Shown here: positions 1-64,000 of the stretch, piece after piece
Layout: each line of letters begins with the position of its first letter
Position numbering within the stretch: position 1 is the first letter of the stretch
Assembly: GCF_013340205.1 (NCBI RefSeq)
Contig: NZ_BJTG01000007.1
Span: forward strand, 62,001-126,000
Length of the DNA stretch: 64,000 nt
Reading direction: 5' to 3'
From: Anaeromyxobacter diazotrophicus
GTDB lineage: Bacteria > Myxococcota > Myxococcia > Myxococcales > Anaeromyxobacteraceae
Notes under the pieces: model-generated
Told to the model about the DNA's origin: nothing
The model's input: only the letters and a program-made list of their open reading frames with translations
Databases searched by the model: none
Translations under genes and position numbers: made by a program

Positions 1-1695
1 CAGCGGCTGCAGCCCGGCGCCCTCCACCGCCACCGCGTCCCCGGGGCGCTCGAAGCGGGCGCGGGTGGTGGCGTAGAGTGGGAAGCGCACCGGCTGGTCG
101 AGGCGCAGCGCGAAGGTGCGCGGCACCTCGATCTCCGCGCCCTCCTCGGCGTGGCGCGGGACGAGGCAGATCGCCTGCGCCTGCTCGCCGGCCGTGTCCA
201 CCCCGACGTAGTAGGCGCGCGGGGCGCCGCCGCCGATGCGCAGGCCGAGCCCGCGCCGCACCAGCGCGAAGGCGGCGGCGCCGCGCGCCACCGCCAGGTC
301 GAGCGCCTCCGCGTCGAGCAGGTCCACCGGCGGCGCGCCCGGGAACCAGCTCGACACCACCTCGCGCAGCCGCTCGCGGACGGCCGGCGGCGTGAAGACG
401 CCGCCGTTGAGGAGCAGCGCGTCGGGGCGGGGGAGGGCGGCGGCGCGGCCGGTGGCGGCGGCCACCTCCTCGGCGTGGTCGCGGAGGAAGGCGAGCGCGT
501 GGCGCGTCACCGCCGGCTCGGCCTCGTAGGGGAGGCCGAGCTCGAGCAGCCCCCCCCGCCCGCGCTGCCGCGGCAGCTCGTCCGGCCCGGTGCGCGGGAA
601 GAACCCGTCCAGGAGGACCGCCAGGACCTCGGGGCGGGTGAGCTCCGCCGAGAGCGTCCCGCCCACGAGCCGGCTGCCGCGCCCGGGGATCGCGATCGTG
701 AGGGCCTCCGGCGGCGCCCCCTCCGCGGCGGCTCGACCCTCTCCCCCGCCGGTCTCCCGGAACGGTAGGGCGGGGGCTCGTCGCCCGCCTCCGGGCGAGA
801 GGAGCCTCTCCTTCGCCTCCCGGCACGCCTGCACCAGCAGGGACCACTGCACCGCGTCGAGGCGCGCCCCGAGCCGCGCCTCGACCTGCCGCGCCAGGGT
901 GACGTCCACGTTGTCGCCGCCGAGGAGGAGGTGGTCGCCGACCGCCAGGCGCGTCAGCCGCGGGGCCGCGCCCTCGCCCGGCGCGGCGTGGATGAGCGTG
1001 AGATCGGTCGTCCCGCCCCCGACGTCGCAGACGAGCACCAGCCGCCGCCCGCCCAGCGCGCCCGCCAGATCGGCGCGGTGCCGGGTGGCGAAGTCGTAGA
1101 ACGCCGCCTGCGGCTCCTCGAGCAGCGTCACGCGGTCGAGCCCCGCCTCGCGGGCCGCGCGCAGGGTGAGCTCCCGGGCCACCTCGTCGAACGAGGCGGG
1201 CACCGTGAGCACCACCTCCTGCTCGGGCAGCGGGTGCTCCGGGAAGCTCCACGCCCAGGCGTCGCGCAGGTGGCCGAGGTAGAGCGCCGAGGCGGCCACC
1301 GGCGAGAGCCGCGGGACGCCCTCGGGCGCGCCCCAGGGCAGGATGGCGGCGGTGCGGTCCACCCGCGGGTGGCTGAGCCAGCTCTTGGCGGAGGCGACGA
1401 GCCGCCCGGGGACGCGCGCCCCCTGCGCCCGCGCCAGCTCCCCCACCACCACGTCCGGCTCGCCCCAGGGCAGGCGGCGCGCGCCGGGCGGCAGCTCGTG
1501 CTCACCGGGGAGGTACGCGCTCGAGGGCAGGAGGCGCCGCTCGCCCACCTCGCCCGGCGCCACGAGCTGCGGGACGGCCAGCACGCGCAGCGCCTCGGCC
1601 GGATCCCCCTCGGCGGCGAGGTCGACGTAGGCGAGCGCGGTGTGGATGGTCCCGAGGTCGATGCCGACGAGAAAGCGCGATGGCGTGGCGGACAC
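1..1695 (-). CDS. Hsp70-family ATPase, partial (C-terminus beyond the window)
   Basis: The reading frame stays open from a GTG at 1695 to base 1 (565 codons, no stop). The N-terminus has the Hsp70 phosphate-1 motif GIDLGTIHTALAYV, followed by the second ATPase motif CDVGGGTTDLTLI and the phrase LLLGGDNVDVTLA. These are the actin-like ATPase signatures of DnaK relatives. A GAAGAGGGG ribosome site sits just before the GTG. It is the third gene of a minus-strand set (DUF2760, Hsp70, Hsp70) and starts 51 bases after its paralogue. Members of this divergent Hsp70 group often carry an extra C-terminal domain (DUF3731); that part is outside the window. Client and co-chaperone are unknown; no DnaJ or GrpE gene is nearby. 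Confidence 0.9.
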   Translation of the reverse strand, partial: MSATPSRFLVGIDLGTIHTALAYVDLAAEGDPAEALRVLAVPQLVAPGEVGERRLLPSSAYLPGEHELPPGARRLPWGEPDVVVGELARAQGARVPGRLVASAKSWLSHPRVDRTAAILPWGAPEGVPRLSPVAASALYLGHLRDAWAWSFPEHPLPEQEVVLTVPASFDEVARELTLRAAREAGLDRVTLLEEPQAAFYDFATRHRADLAGALGGRRLVLVCDVGGGTTDLTLIHAAPGEGAAPRLTRLAVGDHLLLGGDNVDVTLARQVEARLGARLDAVQWSLLVQACREAKERLLSPGGGRRAPALPFRETGGGEGRAAAEGAPPEALTIAIPGRGSRLVGGTLSAELTRPEVLAVLLDGFFPRTGPDELPRQRGRGGLLELGLPYEAEPAVTRHALAFLRDHAEEVAAATGRAAALPRPDALLLNGGVFTPPAVRERLREVVSSWFPGAPPVDLLDAEALDLAVARGAAAFALVRRGLGLRIGGGAPRAYYVGVDTAGEQAQAICLVPRHAEEGAEIEVPRTFALRLDQPVRFPLYATTRARFERPGDAVAVEGAGLQPL

Positions 1696-1746
1696 GGCCC
1701 CTCTTCCCCGCCCTCGCCGGCGCCGCCGGCGGAGGGGGCGGACATC

Positions 1747-3603
1747 CTAAGCCTGCGGCTGCTCCGCCGCGCGGAGGTTGAACTCCACCCTCCAGGCGCG
1801 GCCCTGCGCGTCGGCGGCCTCGAGCTCGAGCGTGCCGAGCTCGGTGACGTGCGCCCGCAGCGCGACCGGCACCACCTGCCCCGCCTCGCCGCTGGCGGCG
1901 GGCAGCGTCGTCTCGATGGGCGGCAGCTCCTCCAGCTCCGCCTCGCGCTCCACCACCGCGCCCACCCGGTCGTCGCGCCGCAGGGACGACGCGAAGAAGC
2001 GGAAGCGGGCCGGCTCGCCCACCACGAGCCCCAGCTCGCGCCGCGGCAGCTCGGCGGCCGTGCCCTCCTCCATGCCCATGGGCGCGACGCAGAGCGCCTC
2101 GACCGGCGGCGGGAGCCCGGGCACGGCCGGCGCCGCGGTCTCGACGCCCACGTAGTAGGCGCGGGCGGTGCCGCCGCGGATGCGGATGCCGCGGCCGCCG
2201 CGGACCCGGCCGTAGCTGGCGGCCCCCTTCGCCACCGCCAGGTCGAGGTCCACGCCCGGCAGCGCGCGCGGCGCCGCGCCGCCCTCGGCCGCCACCCAGC
2301 CGGCGACCACCTCACGCACGCGCTCCTCGAGCTCGGCCGCCTTCATGACGCCGCCGTTGAAGAGGAGCGCGGTGGGGTGGAGGAACGCCTTCCCGGAGAG
2401 CCGCGGCACCGGCGCGGACGAGGCGTCGAGCGCCTCGCGCTGCCGCGACAGGAAGGCCGCCAGCTGGCGGGTGATGGCCGGGTCCGAGGCGTAGGGGAGC
2501 CCGAGGGTGGTGAGCGCGGCCCGGCGCTGGGCCGCGGGCCGGGCGGTGACGTCGACCCGTGGCAGGAAGCCGTCCACCAGCGTGGAGTTGAGCTCGCCGC
2601 GGGTGAGCTCCACCCGCAGCGCGCCGCCCATGAGGCTCGAGCCGCGCCCGGGGATGGTCACCGGGACGCTCATCCTGGCGCGGTCGGCGAAGAGCAGCTC
2701 CTTCGCCTGCCGCGCGCCGTGGGTGAGGGCGAGGAGCTGCCAGCGGTCGATGGTCTTCCCGGCGTCGGCCAGCTTCTGCTGCAGCCGGTGGGCGAGCGCG
2801 AGGTCCATGTTGTCGCCGCCGAGCAGGAGGTGGTCCCCCACCGCCACCCGCTCCAGCCCCAGCTCGCCGTCGCGGTCCACCACCGCGATGAGGCTGAAGT
2901 CGGTGGTGCCGCCGCCGACGTCGACGACCAGGATGAGGTCGCCGACCTGGACCAGCTTGCGCCAGCCGTCCCCCATCGCCTCGACCCAGGCGTAGAGCGC
3001 CGCCTGCGGCTCCTCCAGCAGCACCGGCTCGGAGAGGCCCGCCTGCCGCGCCGCCTCCACCGTGAGCTCGCGCGCCACCGCGTCGAACGAGGCGGGCACG
3101 GTGAGCGTCACCGCCTGCCGGTCGAGCGCCAGCGCCGGGTCGCCCTTCGCCACCTCGGCGTCCCAGGCCGCCCGCAGGTGGGCGAGGTAGCGGGCCGACG
3201 CGTCCAGCGGGGAGATGCGCGGCACCTCCTCCGGGCTGCCGACCGGGAGCGACGCCGCGCGCCGGTCGAGGGTGGGGTGGCAGAGCCAGCTCTTCGCGGA
3301 GGAGACGAGGCGGATGGGGGTGAGCGCGCCCTGGGCGCGGGCGAGCTCGCCCACCACCTCGCGCGGCGCGGGGCCGGGCGGGGTCCAGGGGAGCCGCAGC
3401 GCCTCGTCGGCCAGCTCGGCGGCGTGCGGCAGGTAGAGGTAGGAGGGCAGGAGGGGGCGGTCCGCCACCTCGCCGGGGTGGACGAGCTGCGGGATGCCGA
3501 GCACCCGCGGGGCGGCGCGCTCCTCGCCGAGGGGGAGGTAGGCGAGCGCGGAGTGGGTCGTGCCGAGGTCGATCCCGACCGCGTAGGCCGCCCCTCGCTT
3601 CAC
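1747..3603 (-). CDS. Hsp70-family molecular chaperone-like ATPase
   Basis: A 618-residue protein starting at GTG 3603, which overlaps the stop of the upstream DUF2760 gene (GTGA). The frame is open further upstream, but the sequence before GTG is the DUF2760 gene in another frame, so the long form is rejected. Motifs: GIDLGTTHSALAYL near the N-terminus (phosphate 1), VVDVGGGTTDFSLI (phosphate 2), LLLGGDNMDLALAHRL, and an FNGGVMKAAELEERV segment. The length is close to DnaK (about 640), but the C-terminal substrate-binding part is divergent. It is about as similar to the following Hsp70 as expected for an old tandem duplication. The three genes probably form one operon. The function is likely protein folding or remodelling, but the client is unknown. 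Confidence 0.92.
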   Translation of the reverse strand: MKRGAAYAVGIDLGTTHSALAYLPLGEERAAPRVLGIPQLVHPGEVADRPLLPSYLYLPHAAELADEALRLPWTPPGPAPREVVGELARAQGALTPIRLVSSAKSWLCHPTLDRRAASLPVGSPEEVPRISPLDASARYLAHLRAAWDAEVAKGDPALALDRQAVTLTVPASFDAVARELTVEAARQAGLSEPVLLEEPQAALYAWVEAMGDGWRKLVQVGDLILVVDVGGGTTDFSLIAVVDRDGELGLERVAVGDHLLLGGDNMDLALAHRLQQKLADAGKTIDRWQLLALTHGARQAKELLFADRARMSVPVTIPGRGSSLMGGALRVELTRGELNSTLVDGFLPRVDVTARPAAQRRAALTTLGLPYASDPAITRQLAAFLSRQREALDASSAPVPRLSGKAFLHPTALLFNGGVMKAAELEERVREVVAGWVAAEGGAAPRALPGVDLDLAVAKGAASYGRVRGGRGIRIRGGTARAYYVGVETAAPAVPGLPPPVEALCVAPMGMEEGTAAELPRRELGLVVGEPARFRFFASSLRRDDRVGAVVEREAELEELPPIETTLPAASGEAGQVVPVALRAHVTELGTLELEAADAQGRAWRVEFNLRAAEQPQA

Positions 3604-4283
3604 AGCTCGACCTCGGCCGCGGCCAGGATGCGCGGGTCGTGGCCGGGCAGCGGCGGGAAGCTGGTGCGGGCGGCGCGCCAGCCGTGGTGGCGCAGGGCGC
3701 CCTTGAAGGGCGGCTGGCCGACCACGTTCCCGGTGAGCCGCACCGCCGCCGGATCGAACCCGGCCGCCACCGTCACGCGCGCGCCCTCCGGCTCGCGCAG
3801 CACCGGCTCGAGCTCGAGGTAGGCCGCGAGCGCCTTCTTGCACCCCGCGTGCACGGTGCGCGCGGCCGCGCCGATCTCGGAGTCGGAGAAGCCCTCCAGC
3901 GACTCCTCCAGGAAGTCGAGGAGGCGGCCGTCGCGCTGCAGGAGCGCGATGACCTGCAAGGACTCGGCGTGTTCGGGCGCCGCCTTTGCGGCCGGCTTCG
4001 GCGCGGGGATGGGCGGAGGAGCGGCGGCGGCTGGCGGCGCCGCCGCGGGCGCGGCGCTGGGGGCGGGCGCGGTCCGTCCCGCCTCGCTCGCGCCGGCGCG
4101 CGGGGCGGGGACGGCCGGGGAGGGGGGCTGCGCCTCGGGGAGAGGGGGCGCCCCCGGCGGCAGCGCGCGCTGGCGCTCCCTGAGCAGGTGGACCTCCTCC
4201 GCGAAGCGCCGGTTGAACAGCACGGCGAAGAAGGCGACGAAGGCGAGGAAGAACCGCTGCAGCGGCGTGAGGGTCCCGTCCAT
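3600..4283 (-). CDS. DUF2760 domain protein, predicted membrane anchored
   Basis: A 227-residue protein. Residues 8-23 (RFFLAFVAFFAVLFNR) form a likely membrane segment. A Pro/Ala-rich linker follows at about residues 38-105. The C-terminal part, from SLQVIALLQRDGRLLDFL to the end, matches the DUF2760 family as I know it: short proteins found beside divergent Hsp70 genes. The biochemical role is unknown. The stop overlaps the start of the next Hsp70 gene by four bases, which suggests translational coupling and a shared function with the two Hsp70 proteins. No strong Shine-Dalgarno sequence is visible before ATG 4283. Confidence 0.85.
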   Translation of the reverse strand: MDGTLTPLQRFFLAFVAFFAVLFNRRFAEEVHLLRERQRALPPGAPPLPEAQPPSPAVPAPRAGASEAGRTAPAPSAAPAAAPPAAAAPPPIPAPKPAAKAAPEHAESLQVIALLQRDGRLLDFLEESLEGFSDSEIGAAARTVHAGCKKALAAYLELEPVLREPEGARVTVAAGFDPAAVRLTGNVVGQPPFKGALRHHGWRAARTSFPPLPGHDPRILAAAEVEL

Positions 4284-4340
4284 GGCGGGGAGAGTTAGTC
4301 GCGCCGGCCCCTCGCCGCATCGCTCGAGGGTCGCAGCCCA

Positions 4341-4376
4341 AACGAAAGCCCCTCCCCCGGGGCGCGGGGGAGGGGC
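4341..4376 (-). terminator. Rho-independent terminator of the Tsx-like gene
   Basis: A perfect 12-bp stem (4348-4359 with 4365-4376, GCCCCTCCCCCG arms) encloses a 5-base loop. Read on the minus strand it is followed by TTTCGTTT. It lies 30 bases after the stop of the outer-membrane channel gene. Confidence 0.8.
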
Positions 4377-4405
4377 CGAGAGCCTTCAGCAGCGCGGCGC
4401 GGACG

Positions 4406-5245
4406 CTAGTTGAACGTCCACTGCACCATCGCCTGCGGCGCGCTCACCGTGTGCGCCTCGTGCACGCCGCCGTGGGCGAAGCCGCTCGGGTACTTGTGGA
4501 CGATCCACTCGACGCCGGCGTAGAGGCGGTTGCTCTTCCCGCCGAACGGCGCCAGCACGTCCACGAGGAGCTCGGGCTCCGCGAGGATGTCGATGGCGTT
4601 GTCGCCGTTGAGGTCCTTGGTGCCGGCGATGTCGACGAAGCCGGTGAAGAGGAACGGCACCGGGCCGATGGCGAACGGGATGGTCCAGGACGGGCTGATC
4701 TGCCACACGTGCGTGTCGAACTTGTCGTACCGGTAGTAGATGTTGCAGCTCACCGTGTACGGCTGGGGGAGCGCGAGGTCGAACCCGACGCCGCCCAGGT
4801 ACGCGTAGAACGCCGGCCCGACGTTGACCTCACCGGCGAGGCCCCAGTTCTGGAAGATGCCGAACAGCGGCCCCTTCTGCCCGAGGACCTTGTTGAGGAA
4901 CAGGCGCGGGTGCCACTCGGTGTAGGCCTGCGCGCCCGTGCCGAAGCGGCCGGCCTGCGAGCCGAACTCGGGGGCGCCGGTCGCGTCGCGGAAGTCGCCG
5001 ATGTACATGTCGACGAAGGCGAAGTTGTCGCCGTACTCCCACGTCGAGTAGTGGTTCAGCGTGATGGTCGTCATCGCGCCGTCCTTCGTGTTGTAGCCGT
5101 ACTTCTTGTCGTCGAAGTCCCAGCCCTGCAGGAGCTGGATGTTCGTGGTCGAGAAGCCGTCGGCGTGGGCGACCGACGGGAGCGCGGACGCGACGAGCGC
5201 GGCGCCGGCGACGAGCGAGGCGAAGAGTCGAGAGCTGCGGTGCAT
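4406..5245 (-). CDS. Tsx/OmpK-like outer-membrane channel protein
   Basis: A 279-residue exported protein. A signal peptide ends around residue 28 (VASALPSVAHA). The mature part is rich in alternating aromatic and hydrophobic residues (FDDKKYGYNTK, YTEWHPRLFLN, CNIYYRYDKFD) and ends with a terminal aromatic strand (AMVQWTFN), the usual signature of an outer-membrane beta barrel. The overall pattern resembles the nucleoside channel family Tsx/OmpK; the substrate cannot be read from the sequence. ATG 5245 was chosen because the signal peptide begins there and GGGAGGG lies upstream; the frame extends further upstream but without such signals. It is divergent from the chemoreceptor gene, with a 220-base shared promoter region, and has a strong terminator downstream. 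Confidence 0.75.
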   Translation of the reverse strand: MHRSSRLFASLVAGAALVASALPSVAHADGFSTTNIQLLQGWDFDDKKYGYNTKDGAMTTITLNHYSTWEYGDNFAFVDMYIGDFRDATGAPEFGSQAGRFGTGAQAYTEWHPRLFLNKVLGQKGPLFGIFQNWGLAGEVNVGPAFYAYLGGVGFDLALPQPYTVSCNIYYRYDKFDTHVWQISPSWTIPFAIGPVPFLFTGFVDIAGTKDLNGDNAIDILAEPELLVDVLAPFGGKSNRLYAGVEWIVHKYPSGFAHGGVHEAHTVSAPQAMVQWTFN

Positions 5246-5465
5246 GGGCCTTGTTCCCTCCCTGAGAGGTGAGGGGGGGCACCCTACCCGGGTGGGCTGA
5301 CAGCGAGCAGTCGCTTGGTCACGGGAGAGGTGCGACAAGAAGCCACACGGTGCCCCGTCCTTCGGGTGGCGGTCCGGCGCCGACCCAGGGTGGCGGGGGA
5401 CGTAACCAGCATCTACGCTGGAGCGGCAATTTGTCACGGTACGTCACATGCATACAGCGAAAATC

Positions 5466-7556
5466 ATGTTTCGGATCAAGACACGGGATCGGGTGCTCGC
5501 CTTCGCGGCGTTCGCGCTCGCGGTGACGCTCGCGGTGGGGGCGGTGGCGCGGCACGCCCTGGCGCAGGTCGCGGATCAGTTCCAGTCGGTCGCCGACGTC
5601 CAGTTCGCCGGCGCGCTGGCGCTCGACGCAGTGGAGAACGGTCACCAGCTCGCCATGCGGGCGTTCAACGCGCTCCTCATCGAGCGGGGGGACGAGGGCG
5701 TCCGCCAGCGGTCCTACCAGCGGATCGCCGAGGCCACCGCGTCCGCCGAGCAGGCCCGGAGCGCCTTCGAGGCGCTGCCGCTCGACGCCGGCACGCGGCA
5801 GCTCTACGCCGAGACCGGCGGCCCCTGGCACGGGTGGCGCGAGAGCGGGGAGCGCTTCGTCCAGCTGGCGCGGCAGCGCGACGGCCTGCTCGCGGCCGGC
5901 CGCTCCCCGACCGACCCCGAGGTGAAGGCCGCCGCGGACGCCGCGTACACGACCTGGCAGGCGACGACGAAGCTCGAGCGCACGCTCACCCCGGCCCTCG
6001 CTGCGGTGACCCGGCGGAACACGGAGCAGGTGGCCGAGGCCAAGGTGAAGGCCGCCGCCGCCGTCCGCGCGGGCGACCGCGCGGCGCTGGCGGTCCTCGT
6101 CGCGGGCGCCGCGCTCCTGGCGCTGCTCGCGCTCGTCATCGCCCGCTCGCTCCAGCGCGCCATCACGACCTTCCAGCAGGAGACCGCGGCCCTGTGCGAC
6201 GCGGTCCACCGCGGCGACCTGCACCACCGGGCGGACGCGGACCGCGTGCACTTCGAGCTCCGGGGCGCGATCGTGGGCCTGCAGGCGGCCGTCGACGCCT
6301 TCGGCGTGCCGTTCCAGGCCGCGGTCCGGTGCGCGGAGCGCCTGGCCGACGGCGAGGCGGTGGCGCCGATCGAGGCCGAGTACCAGGGCGAGTTCGCGGC
6401 GCTCAAGCGCAGCCTCAACCACCTCATCGAGGTGACCGGCCGCCGCGAGCGCGACATGGAGGCGCTCATCGAGGCGGCGGTGCGGGGGCGGCTCGACGCC
6501 CGCGGCGACCCGAGCGCGTACCGGGGGCGCGACGCGCACCTCATCGCCGGGATGAACCAGGTGCTGGACGCGGTGGCCGCTCCCATCGCCGAGGTGTCCG
6601 CCGCGCTGGACCGGCTGGCGCGGCGCGACCTGGCGGTGCGCGTGACCGGCAGCTACCAGGGCGAGCACGCCCGGATCAAGGACGCCCTCAACGCGACCAC
6701 CGAGGCGCTGCACGACGCCATGGGGCAGGTGTCGCTGGCGGTGACCCAGGTGGCGGCGGCCGCGGGCCAGATCGCCTCGTCCAGCCAGGCCGTCGCGGCG
6801 GGCGCGTCCGAGCAGGCGTCGAGCCTGGAGGAGACGTCGTCGAGCCTGAGCTCGATGTCCAGCATGACGAAGGGCACGGCGGACAGCGCGCACGAGGCGG
6901 AGCGCCTCGCCCAGCGCGCCCAGAGCGCCGCGGCCGACGGCGGCAGCGCGACCGCGCAGATGAGCCGCGCCATGGAGCGGATCAAGGCGGCCGCCGAGGG
7001 CACCTCGGAGATCATCAAGGTCATCAACGAGATCGCCTTCCAGACCAACCTGCTCGCCCTGAACGCGGCGGTGGAGGCGGCGCGCGCGGGCGAGGCGGGG
7101 CGGGGGTTTGCGGTGGTGGCGGAGGAGGTGCGCTCGCTGGCGCTCCGCTCGAAGGAGGCCGCCGCCAAGACCGAGGAGCTCATCCGCGGCTCGGTCCAGC
7201 AGGCGCAGGCGGGAGAGGTCACCGCGAAGCACGTGGCCGAGGTGCTGGGCGAGATCACCGCCTCGGTCACCGGCGTCACCGGCCTCCTCGGCGAGATCGC
7301 CGCCTCGTCGCGCGAGCAGGCCGCCGGCATCGACCAGGTGGAGCAGGCCGTCACCCAGGTGAGCCAGGTCACCCAGCAGAACGCGGCCAGCTCCGAGGAG
7401 TCCTCCTCGGCGGCGGTCGAGCTGCTCCGCCAATCGGAGGACCTGGCGGCGGTGGTGGGGTCGTTCGAGCTGGGCGGCGGCGGCCCGGCGACCGGCGCCG
7501 GCCACGCCGCTCACCTGCCGAAGAACTCGAGGGCCGGCGCCGCGGCGCGGGCCTGA
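5466..7556 (+). CDS. Methyl-accepting chemotaxis protein
   Basis: A membrane chemoreceptor of 696 residues from ATG 5466 (702 from ATG 5448; neither has a clear Shine-Dalgarno). TM1 is at about residues 9-30, a mainly helical periplasmic part runs to about 205 and TM2 covers about 206-228. Two or three HAMP-like repeats follow ([18 protein letters not shown] and [19 protein letters not shown] mark them). The signalling domain contains the conserved hairpin tip [20 protein letters not shown] near residue 525, and [18 protein letters not shown] methylation-helix sequence. There is no CheR/CheB-binding pentapeptide at the C-terminus. No che genes are in the window, so it is an orphan receptor; the ligand is unknown. 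It is divergent from the Tsx-like channel. Confidence 0.95.
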
Positions 7557-7584
7557 CGGCGGGGGACAGGGCCGAACCAGCGGT

Positions 7585-7627
7585 CCCTCCACCCTCGCCC
7601 CGCGCAGCGGGGAGGCTGGGGAGAGGG
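7585..7627. terminator. Possible bidirectional terminator between convergent genes
   Basis: A GC-rich imperfect inverted repeat with a core CCCCGC-GCA-GCGGGG (7598-7612) and outer arms CCCTC/GAGGG. It lies between the chemoreceptor stop and the M28 peptidase stop. There is no T tract, so the call is weak. Confidence 0.35.
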
Positions 7628-7655
7628 GCCGCGCAACCACGCTCGGCCGCCCCGT

Positions 7656-8984
7656 CTACTCGAGCTTCCCCGGGTACACCGGCAGGCTCTCCCGCCCCTC
7701 GGCGTCCACCGTCGCGACGGCGAAGACGAAGTTGTCCGGCACCACGTCCGGGAGCACCAGCTCGGCCTGGCGCGGGTAGCGCGTCGCGCGCTGCCAGGTG
7801 ACGCCGTCCGCCCGGCGGCGGTAGAGCACGAGCGCGGCCGCGCGCGGATCCGCCGGCAGGGCGAGCCGGAGGTGCGTGTCCGGGCTCACCGCGCCCCCGA
7901 GGCGCACCTCCGCCGGCGGCGCCGGCGCCGCGGCCAGCTCGGCCACCGCGGCGAGGAGCGCGCGCCCGAGCCGCGCGGCGTAGGCGAAGTCGACGTGTGC
8001 GAGCACGTCCCCGTAGGCGCGCCCGCCCACCGCCCGCAGGTCCTGGTGCTGGCGATCCCAGTGCTCGTGCGCCTCGACGAGGCGGATGGCCGGGAACCCC
8101 TCCTTCGAGAAGGCCAGGTGATCCGAGCCGCGCGCGATGCGGTCGCGCCGCAGCATGAGCCACAGGTCCAGGTTCTCCACGTACCGCTCGCCGACGCGCT
8201 TCACGTAGCGCGCCCACTCGCGCGCCGCGCCGTCGTTCTCGCCGCCCAGCGCCTCCCGGAGCTTCCGCTGCGGCTCGGTCTCGGCGGCGGGCACCCCCTC
8301 GCTGAAGAGGCGCGCCGAGACGTCGTCGTGCACGCCGTCCTGGCCCGCGCTGCTGCCGATCATGTCGACGGCGGTCATCGCGACCACCCGCACCCCCTCC
8401 TGCTTCAGGCGCTGCGCGAGGTGCGTCGAGCCGTTCAGCCCCTGCTCCTCGCCGGCGACCGCCACGAAGTAGACGGCGATGGCCGGCTGCTCGCGCGAGA
8501 GCACCCGCGCCAGCTCCAGCATGAGCGCGGTGCCGCTGCCGTCGTCGTCGGCGCCGGGGGCGTCCACCTCCGCGTTCGCGACGTCCGAGCCGCGCGAGTC
8601 GTAGTGGCCGGTGAGGACGATGGCCTCCTTCGCGCGGGCCGGGTCGGTGCCGGGCAGCACCGCCCCGACGTTCCAGATCTCGACCGCCCGCGGGATGCGC
8701 GGGGCCGGGGGCTGGGTGAAGCGGTCCTCGAACGGCTGGAGCCGCGCCCCGGGCTGCCGCGCCAAGGCCGCGAACTCGCCGGCGAGCCAGCGCCGCGCGG
8801 CGCCGATGCCGCGCACCGGCGACTGCGCCTCGGAGAGCGTGTGGCGGGTGCCGAAGGAGACGAGCTTCGCCACCGTGGCCTGCATGCGCGCCGGGTCGAC
8901 GGCGGCGGCGAGCTGGGTGACGTGGGGATCGACCGAGGTGGCCGACAGCGCGGCCGCGAGCGCGAGCGGGGCGATGGGCGTCAT
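7656..8984 (-). CDS. Exported M28-family zinc aminopeptidase
   Basis: A 442-residue protein with a signal sequence (MTPIAPLALAAALSATSV). Zinc-ligand motifs of the M28 family appear in order: TGHYDSRG (His127), DAPGADDDGSG (Asp146-148), AGEEQG (catalytic Glu179/180), VDMIGS (Asp207) and a late EAHEHWDRQHQ histidine. All expected metal ligands seem present, so an active di-zinc exopeptidase is likely. A short C-terminal beta domain (from about residue 345) looks like a fibronectin-type extension. The start at ATG 8984 is preferred because the signal peptide follows it; an upstream ATG (9035) lies next to the repeat array and would bury the signal. It is divergent from the patatin gene and probably acts in the periplasm or outside the cell. 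Confidence 0.9.
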   Translation of the reverse strand: MTPIAPLALAAALSATSVDPHVTQLAAAVDPARMQATVAKLVSFGTRHTLSEAQSPVRGIGAARRWLAGEFAALARQPGARLQPFEDRFTQPPAPRIPRAVEIWNVGAVLPGTDPARAKEAIVLTGHYDSRGSDVANAEVDAPGADDDGSGTALMLELARVLSREQPAIAVYFVAVAGEEQGLNGSTHLAQRLKQEGVRVVAMTAVDMIGSSAGQDGVHDDVSARLFSEGVPAAETEPQRKLREALGGENDGAAREWARYVKRVGERYVENLDLWLMLRRDRIARGSDHLAFSKEGFPAIRLVEAHEHWDRQHQDLRAVGGRAYGDVLAHVDFAYAARLGRALLAAVAELAAAPAPPAEVRLGGAVSPDTHLRLALPADPRAAALVLYRRRADGVTWQRATRYPRQAELVLPDVVPDNFVFAVATVDAEGRESLPVYPGKLE

Positions 8985-9037
8985 GGGCCGCCATCCTATC
9001 GAAAGCGCGGGAGCCGAGGTCGAAGTCGAAGTCACAT

Positions 9038-9199
<162 letters not shown>

Positions 9200-9243
9200 T
9201 TTCGCCCGCCTGCGCGGGGGCCCTCTGCGCTAGAGTCCCCCGC

Positions 9244-11577
9244 GTGGGATCCCCCGCGCTCGCCCTCGCCTGCGCGCTCGCCGCCGCCTCGCCGGCGCTC
9301 GCGCGCGAGGCGCGGGAGCCCGCCCCGGCGCGCCGTTACGCGCTCACCATCAGCGGCGGGGCGAGCCTCGGCGCCTACGAGGCCGGGGCCACCTGGGCCT
9401 TCGTCCGTTACCTGCGGCAGCTCGAGGCGCAGGCGCCGGCCGGCGTCGCGCCGCGCCTGGCGGTCGCCACCGGCGCCTCGGCCGGCAGCCTCAACGCGGC
9501 CCTGGCGGCGGTGGGCTGGTGCGCCGCGACCGAGGGCTCGACGGTGGACGACAACCCGTTCCGGCGCGCCTGGCGCGGCCTCGACCTCGACGCGCTCCTG
9601 CCCGCGGTGCCGACCTCGTACCAGCGGGACGACGCGCTCCTGGCGCGGGCGGCGCTCGGGCCGGCCGAGCGCGAGCTGCGGGAGGCGCTCACCGCGCCCG
9701 GCGCGCGGGGGTGCCGCGTCGCGCTCGGCATGACCGCCACCGCGGAGCAGCCGCTCGTGACCTACGTCGCCGGGCTCCCGGCGCGCGACCAGACGGTGGC
9801 GCTGCCGCTGCAGATCGTGGCGGAGCCGGGCGGGGCGCCCGAGGTGCGGAGCCAGCGGCTGCCGCACCAGCGCGTCGCCGGCGACCGCGTGCTGCACCTG
9901 TCGGGCCGCGCCGCGGCGCCCGGCGGGGAGGTGCAGGTGGAGCCGGAGGTGGTCATCACCGCCATGAAGGCCTCCGGCGCCTTCCCGTTCGCCTTCGGCG
10001 CCGTCGCGCTGCCCATGTGCGTCGAGGCCTGCCCGGCGGCGAGCGCGGCGCCCCTCCGGCTGTGCCCGGCGCCGGACGGACCGCCCGTGCCGGGCCGCGC
10101 CTGCGCGGGCGCCTACCGCGACGGCGGGGTCTTCGACAACACGCCGCTCCAGCTGGCGGTGGCGCTCTCGGAGGCGCAGCCGGGCGCGGCGCAGGAGCCC
10201 ACCGCCTACCTCTACGTCGACCCCGACCTGCGGCGGACCCAGACCCGGGAGGCGCGGCGCGAGCTCGCGCCCGCCGCGGGCGCCGCGCGCGAGCTGGCCT
10301 TCCTCGCCGGCGCCGCCACCTTCGCCCGCGAGCGGTCGCTGTACGAGGCGCTGCACGGCTCGCGCTGGGGGGAGGCGGCGGGGCCGCAGCCGGAGGGCGC
10401 CTCCGCCGCGGCCGGCGGCCAGGCGCCGGCGCGGGCGCTCATCCTGTCCCGCCGCTTCGCGCCGCTCACCGCCAGCCTCTTCCTCAACTTCGGCGCCTTC
10501 ATCGAGGCCCCCTTCGCCGAGGCCGACTACCTGGTCGGCGTGTACGACGCCGGCTACGGGCTCGCCTCGTTCCGCTGCGGGCAGGGGAGCGTGGCGGCGG
10601 GCGCCACCGCCTTCGCGCGCGACGGGGCGGTCGACCTGCGCTGCCTCGGCGCGGAGCTGGAGCGCGCGGGGCGCGCCCTGGAGCTGCCGGGCTCGCCGGT
10701 GGCGTGGGCGGTGTATCGGCGGCTCGCCCGCGCCGAGGCGCGCGCGCTGGCGGGCGCGGAGCCGGGGGCGGGCTGGGCCTGGACGGCGGACGGGGCCCCC
10801 GGGCCGCTCGCCCCGGCGGCGCAGGTGGTGGAGGCGCTCCTGTCGCAGCCGCGCCGCTGCGACCCGGCCGACGCGGAGCCGTGGTGCTTCGCCGATCCCA
10901 CCGCCGACCAGTTCGTCGAGGCGCTCCGGGCGCGGGGGTACGCCAGCGACTTCGCCGACAGCCCCGAGCGCTGGGCCGACGAGCGGCTGGTCCGGCTCGC
11001 CAACCGCGGCCTGGCGCTGGAGCGAGAGCCGGGGTTCGGCCGGGTGGCCTGGGCCGGGACGCAGCTCCTCGTGCGCAGCGCCTACCGCGGGCCGGGGCTG
11101 CACGATCCCTCGACCCTGCCGGCGCTGTCGGAGGTGGGCCTCACCCCGGCGCGCCTCGCCGCCGCGGCGCTCCCGCACCGCCTCTCCGTCTCGGTCACCA
11201 CCACCCAGCTCGCCGCCGCCTGGTGGGAGCCGGTGCTCGACCTCGACGCCCGGTTCGCGCTGGAGCTCCGCGGCGACCTCGCCACCGACTTCGTGCACGG
11301 GCCGATGGTGTCCTTGCGGCCCGGGGTGGTGGTGAATCGGACCGGCCTCCTCTCGGCGTCGCTGGGCCCCGCGGCCGGGCGCACCTGGCCGTGGTGGCCG
11401 GCCGCCGCCAGCACCACGCGCCTCGGGGTGGAGCTCGGGGTGGGGGTGGCGCGCGACCGGCTGCGGCTCGTCCTCACCTCGCTCTCCGGACCGGGCGAGC
11501 GCGCGGGGGCGGGCTGGGACGTGCGCCTCGACGTGAGCGACGTCGCGGGCATCGTCTACTGGCTGACGCGCATGTGA
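9244..11577 (+). CDS. Exported patatin-like phospholipase
   Basis: A 777-residue protein starting at GTG 9244. A signal peptide covers about residues 1-20 (LACALAAASPALA). The patatin catalytic elements are present: oxyanion loop SGGASLGAYEAG (residues 37-48), nucleophile elbow GASAG with Ser79, and YRDGG with Asp293 as the second half of the Ser-Asp dyad. The catalytic domain spans about residues 30-420. The C-terminal 350 residues hold an alpha-helical region and then beta-like segments near the end (DLDARFALELRGD, STTRLGVELGVGV). This resembles patatins with an added outer-membrane-associated domain, but the C-terminus is not a classic barrel end. The frame is open through the upstream repeat; the GTG is preferred because the signal peptide starts there. 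Lipid hydrolysis outside the cytoplasm is likely. Confidence 0.88.
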   Translation: MGSPALALACALAAASPALAREAREPAPARRYALTISGGASLGAYEAGATWAFVRYLRQLEAQAPAGVAPRLAVATGASAGSLNAALAAVGWCAATEGSTVDDNPFRRAWRGLDLDALLPAVPTSYQRDDALLARAALGPAERELREALTAPGARGCRVALGMTATAEQPLVTYVAGLPARDQTVALPLQIVAEPGGAPEVRSQRLPHQRVAGDRVLHLSGRAAAPGGEVQVEPEVVITAMKASGAFPFAFGAVALPMCVEACPAASAAPLRLCPAPDGPPVPGRACAGAYRDGGVFDNTPLQLAVALSEAQPGAAQEPTAYLYVDPDLRRTQTREARRELAPAAGAARELAFLAGAATFARERSLYEALHGSRWGEAAGPQPEGASAAAGGQAPARALILSRRFAPLTASLFLNFGAFIEAPFAEADYLVGVYDAGYGLASFRCGQGSVAAGATAFARDGAVDLRCLGAELERAGRALELPGSPVAWAVYRRLARAEARALAGAEPGAGWAWTADGAPGPLAPAAQVVEALLSQPRRCDPADAEPWCFADPTADQFVEALRARGYASDFADSPERWADERLVRLANRGLALEREPGFGRVAWAGTQLLVRSAYRGPGLHDPSTLPALSEVGLTPARLAAAALPHRLSVSVTTTQLAAAWWEPVLDLDARFALELRGDLATDFVHGPMVSLRPGVVVNRTGLLSASLGPAAGRTWPWWPAAASTTRLGVELGVGVARDRLRLVLTSLSGPGERAGAGWDVRLDVSDVAGIVYWLTRM

Positions 11578-11600
11578 CCGGCGGACTAGGATGCGCCTCC

Positions 11601-13319
11601 ATGGCCCTCCACCTGGCTCGTGCAACCCGCGCCGCGCTCGCCGCCGCGCTGGCGCTCCTGGCGCTCCCCGCCGCCGCCGCCCCGTCCTTCACCCCGGCCG
11701 AGCAGGCCGCTGCTGCGCGCGTGCGCGCCGACGAGATCTCCGGCCACCTCCGCTTCCTGGCCGACGATCTGCTCGAGGGGCGCGCGCCGGGCGAGCGCGG
11801 GGACGACCTCGCCGTCCGCTACCTGGCCGCGCAGCTCGAGGCGGCCGGGCTCGAGCCGGGCGTGCCGGCCGAGGGCGGGAAGCCCGCCTCGTGGTTCCAG
11901 AGCGTGCCGCTGGTGAAGCTCACCGGCGCGGTGCCGCCCGAGGTCGAGGTGCGCGGCGCCCGCGGCGCGCTGGCGCTCTCGACCCGCCCGTCGAAGGAGA
12001 TGGACCTCATCGTCGCGCCGAGCGCCGAGGTGGACCGGGTGAAGCTCGCGGGCGCCGGGCTGGTCTTCGTGGGCTACGGCATCACCGCGCCCGAGCACGG
12101 CTGGGACGACTACCGGGGCGCCGACGTCCGGGGCAAGGTGGTGGTGATCCTCAACTTCAACCCGCCCTTCGCCGGGGAGGGCGTGCGCCTCTGGTACGGG
12201 CGCTGGGACTACAAGTACGAGAACGCCGCCCGCCACGGCGCCGCCGGGGCCATCATCGTCCACACCACGCCCTCGGCCAGCTACCCGTGGCAGGTGCTCA
12301 CCGCCTCCGCGGACGGGACCGAGATGGCGCTGCCGCAGGAGCCCGGCGAGGCGCGGCTCCTCGCCAAGATGTGGGTGAGCGAGGCCGCCGCGCGGCGCGT
12401 GTTCGCGCTCGCCGGCCAGGACCTCGACGAGCGCACCCGCGCCGCGCAGGACCCGCAGCGGCGGGGCCTGGGCGCCGCGCCGCTCGGGCTCGGGCTCTCG
12501 CTCGACATGCCGGTCGCGCGCGCCGTGACGCCGAGCGCGAACGTGGTGGGCCTGCTCCGCGGGACCGACGCGAAGCTCGCGCAGGAGTACGTCCTCTACA
12601 GCGCGCACCACGACCACCTGGGGCAGCGGGCGCCCGTGCCGCCCGCGACCGACGGCATCTACAACGGCGCGCTCGACAACGCCTCCGGCTGCGCCACCGT
12701 GCTCGCCATCGCCCGCGCGGCCGCCCCCGCGCCGGCCCGGCGCTCCCTCCTGTTCGTCTTCTTCACCGCCGAGGAGAAGGGGCTCCTCGGCGCCCGCTGG
12801 TTCGCGCAGCACCCGCCGGCGCCGGCCGGGCGCCTCGCCGCCACCATCAACCTCGACGCGGTGAACATCCTCGGCCGGACGAGCGATCTCGCCATGCTCG
12901 GGCTCGGCAAGTCGTCGGTCTCCGAGGTCGTCCGCGAGGTGGCGGCGGCGCAGGGCCGCACCGTGCACGGCGACGCGTTCCCCGACCGTGGCTCCTACTA
13001 CCGGTCCGATCACTTCGAGCTGGCGCGGGTGGGCGTCCCCGACGTCTCCGTGAAGGGCGGCCCGCACTACCTCGGCCGGCCCGAGGCCTGGGGCCGCGAG
13101 CAGCAGACCGCCTACGAGCAGCGGAACTACCACCAGCCGTCGGACGAGTACCCGCCCGCGCCGGGCCGGTGGGACCTGTCCGGCGCGGTCGAGGACGCGC
13201 AGCTGCAGCTCGTGGTGGGCCTGCGGCTCGCCGACGCGCCCGGGCTGCCGCGCTGGAACGCGGGCGACGAGTTCGAGCCGGCGCGGAGCGCGGCGCTCCG
13301 GGCGCTCACTTCACGGTGA
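11601..13319 (+). CDS. Exported M28-family metallopeptidase with PA domain
   Basis: A 572-residue protein with a signal peptide (about residues 1-27, LLALPAAAA). The first half contains a protease-associated (PA) insert, recognisable from VGYGITAPEHGWDDY and DVRGKVVVILN. The catalytic half has the M28 metal ligands in order: YSAHHDHLG, NGALDNASG, FFTAEEKGLLG, NLDAVN and YYRSDHFELA. The length and domain order match bacterial aminopeptidases of the M28 group with an internal PA domain. It starts 23 bases after the patatin stop and may be co-transcribed. Its 3' end overlaps the convergent lipoprotein gene by 14 bases. It is a paralogue in function, not a close copy, of the M28 peptidase at 7.7-9.0 kb. 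Confidence 0.92.
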   Translation: MALHLARATRAALAAALALLALPAAAAPSFTPAEQAAAARVRADEISGHLRFLADDLLEGRAPGERGDDLAVRYLAAQLEAAGLEPGVPAEGGKPASWFQSVPLVKLTGAVPPEVEVRGARGALALSTRPSKEMDLIVAPSAEVDRVKLAGAGLVFVGYGITAPEHGWDDYRGADVRGKVVVILNFNPPFAGEGVRLWYGRWDYKYENAARHGAAGAIIVHTTPSASYPWQVLTASADGTEMALPQEPGEARLLAKMWVSEAAARRVFALAGQDLDERTRAAQDPQRRGLGAAPLGLGLSLDMPVARAVTPSANVVGLLRGTDAKLAQEYVLYSAHHDHLGQRAPVPPATDGIYNGALDNASGCATVLAIARAAAPAPARRSLLFVFFTAEEKGLLGARWFAQHPPAPAGRLAATINLDAVNILGRTSDLAMLGLGKSSVSEVVREVAAAQGRTVHGDAFPDRGSYYRSDHFELARVGVPDVSVKGGPHYLGRPEAWGREQQTAYEQRNYHQPSDEYPPAPGRWDLSGAVEDAQLQLVVGLRLADAPGLPRWNAGDEFEPARSAALRALTSR

Positions 13320-13977
13320 ACGGGATGGCGACCGTGCCGAACGCCTCGCCGGTGTTGCCGTCCACCAGCGCCGCGTAGAACGTGAGCGCGGTCCCGGGCG
13401 GCTGGTCCTTGAAGTAGAGGAACCCGCTCACCTTCCCGCCGGCCTGGAGCACGCCCTCGGGGAGGGCGTGGCGGAGGACCTCGTCGTTCGGGAGGTTGGT
13501 GGGCCACGCCCCGTACCACCGGTCGTAGTAGAGGGGGTCGTACGGGAAGGGCCCGTACCAGGGCGCCACGCCGCGGTAGAAGCGGGCCGCCCACGGCGCG
13601 ACGAAGTAGTTCTGGCCGACGAAGCCGGGCGGCACCGCGGCGCCGCTCGCGGCGACGTCCTGCGCCACCACCTGGTATGGCGGCAGGGCGGCCAGCCGGA
13701 AGCCGGAGGGTCCACCCAGCGTGAACTGACCGTAGGAGACGCGGAGCGCCCGCGCGCTGCCGTTCTCGAGCGTGACGCGGACCGGCGAGAGGACCTCGCG
13801 CACCGGGCTCGAGCGCCAGGCGTCCGAGTCCACCTGGACGTGCACGCCCTCGACCGTCTCCTCGGCGGTGCGGGGGCGGCCGGGGGCGGTCTGAGCACCG
13901 GGGCCGGGGACGAGCTCGCGCGGATGCGTGCAGGCGAGCGCGGCCACGGCCAGCGCGAGCGACAGGAGGCGCCCCAC
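13306..13977 (-). CDS. Predicted lipoprotein of unknown function
   Basis: A 223-residue protein if started at GTG 13977. The N-terminus (GRLLSLALAVAALAC) is a lipoprotein signal with Cys16 as the lipidated residue. The mature part is rich in Tyr, Trp and Pro (FYRGVAPWYGPFPYD, YYDRWYGAWP) and ends with FLYFKDQPPG and FYAALVDGNTGEAFGTVAIP, which reads like a beta-sandwich domain. I do not recognise a named family. The frame is open much further upstream, but that region has no start with a signal sequence. The gene is divergent from the subtilase and convergent with the M28 peptidase. Confidence 0.72.
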   Translation of the reverse strand: MGRLLSLALAVAALACTHPRELVPGPGAQTAPGRPRTAEETVEGVHVQVDSDAWRSSPVREVLSPVRVTLENGSARALRVSYGQFTLGGPSGFRLAALPPYQVVAQDVAASGAAVPPGFVGQNYFVAPWAARFYRGVAPWYGPFPYDPLYYDRWYGAWPTNLPNDEVLRHALPEGVLQAGGKVSGFLYFKDQPPGTALTFYAALVDGNTGEAFGTVAIPFTVK

Positions 13978-14251
13978 GCGCTGACGGTGAGGGCGCCCGC
14001 GGCTCCCCGCAAGGGGCACGCCCTCGCTCCCAGGCCTGCTTCTCCGGGCGTACGAAAACACGCTCAGTCTGTGCCAACTTGACGCACCTGGTTCCAAAAA
14101 TCCCCCGCAAAGTCGCGCCCCAGCGCCCCAAGTTGGTGCCGGCTTCGCTGCTGGCGCTCGCCCGCTCGCTCCTGCTAGGTGAGGAAGCTGCCTACCTCGG
14201 GGGACACACGCCCCCCTGGCTGCCGTCCTACCGGCTTCACCAGGAGGAGTC

Positions 14252-17200
14252 ATGCGCCGATCAGCTCTCGCCGTACTCACCGTCGCGGCCGCGGCCGCGG
14301 CGAGCTCGGTCGCAGCCGCCGACCGCTCGAGCCGCCTCACGCTCACGCCGATCCAGGGCGAGTTCCAGCCGGCCTACGTCCCGATCCCGCTCGGCGGCGG
14401 TCCGCTCGTCACCGTCGTGGTGGAGGTCGGCGGCGACTCGGTCGCGGCCGCCCAGGCGGCGGCCGGGAAGAAGCTCGACGACGCCACGAAGCAGCGCATC
14501 GCCGGCGATCTCGCGACGCGGCAGGCGCCGGTGGCGGATCACATCCGCGCCCACGGCGGCCGGGTGCTGGCGCAGTTCCAGCACGCCCTCAACGGCGTCA
14601 AGGCGCGCGTCCCGCTGGCGGAGGTGGCGAAGCTCGCGGGCCTCCCCGGCGTCGTCGCGGTCCGCCCGGTCTCGGTGGTGAAGCCGGACGTCGACGGCCC
14701 CGCCAACACGGTCGGCGTGCCCTTCATCGGCGCGCCCCAGGCCTGGAGCGGCGTGGACGGCGTCCACGGCGAGAAGATCAAGGTGGCGGTCATCGACACC
14801 GGCATCGACTTCACGCACGCCAACTTCGGCGGCCCCGGCACGCCCGCCGCCTACCAGGCCGCGTTCGCCGCCAACACCGCGCCGGCCGATCCGAAGCTGT
14901 TCGGCCCCGGGGCGCCCAAGGTGAAGGGCGGCATCGACCTCGTCGGCGACGCGTACGACGCGTCCGCGCCCGCGACGCTGCCCGACGGCACCCCCAACCC
15001 GGCCCTCACGCCGGTCCCCGACCCGAACCCGCTCGACTGCTACCTGGCCGGCCACGGCAGCCACGTCTCCGGCACCATCGCCGGCTTCGGCGTGACCGCC
15101 GCCGGGGCGACGTACCGCGGCGCCTACGACGCGAGCACCATCGGCTCGCAGAGCTGGAACGTCGGCCCGGGCGTGGCGCCCAAGGCCGACCTCTACGCGG
15201 TGCGCGTGTTCGGCTGCGAGGGCTCGACGGACGTGGTGGTCGACGCCATCGACTGGGCGGTGAAGCACGACATGGACGTCATCAACATGTCGCTCGGCTC
15301 GTCCTTCGGGACGCCCGACAGCGCCGACGCCATCGCCGCCGAGAACGCCGCCAGAGCCGGCGTCATCGTGGTGGCCTCGGCCGGCAACTCCGGGTTCGCG
15401 CCCTACATCACCGGCTCCCCCGCCACCGGCAACCGGGTCATCTCGGTGGCCGCGCTCGACGCGATCGCGTCCTTCCCCGGCGCGGTGCTGGGCCTCTCCA
15501 CCGGCGCCACCGTGGACGCCATCGACGCCAACGGGGCGACGCTGCCCGGGGGCGCGCTCGGGCTCTACGTGCTGCGCAACGCCGACGGGACCGTCTCGCT
15601 CGGCTGCAACGACGCCGAGTACGCGGCGGTCGAGCCGCAGCTCGCCGGCAAGATCGTGGTCTCGGTGCGCGGCCTCTGCCCGCGCGTGGACCGCGCCATC
15701 CTGGCCGGCAAGCACGGCGCCGCGGCGGCGCTCATGATCAACACCTCCGACGCCTTCCCGCCCTTCGAGGGCGCCATCCCGGGCGCCACCATCCCGTTCC
15801 TGGGCGTCAAGTCGAGCAGCCGGGCGGCGGTGCTGGCCGCCAGCTCGACCACGCTGACCGCCGCCTCGATCGCGAACCCCGGCTTCTCGCAGTTCGCGAG
15901 CTTCAGCTCGGGCGGCCCGCGCATGAACGACTCGGCCCTGAAGCCGAGCGTCACCGCGCCCGGCGTCTCGGTGCTCTCGACCTGGGTGGGGACCGGCGAC
16001 CAGGGTGAGCGGATGAGCGGCACGTCGATGGCCTCGCCCCACGTCGCCGGCGTGGCGGCGCTCACGCTGCAGGCGCACCGCGGGTGGAGCGCGGAGGAGA
16101 TCCGGGCCGCCATCCTCGGGACCGCCGACGCGACGAAGGTGCTCGACTACGAGGCGCGGATCGGCGGCGCCGGCCTGGTGCAGGCGGCGCCGGCCGTGAA
16201 GACCCAGGTGGTCCCGCTGGCCCAGCCGTTCGGGCCGATGAACCTCTCCTACGGCTTCGCCGAGCTCACCCGCGACCTCGATCGCGGCCAGATCGTGCTC
16301 GTGAAGAACAACGGCAAGGAGTGGGCGACGTTCGACGTGACCACCACCCCGACCGGCGGCAGCCCGCACACCGCCACCGCCTTCCCGTCGCGGGTGCGGG
16401 TGCCGCCGCACGGCGTGTTCCCGGTGGCGGTGCGGCTGCAGGTCGCCGCCGGCGCCGCCGGCAACACCGACCTGTTCCGGGACGCGGCCGGCCTGGTGAC
16501 GCTCACGCCGGTGTCGGGCTCGAACGGCGGCATCGGCCTCGCCGTCCCGTACTACCTCGTCGCGTACTCGCGCGCCGAGCTCGAGGCCCGGGCGACCGGG
16601 CTGAACGGGTCCAGCACCTCCGCCACCGTGGCGCTCGCGAACGAGGAGGGCGCCATCCCGGTCAACGCCGACTTCTACGCCTGGGGCGCCTCCGGGACGC
16701 CGAACGGCAAGGGCTCGATCGACCTGCGCGCGGCGGGCGTGCAGGCCTTCACCTCGGGCGGCCGCCGCTACCTGGTGTTCGCGGTGAACACCTTCAACCG
16801 CTTCTCGAGCGCGGCCGTGAACGAGTACGACGTCCTCGTCGACACGAACGGCGACGGGGCGCCGGACTACGCGGTGAGCGCCATCGACTACGGCCTCGTC
16901 ACGGCGGGATCCTTCAGCGGCGACGTGGCGGTGGTGGTCCAGAACCTCGCCACCGGCGCGGCGTCCATCCGCTTCTTCGCCAACGCGCCCACCGACGGCT
17001 CCACGCTGGAGCTGCCGGTCCGCGCCTCGGACCTGGGGCTCACCCCGGCCGCGCCGCGCTTCACCTACAGCGTCCAGGCGTTCGACCTCTTCACCGGGGA
17101 CTCGGACGCGACCAGCGACGCCGGTGCGTTCAACGCCTTCGCGAGCGCGGTCGCCACCGGCGACTACGTGACCGTCGCCCCGGCCGGGAACGCCTCCGTG

Positions 17201-17314
17201 TCCGTGGCGGTGGATCCGGCTGAGTGGGCGCAGACCGCGCCCAAGGGGCTCATGATCGTGAACCTGGACGGCAAGGCCGGGCGAGACCAGGCGGTCCTCG
17301 TCCCCGCCCGGTAG
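14252..17314 (+). CDS. Exported subtilisin-like serine protease (S8) with PA domain
   Basis: A 1020-residue protease. AGGAGG lies seven bases before ATG 14252. A signal peptide ends near residue 23 (SSVAAA). An inhibitor-I9-like propeptide follows (about 35-145, ending near GVVAVRPV). Catalytic triad: Asp182 in VAVIDTGID, His268 in GHGSHVSG, Ser592 in GTSMASPHVAG. A PA domain is inserted between His and Ser (about 415-550, with GKIVVSVRGLCPRVDRA), as in extracellular S8A proteases. The last 350 residues are beta-rich, with Fn3-like segments and a calcium-loop-like DTNGDGAPDY. The leader contains no clear sigma-70 promoter. It is probably secreted and degrades external protein; it closes the hydrolase block. 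Confidence 0.93.
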   Translation: MRRSALAVLTVAAAAAASSVAAADRSSRLTLTPIQGEFQPAYVPIPLGGGPLVTVVVEVGGDSVAAAQAAAGKKLDDATKQRIAGDLATRQAPVADHIRAHGGRVLAQFQHALNGVKARVPLAEVAKLAGLPGVVAVRPVSVVKPDVDGPANTVGVPFIGAPQAWSGVDGVHGEKIKVAVIDTGIDFTHANFGGPGTPAAYQAAFAANTAPADPKLFGPGAPKVKGGIDLVGDAYDASAPATLPDGTPNPALTPVPDPNPLDCYLAGHGSHVSGTIAGFGVTAAGATYRGAYDASTIGSQSWNVGPGVAPKADLYAVRVFGCEGSTDVVVDAIDWAVKHDMDVINMSLGSSFGTPDSADAIAAENAARAGVIVVASAGNSGFAPYITGSPATGNRVISVAALDAIASFPGAVLGLSTGATVDAIDANGATLPGGALGLYVLRNADGTVSLGCNDAEYAAVEPQLAGKIVVSVRGLCPRVDRAILAGKHGAAAALMINTSDAFPPFEGAIPGATIPFLGVKSSSRAAVLAASSTTLTAASIANPGFSQFASFSSGGPRMNDSALKPSVTAPGVSVLSTWVGTGDQGERMSGTSMASPHVAGVAALTLQAHRGWSAEEIRAAILGTADATKVLDYEARIGGAGLVQAAPAVKTQVVPLAQPFGPMNLSYGFAELTRDLDRGQIVLVKNNGKEWATFDVTTTPTGGSPHTATAFPSRVRVPPHGVFPVAVRLQVAAGAAGNTDLFRDAAGLVTLTPVSGSNGGIGLAVPYYLVAYSRAELEARATGLNGSSTSATVALANEEGAIPVNADFYAWGASGTPNGKGSIDLRAAGVQAFTSGGRRYLVFAVNTFNRFSSAAVNEYDVLVDTNGDGAPDYAVSAIDYGLVTAGSFSGDVAVVVQNLATGAASIRFFANAPTDGSTLELPVRASDLGLTPAAPRFTYSVQAFDLFTGDSDATSDAGAFNAFASAVATGDYVTVAPAGNASVSVAVDPAEWAQTAPKGLMIVNLDGKAGRDQAVLVPAR

Positions 17315-17333
17315 CGCGGGGCGCAGCGTCGGA

Positions 17334-17365
17334 GGGGCCGGCCTCGCGCTCGCGGGGCCGGCCCC
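17334..17365. terminator. Hairpin between convergent subtilase and folB
   Basis: Perfect 10-bp arms GGGGCCGGCC (17334-17343) and GGCCGGCCCC (17356-17365) around a 12-base loop, in the 67-base gap between convergent stops. No T run follows on either strand, so it may act as a terminator or just stabilise 3' ends. Confidence 0.45.
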
Positions 17366-17381
17366 CACGAGCTCCGCGTCT

Positions 17382-17747
17382 TCACGCCGGCCCGCGCGCC
17401 GGCCTGCGCGTGATCGTCACCGCGGCGCTGCGCGCGAAGCGGAGCGAGCCCGGCTTCTCCACGACGACGTCGACGCGCCGCACGCCCGCGTGTCCGAGGC
17501 AGAGCGCGGCGACGCGCTCGGCGAGCGCCTCGACGAGCCGGTGGCGCGAGCCCTCCGCCGCGCCCAGGATCTCCTTCTTGATGGACCGGTAGTCGATGGC
17601 GTCCTCGAGGCGATCGCTCGCCCCGGCCTTGCGGAGGTCGGCGTGGAGCGTCACGCTGATGAGGACGTCCTGCAGCTCCCGGCGCTCCTCGTCGTCGACG
17701 CCGAGGACGCAGCGGACCAGCAGCTCGTTGATCGCGATCCGATCCAT
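17382..17747 (-). CDS. folB: Dihydroneopterin aldolase
   Basis: A 121-residue protein of normal FolB length. It begins MDRIAINELLVRCVLGV and contains the family patterns DDEERRELQDVLI, DAIDYRSIKKEI and VVEKPGSLRFA. FolB cleaves 7,8-dihydroneopterin to 6-hydroxymethyl-7,8-dihydropterin and glycolaldehyde in folate synthesis. It is the last gene of the folK-folE-folB set, 21 bases after folE, so a single transcript is likely. Confidence 0.92.
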   Translation of the reverse strand: MDRIAINELLVRCVLGVDDEERRELQDVLISVTLHADLRKAGASDRLEDAIDYRSIKKEILGAAEGSRHRLVEALAERVAALCLGHAGVRRVDVVVEKPGSLRFARSAAVTITRRPARGPA

Positions 17748-17768
17748 GGTGCTCCCCTCAGCTCCTCC

Positions 17769-18335
17769 TCACAGGTGCCGCCGGCCGATGAGCGTCAGGA
17801 ACTCGGCCCTGGTCGCCGTCGAGCGGCGGAAGCTGCCCAGCACCGCCGAGGTGGTCATCATCGAGTTCTGCTTCTCGACCCCGCGCATCATCATGCACAG
17901 GTGCTGCGCCTCGACGACGACGCCCACGCCGTCCGCCTTCACCGCTTCCTGCACCGCGCCGGCGACCTCCTCCGTCAGGCGCTCCTGGATCTGGAGCCGC
18001 CGCGCGAAGTGGTCGACGAGGCGCGCCAGCTTGGAGACGCCGATGACCCGCCCCTGGGCGACGTAGCCGATGTGGGCGCGGCCGAAGAAGGGCAGCAGGT
18101 GGTGCTCGCACAAGCTGTAGAGCTCGATGTCGCGGGCGATCACCATGTGGTTCGTCGGCTGCGCGAAGACCGCCCGGTGCACGACCTCCGCGGCGTCGCC
18201 GCGGTAGCCCGAGGTGAGGAACGCGAGCGCGCGGGCCACGCGGGCCGGCGTCTGGAGGAGCCCCTCGCGCGCGGGGTCCTCCCCGATCTCCCGGAGCAGC
18301 TCGCGCACGAGGCCCTCAACCTTCGCCGCGTCCAT
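17769..18335 (-). CDS. folE: GTP cyclohydrolase I
   Basis: A 188-residue protein, typical FolE length. Zinc ligands are Cys76 and His79 in the CEHHLLPF motif and Cys147 in HLCMMMRGV. The C-terminal part [10 protein letters not shown] and RAEFLTLI is also conserved. FolE converts GTP to 7,8-dihydroneopterin triphosphate, the first step of pterin synthesis. The start overlaps the end of folK by 20 bases, which implies translational coupling within the folate operon. Confidence 0.96.
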
Positions 18336-18843
18336 GGGCGAACCTCCTTCCGAGCTGGCGGGTGAGCTCCGGGGCCGGCGCCATGGGGTGGGGCGGGAGC
18401 GCCGGCGCCACCGCCGAGAGGCGCTTCCCGGCGCCGGGGAGCACCAGGTCGGGCGCGAGCTCGAGCAGGGGCAGCGCGACGAACCGGCGGCGGGTGACGT
18501 CGGGGTGGGGCAGGGGGAGGTCCGGCGCGCACGACACCGCCTCGCCGTGGAGGAGGAGGTCGAGGTCGATGGGACGCGGCGCGAAGCGATCGCCGTCCCG
18601 CCGGCGGCCCTCGCCCTCCTCGATCCGCCCGAGCAGCGCCTTCAGCGGGGCCGGCGCGAGGAGGTCGCGCACCTCGACCACGCCGTTCACGAACGGCGGA
18701 TCGGCCGGCCGCTCCAGGGCGGGCGTGGCGTAGAAGGTCGAGACGGCGAGGAGGCCGACCGCCTCGTCGAGGCGCGCCAGCGCCCGCGGGACGTGCACCT
18801 CCGGCGCGACGCTCGACCCGACGCCGACGAAGACGCGCGCCAT
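18316..18843 (-). CDS. folK: 2-amino-4-hydroxy-6-hydroxymethyldihydropteridine pyrophosphokinase
   Basis: A 175-residue HPPK. The N-terminus [15 protein letters not shown] is the typical GLGSN-like start, and the signature [13 protein letters not shown] (the RxxDLDLL element) is intact. HPPK transfers pyrophosphate from ATP to 6-hydroxymethyl-dihydropterin. It is the first gene of folK-folE-folB, giving three consecutive pterin steps in one transcript. The order on the chromosome is the reverse of the pathway order for folE and folK. Confidence 0.92.
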
Positions 18844-18943
18844 CAGGGGACGGTCTCCAGGAGGTCGATCGGCACGGATCCAGGGTAGGTCCTCGCCGGC
18901 GCCGCGATAAGGGCGGCTGCGCGCCGCCGCCCGATGCGCATCT

Positions 18944-19297
18944 TCAGGCCTGCCGCTTCTTGTCCGCCAGGGCGTCGAGCGCGACCACCGCGTGCGCGAA
19001 CGCCCCGCCGGCGCGCATCTCGGCGGCGACCCAGATGGCCTCCATGATCTCGCGCTCGCTCGCCCCGTCGCGGAGGGCGCCGAGCGTGTGCCCGCGGATG
19101 CAGTAGGGGCACTGGGTGGTGTGGGCGACGGCGACCGCGATGAGCTGCTTCACCTTGCGCGCCAGAGCCCCCTCGGCGAACGCGGCCTTGCTGAACGCGT
19201 GGAACGCGTCGTCGATCTCCGGCGCCAGCTCGTGCCGGTGCCGCGACAGCTCCGCGCTGGGGACGGGATAGACCTGATCGTGATCGTGATCGTGCAT
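18944..19297 (-). CDS. Carboxymuconolactone decarboxylase/AhpD-like protein
   Basis: A 117-residue protein beginning with a His/Asp repeat (MHDHDHD). It contains the AhpD-like redox motif TTQCPYCIRGH (CXXC followed by His), then REIMEAIWVAAEMRAGGAFAHA. This is the common small single-domain CMD family, which can act as a peroxidase-linked thiol protein. CCGAGGAGGAG lies right before ATG 19297, which fixes the start; the frame extends upstream but belongs to the neighbour's region. It follows the hemerythrin gene by 20 bases, so both may be one oxygen- or peroxide-related unit. Confidence 0.88.
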   Translation of the reverse strand: MHDHDHDQVYPVPSAELSRHRHELAPEIDDAFHAFSKAAFAEGALARKVKQLIAVAVAHTTQCPYCIRGHTLGALRDGASEREIMEAIWVAAEMRAGGAFAHAVVALDALADKKRQA

Positions 19298-19317
19298 GCG
19301 CTCCTCCTCGGGTGGTC

Positions 19318-19890
19318 CTACTCGGCGTCCAGCGGCGGGGCACCGCGGCTCGGCGCGGGAGCCCCCAGCGTGAGCGCCCGGCCGGACGAGGCGCTCATCG
19401 TGCGATCGAGCACGGGGAAGAGGACCTCCTCCTCCAGCTCGAAATGAGCGAGGACGACGCCCAGCAGGTTGTCGGCGCGCCGCGAGAAGGCGACGGCGGC
19501 CGAAGCCTCGCCCGCCTGACGTCCGAGCTCCGCGAGCCAGCGGTAGATGATGACGTGCTCGTACCGCATGGAGGCGCTGAACGCGGCCGGACCCTCGCAG
19601 GCGAACTTGTCCACCACCGGGTGGATGGTGCGCTCCTCGAACTCGAGGTGCGGGCGGAGGCGCTCGTCGAGCTCGGCGACCACCCGCCCCATGGCGGCGG
19701 CGCGCTGCTCGAGCGGCAGGGAGGGCAAGGCGCCCACGCGCTCGGCCAGCGCGGCGAGCGCCTGCCGGAGCTGAGCGCGCGCTGCGCGCAGCGGAGCGGT
19801 GACCGGCGGCGCGCTCGGCCGGGGCGCTCCGCTCTGGGCGATGAGGTCGGCCCCTCGCGGGCTGAAGCTCGTGGTCTCGGACCTTGGCAC
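19318..19890 (-). CDS. Hemerythrin-like (HHE) domain protein
   Basis: A 190-residue protein started at GTG 19890, chosen because AGGAGG lies seven bases upstream. The helical domain has the expected His/Glu ligands: HLEFEERTIHPVVD, YEHVIIYRWL and LAHFELEEEVLFPVLD. Such HHE proteins bind a di-iron centre and sense or scavenge oxygen or NO, or help repair Fe-S clusters. The N-terminal 45 residues have no recognisable domain. It is followed by the AhpD-like gene. Confidence 0.85.
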   Translation of the reverse strand: MPRSETTSFSPRGADLIAQSGAPRPSAPPVTAPLRAARAQLRQALAALAERVGALPSLPLEQRAAAMGRVVAELDERLRPHLEFEERTIHPVVDKFACEGPAAFSASMRYEHVIIYRWLAELGRQAGEASAAVAFSRRADNLLGVVLAHFELEEEVLFPVLDRTMSASSGRALTLGAPAPSRGAPPLDAE

Positions 19891-20007
19891 GACGTGCCTC
19901 CTGAGATGGCCGGGCCGTGCAGCCAGCGTGCCGGCGGGCGCGCCTGCACGCCGACGTGCGCCGCAGACGATTGGAGATCCCATGAGGCGGAGGTCCAACC
20001 AGGATTG

Positions 20008-20039
20008 GGTGCGCCCCACCGCGATGTGGGTGGCGCACC
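20008..20039 (-). terminator. Hairpin downstream of transaldolase
   Basis: Eight-bp perfect arms GGTGCGCC (20008-20015) and GGCGCACC (20032-20039), extended by CCAC/GTGG with a small bulge. It lies 24 bases after the transaldolase stop on the minus strand and before the hemerythrin gene. There is no T run. Confidence 0.4.
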
Positions 20040-20062
20040 GGCATTTGGGTCGCGGAGCCGCC

Positions 20063-21214
20063 CTACGGGGCGTGCGCGCCCGCACCCGCCTCCGACGCCC
20101 GCCGCGCCTCGATGGTGGCCAGCAGCTTGGCGAACGGCTCCGCGAACAGCCGCACGCCGTCCGCGAGCAGGCGGTCGGTGACGTCGTCGATCGAGATCCC
20201 GAGGTCGGCGAGCTCGGTCATCGCCTGCCGCGCCGCTCCGACGTCGGCCTCGAGCGTCGGCCGCACCCGGCCGTGGTCGCGGAAGGCGTCGAAGGTGGCG
20301 GGCGGCATGGTGTCGATGGTCTCGGGGCCGATCAGCTCCTCCACGTACATGACGTCGCGGTAGCGGGCGTTCTTGGTGCTGGTGCTCGCCCAGAGGAGCC
20401 GCTGCGGCCGCGCGCCGAGCGAACGGAGCCGCGCCCACCGCGGCGAGGCCGTGAGCGCGCGCCAGTCCTGGTAGACCAGCTTGGCGTTGGCGATGCCCAC
20501 CCGGCCCCGCAGCGCCTCGGCGCGCACCTGGACCTCGCGCCGGGAGCTGCTGGCGCACTGCTCCTCGAGCAGGCCGTCCACGAGCGTGTCGACGCGCGAC
20601 ACGAAGAAGCTCGCCACGCTCGCCAGCCGCGACAGATCCTCGCCGCGCGCCGCCCGATCCTCCAGCGCGGTGAGGTAGGCCTCGGCGACGCGGGCGTACG
20701 TCGCGCGCGAGAAGAGCAGCGTCACGTTGACGTTGACGCCCTCCGAGAGGAGCTGGCGGATGGCCGGGAGGGCCTCGGGCGTCCCCGGCACCTTGATCAG
20801 GACGTTCTCGCGCCCGAGCGCGCGCCACAGCCGCCGCGCCTCGGCCTGCGTCGCGGCGGCGTTGCGCGCGACCACCGGCGAGACCTCGAGGCTCACGAAG
20901 CCGTCGCCCCGCGCGGTCCGCGCGTAGACGGGGCGCAGGAGATCGGCGGCGGCCCGGATGTCGTGGAGCGCCAGCTCCTCGTAGATGGCCTTGGCGTCGA
21001 GGTCGCGCCGCGGCAGGAGCCGCAGCAGCTCGGCGTCGTAGTCGCGGCTCTGCCCGATGGCCTTCTCGTAGATGGCGGGGTTGGTGGTGAGCCCGGTGAG
21101 CCCATCCTCCGCGATGAAGCGCGCCAGCTCCCCCGAGGCGAGGATCCCCCGCCGCAGGCTGTCGTACCAGACGCTCTGCCCGAAGCGGGCCAGCTCACGC
21201 AGTGGGTTCGCCAT
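20063..21214 (-). CDS. tal: Transaldolase
   Basis: A 383-residue protein of the longer (actinobacterial/cyanobacterial-type) transaldolase subfamily. Characteristic segments: DGLTGLTTNPAIYEKAI, NVLIKVPGTPEALPAI, GVNVNVTLLFS, FFVSRVDTLVD and LLWASTSTKN, in which the Lys is the Schiff-base residue. It transfers dihydroxyacetone units between sedoheptulose-7-P and glyceraldehyde-3-P. GGAGG lies about eight bases before ATG 21214. It is divergent from transketolase; together they cover the non-oxidative pentose phosphate pathway. Confidence 0.95.
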   Translation of the reverse strand: MANPLRELARFGQSVWYDSLRRGILASGELARFIAEDGLTGLTTNPAIYEKAIGQSRDYDAELLRLLPRRDLDAKAIYEELALHDIRAAADLLRPVYARTARGDGFVSLEVSPVVARNAAATQAEARRLWRALGRENVLIKVPGTPEALPAIRQLLSEGVNVNVTLLFSRATYARVAEAYLTALEDRAARGEDLSRLASVASFFVSRVDTLVDGLLEEQCASSSRREVQVRAEALRGRVGIANAKLVYQDWRALTASPRWARLRSLGARPQRLLWASTSTKNARYRDVMYVEELIGPETIDTMPPATFDAFRDHGRVRPTLEADVGAARQAMTELADLGISIDDVTDRLLADGVRLFAEPFAKLLATIEARRASEAGAGAHAP

Positions 21215-21432
21215 CGCCGGATCCTCCGGGAGGAGGATAACCGCGGCCGGCGAGAGGAGCCGCGGGGCCGCGCGGAGGGGACGGCGAGCGGGCCTCCCAG
21301 CTGCCGGGAGGTGGGCAGGGGGCTGCCGCCGGCGGCGCGGCGAACGCTGCCGCGCGGGTGGGCAGGCACTACCGTCAGGCAGCAACGCTCACGCTCGGCT
21401 GGAAGACGATGGGCGCCGCGAGGAGGCCGCGG

Positions 21433-23298
21433 ATGGCGAGCACTTCCGACAGGTGGCGAGCGCTGGCGACCCGGCTCCGCGCCGACAGCATCCGCGCCAC
21501 GACCGCGGCCGGCTCGGGGCACCCCACCTCCAGCATGTCGGCGGCGGATCTGATGGCCGTCCTGCTGTCGGATCACCTCCACTACGACTGGAAGGCCCCC
21601 CACGGCCCGGACAACGACCGGCTCGTCTTCTCGAAGGGCCACGCCGCGCCGCTCCTCTACGCCATGTTCAAGGCGGCCGGTGCCATCGCCGACGAGGAGC
21701 TGCTCACGCTGCGCAAGCGCGGCAGCCGGCTCGAGGGACACCCGACGCCAGGCCTGCCCTGGGTCGACGTGGCGACGGGGTCGCTCGGGCAGGGGATCCC
21801 GGCGGCGGTGGGGATGGCCCTGGCCGCGCGCCTGCTGGACCTCGACCTGCGCTGCTGGGTGCTCCTCGGCGACAGCGAGATGGCCGAGGGGAGCGTGTAC
21901 GAGGCCTTCGAGCTGGCGGGGTTCTACAGGCTGAGCTCGATCATCGCGATCGTCGACATGAACCGCCTCGGGCAGCGCGGCCCCACGATGGCGCAGTGGG
22001 ACGGGGAGCCGTACGCCGCGCGAGCGCGCGCCTTCGGCTGGAACGCCCAGATCCTGGACGGCCACGACCGGGAGGCCATCCACCGTGCGTACCAGGAGGC
22101 GGAGGCCTCGTCGCGGCCGACGTGCCTCGTGGCGCGCACGAGGAAGGGCGCCGGAGTCTCCTTCCTGGAGGACAAGGAGGGCTGGCACGGCAAGGCGCTC
22201 TCCGCGGACGAGGCGAAGCGGGCGCTGGCCGAGCTGGGCGACCCCGCGGGCGACCTCGTCGTCGAGACGCGGAGGCCGCGGCAGGCCTCGGCGCCGCGCA
22301 CGCCTTCCGCCGGCGCGTTCACGCCGCCTCGCTACGAGGTCGGGACGAAGGTGGCGACGCGCGAGGCGTTCGGCGACGCGCTCCGGGCGCTCGGCGCGGC
22401 GCGCGGGGACGTGGTGGTGCTGGACGGGGAGGTGAGCAACTCCACCTTCTCGGAGAGGTTCCTGAAGGCGGACGCCGCCCGCTTCTTCGAGATCTACATC
22501 GCGGAGCAGCAGCTGGTGAGCGCGGCGGTGGGCATGCAGGTGCTCGGCCTCAGGCCCTTCGCGGCCACCTTCGCCGCGTTCTTCTCGCGCGCCTACGACC
22601 AGGTCCGCATGGCCGCGATCTCGCGGGCCCACCTCGGCCTGGTGGGCTCGCACGCGGGCGTCTCGATCGGCGAGGACGGGCCCTCGCAGATGGCCCTCGA
22701 GGACCTCGCCATGATGCGCGCCGTGCACGGCAGCACCGTCCTCTACCCGTCGTGCGCCACCACCGCCGCGGAGCTGACGCGGCAGATGGCGAGCCGCGAC
22801 GGGATCACCTACCTGCGCACGACGCGGGAGAAGACGCCGGTCCTCTACGGGAGCGAGGAGCGCTTCGCCATCGGCGGGAGCAAGGTCCTGCGCCAGTCCC
22901 CGCGCGACGTGGCGGCCGTCCTCGCCGCCGGCGTCACGCTCCACGAGGCGCTCCGGGCCCACGCGCTGCTCGAGGGCGAGGGGCTGGCGGTCCGCGTCGT
23001 CGACCTCTACTCGGTGAAGCCGATCGACGCGGTGACGGTCGAGGCCTGCGCCCGCGAGTGCGGCGGCCAGCTCGTCGTCGTGGAGGATCACTGGCCGCAG
23101 GGCGGGCTGGGCGACGCGGTCTGCGAGGTGTTCGCGGGCCGCCCCTCGCCGCCGTCCGTCGCGCGGCTGGGGGTGCGGGACATGCCCGGCTCGGGGACCC
23201 CGGCGCAGCTGCTCGACGCCGCGGGCATCAGCGCCGAGCACATCGCGGCGGCGGTGCGGCGCATCGGCCGAGGGGGCACGGGTCCCGGCGGCGGGTGA
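21433..23298 (+). CDS. tkt: Transketolase
   Basis: A 621-residue protein started at ATG 21433, which has GAGGAGG six bases upstream; earlier in-frame ATGs (21358, 21409) lack such a site. The thiamine diphosphate domain has GSGHPTSSMS, SKGHAAPLLYA, SLGQGIPAAVGMA and the GDSEMAEGS motif with metal ligands. The pyrimidine-binding domain carries EIYIAEQQLVSAAVGM and GEDGPSQMALEDLAMM. The C-terminal domain ends with VEDHWPQGGLGDAV. The length is slightly shorter than E. coli TktA (663), typical of the compact transketolase group. The gene pairs with transaldolase across a 218-base divergent region. Confidence 0.95.
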   Translation: MASTSDRWRALATRLRADSIRATTAAGSGHPTSSMSAADLMAVLLSDHLHYDWKAPHGPDNDRLVFSKGHAAPLLYAMFKAAGAIADEELLTLRKRGSRLEGHPTPGLPWVDVATGSLGQGIPAAVGMALAARLLDLDLRCWVLLGDSEMAEGSVYEAFELAGFYRLSSIIAIVDMNRLGQRGPTMAQWDGEPYAARARAFGWNAQILDGHDREAIHRAYQEAEASSRPTCLVARTRKGAGVSFLEDKEGWHGKALSADEAKRALAELGDPAGDLVVETRRPRQASAPRTPSAGAFTPPRYEVGTKVATREAFGDALRALGAARGDVVVLDGEVSNSTFSERFLKADAARFFEIYIAEQQLVSAAVGMQVLGLRPFAATFAAFFSRAYDQVRMAAISRAHLGLVGSHAGVSIGEDGPSQMALEDLAMMRAVHGSTVLYPSCATTAAELTRQMASRDGITYLRTTREKTPVLYGSEERFAIGGSKVLRQSPRDVAAVLAAGVTLHEALRAHALLEGEGLAVRVVDLYSVKPIDAVTVEACARECGGQLVVVEDHWPQGGLGDAVCEVFAGRPSPPSVARLGVRDMPGSGTPAQLLDAAGISAEHIAAAVRRIGRGGTGPGGG

Positions 23299-23369
23299 CG
23301 CGCCCCCTGGAGCGGCCTCGCCAGGCCAGGTGCGCCACCCCCACGCCCGCGGGGACGGCCCGCTCGCCT

Positions 23370-23816
23370 TCAGCGGCGCAGCGGCGGCAGGTCGGCGTAG
23401 TCGGCCGCGCGCGGCGCCGCGCGCAGCACCTCGAGCAGCGACGGCGGGGCGACCACCAGCCGCCGCGCCTCGAGGTCGATCCAGCCGCCCAGCACCACGA
23501 GCTGCGCCGCCACCTCGCCGTCCTCCTTGCGGACGGTGTGGCGCAGCTTCCAGCGGCCGCCGTCGGGCGAGAGGCCCACCGCCTCGTTGTCGATCTCGAC
23601 CGAGCCGTTGAGGCCCACCTCGCGCCGGTAGTCGATCTCCTCGCGCAGCAGCACCGGGCCGATGCGCTCCCGCTCGAAGCGCTTCCAGTCCCAGCCCGCC
23701 TCCGCCAGCCAGGCGAGCCGCACCTCGGCGCCGAGCTCGGGGTAGACGGTGTGGCGGACGTGCCCGTTGGCGTCGGCGTCCGACCAGCGCACGACGTAGC
23801 GGCGAGAGAAGGCCAT
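23370..23816 (-). CDS. Acyl-CoA thioesterase, hotdog fold (4HBT-like)
   Basis: A 148-residue single-domain protein. The N-terminal segment RWSDADANGHVRHTVY matches the 4-hydroxybenzoyl-CoA thioesterase pattern in which Asp is the active-site residue, followed by EEIDYRREVGLNGSVEI. It probably hydrolyses an acyl-CoA; the substrate is unknown. It lies 12 bases downstream of the exported aldo/keto reductase on the same strand, so they may share a transcript. Confidence 0.85.
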   Translation of the reverse strand: MAFSRRYVVRWSDADANGHVRHTVYPELGAEVRLAWLAEAGWDWKRFERERIGPVLLREEIDYRREVGLNGSVEIDNEAVGLSPDGGRWKLRHTVRKEDGEVAAQLVVLGGWIDLEARRLVVAPPSLLEVLRAAPRAADYADLPPLRR

Positions 23817-23828
23817 GCGGTCCCGATA

Positions 23829-24824
23829 TCACGCCTTCGGGCCGAGCCACTCCGGATTCTGGAACGTGCCGTCGAACTCGCGGGCGGTCTTGTACTTCTC
23901 CCATTTCCCGCCCTGCGCGGCCGCGGCGGTGCGCGCGAGCAGCGCGGCGCGCTCGGTGGCGCCGAGCGGCTGGAAGCCGCGCGCCAGGCGAAGATCCTGC
24001 TCGAGCACCCGGCGCGAGTCGATGCCGGTGATGGTGACGCTCACCCCGGGCACGCTCATCGCGTAGCGCAGGCACTCCTCGGCGCCGGCGGCCCGCGACT
24101 CGAGGATGAGCCCGTCCGCCATCGGCTTCATGCCGAGGACGCCCATCCCCTTCGCCACCGCCACCGGCAGCACCTTCCGCTCGAAGCTGTCGTGGTGCGC
24201 GTCGAGCACGTTGAGCGGCAGCTGCACCGTGTCGAAGGCGAAGCCGTGCGCGTCGGCCGCCCGGAGCATGGCGAGGTGGAGGTCGGGCGACTTGTGCCCG
24301 GTGAAGCCCAGGAACCGCGCCTTGCCCGCCTGGCGCGCCGCGGCGAGCGCCTCCATCGCGCCCCCCTCCGCGAACGCGCGCCCCGGGTCCTCGGAGTAGA
24401 TGACCTCGTGGAGCTGCAGGAGGTCCAGGTGATCGGTCTGCAGCCGCCGCAGGGACTCGTCGAGCTGCTTCGCGGCGGTGGCGCGATCCCGGCCGTCGAT
24501 CTTGCTCATGAGGAAGACGCGGGCGCGGTAGCCGTCCCTTAGCGCCTTCCCCATCCGCAGCTCGCTCTCGCCGCCGTTGTAGTCCCAGCAGTTGTCGAGG
24601 AAGGTGATCCCGCCGTCGATCGCCGCGCGCACGAGGCGCACGCTCTCCTGGGGGTCCTCCTGCTTCCCGATGTGGAACCCGCCCAGCCCCACGATCGAGA
24701 CCTCGGCGCCGGTGCGGCCCAGCGTGCGGTGGGGCAGGGGGCCCGCGGCCGCCGCCCTGCCGCCCGGCAGCGCGGGCGTCACGCCTGCCGCCACCGTCAC
24801 CTGGAGGAACTCGCGCCGGGTCAT
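23829..24824 (-). CDS. Tat-exported aldo/keto reductase
   Basis: A 331-residue protein. A twin-arginine signal (TRREFLQVTVAAG) begins at residue 2, so export as a folded, cofactor-loaded protein is likely. The AKR barrel follows: LGRTGAEVSIVGLGGFHIG, Asp-Tyr of the tetrad in FLDNCWDYNGGESE, Lys in FLMSKIDG and His in LLQLHEVI. The NADP-binding end (ITGIDSRRVLEQDL) is also present. Tat-exported AKRs are known in delta-proteobacteria, but the substrate is unknown. The AGGAGATCCC site supports ATG 24824. Confidence 0.9.
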   Translation of the reverse strand: MTRREFLQVTVAAGVTPALPGGRAAAAGPLPHRTLGRTGAEVSIVGLGGFHIGKQEDPQESVRLVRAAIDGGITFLDNCWDYNGGESELRMGKALRDGYRARVFLMSKIDGRDRATAAKQLDESLRRLQTDHLDLLQLHEVIYSEDPGRAFAEGGAMEALAAARQAGKARFLGFTGHKSPDLHLAMLRAADAHGFAFDTVQLPLNVLDAHHDSFERKVLPVAVAKGMGVLGMKPMADGLILESRAAGAEECLRYAMSVPGVSVTITGIDSRRVLEQDLRLARGFQPLGATERAALLARTAAAAQGGKWEKYKTAREFDGTFQNPEWLGPKA

Positions 24825-24913
24825 GGGATCTCCTCGCCTCGAGCCAGGGTGTGCATCGCCCGACCAGGCCGCGACGCCTTCCGCAGGCCGCGCGCGGGCC
24901 GCAACGTGAGGGC

Positions 24914-25744
24914 ATGGCGCGCGCCAGGCCGCCCGGGCAGGAGGAGCCCCCGCGCGCCGGGCGGCGCCCGCTGCTCGTGGTCGTCGCCGCCCACCCGGAC
25001 GACGAGACCCTGGGCGCGGCCGGCCTCCTCGTCCGGCGCGGCCGGGCGGCGCTCGTGCACCTCACCGACGGGGCGCCGGACGACCGGCGCTGGTGGCCCG
25101 CCGCGTGGTCCGGCCCCGCGCCCGCGACCCGCGCCGCTTACGCCGCCCTTCGCCGGCGCGAGCTGGAGCGCGCGCTGGCGGTGGCCGGCCTCGCGCCCGG
25201 GGCGGCGCGCGCGCTGGGGGCGGGCGATCAGGAGGCGGCGCTCCACCTCGCCCCGCTGGCGCTCGCGGTGCGCGATGTGCTCCTCGAGGAGGCCCCCGCC
25301 GCCGTGCTCACCCATCCGTACGAGGGCGGTCACCCCGACCACGACGCCGCAGCCTTCGCCGCGCGCGCCGCGGTGGCGCTCGTCGCCCGGGCGGGCCGCC
25401 GCCCGCCGCGGCTGTGCGAGATGACGAGCTACCACGCCGAAGGCGGCGAGCTCACCACCGGCCGGTTCCTGCCGGCGCCCGGCGTCCCCGAGCTGGTCCA
25501 CCGGCTCTCGCCGCGCGAGCGCGAGGCGAAGCTCCGGATGCTCGCCGCCTTCGAGAGCCAGCGGGCGGTGCTGGCGAGCTTCCGGGCGGACGAGGAGCGC
25601 TTCCGGCGCGCTCCGCCCGCCGACGTCGGGCGGCCGCCGCACCCCGGCCCGCTCTGGTACGAGCGCCTCGGGTTCACCATGACGGGGGCGCGCTTCCAGG
25701 AGCTGGCGCGGCGGGCGATGGCCGAGCTGCGGCTCGCGGGGTGA
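24914..25744 (+). CDS. PIG-L/LmbE-family deacetylase
   Basis: A 276-residue protein. The catalytic motifs [13 protein letters not shown] and [12 protein letters not shown] are the Zn-binding elements of the LmbE (N-acetylglucosaminyl deacetylase-like) family. The substrate is probably an N-acetyl sugar conjugate, not determined. ATG 24914 is favoured by GTGAGGGC just upstream; an earlier in-frame ATG adds a low-complexity Arg/Pro leader. The 3' end overlaps the convergent GT4-GNAT gene by 71 bases. Confidence 0.88.
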
Positions 25745-27815
25745 GGACGAGCCGCCAGGTGGTACGGGGCTGCGCGCCCCAGCGCCGCTTGTAGGGCTCC
25801 CGCCCGCGCAGGAAGTCGAGCTCCCGGGCGCCCTCCGCGATCGCCTCCTCGGCCGCGTGCGCGAAGAGCACGCTCCCCGGGCTGCGCGGGGCCGCCTCCG
25901 GCGCGAAGCCGGTGAGGTAGGCGTAGGCGCGGCCGCGCGCGGTGAAGCCGTGGAGCACGCCCAGCGTGCGGCCGGCGAGGCGCAGCGCGTGCAGCCGGAG
26001 GACGCCGGCGGCGAGGAGCCCGCGCGCCGCCGCCGCGTGGAACGCCTCCAGCCGGCCGGAGGCGAGGAGCCCCGGGCGCCCTCGCGAGGCCCAGCGCGCG
26101 CGGTGCAGCCGGAACAGGTCGGCGAGCAGGTCGGGCAGCGAGGCCGCGTCGGCCCGGACGAACGCGACGTCCCCGTCGCGCCCCAGCCGGCGGAGCTGGT
26201 AGCGAGCGCCGGCGAGGAGGCCGGGCGAGACGCCGGCGGCGGCGAGGCCGGCGGCGCGCGAGGGCAGGGCGAGCACCGAGCAGAGGTCGTCCTCGGCGCG
26301 CGCCGCGGCGAGCGGCGCGGCCTCGGCCGCCGGGAGCAGCAGCGACGAGCGGGGCAGGGCGCGGAGGTCGCAGCGGTCGAAGGCCGCGCCCTGCCGGTCG
26401 GCGAGCCAGCCCAGCGCCGCCTCCGCCGCGGCGCCGTCCTCCGCCACGAGGTCCTGGTAGTCGGAGACCCCGCCGCCGAGGAGCCCCAGCACCCGCGCCG
26501 CGCCGTCGCGGTAGGTGAAAACGGGGAGGAGCGCGGCGAGATCCCGCCCCCGCCAGGCGAGCAGCGCGCGCGGCGGGCCGGTGGCGAGGTGCTCGCACCA
26601 GGGGAGGAGCCAGGCCGGCGAGGAGAACGGCGTCGCGCCCGGGGCGCGCGCCCAGAGCTCCTCCCACGCGCCGCGCGCCGCCGCGAGCTGTTCGAAACGC
26701 CCGACCTCCTCCAGGCGCAGGGCGGCCCGCGGCGCGGCGGGGGGCGCGGGGACCGCGCGGCGCGGCGAGGCCGGCGCGCCGTCCCGCCCCGCGAGCCGGT
26801 CGTAGAGCGCCAGATAGCGGCGGACCGTCTCGGCGAGCGGGAAGCGCTCCTCCGCGGCGCGGCGGCAGTCGGCGGGCGAGAGCGCCGACGCCTGCAGGAT
26901 GGCGGCGGCCAGCTCCTCGGGCCGGTCGACCAGGAACCCCGTCCGCCCGTGCTCCACCACCTCCCGCAGCGCCCCGCGGCCGAGCGCCACCACCGGCGTG
27001 CCCGAGGCGAGCGCCTCCAGCGCCACGAGGGAGGTCGTCTCCGCGACCTGGCTCGCCACCACCAGGCACCGGGCGCGCGCGAGCAGGGCGCGCTTGCGCG
27101 CGCCGCCGACCGGCCCGACGAAGCGCCGCCGGCGGTCGAGCCGGGGGCGCACCTCCTCCTCGAAGTACCGGAGGTGCTCGGGGAAGGGGTGCACCGCGCC
27201 CGCGACCACGAGGTCCACCCCCGCCCGCGCCGCCGCGTCGAGCGCCAGGTGGACCCCCTTGTCCGGGCAGACGCGCCCGAGCGCGAGCGCGTAGGACCCC
27301 TTGCCCAGGGCGGGGTGGAACGCCCCCAGGTCCACGCCGTTCGGCACGTCGTCGAGGAGCGCCGTGCCGGGCGGGAAGGCCGCGCGCTGGGAGGCCGAGA
27401 CGCAGTGCAGGAACGTGCGCGGCCGGGCCGGGTGCAGCGCGTGGCCGGGGTAGGAGGCGGCGGGCAGGTGCAGCGTCGCCAGCGCGGGCGGGCCGGGCGG
27501 CGGCAGGTAGGCGTGGAAGTCGACCCCGTGGAGGTGGACGACGTCGATCGGCTCGCGCGCCAGCGCGGCGCGCAGCGCCGCCCGGTGCGCCTCGTGCGCG
27601 CGGTGCCACGCCGCGACGTCCAGCGGCGGCGCCTGGAGCGGGACGGTCAGCAGCTCCCCCGCCACCCGCGAGCCCTCCGGCGCGAGGACGAGCGAGCGGT
27701 GGCCGGCCGCCGCGAGGGCGCGATCGAGCTGCCACAGCACCTGCTCGGCGCCGCCCACGGCGTCGGGGCCGACCCGGGCGAGCGGAAATCCCACGTTGAG
27801 GACGGTGAGCGGCAT
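25674..27815 (-). CDS. Fusion: GT4 glycosyltransferase and CelD/FemAB-like GNAT domain
   Basis: A 713-residue protein with two domains. Residues 1-330 are a GT-B glycosyltransferase of family 4: [20 protein letters not shown] at the N-terminus, [20 protein letters not shown], and the EX7E-type nucleotide-sugar site [20 protein letters not shown]. From about residue 360 a GNAT domain of the CelD/BcsL kind begins: [67 protein letters not shown] and the terminal [16 protein letters not shown]. Such acyltransferases acylate cell-surface polysaccharides. Both halves are intact, so the fused product could glycosylate and acetylate the same glycan. The tail overlaps PIG-L, also a sugar enzyme. Confidence 0.88.
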
Positions 27816-27963
27816 GCGGGGGGAGCGGGGCCGGCGCGACCCGGGAAAAGTACGGGGCGCCGCGCGGCCATGCCGAGGCGACCGCACGCTCTCCGGCCGA
27901 GCAGCGCGGCGCGGGAGGCCCGCGAGGCACACCTTCGCGTGAGGCTCGAGGAGGAGCGGCGCC

Positions 27964-28368
27964 ATGCTGAAGGGGATGCTGGTGGGGCTGTGCGTGGCGT
28001 TCGCGCTCGACGAGCGCCAGCGGCGCCGCCGCGGCCGCCGGCACCCCGCCGCCGGGCGCACGGCCGAGCCGCCGAGCGCCGCCCGGGCGCTGGCGCAGGC
28101 CGGCGCGGGCCCGCTGCTGCCCGGCCCCCGGACCGAGGGCGATCTCTCGGACGAGCAGCTCGTCGCGAGGGTGCAGGCGATGGTCGACATTCCGCCCGGG
28201 GTGGAGGTCACCGCGGTCGAGGGGGCGGTGGTCCTCTTCGGGCGCGTGCCGCGGTTCGCCTTCGCGGCGCTCCTCTCCCGCGTGGCGCGCGTGCCCGGGG
28301 TGGCCGACGTCGAGGACCGGCTGACGCCGGTGGACGATCTGGGCGGGGGCGCCGGCGAGCAGCTCTGA
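27964..28368 (+). CDS. BON-domain protein
   Basis: A 134-residue protein with a strong GAGGAGGAGCGGCGCC ribosome site before ATG 27964. The N-terminal 15 residues are hydrophobic ([15 protein letters not shown]) and followed by a basic stretch, as in a membrane anchor. The BON domain is residues about 62-122: [31 protein letters not shown] and [17 protein letters not shown] domains bind phospholipids or act near membranes. It is divergent from the GT4-GNAT gene and upstream of pgm. Confidence 0.8.
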
Positions 28369-28424
28369 CGAGGGCCCCAATTCGGGCCTCCGCGCCGGGC
28401 GAGGACGTGCCAGGATCGCGCCGC

Positions 28425-30064
<1,640 letters not shown>

Positions 30065-30065
<1 letters not shown>

Positions 30066-30913
30066 TGCACGTGCTCGTGGCCGGCGCAGGGTGGCTCGGG
30101 GCGGCGCTCTGCGAGGCGCTCGTCGCCCGCGGCGACCGCGTGACCGCGGTGCGGCGCGACCCGGCCCGCGCCGCCGAGCTCTCCCGGCTCGGCGCCTCGC
30201 CGCTGGCGCTCGACCTGGCGGCGCCGGGCGCGGCGGCGCGGCTCCCCGCCGGCCTCGACGCGGTGCTGGCCTGCCAGGCGGCGTCCGGCGACGGCGAGGC
30301 GCCCTACCGCCGCGCCTACCTCGACGCGAACCGGACCCTGCTGGAGGCGGCCGCGCGCTGCGGCGCCCGCGCCTTCGTCTACACCGGGTCGACGGGGGTG
30401 TTCGGCCAGCGGGACGGGAGCGACGTCGACGAGGCGACGCCCCCCGCGCCCGCCTCGGCCGCGGCGGAGGTGCTGGTGGCGGCCGAGGCGCTGGTCCGCT
30501 CGCTGGGCGCGGCCGCGCGGGTGGTGCGCCTCTCCGGCCTCTACGGCCCAGGCCGGACAGGCCTCGTCGAGCGGGTGCGCGCGGGCGCGCTCGCCCTCGG
30601 CCCGGACGACGGCGCCTGGATGAACTTCTGCCACCGGGCGGACGCGGTGAGCGCGGTGCTGGCCGCCCTCGACCGCGGGGCGCCGGGGGCCGTGTACCAC
30701 GCCAGCGACGCCGGCCCGGCGCCCCGGCGCGAGGTCGTGCGCTTCGTCGCGGAGCGGCTCGGGATCGAGCCCGCTCGCCGCGACGCCCCCGCGGCCGGGG
30801 CGAACCGCCGGGTGCTGGCCGAGCGGACCCGCGCCGCGCTCGGCCTCGCGCTCGCCTTCCCCACCTTTCGCGAGGGGCTCGCGCCGCTCCTCGCCCAGGC
30901 AGGCGGGCGATGA
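30065..30913 (+). CDS. NAD(P)-dependent epimerase/dehydratase-like protein
   Basis: A 282-residue Rossmann protein starting MHVLVAGAGWLGAALCEALV, with a GxGxxG nucleotide-binding loop. Further features: RAFVYTGSTGVFGQ, VRLSGLYGPGRTGLVERV and the middle-domain TEAD-like HRADAVSAVLAAL. The catalytic YXXXK is not clear, as in the YeeZ/SDR a8-type proteins, so it may be an oxidoreductase or a degenerate member. ATG 30065 overlaps the pgm stop by one base, and its stop overlaps the next kinase start by four bases. These three genes thus form a coupled set. Confidence 0.82.
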
Positions 30914-33180
30914 CGGCGCGCGTCCGGGCGCTCCTCGAGCACCTGCGCACCCACGCGGCGGCCTACCTCGTGCTCGCCGTCGCGCTCTCCGCGGCGATGG
31001 CGGTGCGGATGTACGTGGCGAGCGCCATCGCGCACCAGGTCCGCTCCCGCTTCGACGAGCGGGTCACCGCCGCGGTGGAGGCGGTGAGGGACCGGATGGA
31101 CGCCTACGTCGCCACGCTCCGCGCGACCCGCGGGCTGTTCGTGAGCGGGCGGCGGCCGTCGCGCGAGGAGTTCCGCCTCTTCGTGCAGAACCTGCGGCTC
31201 GAGCGGCACTACCCCGGGATCCAGGGCATCGGCTTCGCGGAGCTCCTCGCTCCCCAGGAGGTCGCGCGCCACGAGGAGGCGGTGCGCCGGGAGGGCTTCC
31301 CCGGCTACAGCCTCTGGCCGGGCGGGGGGCGCGAGGCGTACACGGCCATCGTCTACCTGGAGCCGTTCGACGCCCGCAACCAGCGCGCGTTCGGCTTCGA
31401 CATGCTCTCCGAGCCGACGCGGCGCGAGGCCATGCTGCGGGCCCTCGCCACGGGGAAGGCCGCCTGCTCGGCGCGCGTCGAGCTGGTCCAGGAGACGGAC
31501 CAGGATCGCCAGCCCGGGTTCCTCATCTACCTGCCGGTCTCGGCGAGCGCGCGCGGCGGGCTCGAGCAGCGCACGGGCGGCTTCGTCTACGCGCCGTTCC
31601 GCGCCGGCGACCTTTTCGCGGCCACCCTCCCGCCCGAGAGCCTGGCCGAGATCCACCTCGACCTCCTCGACGGGCCCTCCGGAGATCCGGCCCAGCTCCT
31701 GTACGCCTCCGCCGCGCCGGCGGGCGGCACCCTCGAGGCGGTGCGGGGGCTCACGGTGGCGGGCCGGCCCTGGACCGTGCGCTTCCGGAGCTCGCCGGGG
31801 TTCGTCGCGCCGTGGGAGCGGTGGCTCCCGCGGTGGGCGGCCCTCGCCGGGGTGATCGTCAGCCTGCTGCTCTTCCAGGTCACGCGGCGCGAGGTGCGCG
31901 GGGCGGCCGAGGCGCGCCGGTCGGCGGAGCGCGCCAGCTTCCTGGCCGAGGCGGGCCGCGCGCTGTCCTCCTCGCTCGACTACGTCACCACCCTGGCCGA
32001 GGTGGCGCGGCGGGCCGCGGAGGGGCCTTGCGACTGGTGCGTCATCCTGGTGGTCGAGCCGGGCGGACCGGTGCGGCTGGTCGGCCACCGCGACCCCGCG
32101 CTCGCGCGCGCCACCGGGCAGGCGCTGGTGGAGGTGACCCTCGACCCGGAGGCGCGCTTCGCCGCGGCGGCCGCCATCCAGTCCAGCGAGCCGTTCGTGA
32201 CGGACGCGGTGAGCGAGGCGGACCTCGCCCGCGTGGCCCGCGACGCGGAGCACCTGGCCCGGCTCCGGGCGACCGGCGTCCGCGCGCTCGCCACCGTGCC
32301 GCTGCGCGCCCGCGGCGAGGCGCTCGGCGCCATCAGCTTCGCCTCCACCACCCGGCGCCGCCTCGACGCGAGCGACGTCCGGCTCATGCAGGACCTGGCG
32401 CGGCTGGCGGTGGCGGCCATCGACACGGCGCGCCTCTACCGCAGGGCCCAGGAGGCGGTGAAGCTCCGGGACGAGTTCCTCTCCATCGCCTCGCACGAGC
32501 TCAAGACCCCGCTCACCTCGCTCGCGCTGCAGGCGGACAGCCTGCGCCAGGCCGCGGTGCGCGGGTTCGTGCCCGAGCCGCTGGCGCACAAGACGGAGGT
32601 GATCCGCCGCAACGTCGAGCGGCTCTCGCGCCTCATCACGAACCTCCTCGACATCTCGCGCATCGGCGAGGGCCGCCTCGCCATCGAGCTCGAGCCGGTG
32701 GACCTGTCGGACGTGGTGTGCGAGGTGGCGGGGCGGTTCGAGGACGAGCTGGCGCGCGCCGGCTCCACGCTGCAGCTCGACGTACCGGGCCCGGTGGTGG
32801 GCCGCTGGGACCGGCTGCGCCTCGACCAGGTGGTGACGAACCTCGTCGCCAACGCCGTGAAGTACGGCCCGGGCAAGCCCATCGCGGTGGCGCTCCGCGT
32901 GGACGGCGACCGGGTCGCGCTCACGGTGCGCGACCAAGGCATCGGCATCCCGCGCGAGGCGCAGCAGCGGATCTTCGAGCGGTTCGAGCGGGCCGTCTCC
33001 GACCGCCACTTCGGCGGCTTCGGGCTGGGGCTGTGGATCGCGCGCCGGATCGTGGAGGCGCTGGGCGGGACGATCGCGGTCGAGAGCGAGCCCGGCCAGG
33101 GGGCCACCTTCACGGTCGAGCTCCGGCGCGCGCCTCCCCCGGAGCCGCCCGCGGCGCCCGCCCCCGGGGCCCCCCTTTAG
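30910..33180 (+). CDS. CHASE-GAF sensor histidine kinase
   Basis: A 756-residue membrane kinase. TM1 is about residues 18-38; the periplasmic CHASE domain spans roughly 75-260 (GIQGIGFAELLAPQEV, AYTAIVYLEPFDARN, GFDMLSEPTRREAMLRA); TM2 is about 305-320. A GAF domain (about 335-505) precedes HisKA with His529 in SIASHELKTPLTSL. The ATPase domain has NLVANAVKYG, DQGIGIPREAQQRIFERF and GFGLGLWIARRI. No response regulator is adjacent, so it is an orphan kinase. CHASE ligands are often small hydrophobic or adenine-like molecules; the ligand here is unknown. It is translationally coupled to the epimerase. Confidence 0.93.
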   Translation: MTARVRALLEHLRTHAAAYLVLAVALSAAMAVRMYVASAIAHQVRSRFDERVTAAVEAVRDRMDAYVATLRATRGLFVSGRRPSREEFRLFVQNLRLERHYPGIQGIGFAELLAPQEVARHEEAVRREGFPGYSLWPGGGREAYTAIVYLEPFDARNQRAFGFDMLSEPTRREAMLRALATGKAACSARVELVQETDQDRQPGFLIYLPVSASARGGLEQRTGGFVYAPFRAGDLFAATLPPESLAEIHLDLLDGPSGDPAQLLYASAAPAGGTLEAVRGLTVAGRPWTVRFRSSPGFVAPWERWLPRWAALAGVIVSLLLFQVTRREVRGAAEARRSAERASFLAEAGRALSSSLDYVTTLAEVARRAAEGPCDWCVILVVEPGGPVRLVGHRDPALARATGQALVEVTLDPEARFAAAAAIQSSEPFVTDAVSEADLARVARDAEHLARLRATGVRALATVPLRARGEALGAISFASTTRRRLDASDVRLMQDLARLAVAAIDTARLYRRAQEAVKLRDEFLSIASHELKTPLTSLALQADSLRQAAVRGFVPEPLAHKTEVIRRNVERLSRLITNLLDISRIGEGRLAIELEPVDLSDVVCEVAGRFEDELARAGSTLQLDVPGPVVGRWDRLRLDQVVTNLVANAVKYGPGKPIAVALRVDGDRVALTVRDQGIGIPREAQQRIFERFERAVSDRHFGGFGLGLWIARRIVEALGGTIAVESEPGQGATFTVELRRAPPPEPPAAPAPGAPL

Positions 33181-33231
33181 GCTACTTTCCCGCTTGAGGG
33201 GCCGCCGGCGGTTCGTCTACCGTCGCGCGCC

Positions 33232-35043
33232 ATGCCGACCCCCGCGCTCGCGCTCCTCGTGCTCCTCGCCGCTTCGCCCGCCGCCCCCGCCGCGCCCACC
33301 GCCGCCGAGGCGCGGGCGTTCGTCGCGCGCGCGAACGCCGAGGCGAAGGACCTCCTCACCCGGCAGTCGACCGCCGACTGGGTGCGCCAGACGTACATCA
33401 CGGACGACACCGAGCGGCTGTCCGCCTGGGCGAGCGAGGCGCTCATGGCGTTCCAGTCGCGCGCCGTGCCCGAGGCGAGCCGGCTGGCCCAGGCGAAGGG
33501 GCTCGACGCCGAGACGGCGCGGGCGCTCTACCTCGTCCGCACCGCGAGCACGCTCCCGGCGCCGAGCGATCCCGCCAAGCGCGCGGAGCTGGCGACCCTG
33601 GCCGCGCGGCTCGACTCCGCCTACGGCAAGGGGAAGTGGTGCGGGAAGGACGGGCACGCCCCCTGCCGCGACCTCGAGCAGCTCTCGGAGGTCATGCGCA
33701 AGAGCCGGAGCTGGGACGAGCTCCTCGATGCCTGGTACGGCTGGCACACCATCGCCCCGGCCATGCGCGCCGACTACACGCGCCTGGTGGCGCTGGGCAA
33801 CGAGGGCGCGCGCGAGATCGGCTTCGGCGACCTGGGGGAGCTGTGGCGGGCCGGCTACGACATGACCCCGGCAGAGTTCGCGCAGGAGACGGACCGGCTG
33901 TGGGCCCAGGTGAAGCCGCTCTACGACGAGCTGCACTGCTACGTGCGCGGCAAGCTGCAGGAGCGCTACGGCAAGGACCGCGTCCCCGACGGCAAGCCGA
34001 TCCCCGCCCACCTGCTCGGCAACATGTGGGCGCAGGAGTGGGGCAACGTGTACGACCTGGCGGCCCCGCCCGGCGCGGCCGCCTCGGTGGCGAAGCTCGA
34101 CGTCTCCGGCGCGCTCGAGCGCAAGGGGTTCGACCCGGTGAGGATGGTGAAGCTGGGCGAGGGGTTCTACACCTCGCTCGGGCTCGACCCGCTGCCGGCG
34201 TCCTTCTGGGAGCGCTCGATGTTCGTGAAGCCGCGCGACCGGGAGGTGGTCTGCCACGCCAGCGCGTGGGACGTCACCTTCTCCGACGACCTGCGCGTGA
34301 AGATGTGCATCAAGCCGACCGCCGACGATCTCGTCACCATCCACCACGAGCTCGGCCACGACTATTACTTCCAGTCGTACTGGCGGCTGCCGGTGATCTT
34401 CCAGCAGGGCGCGAACGACGGCTTCCACGAGGCCATCGGGGACGCCATCGCGCTCTCCGTCACGCCGGCCTATCTGAAGAGGGTCGGCGTGCTCGACGAG
34501 CTGCCGCCCACCGACGAGGCCGGCCTGGTCGCGATCCAGCTGCGGGAGGCGATGGACAAGGTCGCCTTCCTGCCCTTCGGCCTGCTCATCGATCGGTGGC
34601 GGTGGGACGTGTTCTCCGGGAAGACGCCGCCCGCGCAGTACGACGCGGCCTGGTGGGCGCTCCGGCGCAAGTACCAGGGCGTGGACGCGCCGGTGGCGCG
34701 CAGCGAGGCCGACTTCGACCCTGGCGCGAAGTACCACATCCCGGCCAACGTGCCCTACACGCGCTACTTCCTGGCGCGCATCTATCAGTTCCAGTTCCAC
34801 CGCGCGCTGTGCCAGGCGGCGGGCCAGCAGGGGCCGCTCCACGCCTGCTCCATCTACGGGAACAAGGCGGCCGGGAAGCGCCTGCACGAGATGCTCGCGC
34901 TGGGCGCGTCGAAGCCGTGGCCGGAGGCGATGTACGCGCTCACCGGACAGCGGCAGGCCGACGCGTCCGCCCTCCTCGACTACTTCGCCCCGCTGCGGAG
35001 CTGGCTCCAGGCGCAGAACCGCGGGCGAAAGTGCGGGTGGTAG
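33232..35043 (+). CDS. Exported M2-family peptidyl-dipeptidase (ACE-like)
   Basis: A 603-residue protein with a signal peptide (about residues 1-20, [14 protein letters not shown]). The zinc motif is [10 protein letters not shown] (HEXXH), followed by the third ligand Glu in DGFHEAIGD. Downstream, [19 protein letters not shown] matches the conserved chloride/substrate region of angiotensin-converting-enzyme relatives. The upstream part [12 protein letters not shown] is also typical. It probably releases dipeptides from the C-terminus of periplasmic or extracellular peptides. The gene stands alone, 51 bases after the CHASE kinase stop. Confidence 0.95.
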
Positions 35044-35165
35044 CCGGCCGGGGGTGAGCGGAGGGCCTGCGGCGGGACCGCACGCCCCGCCGCGCGTCGT
35101 GGGGCTTCGGGGCTGGTGGTCACGTCCGCGGTGAATGAGCCTCTATCACGTGCCGTCCATGTCGC

Positions 35166-35417
35166 GTGGAGGACAGGACCTTGCTGGAGCCGGCGACACA
35201 GCGCGAGCAGGTGACCCTGGCGGTCTTGCCGCAGGGGGCCTCGCTCGCCGTGGTGGTCCCGCCCGGCCTGGTCGGGGTCCCCATCTACCGGGGGCCGGGC
35301 TGGGTGGACTACCTGTGCGGCCAGTGCGGGACGGTGCTGTGTCACGGCGTGAGCCGCGGCATGTTCGTCTCGCTCGCCTTCGCCTGCCGCTGCGGGGCGG
35401 TGAACGCGCTGCGCTGA
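35166..35417 (+). CDS. Small zinc-ribbon-like protein of unknown function
   Basis: An 83-residue protein if started at GTG 35166. A second possible start is TTG 35181, which has GGAGG eight bases upstream and gives 78 residues. The C-terminal half carries two cysteine pairs, DYLCGQCGTVLC and FACRCGAVNAL, a likely zinc ribbon. The N-terminal half (VTLAVLPQGASLAVVVPPG) reads as beta strands. No family is recognised. A 6-bp-stem hairpin overlaps its stop. Confidence 0.7.
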   Translation: MEDRTLLEPATQREQVTLAVLPQGASLAVVVPPGLVGVPIYRGPGWVDYLCGQCGTVLCHGVSRGMFVSLAFACRCGAVNALR

Positions 35418-35437
35418 GCTGAGGCTCGGGGCTCAGC
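35418..35437. terminator. Short hairpin between convergent genes
   Basis: GCTGAG (35418-35423) pairs with CTCAGC (35432-35437) across an 8-base loop, between the stop of the zinc-ribbon gene and the stop of the HIT gene. No T run is visible. Confidence 0.35.
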
Positions 35438-35885
35438 CGCCAGTGGCGAGGGCGCGGCGGACCGCCTCCGCCGCCGCCACCACCCGCCAGGCCGGGAGGG
35501 CGTCCTCCGGGCGCGCGTCGAAGGCGCCGCGGCCGCGGAGCCGCGCGGGGGTGTCCGCGAAGCGGGGCACGAGGTGCAGGTGGAAGTGGCGGAGCACGTC
35601 GCCCAGCGCGAGCGCGTACACGTGCTCGGCGCCGAGCGCCGCCTGCTGGGCCCGCATGACGCGCGCCGCGGCCGGCCCGAGCGCGGCGAGCTCGGCGGGC
35701 TGCAGGTCGTAGAGCGCCCGCGCGTGCCGGTCGCTCGTCAGGACCAGCCAGCCCGGGATGGGACAGGCGTCGGCCACGCCGTGGACGGTGAGCCCGTCGC
35801 CACGCCAGACGATCCCGCCGGCCGGGCGCGCTTCTCCGGCCACGATCCGGCAGGCCAGGCACGGGTGGTTGGGGTCGGCGGCCAC
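35433..35885 (-). CDS. HIT-family nucleotide hydrolase/transferase
   Basis: A 150-residue protein. It begins with NHPCLACRIVAGEARPAGG, a CXXC zinc-like motif usual in HIT proteins, and contains VLRHFHLHLVPRF, the histidine triad (HxHxH). HIT proteins hydrolyse nucleoside phosphoramidates or dinucleoside polyphosphates. The middle histidine is the nucleophile. The substrate is not known. It is the first of three minus-strand small genes that include a 52-residue protein and glutaredoxin, though each may have its own promoter. Confidence 0.88.
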   Translation of the reverse strand: MAADPNHPCLACRIVAGEARPAGGIVWRGDGLTVHGVADACPIPGWLVLTSDRHARALYDLQPAELAALGPAAARVMRAQQAALGAEHVYALALGDVLRHFHLHLVPRFADTPARLRGRGAFDARPEDALPAWRVVAAAEAVRRALATGG

Positions 35886-35936
35886 GGGGCCAGCGTACGA
35901 CAGCCGGCCCCCGGGCGAAACCGGCGCGGCTCCGCC

Positions 35937-36095
35937 TCAGGGCTGCGGGCCGGGGGGCGGCAGCTTCTGGGCGCTCGACTCGGGCTGGGAGAGCCCCGAC
36001 TCCTCGCGCTCGTCCTCGAGGTTCCCGTCGGGCGCTCCGCGGCGCTCCGGCGCCTGCTCCACGGTCGGCTCGAGCGGCTCGTTCTTGGGTTCCAT
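35937..36095 (-). CDS. 52-residue hypothetical protein with strong ribosome site
   Basis: A short open frame, too small for usual length cut-offs, with GGGAGGGAG six bases before ATG 36095. The product begins MEPKNEPLEPTVEQAPERRG and is acidic and Pro/Glu-rich, with no membrane segment or cysteine, so it is probably disordered. The ribosome site and codon bias (third positions G/C) support translation. No family is recognised. Confidence 0.55.
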   Translation of the reverse strand: MEPKNEPLEPTVEQAPERRGAPDGNLEDEREESGLSQPESSAQKLPPPGPQP

Positions 36096-36180
36096 GCGCG
36101 GCTCCCTCCCGCGGCCTCGAGGCCGCCCGCTGGAACCTTGGCGACGCGCCGGCGGCGGCGGAAGGGGCGCCGGGCCCGCG

Positions 36181-36444
36181 CTACGCGGCCTCGCCGCGCA
36201 GGATGGCGTCGAGCTTGCCCTGCCGGTCGAGCGCGTCCACGTCGGAGAAGCCGCCGAGCGGCCGGCCGTCCACGAAGATCTGCGGCACCGTGCGCTGGCC
36301 GCTCGCCTCCACCAGCCAGGCGCGCTTCGCGTCGTCGTGCTCGACGTCGATCTCCTCGTAGGCGACGCCCTTCTTCTGCAGGAGCGCCTTGGCGCGGACG
36401 CAGTAGGGGCACTGCTGCTTGCTGTAGACCTGGACCTTGGGCAT
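36181..36444 (-). CDS. grxC: Glutaredoxin 3
   Basis: An 87-residue glutaredoxin with the dithiol active site KQQCPYCVRAK, the TVPQIFVDG cis-proline loop and GGFSDVDALD. It reduces protein disulfides and glutathione mixed disulfides. ATG 36444 is used; an in-frame GTG at 36453 adds three residues and cannot be excluded. It is divergent from the RluA-type synthase, 23 bases away, so the promoters overlap. Confidence 0.93.
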   Translation of the reverse strand: MPKVQVYSKQQCPYCVRAKALLQKKGVAYEEIDVEHDDAKRAWLVEASGQRTVPQIFVDGRPLGGFSDVDALDRQGKLDAILRGEAA

Positions 36445-36467
36445 CGCCCTCACTTAACGTCGGCGGC

Positions 36468-37379
36468 GTGATCCCGCAAACGGCCGCCGAGAAGCTGCTC
36501 GTCCCCGGGGAGGACGCCGGCGAGCGCCTCGACCGATTCCTGGCGCGCGCGCTGTCGGTCCAGGTGGAGCGCGCCCGCGCGCTGGTGGCGCAGGGGCGAG
36601 TGCGCATCCGGGGCCGCACCTGCTCGCCCCACCGCAAGCTCTTCGGCGGCGAGGAGGTGGAGGTGACGCGGCCCGCGCCGCGGGCCGCGGCGGCGGCGGC
36701 GGACGAGCCGGCGCTGGCGGCGCTCTTCGACGACCCCGACTGCCTGGTGGTGGACAAGCCGGCCGGGCTGCCGGTGGAGCCCGCGCGGCCGGGGGCGCCC
36801 TCGGCGGTCGGCGCGGCGAGCCGGCTCGGCCGCTTCGACGTCGCCGGGCGGGCGCTCCCGGGGCTCGCCCACCGGCTCGACCGCGACACGAGCGGCTGCC
36901 TCCTGCTCGCCCGGCACGACCGGGCGCTGGCCGCGCTCAAGGGCGCCTTCGAGGCGGGCCGCGTGGAGAAGAGCTACCTCGCGCTGGTGGCGGGGACGCC
37001 GCCGGACGAGGGCCGTCTCGACACGCCCTACGCGCGCGACCCCGCCGACCCGCGCCGCTTCACCGGCCGGGTCGCCTCCGCGCGCCGGGCCCGCCTCCGA
37101 TACCGGGTGCGGGAGCGGCTCCGCGGCGCGGCGCTCGTGGAGGTGCGGCTCGAGACCGGGCGCACGCACCAGATCCGGGTCCAGCTCTCCGAGGCGGGCT
37201 ACCCGGTGCTGGGGGACGCGGTGTACGGAGTCGCCGCGCCGGGGCTCGCGCGGCAGGCGCTGCACGCCTGGCGGCTGGCGTTCCCGGCGCCCTCCGGAGC
37301 GGCGGTGGCGGTGGAGGCGCCCGTCCCGGCGGACCTGGCGCGGGCGGTGGCGGCCTTGCGAGAGGAGCCTCGCGGTTGA
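36468..37379 (+). CDS. RluA-family pseudouridine synthase
   Basis: A 303-residue protein from GTG 36468. An S4-like N-terminal domain (about residues 10-75: ERLDRFLARALSVQVERAR) precedes the catalytic domain. The RluA signature AHRLDRDTSGCLLLA contains the catalytic Asp, and ETGRTHQIRVQLSEAGYPVLGD is the second conserved block. The RNA target (23S, 16S or tRNA position) cannot be assigned from sequence alone. Confidence 0.9.
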   Translation: MIPQTAAEKLLVPGEDAGERLDRFLARALSVQVERARALVAQGRVRIRGRTCSPHRKLFGGEEVEVTRPAPRAAAAAADEPALAALFDDPDCLVVDKPAGLPVEPARPGAPSAVGAASRLGRFDVAGRALPGLAHRLDRDTSGCLLLARHDRALAALKGAFEAGRVEKSYLALVAGTPPDEGRLDTPYARDPADPRRFTGRVASARRARLRYRVRERLRGAALVEVRLETGRTHQIRVQLSEAGYPVLGDAVYGVAAPGLARQALHAWRLAFPAPSGAAVAVEAPVPADLARAVAALREEPRG

Positions 37380-37392
37380 GGGCGCCGCCCGG

Positions 37393-38289
37393 TCACCGGA
37401 AGGTGCGCGACCGCGCGGCGTCCGCCAGCGCCACCACCGCCGGGTGGCGCAGCCGCCGCTCCACCGACACCGCGAAGTAGCGCTCGCGCACCTCCTCCGC
37501 GCGGCCGACCGGCGCCACCCGGAGCTGCGCGCACACCTCCGCCGCGATCACCGTGGGCGCGGCGAAGAAGCCGAGGCCCCGCCGCCCGAAGGCGGTGAGC
37601 AGGGCGGTGTCGTCGAACTCGGCCACCGCCAGCGGCCGCACCCCCTCGCCCTCGAACCAGGCCTCGAGGTCGCGGCGCAGCGCGGTCCCGCGCGCGGGGA
37701 GCAGCGCCGGCGCGCCGTCGAGCGAGCGGGGGAAGCGCCGCCGCAGGCCGGCCGCGAGCTGCGGCTCGGCCAGGAAGCTCACCCCCGACTCGCCGAGCGG
37801 GTGGCTGAAGGCCTTCACCTGGGTCTCGGCCGCCGGCGTGTCCGAGAGCACCACGTCGAGCTCGTGCAGCGAGAGCGCGGCCATGAGCTGGGGGAGCGGC
37901 CCCTCGCGGCAGGCGAGGGTGAGGTCGGGGACGGCCTCCAGCGCGGGGCGCAGCAGCAGCTCGGCCATGATCTTGGGGATGACGTCCGCCACCCCGGCCG
38001 CCAGGCGCGGCCGCTGGCCGGTCGGGAGCCCCTTCACCGCCAGCTGCAGCTCGCGGCCGGTGCGGAAGATCTCGTCCGCGTAGCGCTGCACGGTGCGCCC
38101 GACGTCGGTGAGCACGAGGCGCCGGCCCTGCCGCTCGAAGAGCTTCACGCCCAGCGTCTCCTCGAGCTTCTTGATCTGGGTCGAGAGCGTCGGCTGCGAG
38201 AGCCGCAGCTCCTCCCCGGCGCGGGCGATGCTGCCGTTGCGCGCCACGGTCCAGAAGTAGAGCAGGTGGTGGTAGTTGAGCCACTCCAT
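37393..38289 (-). CDS. NhaR-like LysR-family transcriptional regulator
   Basis: A 298-residue LysR protein. The winged-helix begins MEWLNYHHLLYFWTVARNG, which is the typical NhaR start, with the recognition helix in LRLSQPTLSTQIKKLEE. The C-terminal effector domain is a periplasmic-binding-like fold (RLAAGVADVIPKIMAELL). NhaR responds to sodium and activates a Na+/H+ antiporter. It is divergent from the CPA2 antiporter across 135 bases, so it probably controls that gene. Confidence 0.88.
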   Translation of the reverse strand: MEWLNYHHLLYFWTVARNGSIARAGEELRLSQPTLSTQIKKLEETLGVKLFERQGRRLVLTDVGRTVQRYADEIFRTGRELQLAVKGLPTGQRPRLAAGVADVIPKIMAELLLRPALEAVPDLTLACREGPLPQLMAALSLHELDVVLSDTPAAETQVKAFSHPLGESGVSFLAEPQLAAGLRRRFPRSLDGAPALLPARGTALRRDLEAWFEGEGVRPLAVAEFDDTALLTAFGRRGLGFFAAPTVIAAEVCAQLRVAPVGRAEEVRERYFAVSVERRLRHPAVVALADAARSRTFR

Positions 38290-38424
38290 CCCATCCTTTT
38301 AGGAAGCCGAAGGCTGGCACGCGACCCTCCGTTTCGAGAAAGCCAGCCCAGCCGCGCCCGGTCCGCCCGGGGGCGCGCGATCCGGCGCGACGCCGCCCGC
38401 CGCGGCGGTTACCCTGCGGCGGCC

Positions 38425-39774
38425 ATGCCCAGCCGCCGCCTCCGCGCCGCCCTGCTCCTCACCGCCCCCCTCGCGCTCCTCGCCCCCGCGCTCGCCGCCG
38501 CCGCCGCCGGCGGGGGCGGGCAGGCCGACCCCATCGCGCGCGTCGCGCTCGACCTGGCGCTCATCCTGGTCGGCGCGAAGCTCGGCGGCGAGCTGGCGAC
38601 CCGGCTCGGCCAGCCCGCGGTGCTGGGCGAGCTCCTCATCGGCGTCGCGCTCGGCAACCTGGGCCTCCTCGGGTACGCGGAGCTCGAGGGGATGAAGCAG
38701 GACGCGGCGCTCGACACGCTGTCGCGGCTGGGGGTGCTGCTCCTCCTCTTCGAGGTGGGGCTCGAGTCCACGGTCCGCCAGATGCTCCAGGTCGGGCTCT
38801 CGGCGCTGCTGGTGGCGACCCTGGGGGTGGCGGCGCCGTTCGCGCTGGGCTGGGGGGCGGGCGCGCTGCTCGTCCCGGCCGGCGGCCCCTACCTCCACGC
38901 CTTCCTCGGCGCCGCGCTGACCGCCACCAGCGTCGGGATCACCGCCCGCGTCCTGCAGGACCTCGGCCGGTCGCGGTCGCCGGAGGCGCGCATCATCCTC
39001 GGCGCGGCGGTGATCGACGACGTGCTCGGGCTCATCATCCTGGCGGTGGTGAGCGGGGTCATCGCCGCGGCCGGCCGGGGCGGGGCGGTCTCCGGGCTGG
39101 AGATCGCCGCCATCGTGGCCAAGGCGGCCGCCTTCCTCGTCGGGGCGCTCGCGCTCGGCGTCTGGCTCGCGCCGCGCGTCCTGAGGGGCGCCTCGCGGCT
39201 GCAGACGCGCGGGGTGCTGCTGGCGGCCGGGCTCGCCTTCTGCTTCTCCCTCTCCTGGCTCTCGGCCGCCCTCGGGCTCGCGCCGATCGTGGGCGCCTTC
39301 GCCGCCGGGCTCGTGCTGGAGGACGTCCACTACCGCGACTTCGTCGACCGCGGCGAGCACGGCCTCGAGGAGCTGGTGAAGCCCATCGGCGCCTTCCTGG
39401 TGCCCGTGTTCTTCGTGGTGATGGGCCTGCGCACCGACCTGCGCGCCTTCGCCGACCCCTCCGTCCTCGGGCTGGCGGGCGCGCTCACGCTGGCGGCGGT
39501 GGTGGGCAAGCAGGTGTGCGCGGCGGGGGTGCTCGGCGGCGCCGATCGGCTCAGCGTCGGCATCGGGATGGTGCCCCGGGGCGAGGTGGGCCTCATCTTC
39601 GCCAACATCGGCTTGACGCTCCAGCTCGGGGGCCACCCGGTGCTGTCGCCCGCGCTGTACTCCGCGCTGGTGATCGTGGTGGTGGTGACGACGCTCGTCA
39701 CCCCGCCCGCGCTGCGGTGGAGCCTGGGCCGGCGGCGCGCGGGATCCATCGAGAAAACCGAAGCCTCGCCCTGA
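38425..39774 (+). CDS. CPA2-family monovalent cation:proton antiporter
   Basis: A 449-residue membrane protein with about 12 hydrophobic segments and a signal-like N-terminus. The CPA2 ion site with two aspartates, AAVIDDVLGLIILAVV, is intact, which suggests an electrogenic (DD) antiporter as in NapA/KefB relatives. The region LGLAPIVGAFAAGLVLED and the GMVPRGEVGLIFANIG helix fit this family. There is no C-terminal KTN domain. The divergent NhaR-like gene suggests Na+/H+ exchange. Confidence 0.92.
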   Translation: MPSRRLRAALLLTAPLALLAPALAAAAAGGGGQADPIARVALDLALILVGAKLGGELATRLGQPAVLGELLIGVALGNLGLLGYAELEGMKQDAALDTLSRLGVLLLLFEVGLESTVRQMLQVGLSALLVATLGVAAPFALGWGAGALLVPAGGPYLHAFLGAALTATSVGITARVLQDLGRSRSPEARIILGAAVIDDVLGLIILAVVSGVIAAAGRGGAVSGLEIAAIVAKAAAFLVGALALGVWLAPRVLRGASRLQTRGVLLAAGLAFCFSLSWLSAALGLAPIVGAFAAGLVLEDVHYRDFVDRGEHGLEELVKPIGAFLVPVFFVVMGLRTDLRAFADPSVLGLAGALTLAAVVGKQVCAAGVLGGADRLSVGIGMVPRGEVGLIFANIGLTLQLGGHPVLSPALYSALVIVVVVTTLVTPPALRWSLGRRRAGSIEKTEASP

Positions 39775-39851
39775 AACGACGTCCTGGTGAAAGCGTCCAC
39801 CACCGCTTAGGTTCCGTCCCCGACCCGGCCGGCGCCGGACGGAGGGGATCG

Positions 39852-40811
39852 ATGGCACACGGGTGGGCGCACTGGGCGGGTTTCCTGGGGTTCGTGGCGG
39901 CCATGCTGGCGCTCGACCTCGGCGTCTTCCACCGCAAGGAGCACGTGGTGCGGGCGCGCGAGGCCCTCGCCTGGTCCGCGGTGTGGGTCGGGCTCGCGCT
40001 CGCGTTCGCGGGGCTGGTGTGGAAGGTGGAGGGGCCGGGGCGCGGCCTCGAGTTCCTGACCGGCTACGTGATCGAGAAGTCGCTCTCGGTCGACAACCTG
40101 TTCGTCTTCGTGGTGCTGTTCGGCGCGCTCGGGATCCCGCCCGTCCACCAGCACCGGGTCCTGTTCTGGGGCATCCTCTCGGCGCTCGTGCTGCGCGGTG
40201 CGATGATCGGGGCCGGCGCGGCGCTCCTGGCGCGCTTCCACTTCGTCGTCTACCTGTTCGGCGGCTTCCTGGTGCTCACCGCGATCCGGCTCGCCCTGGC
40301 GGGCCGCGCCGGGCACGACCCCGGCCAGAGCCGGCTGCTGGCGGCGCTGCACCGGGTGGTGCCCGGCACCACCCGCTTCGAGGGGCACCGGTTCTTCACG
40401 CGCGAGGGCGGGCGGCGCGTCGCGACGCCGCTCTTCTTCGCGCTGGCGGTGATCGAGCTGTCCGACGTGCTGTTCGCGGTGGACTCGATCCCGGCCATCT
40501 TCGCGGTGACGAGCGACCCGTTCATCGTCTTCACCTCCAACGTCTTCGCCATCCTGGGGCTGCGCTCGCTCTACTTCCTGGTGGCGGGGGCGGTGGCGCG
40601 CTTCGTCTACCTCAAGCCGTCGCTGGCGGCGGTGCTCGGCTTCGTCGGCGTCAAGATGATCCTCGCCGACGTGGTCCACGTCCCGGCCGCGATCTCGCTG
40701 GCGGTGGTGGTCGCGATCCTGGCCGCCGGGGCCGCCGCGTCGGTCGTCCAGGCGCGGCGGCAGGCGGCGCGCCTCAGGCCCAAGAGCGAGGCCGCCGCAG
40801 CACCTCGATGA
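39852..40811 (+). CDS. TerC-family integral membrane protein
   Basis: A 319-residue membrane protein with about eight hydrophobic segments. TerC signature segments: DLGVFHRKEH, YVIEKSLSVDNLFVFVVLF and LAVIELSDVLFAVDSIPAIFA. Acidic residues in the membrane (Asp in SVDNLF and DVLFAVDS) are characteristic of this family, which exports metals such as manganese or supports tellurite resistance. ATG 39852 follows GGAGGGG. The leader (39775-39851) is short and no manganese riboswitch is seen. The 3' end overlaps hemF by 38 bases in convergent orientation. Confidence 0.92.
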   Translation: MAHGWAHWAGFLGFVAAMLALDLGVFHRKEHVVRAREALAWSAVWVGLALAFAGLVWKVEGPGRGLEFLTGYVIEKSLSVDNLFVFVVLFGALGIPPVHQHRVLFWGILSALVLRGAMIGAGAALLARFHFVVYLFGGFLVLTAIRLALAGRAGHDPGQSRLLAALHRVVPGTTRFEGHRFFTREGGRRVATPLFFALAVIELSDVLFAVDSIPAIFAVTSDPFIVFTSNVFAILGLRSLYFLVAGAVARFVYLKPSLAAVLGFVGVKMILADVVHVPAAISLAVVVAILAAGAAASVVQARRQAARLRPKSEAAAAPR

Positions 40812-41670
40812 GGCGCGCCTCCTCGCTCCCGGGCGCGGGGTGGTGGTCGTAGGCCCAGCGCACGCGCGGCGGCATCGACATGAGGATCGACTCGGTGCGC
40901 CCGCCGGTCTCGAGGCCGAAGACGGTCCCGCGGTCGTGGAGCAGGTTGAACTCGACGTAGCGCCCGCGGCGGAGCTCCTGCCAGGCGCGCTGCGCGGCGC
41001 CGTACGGCGTCGCCCGCCGGCGCTCGGCGAGGGGCAGCCAGGCCGGGAGGAACGCCTCGGCCAGGTCCTTCACGAGCGCCAGCGACGGCCCGAGCTCGCC
41101 CGCCAGGTCGTCGAAGAAGACGCCGCCCACGCCGCGCGCCTCGCCGCGGTGGGGCAGGAAGAAGTACCGGTCGCAGCGCTCCTTGAACTGCGGGTAGAGC
41201 GCGGGGTCATGGCGATCGCAGGCGTCGCGCCAGGTCCGGTGGAAGTGCGCCGCGTCCTCGTCGAAGAGGTAGTAGGGCGTGAGGTCGCTCCCCCCGCCGA
41301 ACCACGCCTTCGGCCCCTGCGCGATGAAGCGCAGGTTGGCGTGCGTCGCCGGGACCATGGGGCTCAGCGGGTGGAGCACCACGGAGAGCCCGGCGGCCGC
41401 GAAGGCGCGCCCCTCGCCCGGGAGACGGCGCGCGAACGCCTCGGGGAGCTCGCCGTGCACGTGCGAGAACGCCACGCCCGCCCGCTCCAGCACGGCCCCG
41501 CCCTCCAGCATGCGCGTGAGGCCGCCGCCGCCGCCGGCGCGCTGCCAGGGGTCGCGGCCGAACCGCGCGGCGCCGTCGAGGCGCTCGAGCTCCGCGCAGA
41601 GCCGCTCCTGCCACGCCTGCAGGAACGGGACGAGCTCCGCCAGGACGGCGCCGGCGCCGGGGTGGTCCAC
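40774..41670 (-). CDS. hemF: Oxygen-dependent coproporphyrinogen III oxidase
   Basis: A 298-residue protein of normal HemF length. Conserved parts: VAFSHVHGELPEAFARR, SVVLHPLSPMVPATHANLRF, WFGGGSDLTPYYLFDEDA, GVGGVFFDDL and YVEFNLLHDRGTVFGLETGGRTES. It converts coproporphyrinogen III to protoporphyrinogen IX using O2. It is nine bases downstream of the GT39 gene. With hemA at 59 kb, this window contains two heme-synthesis genes, which fits a cytochrome-rich organism able to use oxygen. Confidence 0.95.
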   Translation of the reverse strand: MDHPGAGAVLAELVPFLQAWQERLCAELERLDGAARFGRDPWQRAGGGGGLTRMLEGGAVLERAGVAFSHVHGELPEAFARRLPGEGRAFAAAGLSVVLHPLSPMVPATHANLRFIAQGPKAWFGGGSDLTPYYLFDEDAAHFHRTWRDACDRHDPALYPQFKERCDRYFFLPHRGEARGVGGVFFDDLAGELGPSLALVKDLAEAFLPAWLPLAERRRATPYGAAQRAWQELRRGRYVEFNLLHDRGTVFGLETGGRTESILMSMPPRVRWAYDHHPAPGSEEARLIEVLRRPRSWA

Positions 41671-41679
41671 CGGCGGGAC

Positions 41680-43134
41680 CTAACGCCGCGCCTCGCCCGG
41701 CGCCGCCCGGCGCAGCTCGAGCCACGCCCCCTGCGCGCCGACCGCGCTCCACCCCGGGGGCACCGGCCAGCGGCGGTCCCACAGCGAGACGCCGAGCTCC
41801 GGCCGCGCCTCCAGCTCCGCCGCGGAGCGCAGCGGGACCGCCTCCAGCCCGGCGTGGTCGGCGAGGATGCCCGCCTCGGCGAGCGCCACCCGGTCCGTGG
41901 CGAGCCCCACCCGCGTCCCGGGGGGCGGGCGCGCGGTCGTGAGCAACGGCAGCGCGCCCAGGCCGCACCCCTTCACGAGCAGGCGCGCCGGCCGGAGCGG
42001 CAGCGCGAGGGCGAGGACCAGCGCGGCGCCCGCGGCGGCCCGGTGCGCGGCGCGGAAGGCGCGCTCCCCGGGGCCGAGCAGCGCGTCGAGCCCCGCGCCC
42101 GCGAGGAGCGCCAGCGGCACGTAGGCGGGCATGGCGTAGTGCCACCAGGCGCGGCCGGCGAGCGCGTAGCCGCCCACCACCACCGCCGCCCAGGCGAGGA
42201 GGGCCAGCGCGGCGCGCGCCCGCGGCGCCGGCCACCCGCGCGCGGCGCGGAAGAGCGCCCACGCGGCGAGGAGCGCCCACGGCCCCATGCGCCCGGCGGC
42301 CGAGCGGACGAGGAAGAGCAGGCCCACGGCGCCGTCCTGGCGCTGCCCGAGCGCCGAGGCGAGCACCTGGCCGCCGACGTAGCCGCGCCACCAGCTGCCG
42401 CCCAGCGCCAGCCGGTCGCAGGCGAGGAAGAGGGCGGGCGGGAGGAGCGCGGCCGCCCCGGCCGCGAGCCAGGCGCGCGCGCTCGCGAGCTCGCCGCGCC
42501 GGCCCAGCGCGACCAGCGCCAGGGCTGCGGCGAGCGGCGCGCCCAGCGCGGGCGGGCCCTTCACCAGCGCGCCGAGCCCCGCGCACAGCCCGCCCGCCGC
42601 GAGCCAGGCGGTCCGGCCGCGCGCGGCGACGAGCAGGGCCACCGAGGCGGTGAAGAGGAGGGTGAGGGGCGGGTCGAGCCGCGGGCGGGCCTGGTAGCGG
42701 AAGAACGACTCGACCGTGGCGAGCGCCACCGCGCCGAGGAAGGCGGCGCGCGCCCCGAGGAGCGTTCGCCCGGCGGCGAACGCGACCGCGACGGTGGCGA
42801 GGCCGCAGGCGGCGCCGAGGAGCGGCAGCGCGGGCGGGCCGGCCAGGCGCAGCGCCGCCGCCCAGAGCCAGAAGAAGAACGGCGGGTGCTCGCGGAAGTG
42901 CGGGAAGAGCTCGGGCAGGAAGCGGAGGTCGAACAGGCGCCCGTCGGCGGCCAGGTGGCGCGCCACCACCCCGTAGACGACCCCGTCGGCGTCGTCGAGG
43001 TGGACGAGCGCGAAGGGCAGGATCAGCCCGGCGGCGAGCGCGAGCGCCGTGAGGAGCAGCCTCCGGTCCGCGGCCGGAGCGGCCGCGGGGCCGCCCCCGG
43101 GCGGCGGGCGAAGGCCGAGAGGCGGGAGCGCCAT
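41680..43134 (-). CDS. GT39-type (ArnT/PMT-like) membrane glycosyltransferase
   Basis: A 484-residue protein with about ten membrane segments. Acidic loop VHLDDADG after TM1 and the following motif FREHPPFFFWLWA are typical of the ArnT/PMT fold, as is the Arg/Asp pair in YQARPRLDPPL. Such enzymes use polyprenyl-phosphate sugars to modify lipid A or proteins. ATG 43134 is used because the frame before it is low-complexity Arg/Pro without a ribosome site. The substrate is unknown. Confidence 0.82.
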   Translation of the reverse strand: MALPPLGLRPPPGGGPAAAPAADRRLLLTALALAAGLILPFALVHLDDADGVVYGVVARHLAADGRLFDLRFLPELFPHFREHPPFFFWLWAAALRLAGPPALPLLGAACGLATVAVAFAAGRTLLGARAAFLGAVALATVESFFRYQARPRLDPPLTLLFTASVALLVAARGRTAWLAAGGLCAGLGALVKGPPALGAPLAAALALVALGRRGELASARAWLAAGAAALLPPALFLACDRLALGGSWWRGYVGGQVLASALGQRQDGAVGLLFLVRSAAGRMGPWALLAAWALFRAARGWPAPRARAALALLAWAAVVVGGYALAGRAWWHYAMPAYVPLALLAGAGLDALLGPGERAFRAAHRAAAGAALVLALALPLRPARLLVKGCGLGALPLLTTARPPPGTRVGLATDRVALAEAGILADHAGLEAVPLRSAAELEARPELGVSLWDRRWPVPPGWSAVGAQGAWLELRRAAPGEARR

Positions 43135-43233
43135 GGGCCGTCTTACCGCGCCCCGCCGGGCCGGTCGAGCGCCCGGCGCCGGGCGGTGGCCGGCGCGCCG
43201 CCGCGTGGCGACCTTCCAGCCGGAGGGAGCCCC

Positions 43234-44265
43234 ATGGCCCACGCCGCCCACGTCCGATCATCCGCCGCGCTGCTCGGCGCCGGGCTGCTCGCCGGCCTCG
43301 CGCTGGCGAGGCGGCGGCGCCCGGCGTCCTTGCGCGGGGCGTGCGCGCTCGTCACCGGCGGCTCGCGCGGGCTCGGGCTCCTCGTCGCGCGCGAGCTGGC
43401 CGCGCGCGGGGCGCGGCTCGTGCTCTGCGCGCGCGACGAGGAGGAGCTGGAGCGGGCGCGGCGCGAGCTCGAGCGGGCGGGCGCCGAGGTGCTGGCGGTG
43501 GCCTGCGACGTGTCGGACCCGGCCGCGGTGGAGCGGCTCGTGGCGCGGGCCGAGGCGCGCTTCGGCCCGGTGGACGTGCTCGTGAACGACGCCAGCATCA
43601 TCCAGGTGGCCCCGGCGGAGGCGCTGTCGCTCGAGGACCTGCGCGCCGCCTTGGCGGTGAACTTCTGGGGCACCGTGCACTGCACGCTGGCGGTGCTGCC
43701 GGGCATGCGCGCCCGGCGGGCGGGCCGCATCGTCGACGTGACCTCCATCGGCGGCACCGTGGCGGTGCCCCACCTGCTCGGCTACTCGAGCGCCAAGTTC
43801 GCGGCGGTGGGGTTCTCGACCGGGCTGGCCGCGGAGGTGGGCCGGGACGGGGTCCGGGTCACCACGGTCGTCCCGGGGCTCATGCGCACCGGCTCCTTCC
43901 TGCACGCGCTCGTGAAGGGGCAGCGGCGGGAGGAGGCGCGCCTGTTCGCGGTCGTCTCGAGCCTGCCCCTCCTCACGCTGGACGCCGGTCGCGCCGCGCG
44001 GCGGATCGTGCGGGCCTGCGAGCGGGGCGAGCGGTTCGTGACGCTCGGCTGGCCGTGGAAGGCGCTGCGCGTCGCCCACGCGCTCGCGCCGGGGCTGAGC
44101 GTCGTGCTGCTCGCGCTGGTGAGCCGGCTCCTGCCGCGGGCCGGCGGCGAGCGGCCGGAGGCCGCGCCGGACCCCGTGTGGCGCCAGCGCCCGGGCCGCT
44201 CGGCGGCGACCGCGCTGGGAGACGCGGCCGCGGCGGAGAACAACGAGCGCCCCGCCCACCCGTAG
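43234..44265 (+). CDS. Short-chain dehydrogenase/reductase, membrane anchored
   Basis: A 343-residue SDR with CGGAGGGAG just before ATG 43234. Residues 9-26 are hydrophobic and may anchor the protein. NAD(P)-binding TGGSRGLG is present, catalytic Tyr and Lys are in GYSSAKFA, and Ser in VTSIGG. The usual NNAG motif reads NDAS. The C-terminal 90 residues contain another hydrophobic stretch (LAPGLSVVLLALVSRLL), as in the membrane-bound SDRs of lipid metabolism. The substrate is unknown. Confidence 0.88.
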   Translation: MAHAAHVRSSAALLGAGLLAGLALARRRRPASLRGACALVTGGSRGLGLLVARELAARGARLVLCARDEEELERARRELERAGAEVLAVACDVSDPAAVERLVARAEARFGPVDVLVNDASIIQVAPAEALSLEDLRAALAVNFWGTVHCTLAVLPGMRARRAGRIVDVTSIGGTVAVPHLLGYSSAKFAAVGFSTGLAAEVGRDGVRVTTVVPGLMRTGSFLHALVKGQRREEARLFAVVSSLPLLTLDAGRAARRIVRACERGERFVTLGWPWKALRVAHALAPGLSVVLLALVSRLLPRAGGERPEAAPDPVWRQRPGRSAATALGDAAAAENNERPAHP

Positions 44266-44283
44266 GCAGGCGGCCGGCGCCGG

Positions 44284-45147
44284 TCAGCTGAACACGACCG
44301 TCTTGTTGCCGTGGACGATGACGCGGTCCTCGCAGTGCCACTTCACGGCGCGCGCGAGCACCCGCCGCTCGAGCTCGCGGCCCATGCGCTTCAGGTCCTC
44401 CACCGCGTGGCGGTGCGAGACGCGCGCCACGTCCTGCTCGATGATGGGCCCCGCGTCCAGGTCGGCGGTCACGTAGTGCGCGGTGGCCCCGACGATCTTC
44501 ACCCCGCGCTGCCAGGCCTGGCGGTACGGGTCGGCGCCGGCGAAGGCGGGCAGGAACGAGTGGTGGATGTTGATGATCCGGTCGGGGAAGCGCGCCACGA
44601 ACTCGCCCGAGACGATCTGCATGTAGCGGGCGAGCACCACCAGGTCGACCTTCCCCTCGAGCAGCGCCAGCATCTCGCGCTCGGCCTCGGCCCGCCGGTC
44701 CCGGTCGTTCGGCACGTGGTGGAACGGGATCCCGAACCCCTCCACCGCGCCGCGCAGGTCGGGGTGGTTCGAGACCACGGCCGCCACGTCGGCGGCGAGG
44801 TCGCCGCGCCGCCACGCCCACAGGAGCTCCATGAGCGCGTGATCGTGCCGCGACACGAGCACGGCCACCCGCTTGCGCGCCTGGGCCGCCTCGAGGCGCC
44901 AGGTCATGGCGAAGGGGGCGGCCACCTCGGCCGCGAAGGCGCTCCGGAGCTCGGGCAGGGGCACGTCGAGCCGCGCCGTCTGCAGCTCGAGCCGCATGAA
45001 GTAGGTGCCGGGCTCGTCGTCCGTCGAGTGCTGATCGAGGTCGGTGATGTTGGCGCCGCGCCGGAAGAGGAAGCTGGAGATGGCCGCCACGATGCCGGGG
45101 CGGTCGGGGCAGCGGATGAGGAGGTTGGCGAGGGTGTCTGAGCTCAC
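44284..45147 (-). CDS. purU: Formyltetrahydrofolate deformylase
   Basis: A 287-residue protein. An N-terminal ACT domain (CPDRPGIVAAISSFLF, about residues 8-85) precedes the formyltransferase-like hydrolase domain with VVSNHPDLR, DLVVLARYMQIVS, INIHHSFLPAF (catalytic His) and GPIIEQDVARVSH (catalytic Asp). It hydrolyses 10-formyl-THF to THF and formate, balancing one-carbon pools. The pathway connects to the folate genes at 17-19 kb. Confidence 0.95.
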   Translation of the reverse strand: MSSDTLANLLIRCPDRPGIVAAISSFLFRRGANITDLDQHSTDDEPGTYFMRLELQTARLDVPLPELRSAFAAEVAAPFAMTWRLEAAQARKRVAVLVSRHDHALMELLWAWRRGDLAADVAAVVSNHPDLRGAVEGFGIPFHHVPNDRDRRAEAEREMLALLEGKVDLVVLARYMQIVSGEFVARFPDRIINIHHSFLPAFAGADPYRQAWQRGVKIVGATAHYVTADLDAGPIIEQDVARVSHRHAVEDLKRMGRELERRVLARAVKWHCEDRVIVHGNKTVVFS

Positions 45148-45325
45148 GAGGCCGCCGAACCTAGCAGACCCGCCCCGTTTCGGTCAGTGGGCGGCGGCGT
45201 GAACCCTCGCGCGCACCCCGGATCAGGGTGAGGCGGTTGGTCGCGGCTTGATGCCGCGCAACGATCTGGTCGGCCGGTCTGCTCCAACCTCTCACTCCAG
45301 CGCGCGGCTTCACGCTTGGGGGGCG

Positions 45326-47038
45326 ATGGGCGACGCGAGCATCACGTCCAGGGGAGCGCCCGAGCCGGTCGCCAGCGGCGAGCCGGGCGGCCAGCCGTCG
45401 CATTCCTCGACGGCTTCGCGCGCGGTGCGCATCCCCCATGTCGAGCGCGTCATCCCGTGGCGCCACCGGATCAAGACGAAGCTGCTGCTCGTCACCGTCG
45501 TGATCTGCGTCGGAGGGGTGACGATCTTCGCCCTCGCCGAGGGCCGGATGGCCGACCAGTTCTTCGAGACCCAGGCCGCCGGCGCCGCGCTCTTCAGCAA
45601 CACCATCGAGCGCGCCACGCTGCGCGCGATGCTGGAGAACCGGCGCGGCGACGTCTTCGACACCATGCGCGACATCGGCCGCCAGGAGGGGGTCGAGGGC
45701 GTGCGGCTCCTCGCCAAGGACGGGCGGGTGGCGTACTCCACCGTCGAGCGCGAGGTGGGCACCATCCTCGAGCAGCGCTCCGACGCCTGCCGGCCCTGCC
45801 ATGCCGCCGGCCGGCCGCGCCTCCACGCCCCGCTGCTCGAGCGCACCCGCGTCTTCGAGCGCGGCGGCCGGCGGGTGCTCGGGCTCGTCACCCCCATCCG
45901 CAACGAGCCGCGCTGCGCCACCGCCGAGTGCCACGTCCACCGCGCCGACGAAGACGTGCTGGGGCTGCTCGACGTGAGCCTCTCGCTCGCCTCCTCGGAC
46001 GCGCGCATCGCCGACTTCCGGCGGGGGAGCCTGGTGCTGACCGGCGTGGGCGTGCTCCTGCTCTGCTCGTTCTTCTTCGCGTTCGCGCGCTTACACGTGG
46101 TCCGCCCGGTCCAGGCGCTCGTCGAGGGGACGCGGCGGGTGGCGGGGGACCAGCTCGACACCGAGATCCGCGTCCGCTCCAAGGGCGAGCTGGGGCTCCT
46201 GGCCGCCTCCTTCAACGACATGACGCGCTCGCTCCGGCGCACCGAGGGGGAGCTGAAGGACCTGAACCTCGGGCTGGAGCGGCAGGTCGAGGAGCGGACG
46301 GCGGACCTCCAGAAGGCGCAGAACGCGCTCGTCCACAACGAGAAGATGTCGTCCCTGGGCCAGCTCGCCGCCTCGATCGCGCACGAGATCAACAACCCGC
46401 TGGCGGGCATCCTCACCTTCGCCAAGCTCGTCATCCGCACGCTCGAGCAGGGACCCCCGGACGACGCGACCCGCCGCGACCTCGTGCGCAACCTCGCCCT
46501 GGTGCAGCGGGAGACCGAGCGCTGCAGCGCGATCGTGCGCAACCTCCTCGACTTCGCGCGCGACCGCCCGGTGGCGCTGCGCGAGCTGCAGGTGAACGCG
46601 GTGGTCGAGGAGGCGCTCCAGCTCATCGCGCACCAGCTCGCCATCCAGGGGCTCACGCTGGAGAGGGACCTGCAGCCGACCGCCGCGGTGCGCGCCGACT
46701 TCGGCCAGCTGCGACAGGCGGTGGTGAACGTGGCGCTGAACGCGGTCGAGGCCATGGGCAAGCGCGGCACCCTGTCGGTGCGGACGCGCGCCGCGGCGGA
46801 CGGCGGCGTGGAGATCGTCCTCGCCGACACCGGCCCGGGCATCACCCCGGAGAACCTGAAGCACGTCTTCGAGCCGTTCTTCACCACCAAGGAGAAGGGG
46901 ACCGGCCTCGGCCTCTCCGTGGTGTACGGGATCATGCAGCGGCACCAGGGCCGGGTGGACGTGCAGAGCGAGCCCGGGCGCGGGACGACGTTCGTCCTCG
47001 CCCTGCCGCCGCTCGGCGCCGGGGAGGGACAGGCGTGA
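45326..47038 (+). CDS. Sensor histidine kinase with periplasmic heme-c motifs
   Basis: A 570-residue kinase. A 50-residue polar N-terminus precedes TM1 (52-72); the periplasmic domain (73-234) contains CRPCH (Cys155-His159) and CX4CH (Cys197-His203), so one or two covalent c-type hemes are likely; TM2 is 235-255. HAMP, then HisKA with His353 in SIAHEINNPLAGIL, and HATPase with VALNAVEAM, DTGPGITPENL and GTGLGLSVVYG. The CX4CH spacing occurs in cytochrome c3. It is immediately upstream of, and coupled to, an NtrC-type activator (GTGA overlap). The sensor probably reads periplasmic redox state or a gas bound to heme. GGGGGG lies before ATG 45326. Confidence 0.93.
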   Translation: MGDASITSRGAPEPVASGEPGGQPSHSSTASRAVRIPHVERVIPWRHRIKTKLLLVTVVICVGGVTIFALAEGRMADQFFETQAAGAALFSNTIERATLRAMLENRRGDVFDTMRDIGRQEGVEGVRLLAKDGRVAYSTVEREVGTILEQRSDACRPCHAAGRPRLHAPLLERTRVFERGGRRVLGLVTPIRNEPRCATAECHVHRADEDVLGLLDVSLSLASSDARIADFRRGSLVLTGVGVLLLCSFFFAFARLHVVRPVQALVEGTRRVAGDQLDTEIRVRSKGELGLLAASFNDMTRSLRRTEGELKDLNLGLERQVEERTADLQKAQNALVHNEKMSSLGQLAASIAHEINNPLAGILTFAKLVIRTLEQGPPDDATRRDLVRNLALVQRETERCSAIVRNLLDFARDRPVALRELQVNAVVEEALQLIAHQLAIQGLTLERDLQPTAAVRADFGQLRQAVVNVALNAVEAMGKRGTLSVRTRAAADGGVEIVLADTGPGITPENLKHVFEPFFTTKEKGTGLGLSVVYGIMQRHQGRVDVQSEPGRGTTFVLALPPLGAGEGQA

Positions 47039-48447
47039 ACGGGGCAGGCACGGCAGGCACCATGAACGACGCGGTCCACGTCCTCGTCGTCGACGACGAG
47101 GAGATCGTGCGCGAGTCGCTGTCGGGCTGGCTGCGCAAGGACGGGTACACGGTCCAGACGGCGCCCGACGGCCGGGCCGCGGTCGAGGCGCTGCAGCGCG
47201 CGCGCTGGTCGGTCGTCCTGCTCGACCTGAAGATGCCCGGGATGGACGGGCTCCAGGTGCTCGAGGAGGCGCGCCGCCTCCGCCCCGAGGCCGCCTACGT
47301 GCTCATGACGGCCTACGCCACCGTGGACACGGCGGTCGCCGCCATGAAGCTCGGCGCCTTCGACTACCTGGTGAAGCCGTTCGACCCGGAGGAGCTCTCG
47401 GTCCTCGTCCAGCGCATCGTCGCCCAGCAGGAGCTCCTGCAGGAGAACGCGTCGCTGCGGCAGGCGCTCAAGCGCGAGTACGGGTTCCACGACCTCGTCT
47501 CGAAGAGCCCCGCCATGCAGCGGGTCTTCGACCTGGCCCGGGTGGCGGCCCGGAGCGCCTCCACCATCCTGGTGCTGGGAGAGAGCGGCAGCGGCAAGGA
47601 GGTGCTCGCGAGGGCCGTGCACGCCGAGAGCCCGCGCGCCGGCGGGCCGTTCGTCGCCATCTCCTGCGCCGCCCTGACCGAGACCCTGCTGGAGTCCGAG
47701 CTGTTCGGGCACGAGAAGGGGGCCTTCACGGGCGCGGTCGCCCGCCGCAAAGGCAAGTTCGAGGCGGCGGCGGGAGGCACGCTCTTCCTCGACGAGGTGG
47801 GCGACATCTCGCCCAAGCTCCAGCTCGACCTCCTGCGGGTGCTGGAGGAGCGCCGGTTCCAGCGGGTGGGCGGCACGGAGAGCCTCGCCGCGGACGTGCG
47901 GGTGATCGCGGCCACGAACCGCGACCTCGCCAAGGCGGTGGCGGATGGCAGCTTCCGCGAGGACCTCTTCTACCGGCTGAACGTCATCGCCGTCACGCTG
48001 CCGCCGCTCCGCGAGCGCCCGGAGGACATCCCGCTGCTGGTGCAGCATTTCCTCGACCGCCTCACGAAGGACCTGGCGCGCCGGCTCGACGGGGTCTCCC
48101 CCGAAGCCATGGCGGCGCTCGTCGCGCACGGCTGGCCCGGGAACGTCCGCGAGCTGCGCAACGTGCTCGAGCGCGGGGCGGTGGTGGCGAAGGGGAACGT
48201 GATCCAGCTGGCCGACCTCGGCCTGCCGGCCCCCGACCCGGCGCGCGCCGCGCCGCCCAGCGGCGATCCGCTCCCCCTGGAGGAGGTCGAGCGGCGCCAC
48301 GTGGCCGACGTCCTCTCCTGGGCCGGCGGCAACGTCACGCACGCCGCGCGCGTCCTCGGCATCGACCGGATGACCCTCTACAACAAGATGAAGCGCTGGG
48401 GACTGCAGCGCCCCGAACAGGAAGTGGCCGCCCACGCCCGGCGGTGA
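47035..48447 (+). CDS. NtrC-family sigma-54 response regulator
   Basis: A 470-residue protein from GTG 47035, preferred because GGGAGGGACAGGC precedes it and GTGA overlaps the kinase stop; ATG 47062 (461 residues) is an alternative. Receiver: DDEE acidic pocket, phospho-Asp64 in LLDLKMPGM, Lys in YLVKPF. AAA+ domain: Walker A GESGSGKE (about 182), the sigma-54 contact loop GAFTGA (229-234), Walker [12 protein letters not shown]. The C-terminus is a Fis-type HTH ([18 protein letters not shown]). It is the output of the heme kinase and should act on sigma-54 promoters; a weak candidate lies 300 bases downstream at 48755. Confidence 0.96.
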
Positions 48448-48471
48448 GCAGAGCTCCCCCGTCGCACGATC

Positions 48472-48495
48472 GAGCTGCGCGCCAGCGCGCAGCTC
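48472..48495 (+). terminator. Perfect hairpin after the NtrC regulator
   Basis: GAGCTGCGCGC (48472-48482) and its exact reverse complement (48485-48495) are separated by two bases. It lies 25 bases after the regulator stop. No T run follows, so it may be a terminator or a palindromic operator. Confidence 0.5.
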
Positions 48496-48754
48496 ACGCC
48501 CTCCCGAGCCCTTCGTTCGACGGTCGCCCTCACCCGAGGGCGCCGACTTCCTCGACAGCCGCCGAGAAACCCAGCGCCGGCCGCTCGGCCGCCGATTCGC
48601 TCCGATTTCCGGGCCGTTGAGCCCTGCCGGCCCCTGCGGGGCGCCGAACAACTCGACGACTGGCCGCCGCGGCGCAGCGCCGTCGAGATCCTCGACGTCG
48701 ACAGAACGTGAAGAGTGGCCGGCGGTTACGCACCCGCTCGCACCTCGGCGGCCC

Positions 48755-48770
48755 TGGCCCGTTCCTTGGA
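48755..48770 (+). promoter_or_regulatory. Weak sigma-54 (-24/-12) promoter candidate before operon A
   Basis: TGGCCCGTTCCTTGGA is compared with the consensus TGGCACGN4TTGCW. The -24 GG is present; the -12 reads TTGG instead of TTGC, so the usually invariant C is missing. The predicted start would be about 15 bases before ATG 48795. The neighbouring gene is an NtrC-type activator. Confidence 0.35.
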
Positions 48771-48794
48771 TTGGTGAAGGGCAGGAGGCGCACG

Positions 48795-49016
48795 ATGAGC
48801 TGCCCCTACCTCACCGAAGTCACCATGTCGTTCTGCCGGGCCTTCCCGGTGAAGAAGCTGGTCCCGAGCGACCGCGTCGTCACCACCAGCCCTTGCGACG
48901 GCGAGTGCTACGGCGAGTGCCCGGTCTACCGCGAGGCGGCGGCGCGGCTGGGCGGCGGCTCCGGCGATCTCGCGAGGGCGTCTCACGCGTCATCCAACAA
49001 GGGAGGGCGGCCATGA
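48795..49016 (+). CDS. Cysteine-rich small protein, first gene of operon A
   Basis: A 73-residue protein; AGGAGG lies before ATG 48795. It has five cysteines: Cys3, Cys14 and a CDGECYGEC cluster (Cys34, 38, 42). The start MSCPYLTEVTMSFC and the segment AFPVKKLVP look like a conserved motif. There is no signal peptide or membrane segment, so it is probably cytoplasmic and may bind metal or an Fe-S cluster. The C-terminal third is polar and low complexity. Its stop overlaps the start of the next microprotein (ATGA). I cannot name a family. Confidence 0.75.
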   Translation: MSCPYLTEVTMSFCRAFPVKKLVPSDRVVTTSPCDGECYGECPVYREAAARLGGGSGDLARASHASSNKGGRP

Positions 49017-49084
49017 TGCTCGCGTTCGCGCTCAGCTTCTTCGCAGCAGCTTTCCTCGGAGCCGTCAGCCGAGCCGCCCGGTAG
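49013..49084 (+). CDS. 23-residue single-span membrane microprotein
   Basis: ATG 49013 overlaps the stop of the previous gene and has GGGAGGGCGG just upstream. The product starts with MMLAFALSFFAAAFLG, one hydrophobic helix, and ends with a basic tail (SRAAR), so a C-in orientation is expected. It lies 31 bases before the HybA-like gene. The size and position suggest a small accessory subunit of the membrane complex. Only this sequence evidence supports it. Confidence 0.6.
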   Translation: MMLAFALSFFAAAFLGAVSRAAR

Positions 49085-49115
49085 CGCAGGTCAACCCACG
49101 GTACGGAGAGCCACC

Positions 49116-50051
49116 ATGAAGCTCAGTCGGAGAGGCTTCTTGCAGGTCGCCGGGATCGCCGGAACGGCGGCCGCCGGTCTCGGGGCCAGCACGGCCCGTG
49201 CGTCGTTCCACACCTCGCTCGACGCGAAGGGTGAGAACGAGAACGCGATGCTGGTCGACACGACCCTGTGCGCCGGCTGCCGCGGCTGCGAGGCGGCCTG
49301 CGCGGAGGCGAACGGCCTGCCGGCGCCCGCCTCGGACGAGGCCGTGAAGGGCGCCCGGCGCGAGACCGCGCCCGAGGTGTTCACGGTGGTGAACGCGTTC
49401 GGGCCCATCGGCCACGACGGCGACGACCGGTTCGCGAAGCGCCAGTGCATGCACTGCCTCGAGCCGGCGTGCGCGTCCGTGTGCATGGTCCGCGCGCTCG
49501 ACAAGACGCCCACGGGCCCGGTCGTCTACCACGGAGAGCGCTGCCTGGGCTGCCGCTACTGCATGGTGGCCTGCCCGTTCGAGGTGCCGAAGTACCAGTA
49601 CGACAAGCTCGCGCCGCTGGTCCGCAAGTGCACCTTCTGCCCCTCGCGCCAGGCGGAGGGGAAGAAGCCGGCTTGCGCCTCGGTCTGCCCCACCGGCGCG
49701 CTCACCTTCGGCAAGCGCCGCGCGCTCATCGAGCTCGCCAAGGGCCGCATCTACCGCAACCCCGAGAAGTACCTCCACCACGTCTACGGCGAGCACGAGG
49801 CCGGCGGCACGGACTGGCTGTACATCTCGGACGTCCCCTTCGAGCAGCTCGGCATGAAGGCGGTCCGCGACGAGCCGTATCCGGACAAGGTGCAGGGCGC
49901 GCTCTCGGCGCCGCCGTTCGTCATGACGCTCTGGCCGCCGCTGCTCATGGGCCTCTACGCCTTCTCGAAGCGCCGCGACGCGCTGAACGGGAACCACCAC
50001 GAACCTGGCGGCGCGGCCGCCGAAGCGAAGAAGGAGGACCGCCATGGCTAG
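49116..50051 (+). CDS. Tat-exported HybA-like 4Fe-4S ferredoxin subunit
   Basis: A 311-residue protein. A twin-arginine signal SRRGFLQVAG starts at residue 4. Four cysteine clusters for [4Fe-4S] centres appear: CAGCRGCEAAC, CMHCLEPACASVC, CLGCRYCMVAC and CTFC with CASVC. A C-terminal hydrophobic helix (FVMTLWPPLLMGLYAF, about residues 268-284) anchors it to the membrane. HybA/HmcB-type proteins carry electrons between periplasmic partners and a HybB/NrfD membrane subunit. The next gene overlaps by eight bases and encodes that subunit. Confidence 0.93.
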   Translation: MKLSRRGFLQVAGIAGTAAAGLGASTARASFHTSLDAKGENENAMLVDTTLCAGCRGCEAACAEANGLPAPASDEAVKGARRETAPEVFTVVNAFGPIGHDGDDRFAKRQCMHCLEPACASVCMVRALDKTPTGPVVYHGERCLGCRYCMVACPFEVPKYQYDKLAPLVRKCTFCPSRQAEGKKPACASVCPTGALTFGKRRALIELAKGRIYRNPEKYLHHVYGEHEAGGTDWLYISDVPFEQLGMKAVRDEPYPDKVQGALSAPPFVMTLWPPLLMGLYAFSKRRDALNGNHHEPGGAAAEAKKEDRHG

Positions 50052-51267
50052 CACCGCCCTCACCGCCCCCGCGCGGAGCGACTGGTTCCGCGAGAAGATC
50101 CTGCTCGGGATGGACCTGCGCACCTACCTGCGCTCGCTCGCCACCCCGCTCAACGCGCTCGCCGCCGTGCTGATCGGGCTCGGCTTCACGGTGCTGGTGT
50201 ACCGGTTCGCCGCCGGCCTCGCCTCGGCGACCAACCTGTCGCAGGCGCAGCCGTGGGGGCTCTGGATCGGCTTCGACATGATGAGCGGCATCGTCCTCGC
50301 CGCCGGCGGGTTCACGCTCGGCTCGGCCGTCCACCTCTTCGGGATGCACGAGTACCACCCGATCGTGCGCCCGGCGATCCTGACCGCCTTCCTCGGCTAC
50401 GTGCTGGCGGTGGTGGGCCTCATGGCCGACCTCGGCAAGCCGTGGAACTTCTTCAACATGATGCTCACGCCCGGCTCCACCTCCGCGCTCTTCGAGGTCG
50501 CCTGCTGCGTGTTGATGTACACGACCGTGCTGCTGCTCGAGTTCCTGGTGCCGGTCTTCGAGTGGCTCGGCTGGCGCAAGGTGCACGCCCGGCTGGAGCA
50601 GGCGATGCTCGCGCTGACCGTGCTGTCGGTCGTCTTCTCGACCATGCACCAGTCGGCGCTCGGCTCGCTCTTCCTCATCGCGCCTGCCAAGCTCCACCCG
50701 CTCTGGTACTCGCCCTACATCTTCATCTTCTTCTTCATCTCGGCCATCTGCGCCGGCATCTCGATGGTCATCGTCGAGGGGTCGCTCACGCACCGCATCT
50801 TCCAGCACCGCATCACCGGCGCCCACGCCGACATGAACAAGCTGCAGCTCGGCCTGGGCAAGGCCGGCGCCATCGTCCTCTTCGCCTACTTCTTCCTCAA
50901 GCTGCAGGGGGTGGCCGAGGGCGAGCACTGGGACCTGCTCCTCACCGGGTGGGGCGCCTGGTTCCTGCTCGAGACGGTCGGGTTCGTGCTGGTGCCCTCG
51001 CTCCTCTACGGCTACGGCGCCCGCTACAAGAGGGTGAAGTTCGTCCGCGCCGGCGCGGTGCTGACGGTCATCGGCATCGTCCTCAACCGGCTGAACGTCT
51101 CGGTCATCGCCTACAACTGGGACAAGCCCACGCACTACGTCCCGAGCTGGATGGAGGTCTCCGTCTCCATCGGCCTCGTCACCCTGGGTGTGGTCGCCTT
51201 CCGCTGGATCGCGAACCGGATGCCCATCATGTCGGAAGACCCGAACTTCGCCGGCAGCGAGTTCTAG
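50044..51267 (+). CDS. NrfD/HybB-family integral membrane subunit
   Basis: A 407-residue protein with about ten membrane segments. Typical phrases: AQPWGLWIGFDMMSGIVLAAGGF and FFNMMLTPGSTSALFEV and SPYIFIFFFISAICAGISMVIVE. This family binds the quinone and transfers electrons to or from the Fe-S subunit, without its own heme. Together with the HybA-like protein it forms a quinone:periplasm electron-transfer module. Its start overlaps the hybA-like gene. Confidence 0.93.
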   Translation: MASTALTAPARSDWFREKILLGMDLRTYLRSLATPLNALAAVLIGLGFTVLVYRFAAGLASATNLSQAQPWGLWIGFDMMSGIVLAAGGFTLGSAVHLFGMHEYHPIVRPAILTAFLGYVLAVVGLMADLGKPWNFFNMMLTPGSTSALFEVACCVLMYTTVLLLEFLVPVFEWLGWRKVHARLEQAMLALTVLSVVFSTMHQSALGSLFLIAPAKLHPLWYSPYIFIFFFISAICAGISMVIVEGSLTHRIFQHRITGAHADMNKLQLGLGKAGAIVLFAYFFLKLQGVAEGEHWDLLLTGWGAWFLLETVGFVLVPSLLYGYGARYKRVKFVRAGAVLTVIGIVLNRLNVSVIAYNWDKPTHYVPSWMEVSVSIGLVTLGVVAFRWIANRMPIMSEDPNFAGSEF

Positions 51268-51277
51268 GAGGAAAGCC

Positions 51278-51436
51278 ATGGAGAACGAGTTCCTGAGCCT
51301 CTACGGAGCGAAGCTGGTCGAGTACGGCCTGGCCGTCGTCTACATGGTCATCTTCGTCAGCTACTGGCGCTGGGTGCAGGGCGAGCCCGCGCCGGGCAAG
51401 AACCCCGACCCGAAGCACGCTGGGAGGACGGCATGA
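51278..51436 (+). CDS. 52-residue single-span membrane protein, HmcD-like
   Basis: TAGGAGGAAAGCC precedes ATG 51278. The product has one hydrophobic helix (YGLAVVYMVIFVSYW, about residues 16-30) and a polar C-terminus. The Hmc complex of Desulfovibrio has a similar small subunit, HmcD, next to its NrfD-like subunit; the similarity here is of size and position only. The stop overlaps the triheme cytochrome start (ATGA). Confidence 0.75.
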   Translation: MENEFLSLYGAKLVEYGLAVVYMVIFVSYWRWVQGEPAPGKNPDPKHAGRTA

Positions 51437-51783
51437 TCCGGCACGCGAGCGGAGCGGTGAGAGCGGCGCTGGCGGTCGGGGTGCTCCTCGCGGCGGGCCC
51501 CGCGCTCGCCGGCAGCAAGCTGCAGAAGCTGCCCACCGACTACGTCTTCCCGCGCGGCGACGGCAGCCCGGGCCCGGTGATGTTCAGCCACGAGAGCCAC
51601 GTCGACGCGGCGAAGCCCAGCTGCACGACCTGCCACCCGCGGGAGTTCCGGGTGCTGGAGGCGGGGCGGACCGCCAGCCGCGAGCCGATCCGGCACGACC
51701 GGATGCAGGCGGGGGCGGCCTGCGGCGCGTGCCACGGCAAGACCGCCTTCGGGTTCGACTCCTGCGACATGTGTCACAAGTAG
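51433..51783 (+). CDS. Triheme c-type cytochrome (c7/c3 family)
   Basis: A 116-residue protein with a signal peptide (about residues 1-26, LLAAGPALA). Three CXXCH motifs: CTTCH (Cys64), CGACH (Cys97) and CDMCH (Cys111). Histidines for axial ligation occur in FSHESHVD and IRHDR. The fold resembles periplasmic cytochrome c7 of Geobacter and Desulfuromonas, which carries electrons between inner-membrane quinone oxidoreductases and outer-membrane acceptors. It is the likely soluble partner of operon A. Confidence 0.92.
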   Translation: MIRHASGAVRAALAVGVLLAAGPALAGSKLQKLPTDYVFPRGDGSPGPVMFSHESHVDAAKPSCTTCHPREFRVLEAGRTASREPIRHDRMQAGAACGACHGKTAFGFDSCDMCHK

Positions 51784-51802
51784 CCGGCCGCGGAGGCGCG
51801 TC

Positions 51803-52498
51803 ATGAGCGCGACGTTCGTCGGCGTCCTGCAGGCGGCCGGGGCCTTCCTGGGCGGACTCCTGGTGAGGCTCGGCGTGGTGCTCCTGGTCGTGCTGGCCTT
51901 CCTCGTGCCGGTCGCGCTCGTGCTCGGCGCCGTCCGCCTGTGGCGGGGCCTCGCCCCCGCCGCCCGCGGGCTGCGCCGGGCCGGGCACGTCCTCTACCGC
52001 CCGGGCGTGCGCTACGCCGCCGGCCACACCTGGATCGAGCGGGAGCCGGGCCGGGTGAAGGTGGGGATCGACGGGGTGGTGCAGGAGATCCTGCCCTGGG
52101 CGCTCTCGGTCGAGCTGCCGAGGCCCGGCCAGCGGCTCTTCGAGGGCGAGGTGGCGGCCACCATCTCCTGCGGCCACGAGGAGGCGCGCATCGCGGCGCC
52201 GGTGGCGGGCCGGGTGGTGGCCGTGAACGCCGAGGTCGAGCGCGATCCCTCGCTGGTGAAGGAGGACGGCTACGGGCGCGGCTGGCTCTTCGCGATGGAG
52301 CCGCTCGACACGCGCTGGTCGACGTTGCCCGCCGGCGACGTGGCGCGCGACTGGATGCGGCAGGAGTCGGAGCGGCTGGACGACTTCCTGGAGTCGCGGC
52401 TGGGCTTCGCCGGCATGGCCGCTCGCGCGGGCCCCGCGCCGCCGCTCCTGTCGCCGGGAGCGTGGCGCGAGCTCACGCGCTCGTTCCTTCACGCCTGA
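51803..52498 (+). CDS. Membrane-anchored GcvH-like protein without lipoyl lysine
   Basis: A 231-residue protein. Residues 5-48 are hydrophobic (one or two helices) and followed by RLWRGLAPAARGLRR, so the rest should be cytoplasmic. Residues 70-160 align well with glycine cleavage H protein: VKVGIDGVVQEILPW matches VGI...AQELLG, and AAPVAGRVVAVN matches YAPVSGEIVAVN. The lipoylation lysine of GcvH (ESVKA) is His125 here (SCGHEEA). Covalent lipoylation at the usual site is therefore not possible. No other glycine cleavage gene is nearby. The gene closes operon A and has a strong terminator after it. The function is unknown; a role in complex assembly or as a structural scaffold is speculative. 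Confidence 0.88.
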   Translation: MSATFVGVLQAAGAFLGGLLVRLGVVLLVVLAFLVPVALVLGAVRLWRGLAPAARGLRRAGHVLYRPGVRYAAGHTWIEREPGRVKVGIDGVVQEILPWALSVELPRPGQRLFEGEVAATISCGHEEARIAAPVAGRVVAVNAEVERDPSLVKEDGYGRGWLFAMEPLDTRWSTLPAGDVARDWMRQESERLDDFLESRLGFAGMAARAGPAPPLLSPGAWRELTRSFLHA

Positions 52499-52507
52499 TG
52501 CGGGGGA

Positions 52508-52535
52508 GGGCGCGCTCCGGCGCGCCCTTTTTCTT
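52508..52535 (+). terminator. Rho-independent terminator of operon A
   Basis: GGGCGCGC (52508-52515), loop TCCG, GCGCGCCC (52520-52527), then TTTTTCTT. A perfect 8-bp stem with a T run, ten bases after the GcvH-like stop. Confidence 0.93.
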
Positions 52536-52752
52536 CGTCCTGCCGGCGCCGCACGGGTGCTGCTCCACTCGTGCGGTATTTTGTCATGCCCTGGACGGAC
52601 GCCACCCCTCGAATCTCCCCGGCGCAGTCCGTGCGGCGGCAGGTTTTGCGCGACACAAGGCGGGGGAGGTGGCCGGTGCGGGGCCTTTCGCCCATGTGCG
52701 GCGTCTTGACGCGGAGTATGTGGACGCTGCCAATCCACGATTGATTTTCCTC

Positions 52753-52776
52753 AGGCAATACGAGCTTGGATTGCCT
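52753..52776. promoter_or_regulatory. Inverted repeat AGGCAAT-N10-ATTGCCT upstream of operon B
   Basis: Seven-base perfect arms (52753-52759 and 52770-52776) and a nested CCTCAG direct repeat. It lies about 100 bases before the cytochrome start in a relatively AT-rich patch, so it may be an operator; the binding protein is unknown. Confidence 0.45.
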
Positions 52777-52872
52777 CAGACCTGGTTGGACAACCCTTCA
52801 AAGCAGGCGTAAGAAACTCCCCAGGAGCGTCCGCGGCTCCGTCTGCAAAGGGCGCGAAAGGGCCAGCTCGCG

Positions 52873-53913
52873 ATGAGACGAACGCTACTTTGGGTGATGA
52901 TGTGGGTGGGTGCCGGCCCAGCCTGGGCGGGGATCCCAGCCGAGCAGGACGATTGCCTCGGCTGTCACGGGGGCGACGCCACCATGTCGATGGACCTGCC
53001 CAGCGGTGAGAAGCTGGGCGTGTACGTCGACGCGGCGGTCTTCGGCAAGTCGGTGCACGGCGAGATCCTGCGCTGCACCGACTGCCACACCGAGAAGACC
53101 GGGTATCCGCACGAGTCGAAGCCGTTCGCCTCGAAGCGCGACGTGCAGGTCGCCTATTACGAGCAGTGCAAGAGCTGCCACTTCGCGAACTACACGAAGA
53201 CGCTCGACGGCGTGCACTACGCGGTGATGGCGAAGGGCAACCGCAAGGCGGCGCTCTGCGTCGACTGCCACGGCTCGCACGACATCCAGCGCGCGAGCGA
53301 GCCGCGCACTCGCATCTCGCAGACCTGCGCCAAGTGCCACGACGGCGTGTTCAAGGTCTACGCGTCCAGCGTGCACGGCCGCGACGCCGAGGCGGGCAAC
53401 CAGGACGTCCCGGTCTGCACCGACTGCCACAAGGCGCACGACATCCTCGATCCGAAGAACGGCGCCCTCTCGATGAGGACGCCGGAGATCTGCGGCCGCT
53501 GCCACACCAGCGAGAAGATGATGTCGAAGTACAAGCTGTCGACGAAGGTGGTCGACACCTACCTCAAGGACTTCCACGGCATGTCGGCCACGCTCCAGCG
53601 CGGCACGAAGGCCGACCGGAAGAGCTTCGCCGCCGTCTGCACCGACTGCCACGGCGTACACGACATCCAGAAGTCGTCCGACCCGACCTCGCACACGATG
53701 CGGGCGAACCTGGTCCAGACCTGCCAGAAGTGCCACCCCGGGGCGACCAAGAACTTCCCGGACGCCTGGCTCTCGCACTACGAGCCGACGCCGCAGAAGG
53801 CCACCCTGGTGTGGTCCGTCCAGCTCTTCTACAAGCTGATCATCCCCTTCATGGTCGGCGGCCTCGTCCTTCAGATCGCGCTGCACCTCTGGCGCGTCGT
53901 GGTGAATCGATGA
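52873..53913 (+). CDS. Nine-heme c-type cytochrome with C-terminal membrane anchor
   Basis: A 346-residue protein with a signal peptide (ending near AWAG, residue 20) and nine CXXCH motifs at Cys28, 68, 99, 129, 152, 182, 207, 256 and 284. A C-terminal hydrophobic helix (IIPFMVGGLVLQIALHLW, about 318-335) anchors it to the inner membrane, with the hemes in the periplasm. The next gene, a b-type cytochrome, overlaps by four bases (ATGA). In Geobacter the CbcL protein joins similar c- and b-type parts in one chain; here they are separate. A quinol-to-periplasm electron-transfer role is likely. Confidence 0.93.
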   Translation: MRRTLLWVMMWVGAGPAWAGIPAEQDDCLGCHGGDATMSMDLPSGEKLGVYVDAAVFGKSVHGEILRCTDCHTEKTGYPHESKPFASKRDVQVAYYEQCKSCHFANYTKTLDGVHYAVMAKGNRKAALCVDCHGSHDIQRASEPRTRISQTCAKCHDGVFKVYASSVHGRDAEAGNQDVPVCTDCHKAHDILDPKNGALSMRTPEICGRCHTSEKMMSKYKLSTKVVDTYLKDFHGMSATLQRGTKADRKSFAAVCTDCHGVHDIQKSSDPTSHTMRANLVQTCQKCHPGATKNFPDAWLSHYEPTPQKATLVWSVQLFYKLIIPFMVGGLVLQIALHLWRVVVNR

Positions 53914-54665
53914 GCACCAGCACGATGGCGGACTCGAACGTGAGCACCTCGTACCTCGTCCGCTTCACCGGCAAGCAGCGCGCCGAGCACCTCGTCACGA
54001 TGGTCGTCTTCACCATGCTGTGCCTCACCGGCCTGCCGCAGAAGTTCTACGGGGCCGCCTGGGCGCACCGGATGGTGAACCTGTTCGGCGGGATCGACGC
54101 CGCCCGCTGGATCCACCGCTTCTGCGGGTGGACGCTGGCCCTGTCCACCGTGGTCCACTTCGCCAGCGCGCTGGTGACCATCGCCGGGCGCAAGACGCGG
54201 CTGACGATGATCCCCACCAAGCACGACTTCGACGACGCGGTCGCGACCCTCAAGTACTACCTGGGCCTGCGCGATCACGGCCCGAAGTACGACCGGTACG
54301 ACTACAAGCAGAAGTTCGAGTACTGGGGCCTGGTGATGGGCAACGTCATCATGGTGCTCACCGGGATCATCCTCATCTACCCGACGGTCCTGGCGCGCTT
54401 CCTGCCCGGGGAGCTCGTCCCGGCGGCCAAGGTGGCGCACTCGAACGAGGGCCTGATGGCCTTCCTCGTCATCACCATCTGGCACATCTACAACGCGCAC
54501 CTCAACCCGGACGTCTTCCCCTTCGACACCTGCATCTTCACGGGGAAGATCAGCCGCGAGAGAATGGAGCACGAGCACCCGCTCGAGCTGGAGCGCCTCG
54601 AGGCCGAGGCGAGCCGGGCGGGAAAGGCCGTGGCTCCGCATGCCGAGCGGGAAGTGGTGGGTTGA
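53910..54665 (+). CDS. Membrane b-type cytochrome (b561/formate-dehydrogenase gamma-like)
   Basis: A 251-residue protein with four or five membrane segments. It contains KQRAEHLVTMVVFTMLCLTGL, WIHRFCGWTLALSTVVHFAS, YWGLVMGNVIMVLTGIILIYP and HSNEGLMAFLVITIWHIYNAH. Histidines in helices (EHL, IHR, VVHF, IWHIYNAH) are placed to bind two b hemes. This would carry electrons from quinol to the nine-heme cytochrome. The gene overlaps both its neighbours: 4 bases with the cytochrome and 26 bases with the M48-like gene. Confidence 0.88.
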   Translation: MSTSTMADSNVSTSYLVRFTGKQRAEHLVTMVVFTMLCLTGLPQKFYGAAWAHRMVNLFGGIDAARWIHRFCGWTLALSTVVHFASALVTIAGRKTRLTMIPTKHDFDDAVATLKYYLGLRDHGPKYDRYDYKQKFEYWGLVMGNVIMVLTGIILIYPTVLARFLPGELVPAAKVAHSNEGLMAFLVITIWHIYNAHLNPDVFPFDTCIFTGKISRERMEHEHPLELERLEAEASRAGKAVAPHAEREVVG

Positions 54666-55638
54666 CTACGCGGCGCAGTCCGTGATGCACGCCTTGGTCG
54701 CCGCGCTGGCGATCGAGGCGCTCCTGAGGGTGTGGCGCGCGCGCGCGCCGGGCGACCGGCTGGTCCTGAGGCTCATCGGCCTCGGCCAGCCGCTCGTCGT
54801 CACCCCGCTGCTCTTCGCGCTCGCCCCGCTCCGGCGGGGTGAGCGCTTCGCGGACGTCTGGGCGCTCCTCTCGGTGCGACGCTGGCAGGAGCTCTCGCTG
54901 CTGGGCGCGTCGGCGTTCCACCTCGCGCTCGGCGCGGCGCTGGCGGCGGGGGTGACGCTCTTCGCGATGGACGCGCTGCCGCTGCTCCCGCGCCGGCGGC
55001 GGGCGCTGCCGGCGGGCGCGGTCCCGCCGCCCGCGCTGGAGGCGGCGCTGGCGGACGCGATCGAGGGGACGGCGGGCGCGCTGCGCTCGGCGCGCGCGCG
55101 CCGGCCCCGGCTGCGGTTCCTCGCGACCCGCGCCCCGGCGCTCTTCTGCGCGGGCGTGCGCTCCCCGGAGCTGGTGGTGTCCCAGGGGGCGCTCGACCTC
55201 CTCGACCCGGAGGAGCTGCGGGCCGCGCTCCGCCACGAGCTGGCGCACCTCGATCGCCACGACCCGGCCGTCTCGTGGGCCGTCATGGCCGCGCGGGCGC
55301 TCCTCTTCTTCAACCCCGTGGCGCAGGTGTCGGCGCGCGCGCTGGCGCGCGACGCCGAGTGGCTCGCCGACGAGCGCGCCGGGGGAGACCGCCTGGCGCT
55401 GGCGAGCGCGCTCATCAAGCTGCACCGGGCCGGGCTCGCCGGCGGGGCGCCGGTGCGGCGGCCGCTCCCGTTCGCGGGCGCGCTCTCCGAGCCGCTGCGG
55501 CGGGTCCGCTCGCACGACGTCGAGGCGCGCTGCCGGCGCCTCCTCGAGCCGGCGCCGCCGCCGGGGCTGGTCTTCCGCGCCCCCCGCCTCGCCGCCACCG
55601 CCGCGGCGCTGGCCGCGCTCACCTTCCTCGTCGCGTGA
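54640..55638 (+). CDS. M48/M56-like membrane metallopeptidase
   Basis: A 332-residue protein with N-terminal membrane segments (about residues 13-30, 42-63, 86-113). The zinc motif is ALRHELAHLDRHD (HEXXH, His199-His203), followed by DAEWLADERAGG with the likely third ligand Glu. The fold matches the BlaR1/M56 or HtpX/M48 group of membrane peptidases. It starts 26 bases inside the cytochrome b gene, so it is tightly coupled to a respiratory operon, which is unusual. Its role may be quality control or signal-triggered cleavage; this is inference. Confidence 0.85.
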   Translation: MPSGKWWVDYAAQSVMHALVAALAIEALLRVWRARAPGDRLVLRLIGLGQPLVVTPLLFALAPLRRGERFADVWALLSVRRWQELSLLGASAFHLALGAALAAGVTLFAMDALPLLPRRRRALPAGAVPPPALEAALADAIEGTAGALRSARARRPRLRFLATRAPALFCAGVRSPELVVSQGALDLLDPEELRAALRHELAHLDRHDPAVSWAVMAARALLFFNPVAQVSARALARDAEWLADERAGGDRLALASALIKLHRAGLAGGAPVRRPLPFAGALSEPLRRVRSHDVEARCRRLLEPAPPPGLVFRAPRLAATAAALAALTFLVA

Positions 55639-56201
55639 CCGCCCCCGCCGCCAGCCACGCCCCGGGGCGTCTCGGCGAGGCCCTCCGCGCCGTCTGCGGC
55701 CTGGTGGCCGTCGTCGCGGCCGCCGCGCTGGCGCTGGCCGTCCTCGACGCGGTGCCGTCCTGGGTGGCCGGCGACGCGCGCGACGTCCGGCGCGCGCGGA
55801 CGGTGGACGAGGTCCAGCGGCGGCTCCGGACGCGGCTCGTGCTCCCCGCGTACTTCCCGGCGCGCCTGGCCTGGCCGCCGCAGCGCATCCGCTACCTCGC
55901 CGGGCCGCCCGGCGCCGTGGGGCTGTGGGTGGACGCGCGCGGGGGCGCCCCGGCGCTGCTGCTGGCGCAGACGCTCGGGCGCGGCGAGCTGCCGGAGCGG
56001 CTCGTGCCGCCGGCGCAGGAGCTCGATCGCTCGCCCATCCAGGTGGGCGCGGCGCAGGGCCGGCTGGCGCGGGTGGTGGAGGACGGAGAGGTCCGGTGGC
56101 AGCTCACGTGGGAGCAGGGTGGCCGTAGCCTCCTCCTGCGCTCGCGCGGTAGCGTGGAGGAGCTCGTCCGCATGGCGCGCAGCGCCCGGGAGACGCCATG
56201 A
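55635..56201 (+). CDS. Unknown membrane-anchored protein of operon B
   Basis: A 188-residue protein from GTG 55635 (GTGA overlap with the previous gene). A hydrophobic helix spans about residues 18-38 (VCGLVAVVAAAALALAVLD), so the rest is probably periplasmic. The mature part has ARTVDEVQRRLRTRLVLPAYFPARLAWPP and then beta-like strands, possibly a sensory or binding domain, but no family was recognised. It overlaps the downstream kinase start by four bases, so it may be part of the signalling path of that system. Confidence 0.7.
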   Translation: MTAPAASHAPGRLGEALRAVCGLVAVVAAAALALAVLDAVPSWVAGDARDVRRARTVDEVQRRLRTRLVLPAYFPARLAWPPQRIRYLAGPPGAVGLWVDARGGAPALLLAQTLGRGELPERLVPPAQELDRSPIQVGAAQGRLARVVEDGEVRWQLTWEQGGRSLLLRSRGSVEELVRMARSARETP

Positions 56202-58129
56202 CGTCGTCGCGCACGAGGTGGCTCAGGGAGCGCAAGGCGCAGGGCCCCGCGGCGCTGCCGCTCGGGCGCCAGGGCCTGCGCTTCCGCGTCTACCTGCTGG
56301 TCTCGATCGGCGTGCTCGCCCCGGCGGCGCTGGTGGCGGGGGCGAGCTGGTCCCGGCTACGCGAGCTGGACGAGGAGATGGTGGCGACCCGGCGCCACGC
56401 GGCCTCCGCCGTGGCCGAGCACATCGACGAGGAGGTCACCGGGGATCTGGAGGTGCTGCAGCGCCTCGCCTCCGCTCCCCAGCTCGGGTTCGACGGCGAG
56501 CGGAGCGAGGGCGCGCGCGCCCTCCTGCGCGCCACCTACCTGCACGCGCAGTTCAGGGGAGGGATGTTCCTCCTCGACGCGCGCGGCCGGGTGGTGGCGG
56601 AGGAGCCTCGCGGCACGCACTCGGCGGCGCCGCCGCCGGAGCTGCCGGAGGTGCAGCAGATCCTGCGCGACGGCAAGCCGCGCATCACCCAGCTCGTGGG
56701 CGTGGGAGGCGAGGGGCACGTCTTCGCGCTGGTCTCGGTCATGGACTGGCGCGGGCAGCCCGTGGGCGTCGTGGGCGGGGTGCTCGACGTCGCCGCGCCG
56801 GTCCGCGCGCGGGTGCTCCGCCACCTCCTGCGCGGGAAGGGCGGCCACGCCGATCTGGTGGACGGGAACGGCATGGTGCTGGCGAGCACCGACCGCGAGC
56901 GCATGCATCGGCCGAGCGAGTGCCGGGAGCGGCTCGGGCGGCTGGTGGCCGGCCGCGAGCGGCAGGGGACGCGCTGCCAGGCGTGCCACCCCGGCGGCGA
57001 GCGGTCGGTGACCGCGTTCGCGACGCTGGCGGCGGCGCCCTGGGGCGTGCAGGTGGTGGTGCCGGAGGAGGCGGTGCTCGCCACCTCGGGCGCGCTGCCG
57101 ACGACGCTGCCGGTGTTCGTCGGGCTCCTGCTGGTCGTCTCGGGCGTCTTCGCCTGGGGGGCGGCGCGCAGCGTCACGCGGCCGGTGGCGGTGCTCACCG
57201 AGGCGGCCGAGCGCATCGCCGCCGGCGGCATGGACGAGCCCATCCCGGAGCTCGGGAGCGACGAGCTCGGCCGGCTCGGCCGGTCGGTGGAGCGGATGCG
57301 CTCCTCGCTGCGCGACCTCATAGGATACGTCGCGCGGGCCAACGAGCAGCTCGAGCAGCGCGTGGCCGACCGCACCGCCGAGCTCGCCCAGGCGAACGAG
57401 CGGCTGCGCCAGCGCGACGCCGAGCGGCAGCGGCTCCTGCGCACGGTCATCACCGCCCAGGAGGACGAGCGCAAGCGCATCGCGCGCGAGCTGCACGACG
57501 AGACGACCCAGAGCCTGGCGGTGCTCACGATGGGGATCGAGAGCGCCGCGGCCGCCATCCGGGCCGGGGGCCCCACGCCGCGCCTCGACGAGGTGAAGGC
57601 GCTGGCGGTGCGCACGCTGGAGGAGGTGCACCGGCTCATCCTGGACCTCCGCCCGGCGGTGCTCGACGACCTGGGGCTGTTCTCGGCCATCCGCTGGTAC
57701 GCCGAGCGGTACCTCGCCACGCGCGGCATCGCCGTCCGGTGCGAGATCAGCGAGCTCGAGCGGCGGCTGCCCCCCGAGGTCGAGATCGCGCTCTTCCGCA
57801 TCGCGCAGGAGGCGATGAACAACATCGCCCGTCACGCCCGCGCCGAGTCGGTGCTCATCCAGCTCGCGCCCGAGGGGCAGGAGCTGCGCATCGAGATCGA
57901 GGACGACGGGCAGGGCTTCGACCCGGCCGTGCAGCCGCAGGACCGGCCTCACTACGGCCTCATGGGCATCCGGGAGCGCGCCGAGCTGCTGGGGGGGACC
58001 GCGGTGGTCGACTCCTCGCCGGGGCAGGGGACGCGGCTCGAGATCCGGGTGCCGCTGCCCGGCGGCGACGCCGGGCCGGACGACGCTGGCCCCCGCGGCT
58101 CGCCGCGGCTAAGCTCGGTGGCCCCGTGA
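56198..58129 (+). CDS. NarL-type sensor histidine kinase with heme-c motif
   Basis: A 643-residue kinase. TM1 is residues 31-50; the periplasmic domain (51-301) is a Cache-like sensor that contains CQACH (Cys260-His264), a c-type heme site; TM2 is 302-322. HAMP (325-377) and a coiled coil follow, then HisKA_3 with His433 in RELHDETTQSLAVL, and HATPase with NNIARHA, DDGQGFDP and HYGLMGIRERAELLGG. Its stop overlaps the start of the next gene (GTGA), a NarL-family regulator. The Cache domain plus heme suggests a redox or gas sensor for operon B, in which it lies. Confidence 0.92.
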   Translation: MTSSRTRWLRERKAQGPAALPLGRQGLRFRVYLLVSIGVLAPAALVAGASWSRLRELDEEMVATRRHAASAVAEHIDEEVTGDLEVLQRLASAPQLGFDGERSEGARALLRATYLHAQFRGGMFLLDARGRVVAEEPRGTHSAAPPPELPEVQQILRDGKPRITQLVGVGGEGHVFALVSVMDWRGQPVGVVGGVLDVAAPVRARVLRHLLRGKGGHADLVDGNGMVLASTDRERMHRPSECRERLGRLVAGRERQGTRCQACHPGGERSVTAFATLAAAPWGVQVVVPEEAVLATSGALPTTLPVFVGLLLVVSGVFAWGAARSVTRPVAVLTEAAERIAAGGMDEPIPELGSDELGRLGRSVERMRSSLRDLIGYVARANEQLEQRVADRTAELAQANERLRQRDAERQRLLRTVITAQEDERKRIARELHDETTQSLAVLTMGIESAAAAIRAGGPTPRLDEVKALAVRTLEEVHRLILDLRPAVLDDLGLFSAIRWYAERYLATRGIAVRCEISELERRLPPEVEIALFRIAQEAMNNIARHARAESVLIQLAPEGQELRIEIEDDGQGFDPAVQPQDRPHYGLMGIRERAELLGGTAVVDSSPGQGTRLEIRVPLPGGDAGPDDAGPRGSPRLSSVAP

Positions 58130-58773
58130 GCAAGATCCGCGTCCTCATCGCCGACGACCACGCCATCCTGCGCGAAGGCGTGCGCGCCCTCCTCGCCGCC
58201 ACCGATGACATCGAGGTCATCGGGCAGGCGGCGGACGGCCGCGAGGCGGTGGACGCCTGCAAGAAGCTCGATCCGGACGTGGTGCTGATGGACATCGCCA
58301 TGCCGGGCCTGGGCGGCATCGAGGCCGCGCTCGAGATCCGCAAGGAGGGGCTGCGCGCGAAGGTGCTCGTGCTCTCGCAGTACGAGGATCGCGAGTACGT
58401 CCGCCGGCTGCTCAAGGCCGGCGTCTCGGGCTACGTGCTGAAGAAGTCGGCCGGGAGCGAGCTCGTCGGGGCCATCCGGGCCGTCTACCGGGGCGGCCTC
58501 GTCCTCGACCCCGAGGTGGCGCGCGCGGCGATGGAGGAGCAGGACCCGCAGCGCGGCGGCGGCGATCCGTACGAGGCGCTCACCGACCGGGAGAAGCAGG
58601 TGTTCCGGCTGGTGGCGGAGGGGCGCAGCAACAAGGAGGTCGCGGACGACCTCGGCATCAGCGTGAAGACCGCGATGTCCCACCGCGAGCACGTGATGCA
58701 GAAGCTCGACCTGCACAACCGGACCGAGCTCGTCCGCCTGGCCTTGAAGCTCGGCGTGATCCGGATCAGCTAG
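58126..58773 (+). CDS. NarL/FixJ-family response regulator
   Basis: A 215-residue protein from GTG 58126. Receiver: phospho-Asp56 in [10 protein letters not shown], acidic pocket ADDH at the start and Lys in YVLKKSAG. The C-terminal LuxR-type HTH contains [20 protein letters not shown] and the recognition helix [13 protein letters not shown]. It is the output of the heme kinase upstream. The GTG overlaps the kinase stop. It probably binds a sigma-70 promoter; its target site is unknown. Confidence 0.95.
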
Positions 58774-58783
58774 CCGCCCGCGG

Positions 58784-58799
58784 CCCGCCCCCTGGCGGG
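58784..58799 (+). terminator. Short GC hairpin after operon B
   Basis: CCCGCC, loop CCCT, GGCGGG, eleven bases after the regulator stop. There is no T run, so this is a weak terminator call. Confidence 0.35.
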
Positions 58800-58927
58800 G
58801 TGGGGTGAAGATCCCCCGACCATGTAGGGCACCCGCATCCGTTTCGCGAGCCTGCGACACCTGCGCGCGGACGACGCATAAAATGCGGGCGCTATTCTGT
58901 AAGTCATGGATTTCACGCTGGTTAGCT

Positions 58928-58943
58928 CGGCACGCTGATTGCT
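58928..58943 (+). promoter_or_regulatory. Sigma-54 (-24/-12) promoter upstream of hemA
   Basis: CGGCACGCTGATTGCT fits TGGCACGN4TTGCW in every defined position except the first base. The invariant GG (58929-58930) and GC (58941-58942) are separated by exactly ten bases. The predicted start is near 58954, about 37 bases before GTG 58991, with AAAGGAG in the leader. Two sigma-54 activators are encoded in the same locus. Confidence 0.65.
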
Positions 58944-58990
58944 CGGCTGGCTGCACCATTCCTCAGCAGCTGCGGGAAAGGAGCGCACAC

Positions 58991-60262
58991 GTGCTCATCG
59001 CCGTGGGCCTCAATCAGAAGGGTGCGACCGTCGCGGATCGCGAGCGCCTCGCGGTCCGCGCCGAGGAGATGGCGAACGTCATCCAGGGCTACGCCGCGCT
59101 GGGAGGCGTGGACGAGCTCGTCCTCCTCTCCACCTGCTACCGCCTCGAGATCTACGCCGCGACCCGCTGCCCCTCCGCCGCCGCGGTCGCGCTGCGGCGG
59201 GCGCTCTCGGAGCGGGCCGGCGGCGCCGAGGTCCCGCTCTTCGAGCTGCACGGGGACGACGCGCTCCGGCACATGCTGCGGGTCGCCTCCAGCCTCGAGT
59301 CGGCGGTGCTGGGCGAGCCGCAGATCCTGGGGCAGGTGAAGGAGGCGCACGCGCGCGCGACCGAGGCGGGCGTCCTCGGGCGCGAGCTCAACGGCGTGCT
59401 CCACCGCGTGTTCGAGGTGGCGAAGCGGGTCCGCACCGAGACCGCCATCGGCCGCGCCGGCGTGTCGTGGGGCAACGCCGCGGCGGCGCTGGCGGAGAAG
59501 GTGCTCGGCACCGTGCGCGGCCGGCGCGTGCTCGTCCTCGGCGCCGGCGAGATGGCGCGCCTCTCCGCCCAGCACCTGCGGGAGCAGGGGGCCGAGGTGG
59601 TGGTGGTGAACCGCACGCTCGCGAACGCCGAGGCGCTGGCGGCCGAGGTGGGCGGGACGGCCCGGCCGCTCGAGGCGCTCGACGAGGAGCTGCTGCTGGC
59701 GGACGTGGTGGTGTCGGCCGCCCCCGCGGCGCCGGCCGCCTTCGCCCCGGCGGCGCTCCGCGCCACCGTGAAGGCGCGCCGCCGGCGCGACCTCGTCATG
59801 GTGGACCTGGCCGTGCCGCGCGCCATCCCCGCCGAGTCCGGGGCCATCGACGGGGTGTGGCTGTGCGACGTCGACGACCTGGCGCGGCTCACGCAGCGCG
59901 CGCTCGCCGACCGGACCCAGGCCGTCGCCGACGCGGAGCGGGTCATCGAGGAGGAGCTGGCGCGGTTCCGGCGCGATCAGGCGGAGCGGAAGGCGGCGCC
60001 CATCATCCAGGCGATGCGCCAGCACGCCGCGAGCATCGCGCGCGAGGAGGTCGACCGCACGGTGAAGCGCCTCGGCGCCGACGCCGAGATCGAGCGCCGG
60101 CTGGACGCGATGGCAAACGCGGTCGTGTCGAAGCTCCTGCACGCGCCTAGCACGCGCCTCCGCCGGGCCGGGGTCGACGGGCCGGGCGGCGAGCGCCTCA
60201 TGGCGGCCGCGGTCGAGATCTTCGGCCTGCCGCTCGACGGCGCGCCCCCCGCGGCGCGCTGA
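58991..60262 (+). CDS. hemA: Glutamyl-tRNA reductase
   Basis: A 423-residue protein from GTG 58991; AAAGGAG lies eight bases upstream. The N-terminus [18 protein letters not shown] is typical. The catalytic Cys is in [11 protein letters not shown], the substrate-binding region follows in [17 protein letters not shown], and the NADPH Rossmann motif is [12 protein letters not shown]. The C-terminal dimerisation helix is present. HemA reduces glutamyl-tRNA to glutamate-1-semialdehyde, the committed step of heme synthesis. A near-consensus sigma-54 promoter lies upstream, which would link heme synthesis to activator-controlled redox signals. Confidence 0.96.
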
Positions 60263-60264
60263 GA

Positions 60265-60283
60265 CCGCGCAACCGTTGCGCGG
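60265..60283. promoter_or_regulatory. 19-bp palindrome CCGCGCAACCGTTGCGCGG
   Basis: Nine-base perfect arms with a single central base, just after the hemA stop. CGCAAC half-sites recur at 60308-60314 (CGCAACT) and 60368-60374 (AGTTGCG). It is about 150 bases upstream of a sigma-54 element, a usual distance for an activator site, but it could also be a terminator stem. Confidence 0.45.
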
Positions 60284-60431
60284 GGCGGACAGCCCTGGGT
60301 GAGAAGACGCAACTTCCTCGCGCCTCGTCCGTCGTGTGTGCGCGGAGGGCCGCCGCGCGTACCCCGGAGTTGCGCCCGGATCGCAGGTTTCTTGGCGTAA
60401 TGCCCCGGAGCTGGGGGAAGATGCGCAGGCC

Positions 60432-60447
60432 TGGTCCGCTCCTTGCG
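60432..60447 (+). promoter_or_regulatory. Sigma-54 (-24/-12) promoter candidate before the third kinase
   Basis: TGGTCCGCTCCTTGCG keeps GG (60433-60434) and GC (60445-60446) with ten bases between, and a full TTGC. Mismatches to consensus are at positions 4, 5 and 16. It lies 22 bases before ATG 60470. Confidence 0.5.
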
Positions 60448-60469
60448 AACGGCTGGGTGCGATCACCCA

Positions 60470-61990
60470 ATGCCAGCCCTGATGCGACATGTCGGCGACG
60501 TGTGGCGGCGCCTCGACCGGAGCGTGCGCGCGCGCATCCTCCTGCCGACGGCGCTCCTGTTCGCCACCACGCTCGCGCTCATGGTGATGTCGGCGGTCGA
60601 GTTCTACGCCTCGGACATGGAGCGCGGGCTCCAGGAGAAGTCCGAGATCTTCGCCGGCATGGTGGTGAACGGCGTCAACGACACCATGCTGCACGGCACG
60701 CCCGAGCAGCTCCCCGACGTGCTGGCGCTCGTCATGGCGCACCGCACGGACATCGAGTCGATCAGCCTCATCCGCCCGACCGGCGAGGTGCACAGCTCCT
60801 CGCGCCGGGAGCTGGTCGGGACGCGGCCGTGGGGCAACCTCGGGCGCTTCGGCTCCCCGACCGTCGTGAACGCGCCCGGCGGGAACCCGGCGCAGTACGC
60901 GGTGCTCCAGCCCATCCCGAACTCGGCCGCCTGCGCCTCCTGCCACGGCACGGCGCAGCGCTACAACGGGTGGCTCGACCTGCGCTTCAACCGCAAGGCG
61001 ATCATCACGCAGCAGACCCGGCTCACGCACACCCTCGTCACCTCCGCCGCCGTCGCCTTCGTGTGCCTGATGGTCATCGCCTGGTGGCTGGTGGGGCGGG
61101 AGGCGGTGGCGCCGCTGAAGCGCCTCGTCGCCTCCATGAAGCGGGCCGAGTCGGGCGACCTGTCGGTCACCGCGGACGAGGGGCGCGCCGACGAGCTCGG
61201 CGTGGCCGCCCGCGGCTTCGACGCCATGCTGGCGGCGCTCCGGCGGAGCCAGAACGAGCTCGAGGCGTTCTACCGCGAGCGGATGGTGCGCGCCGATCGC
61301 TTCGCCGCGGTGGGCGAGCTCGCGACCGGCCTCGCCCACGAGATCAAGAACCCGCTGGCCGGCCTCTCCGGGGCGCTGGAGCTGCTGGCCGAGGACCTCG
61401 CCTCCTCGCCGCGACAGGCCGAGGTGGTGACGGAGATGCGCCACCAGGTGGCGCGGCTCGGCAACACGATGGAGAGCCTCCTCAGCTTCGCCCGCCCGCC
61501 CAAGGCGCGCCTGCGCACCACCGACGTCAACGCCACCCTGGAGAAGGTGCTGTTCCTGGTGCGGCAGCAGCGGCGCGGCGCCTCGGTCGCCCTCACCCTG
61601 GAGCTCGGCCAGACGCTGCCGCCGGTGCTGGCCGACCCGAACCAGCTGGAGCAGGTCCTGCTCAACATCTGCCTCAACGCCTGCCAGGCCATGGACGGCA
61701 AGGGCAAGCTCGTCCTGCGCACGTTCGAGATCGACGGCCGGGTGACGGTCGAGATCGAGGACGACGGCCCGGGCATCCCGGCCGAGGTCCGCCAGCACAT
61801 GTTCAAGCCCTTCTTCACCACCAAGCGCGAGGGGAACGGCCTCGGCCTCGCCATCTCGGCCCGCATCGTCGCCGAGCACGGCGGCCACATCGGCTACCGC
61901 TGCCCGCCCGCGGGCGGCACGATCTTCGCGGTCACCTTGCAGCGCGCGCTTCCGGCGGGGCCGGATCGCAGCCCGGAGCACGCGACATGA
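60470..61990 (+). CDS. Sensor histidine kinase with heme-c motif (NtrB-like)
   Basis: A 506-residue kinase from ATG 60470; ATG 60482 is an alternative, and neither has a clear ribosome site. TM1 is residues 22-42. The periplasmic domain (43-186) contains CASCH (Cys155-His159), preceded by AVLQPIPNSAA, a form seen in heme-PAS-like periplasmic sensors. TM2 is 187-208. HAMP (209-262), HisKA with His290 in GLAHEIKNPLAGLSG, and HATPase with NICLNACQAM, DDGPGIPAEVRQHMF and GNGLGLAISARI follow. It is coupled by ATGA to an NtrC-type regulator. Confidence 0.92.
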   Translation: MPALMRHVGDVWRRLDRSVRARILLPTALLFATTLALMVMSAVEFYASDMERGLQEKSEIFAGMVVNGVNDTMLHGTPEQLPDVLALVMAHRTDIESISLIRPTGEVHSSSRRELVGTRPWGNLGRFGSPTVVNAPGGNPAQYAVLQPIPNSAACASCHGTAQRYNGWLDLRFNRKAIITQQTRLTHTLVTSAAVAFVCLMVIAWWLVGREAVAPLKRLVASMKRAESGDLSVTADEGRADELGVAARGFDAMLAALRRSQNELEAFYRERMVRADRFAAVGELATGLAHEIKNPLAGLSGALELLAEDLASSPRQAEVVTEMRHQVARLGNTMESLLSFARPPKARLRTTDVNATLEKVLFLVRQQRRGASVALTLELGQTLPPVLADPNQLEQVLLNICLNACQAMDGKGKLVLRTFEIDGRVTVEIEDDGPGIPAEVRQHMFKPFFTTKREGNGLGLAISARIVAEHGGHIGYRCPPAGGTIFAVTLQRALPAGPDRSPEHAT

Positions 61991-63369
61991 CGACCAGCAC
62001 GGCCCGCATCCTGGTGGTGGACGACGAGAAGCTCATCCGCTGGTCGGTGGGCGAGCGGCTGCAGCGCGACGGCTACGAGGTGCTGGCCGCCGAGTCCGGC
62101 GAGCAGGCCCTCGACCTGGTCGCGGCCAACGCGCCCGACCTCATGCTCCTCGACGTGCGGCTGCCCGGGATCGACGGGCTCACCACGCTGCAGCGCGCGC
62201 TCTCGATCAACCCGGAGGTCACCGTCCTCATGATGTCGGCCCACTCCACGGTCGACATCGCGGTCGAGGCGATGAAGCACGGGGCCATCGACTTCCTGGT
62301 GAAGCCGTTCCCGTTCCAGTCGCTCGACGCCGCGGTGCAGCGCGCGCTCCAGACCGCCCGCACCCGCCGCCAGATCGCGGCGCTCACCTCCGAGCGCAAG
62401 AGCGGCAACGCGGTGCTGGGGGCGCTGGTGGGGCGCTCGGGCGCGATGGAGTCGATCCGGAGCATGGTCTCGCGGCTGGCCGCCTCCGACGCCACCACCG
62501 TCCTCATCGAGGGCGAGAGCGGCGCCGGCAAGGAGGTGGTGGCGCGCGCCGTCCACTTCGAGAGCGCGCGCGCCGAGAAGCCGTTCATGCAGGTGAACTG
62601 CGCGGCGCTGCCCGAGCACCTGCTGGAGAGCGAGCTCTTCGGGCACGAGCGCGGGGCCTTCACCGACGCCCACACCCAGAAGCGCGGCTTGTTCGAGAGC
62701 GCCGAGGGCGGGTCGGTGATGCTGGACGAGATCGGCGACCTGCCGCCGGGCGGCCAGGCGAAGCTCCTCCGGCTGCTCGAGAACAAGACCTTCCGCCGGG
62801 TGGGCGGCGTCCACGAGCTCAGGGCCGACGTGCGGGTGCTGGCCGCCACCAACGTCAACCTGGAGGAGCGGGTGGCCGAGGGGCGCTTCCGGGCCGACCT
62901 GTTCTTCCGCCTCAACGTGGTGCGCATCCTCATGCCGTCCCTGCGCGAGCACGTGGAGGACATCTCCATCCTGGCCGCGCACTTCATCGCCAAGTTCAAC
63001 CAGGAGATGAAGCGCGACGTGAAGGGCGTCTCCCCGGCGGCGCTCGACGTGCTCACCGGGTACCACTGGCCCGGGAACGTCCGCGAGCTGCGCAACGTCA
63101 TCGAGCGCGCGTTCATCCTGCACGCCAGCGCCGACGAGATCCGCCCCGAGCACCTGCCCCCCGAGCTGCGCAAGCTCCCCCCGCAGAAGAAGCAGGAGAA
63201 GCTCGTCCCGCAGGTCGCCGAGCAGGGCATCGTCCTCGAGGACGTGGAGAAGAAGCTCATCACCGAGGCGATGGAGCGCGCGAACGGCAACCAGTCGAAG
63301 GCCGCGCGTCTGCTCGGGATCAGCCGCGACACGCTCCGCTACCGGCTGAAGAAGCACGGGATGGCGTGA
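61987..63369 (+). CDS. NtrC-family sigma-54 response regulator (GAFTDA variant)
   Basis: A 460-residue protein. Receiver: VVDDEK acidic pocket, phospho-Asp56 in LMLLDVRLPG, Lys in FLVKPF. AAA+ domain: Walker A GESGAGKE (176-183), Walker B GGSVMLDEIGD. The sigma-54 contact loop reads GAFTDA (223-228) instead of GAFTGA. The Phe and Thr, thought to touch sigma-54, are kept. The C-terminal Fis-type HTH is QSKAARLLGISRDTLRYRL. It overlaps the heme kinase (ATGA) and is its likely partner. Targets may include the sigma-54 elements at 58928 and 60432. Confidence 0.95.
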   Translation: MTTSTARILVVDDEKLIRWSVGERLQRDGYEVLAAESGEQALDLVAANAPDLMLLDVRLPGIDGLTTLQRALSINPEVTVLMMSAHSTVDIAVEAMKHGAIDFLVKPFPFQSLDAAVQRALQTARTRRQIAALTSERKSGNAVLGALVGRSGAMESIRSMVSRLAASDATTVLIEGESGAGKEVVARAVHFESARAEKPFMQVNCAALPEHLLESELFGHERGAFTDAHTQKRGLFESAEGGSVMLDEIGDLPPGGQAKLLRLLENKTFRRVGGVHELRADVRVLAATNVNLEERVAEGRFRADLFFRLNVVRILMPSLREHVEDISILAAHFIAKFNQEMKRDVKGVSPAALDVLTGYHWPGNVRELRNVIERAFILHASADEIRPEHLPPELRKLPPQKKQEKLVPQVAEQGIVLEDVEKKLITEAMERANGNQSKAARLLGISRDTLRYRLKKHGMA

Positions 63370-63684
63370 TCGGCGGAGTTTCGCTCGCCCCGCGCGGACG
63401 GCAGCGTTCGCGGAGGGGCGGAGGGGTGGCCCTCCGCCGGAGCGCAGGCCCGACCTGCGGGAGATCCCCGTTCGACGCACGGTGCGCTGCACCGCCGGTG
63501 CCGCGCCGGCGCGCGAGCAGCGAGCGAACTCCGCGGCGCGGCACGATGCGGTGCAAGCCGCCGAGCGTTTCTGCACCGGCCGCCGTAGCAGCCCGGTAGG
63601 TCGCTTGGCCGAGCACCGCCGGAGGGCCACTCCGCAGCCCCGACTCGGCCCCGTCCGCGCGGCAGAGGGAATCACTCGTGGCGC
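63370..63684. other. Intergenic region with no recognised feature
   Basis: It lies between the NtrC regulator and the sigma-factor terminator. It is GC-rich with several small imperfect inverted repeats. No tRNA, no ribosome site plus frame and no promoter of recognisable type was found. Confidence 0.6.
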
Positions 63685-63720
63685 AAAAAGCGACGCCCAC
63701 CGGGGGAGACGGTGGGCGCC
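63685..63720 (-). terminator. Rho-independent terminator of the sigma-factor gene
   Basis: On the minus strand the arms GCGCCCACC and GGTGGGCGT (9 bp, one mismatch) are followed by CGCTTTTTGC. It lies 47 bases after the stop of the sigma-factor gene. Confidence 0.75.
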
Positions 63721-63766
63721 GCACGCAGCAGGTCGCCGGAAAGGCGGCCTTATCCGAGAGGTGTCG

Positions 63767-64000
63767 TCACGCCACGGCGCGGTCATCGACGTCGACCGGC
63801 GTGCCGTCGGTCGGCCAGTCGATCTCGACCGCCAGCGCGTGCAGCTCCTGCTTCAGCTTCTCCTTGGCGCGGATCTCGAGCTGGCGGGCGCGCTCGCGGC
63901 TGAACCCGAAGTGCTCGCCCAGCTCCTTGAGCGTCATCGGCTTGTCGCTCATGACGCGCTGCTCGATGATGTAGCGCTCGCGCTGGTCGAGCCGGGCGAG
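63767..64000 (-). CDS. rpoH: RpoH-like sigma-70-family factor, partial (C-terminal part)
   Basis: The last 77 codons of a gene whose start is outside the window. The visible part, from [18 protein letters not shown], contains sigma region 4: [20 protein letters not shown] is the helix-turn-helix that binds the -35 element. The tail [17 protein letters not shown] is typical for heat-shock sigma factors of the RpoH kind. An internal ATG at 63952 is not the true start because the conserved residues continue upstream of it. Confidence 0.82.

Follow-up and report, generated by a model that had tools for sequence, protein, structure and literature searches.

A conserved, predicted sigma-54 promoter before a second glutamyl-tRNA reductase gene in Anaeromyxobacter diazotrophicus, next to a CxxCH sensor kinase and an NtrC-type activator

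In bacteria with a C5 pathway, glutamyl-tRNA reductase catalyses the entry step of heme synthesis, and this step is controlled. In Geobacter sulfurreducens, sigma-54 control through the RpoN regulon reaches cytochromes and formate dehydrogenase, with the consensus TTGGCACGGTTTTTGCT (PMC2725144); the main text of that study mentions neither hemA nor glutamyl-tRNA reductase. In Shewanella, hemH1/hemH2 and RpoE2 provide a case of a second heme-synthesis enzyme placed under an alternative sigma factor (PMC6664582). Heme-c Cache domains have also been described, one of which, fused to a signalling module, behaves in an NO-sensor-like manner (preprint, PMC12889525).

Here we describe a locus in a 64-kb stretch of the A. 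diazotrophicus genome (the window), in which a glutamyl-tRNA reductase gene, hemA2, is followed by a histidine kinase (HK2) and an NtrC-type activator (EBP). The features discussed below are as follows.

56198–58773, + strand: upstream CxxCH kinase and GerE/NarL-type regulator, directly 5' of hemA2
58835–58846, + strand: U2, GCATCCGTTTCG, candidate activator site centred at about −113; GCA-N4-TTTCG in 12/12 orthologs
58875–58887, + strand: U1, dyad CGCATAAAATGCG, candidate activator site centred at about −73; CGCA-N5-TGC in 12/12 orthologs
58928–58943, + strand: predicted sigma-54 −24/−12 element of hemA2, CGGCACGCTGATTGCT; conserved in 12/12 orthologs
58991–60262, + strand: hemA2, the second glutamyl-tRNA reductase gene, starting with GTG and encoding 423 aa
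60268–60280, no strand assigned: perfect palindrome CGCAACCGTTGCG in the hemA2–HK2 gap, U1-like
60432–60447, + strand: weak −24/−12-like site ahead of HK2, TGGTCCGCTCCTTGCG, with three mismatches and an intact core
60470–61990, + strand: HK2, membrane histidine kinase with HAMP, HisKA and HATPase_c (Pfam)
60932–60946, + strand: CxxCH of HK2 (residues 155–159), a single motif in the extracytoplasmic domain
61987–63369, + strand: EBP, NtrC-type sigma-54 activator with receiver, AAA+ and Fis-type HTH

HemA2 has the Pfam domains GlutR_N (PF05201), Shikimate_DH (PF01488) and GlutR_dimer (PF00745), and scores 348.5 bits against TIGR01035 (cut-off 209.55). HemA relatives were gathered from 24 genomes within the family of the host, and each locus, once oriented, was searched over as much as 450 nt upstream. 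The HemA proteins of the family split in two: hemA2, to which the window gene and its 11 orthologs (60–69% identity) belong, and hemA1, at 38–43%. Cys49 and His94, which we take to be the catalytic Cys and the conserved His of glutamyl-tRNA reductase, are invariant across HemA1 and HemA2. hemA1 is present in 23/24 family genomes and hemA2 in 12/24; at E < 1e-100, a search of 123 further genomes from the class found no hemA2. The host hemA1 lies between a cytochrome-c-assembly gene (ccsA/hemX-like) and hemC-hemD. By sequence, then, hemA2 is a second paralog and not the only glutamyl-tRNA reductase gene of the cell. The first-pass annotation had suggested that heme supply depends on an activator. 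This is supported for the control of hemA2, given its putative sigma-54 promoter, an rpoN gene in the host genome (one match) and conserved upstream blocks; heme supply in general would not have to rely on an activator, because hemA2 is a second paralog and hemA1 lies elsewhere.

The same annotation had described a near-consensus sigma-54 element before hemA, off consensus only in its first base and correctly spaced by 10 bases, and both details were confirmed. GG (58929–58930) and GC (58941–58942) are separated by N10, leaving the core intact, and the single mismatch of CGGCACGCTGATTGCT to TGGCACG-N4-TTGCW falls at the first base. No other site in the window combines an intact GG/GC core with one mismatch or fewer, the number expected by chance being 0.23 (first-order Markov resamples); the class with at most two mismatches shows no excess in the window (5 observed versus 6.7 expected). 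Pattern counts in the host genome (4.83 Mb, 17 contigs) gave 6 occurrences of YGGCACGN4TTGCW versus 2 for a reversed-pattern control. Because near matches are expected by chance, the element judged without comparison has modest support and is suggestive only.

Comparison across genomes makes the element convincing, because it is conserved amid diverged flanking sequence. Upstream of hemA2, GGCAC-N5-TTGCT is invariant in all 12 family genomes carrying the gene, and NGGCAC[GA]N4TTGCT begins 43–63 nt 5' of the start codon in each. No such element was present within the 450 nt scanned upstream of 18 hemA1 loci, some of which had two-mismatch matches only, with a different −12 region. When the upstream regions of the 12 hemA2 genes were aligned, 29 columns before the start codon were invariant, 25 of them in U2 (8), U1 (7) and the −24/−12 element (10), and the remaining 4 on or close to the ribosome-binding site. 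U2 and U1 are spaced by 39–40 bp, and U1 lies 54–58 bp from the −24 element, in 12/12 orthologs; the U1 of the window is less similar than the U1 of its relatives. Activators usually bind upstream, in the region where U1 and U2 sit, and U2, U1 and −24/−12 are arranged as one would expect for a sigma-54 promoter that has two activator sites upstream. The predicted transcription start lies at about 58954, some 12 nt past the GC at 58942. These observations support a sigma-54 promoter for hemA2, and control of the gene would be activator-dependent because the promoter is of this type. An Rfam scan near hemA2 returned nothing credible.

Other occurrences of these strings were seen in the host genome. 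Matches to U1 plus −24/−12 besides hemA2 are scattered and chance-like, as judged by eye. One further U2–U1 pair (G000:C6:335167-335218, L117), without a good −24/−12, lies between formate-dehydrogenase-like and binding-protein-like genes (identities by eye). A repeat of about 110 bp, dispersed in at least 14 copies (for example, L081-L085, L087-L089, L091, L093, L096-L098 and L100 in G000), includes a GGCACC-N4-TTGCT string, mostly GGCACCGGCGTTGCT, which mimics −24/−12 and inflates genome-wide sigma-54 counts. About 740 bp past the window end, GGCACCACCGTTGCT (G000:C7:126743-126757, − strand, L099) precedes, by about 65 nt, an ORF reading like an RpoH-type sigma factor, and this gene may therefore also have a sigma-54 promoter.

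The CxxCH motif of HK2 is retained in all 18 orthologs read. The predicted structure of the sensor domain (pLDDT 86.9) has a Cache/PAS-like fold, and no PDB entry was significantly related to the domain by sequence. Foldseek placed the Geobacter heme-c domains GSU0935 and GSU0582 among seven matches with E < 0.001. Like these two and the sCache_heme (DUF3365/Tll0287) sensors, HK2 has a single extracytoplasmic CxxCH domain of Cache/PAS-like fold; it differs in that the Pfam matches are weak and sub-threshold, and in that the best Z in structural comparison goes to the sensor domains of WalK, which are heme-free. The Tll0287-like Pfam model gave a weak, sub-threshold match in 5/18 HK2 members (best E 0.0083) and no match in the window HK2, and the Mcp40H-20_sensor model matched 9/18 members, again weakly and below threshold. 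A single c-type heme is probably attached to this domain, and HK2 would probably report redox state, nitric oxide or heme status. One HK2 match (G005:C1:75364-76872) holds a TAG, reflecting either a sequencing error or a broken gene.

EBP matches Response_reg (PF00072), Sigma54_activat (PF00158) and HTH_8 (PF02954); its best-scoring models are AtoC, NtrC and ZraR, with scores below every NCBIfam equivalog cut-off. The GAFTGA loop is the sigma-54 contact of NtrC-type activators. EBP carries GAFTDA at residues 223–228 in its place, as does the EBP of 15/18 ortholog loci, the other three being without the motif in a simple scan. GAFTDA is listed among the GAFTGA variants expected to stay functional (PMC4641369). 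The gene order hemA2-HK2-EBP was found in 9/9 loci with wider flanks checked (the window and eight relatives). In G001, the EBP match shifts frame near residue 80 (L043, ~12892-12895), again a sequencing error or a broken gene. It had been proposed that the activator of hemA2 is one of the nearby heme-kinase partners, and this fits the downstream pair (60470–63369), which includes a sigma-54 activator and is present at all nine loci. From its proximity, the downstream EBP is the likely activator of hemA2.

Taken together, we think it quite likely that the locus is a self-contained sigma-54 module that ties an inducible enzyme for ALA formation to the production of multiheme cytochromes. Points that weigh against this reading are the off-consensus first base of the element, the lower similarity of U1 in the window, the missing divergent cytochrome in this genome, the assignment of EBP to U1/U2 by proximity where other regulators are encoded, and the kinase–EBP pairs without hemA2. 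Following this logic, sigma-54 RNA polymerase would stay closed at the −24/−12 element of hemA2 until activated. HK2 would phosphorylate its neighbour EBP, and phosphorylated EBP would then bind U1 and U2 and open the hemA2 promoter, with extra ALA for heme as the output when multiheme cytochromes are induced; heme supply could thus probably be raised on demand during cytochrome making. If hemA2, HK2 and EBP form one operon, the module would amplify itself. A separate promoter for HK2 is conceivable because of the 207-bp gap between hemA2 and HK2, the palindrome and the weak −24/−12-like site within it; TGGTCCGCTCCTTGCG is a possible internal promoter, and comparable three-mismatch sites precede HK2 in L067, L068 and L069. 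We regard as rather unlikely a different version of the signal, in which the CxxCH domain of HK2 senses heme shortage in cytochrome-c maturation and the pair then induces hemA2 via sigma-54 along with the heme-consuming multiheme cytochromes; HK2 could report such a shortage because it would itself need covalently attached heme.

HK2 occurs in 22/24 family genomes, and in ten fetched HK2 loci without an adjacent hemA2, EBP still follows HK2. Because the kinase–EBP pair occurs without hemA2 in some genomes, hemA2 is, on gene distribution, neither the sole nor the original target of the pair. Several loci without hemA2 keep U1 alone, or U1 and U2, upstream of HK2. Both sites precede HK2-EBP in L073, L075 and L076, an arrangement that fits an autoregulated module. 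A + strand −24/−12 is no longer recognisable in L073 and L075, and L076 has a close match, GGGCATGTGGCTTGCT, directly before HK2; these few cases suggest that −24/−12 is kept where a gene remains to drive.

An opposite-strand −24/−12-like element, [CT]GGCAC[CT]N4TTGC[AT], lies upstream of the sites in 14 loci, and in many relatives U1/U2 sit between hemA2 (or the kinase) and this divergent element. In 8 of the 14, the element faces a multiheme cytochrome: the divergent product has 17–21 CxxCH motifs in L039, L046, L067, L071, L072 and L073, and is truncated by the contig end in L076 and L118. The protein in L067 has matches to the doubled-CXXCH and decaheme families of cytochromes. Elsewhere the divergent product is helix-turn-helix-like, as judged by eye (L040, L042, L047 and L069), or the divergent side reaches a contig end (L070 and L075). 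The genome of the window has no divergent cytochrome beside hemA2 and no close ortholog of it, with 34–40% partial matches only, to a different large multiheme protein. The upstream kinase/NarL-type pair of the window does have multiheme cytochrome genes nearby; one is found some 3 kb further upstream, followed by an apparent cytochrome b subunit.

These distributions also bear on which activator acts. We consider it unlikely that the sigma-54 promoter is real and is served by another EBP of the cell, with HK2-EBP controlling other genes. The assignment of EBP to U1/U2 is based on proximity, other regulators are encoded in the genome and HK2-EBP is present in genomes without hemA2, but hemA2 is accompanied by HK2-EBP wherever checked, and L073, L075 and L076 keep U1/U2 before HK2-EBP despite missing hemA2.

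It is very improbable that the −24/−12 match arose by chance and that hemA2 is instead read from a sigma-70-type promoter, with a −10 such as TAAAAT (58879–58884) or TATTCT (58893–58898). Near matches to −24/−12 do arise by chance, and AT-rich hexamers are present upstream of hemA2. However, all 10 consensus-type positions are invariant in 12 orthologs whose proteins share 59–69% identity, TAAAAT falls where the core of U1 varies, and TATTCT shows no conservation. A scan that performs poorly for GC-rich myxobacteria found no sigma-70-like site around hemA2, and a terminator scan of the same region found none.

Control of hemA2 by the upstream kinase and NarL-type regulator, the other heme-kinase partner nearby, is most improbable and was rejected for its domain content and distribution: this pair directly precedes hemA2 on the same strand, its kinase also has a CxxCH and it is retained near hemA2 in L043, L044 and L045 as well as in the window (4/9 loci), but its regulator is of the GerE type without a sigma-54 activator domain, and five hemA2 loci have an identical promoter architecture without the pair nearby.

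If the proposed sigma-54 module is correct, it would constitute a direct transcriptional link from respiratory cytochrome demand to heme supply, and the hypothesis can be tested directly by way of its gene set, two sites and predicted start. The parts of the module are of known kinds; their combination with a glutamyl-tRNA reductase, and sigma-54 control of a glutamyl-tRNA reductase gene as such, were not found in the literature searched, in which few subscription journals were covered. As in AtoSC, ZraSR and NtrBC, where a membrane or cytosolic kinase stands beside a receiver-AAA+-Fis activator and promoters of the −24/−12 type have upstream dyads, HK2 and EBP are neighbours and the hemA2 promoter region has this layout; unlike in those systems, the predicted target encodes a glutamyl-tRNA reductase, and a CxxCH is present in the sensor of the kinase. 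With the RpoN regulon of G. sulfurreducens, the module would share sigma-54 control linked to cytochromes. With hemH in Shewanella, which is also cytochrome-rich, it would share a second heme enzyme under an alternative sigma factor, although the pairing there is of ferrochelatase with an ECF sigma factor, and here it would be of glutamyl-tRNA reductase with sigma-54.
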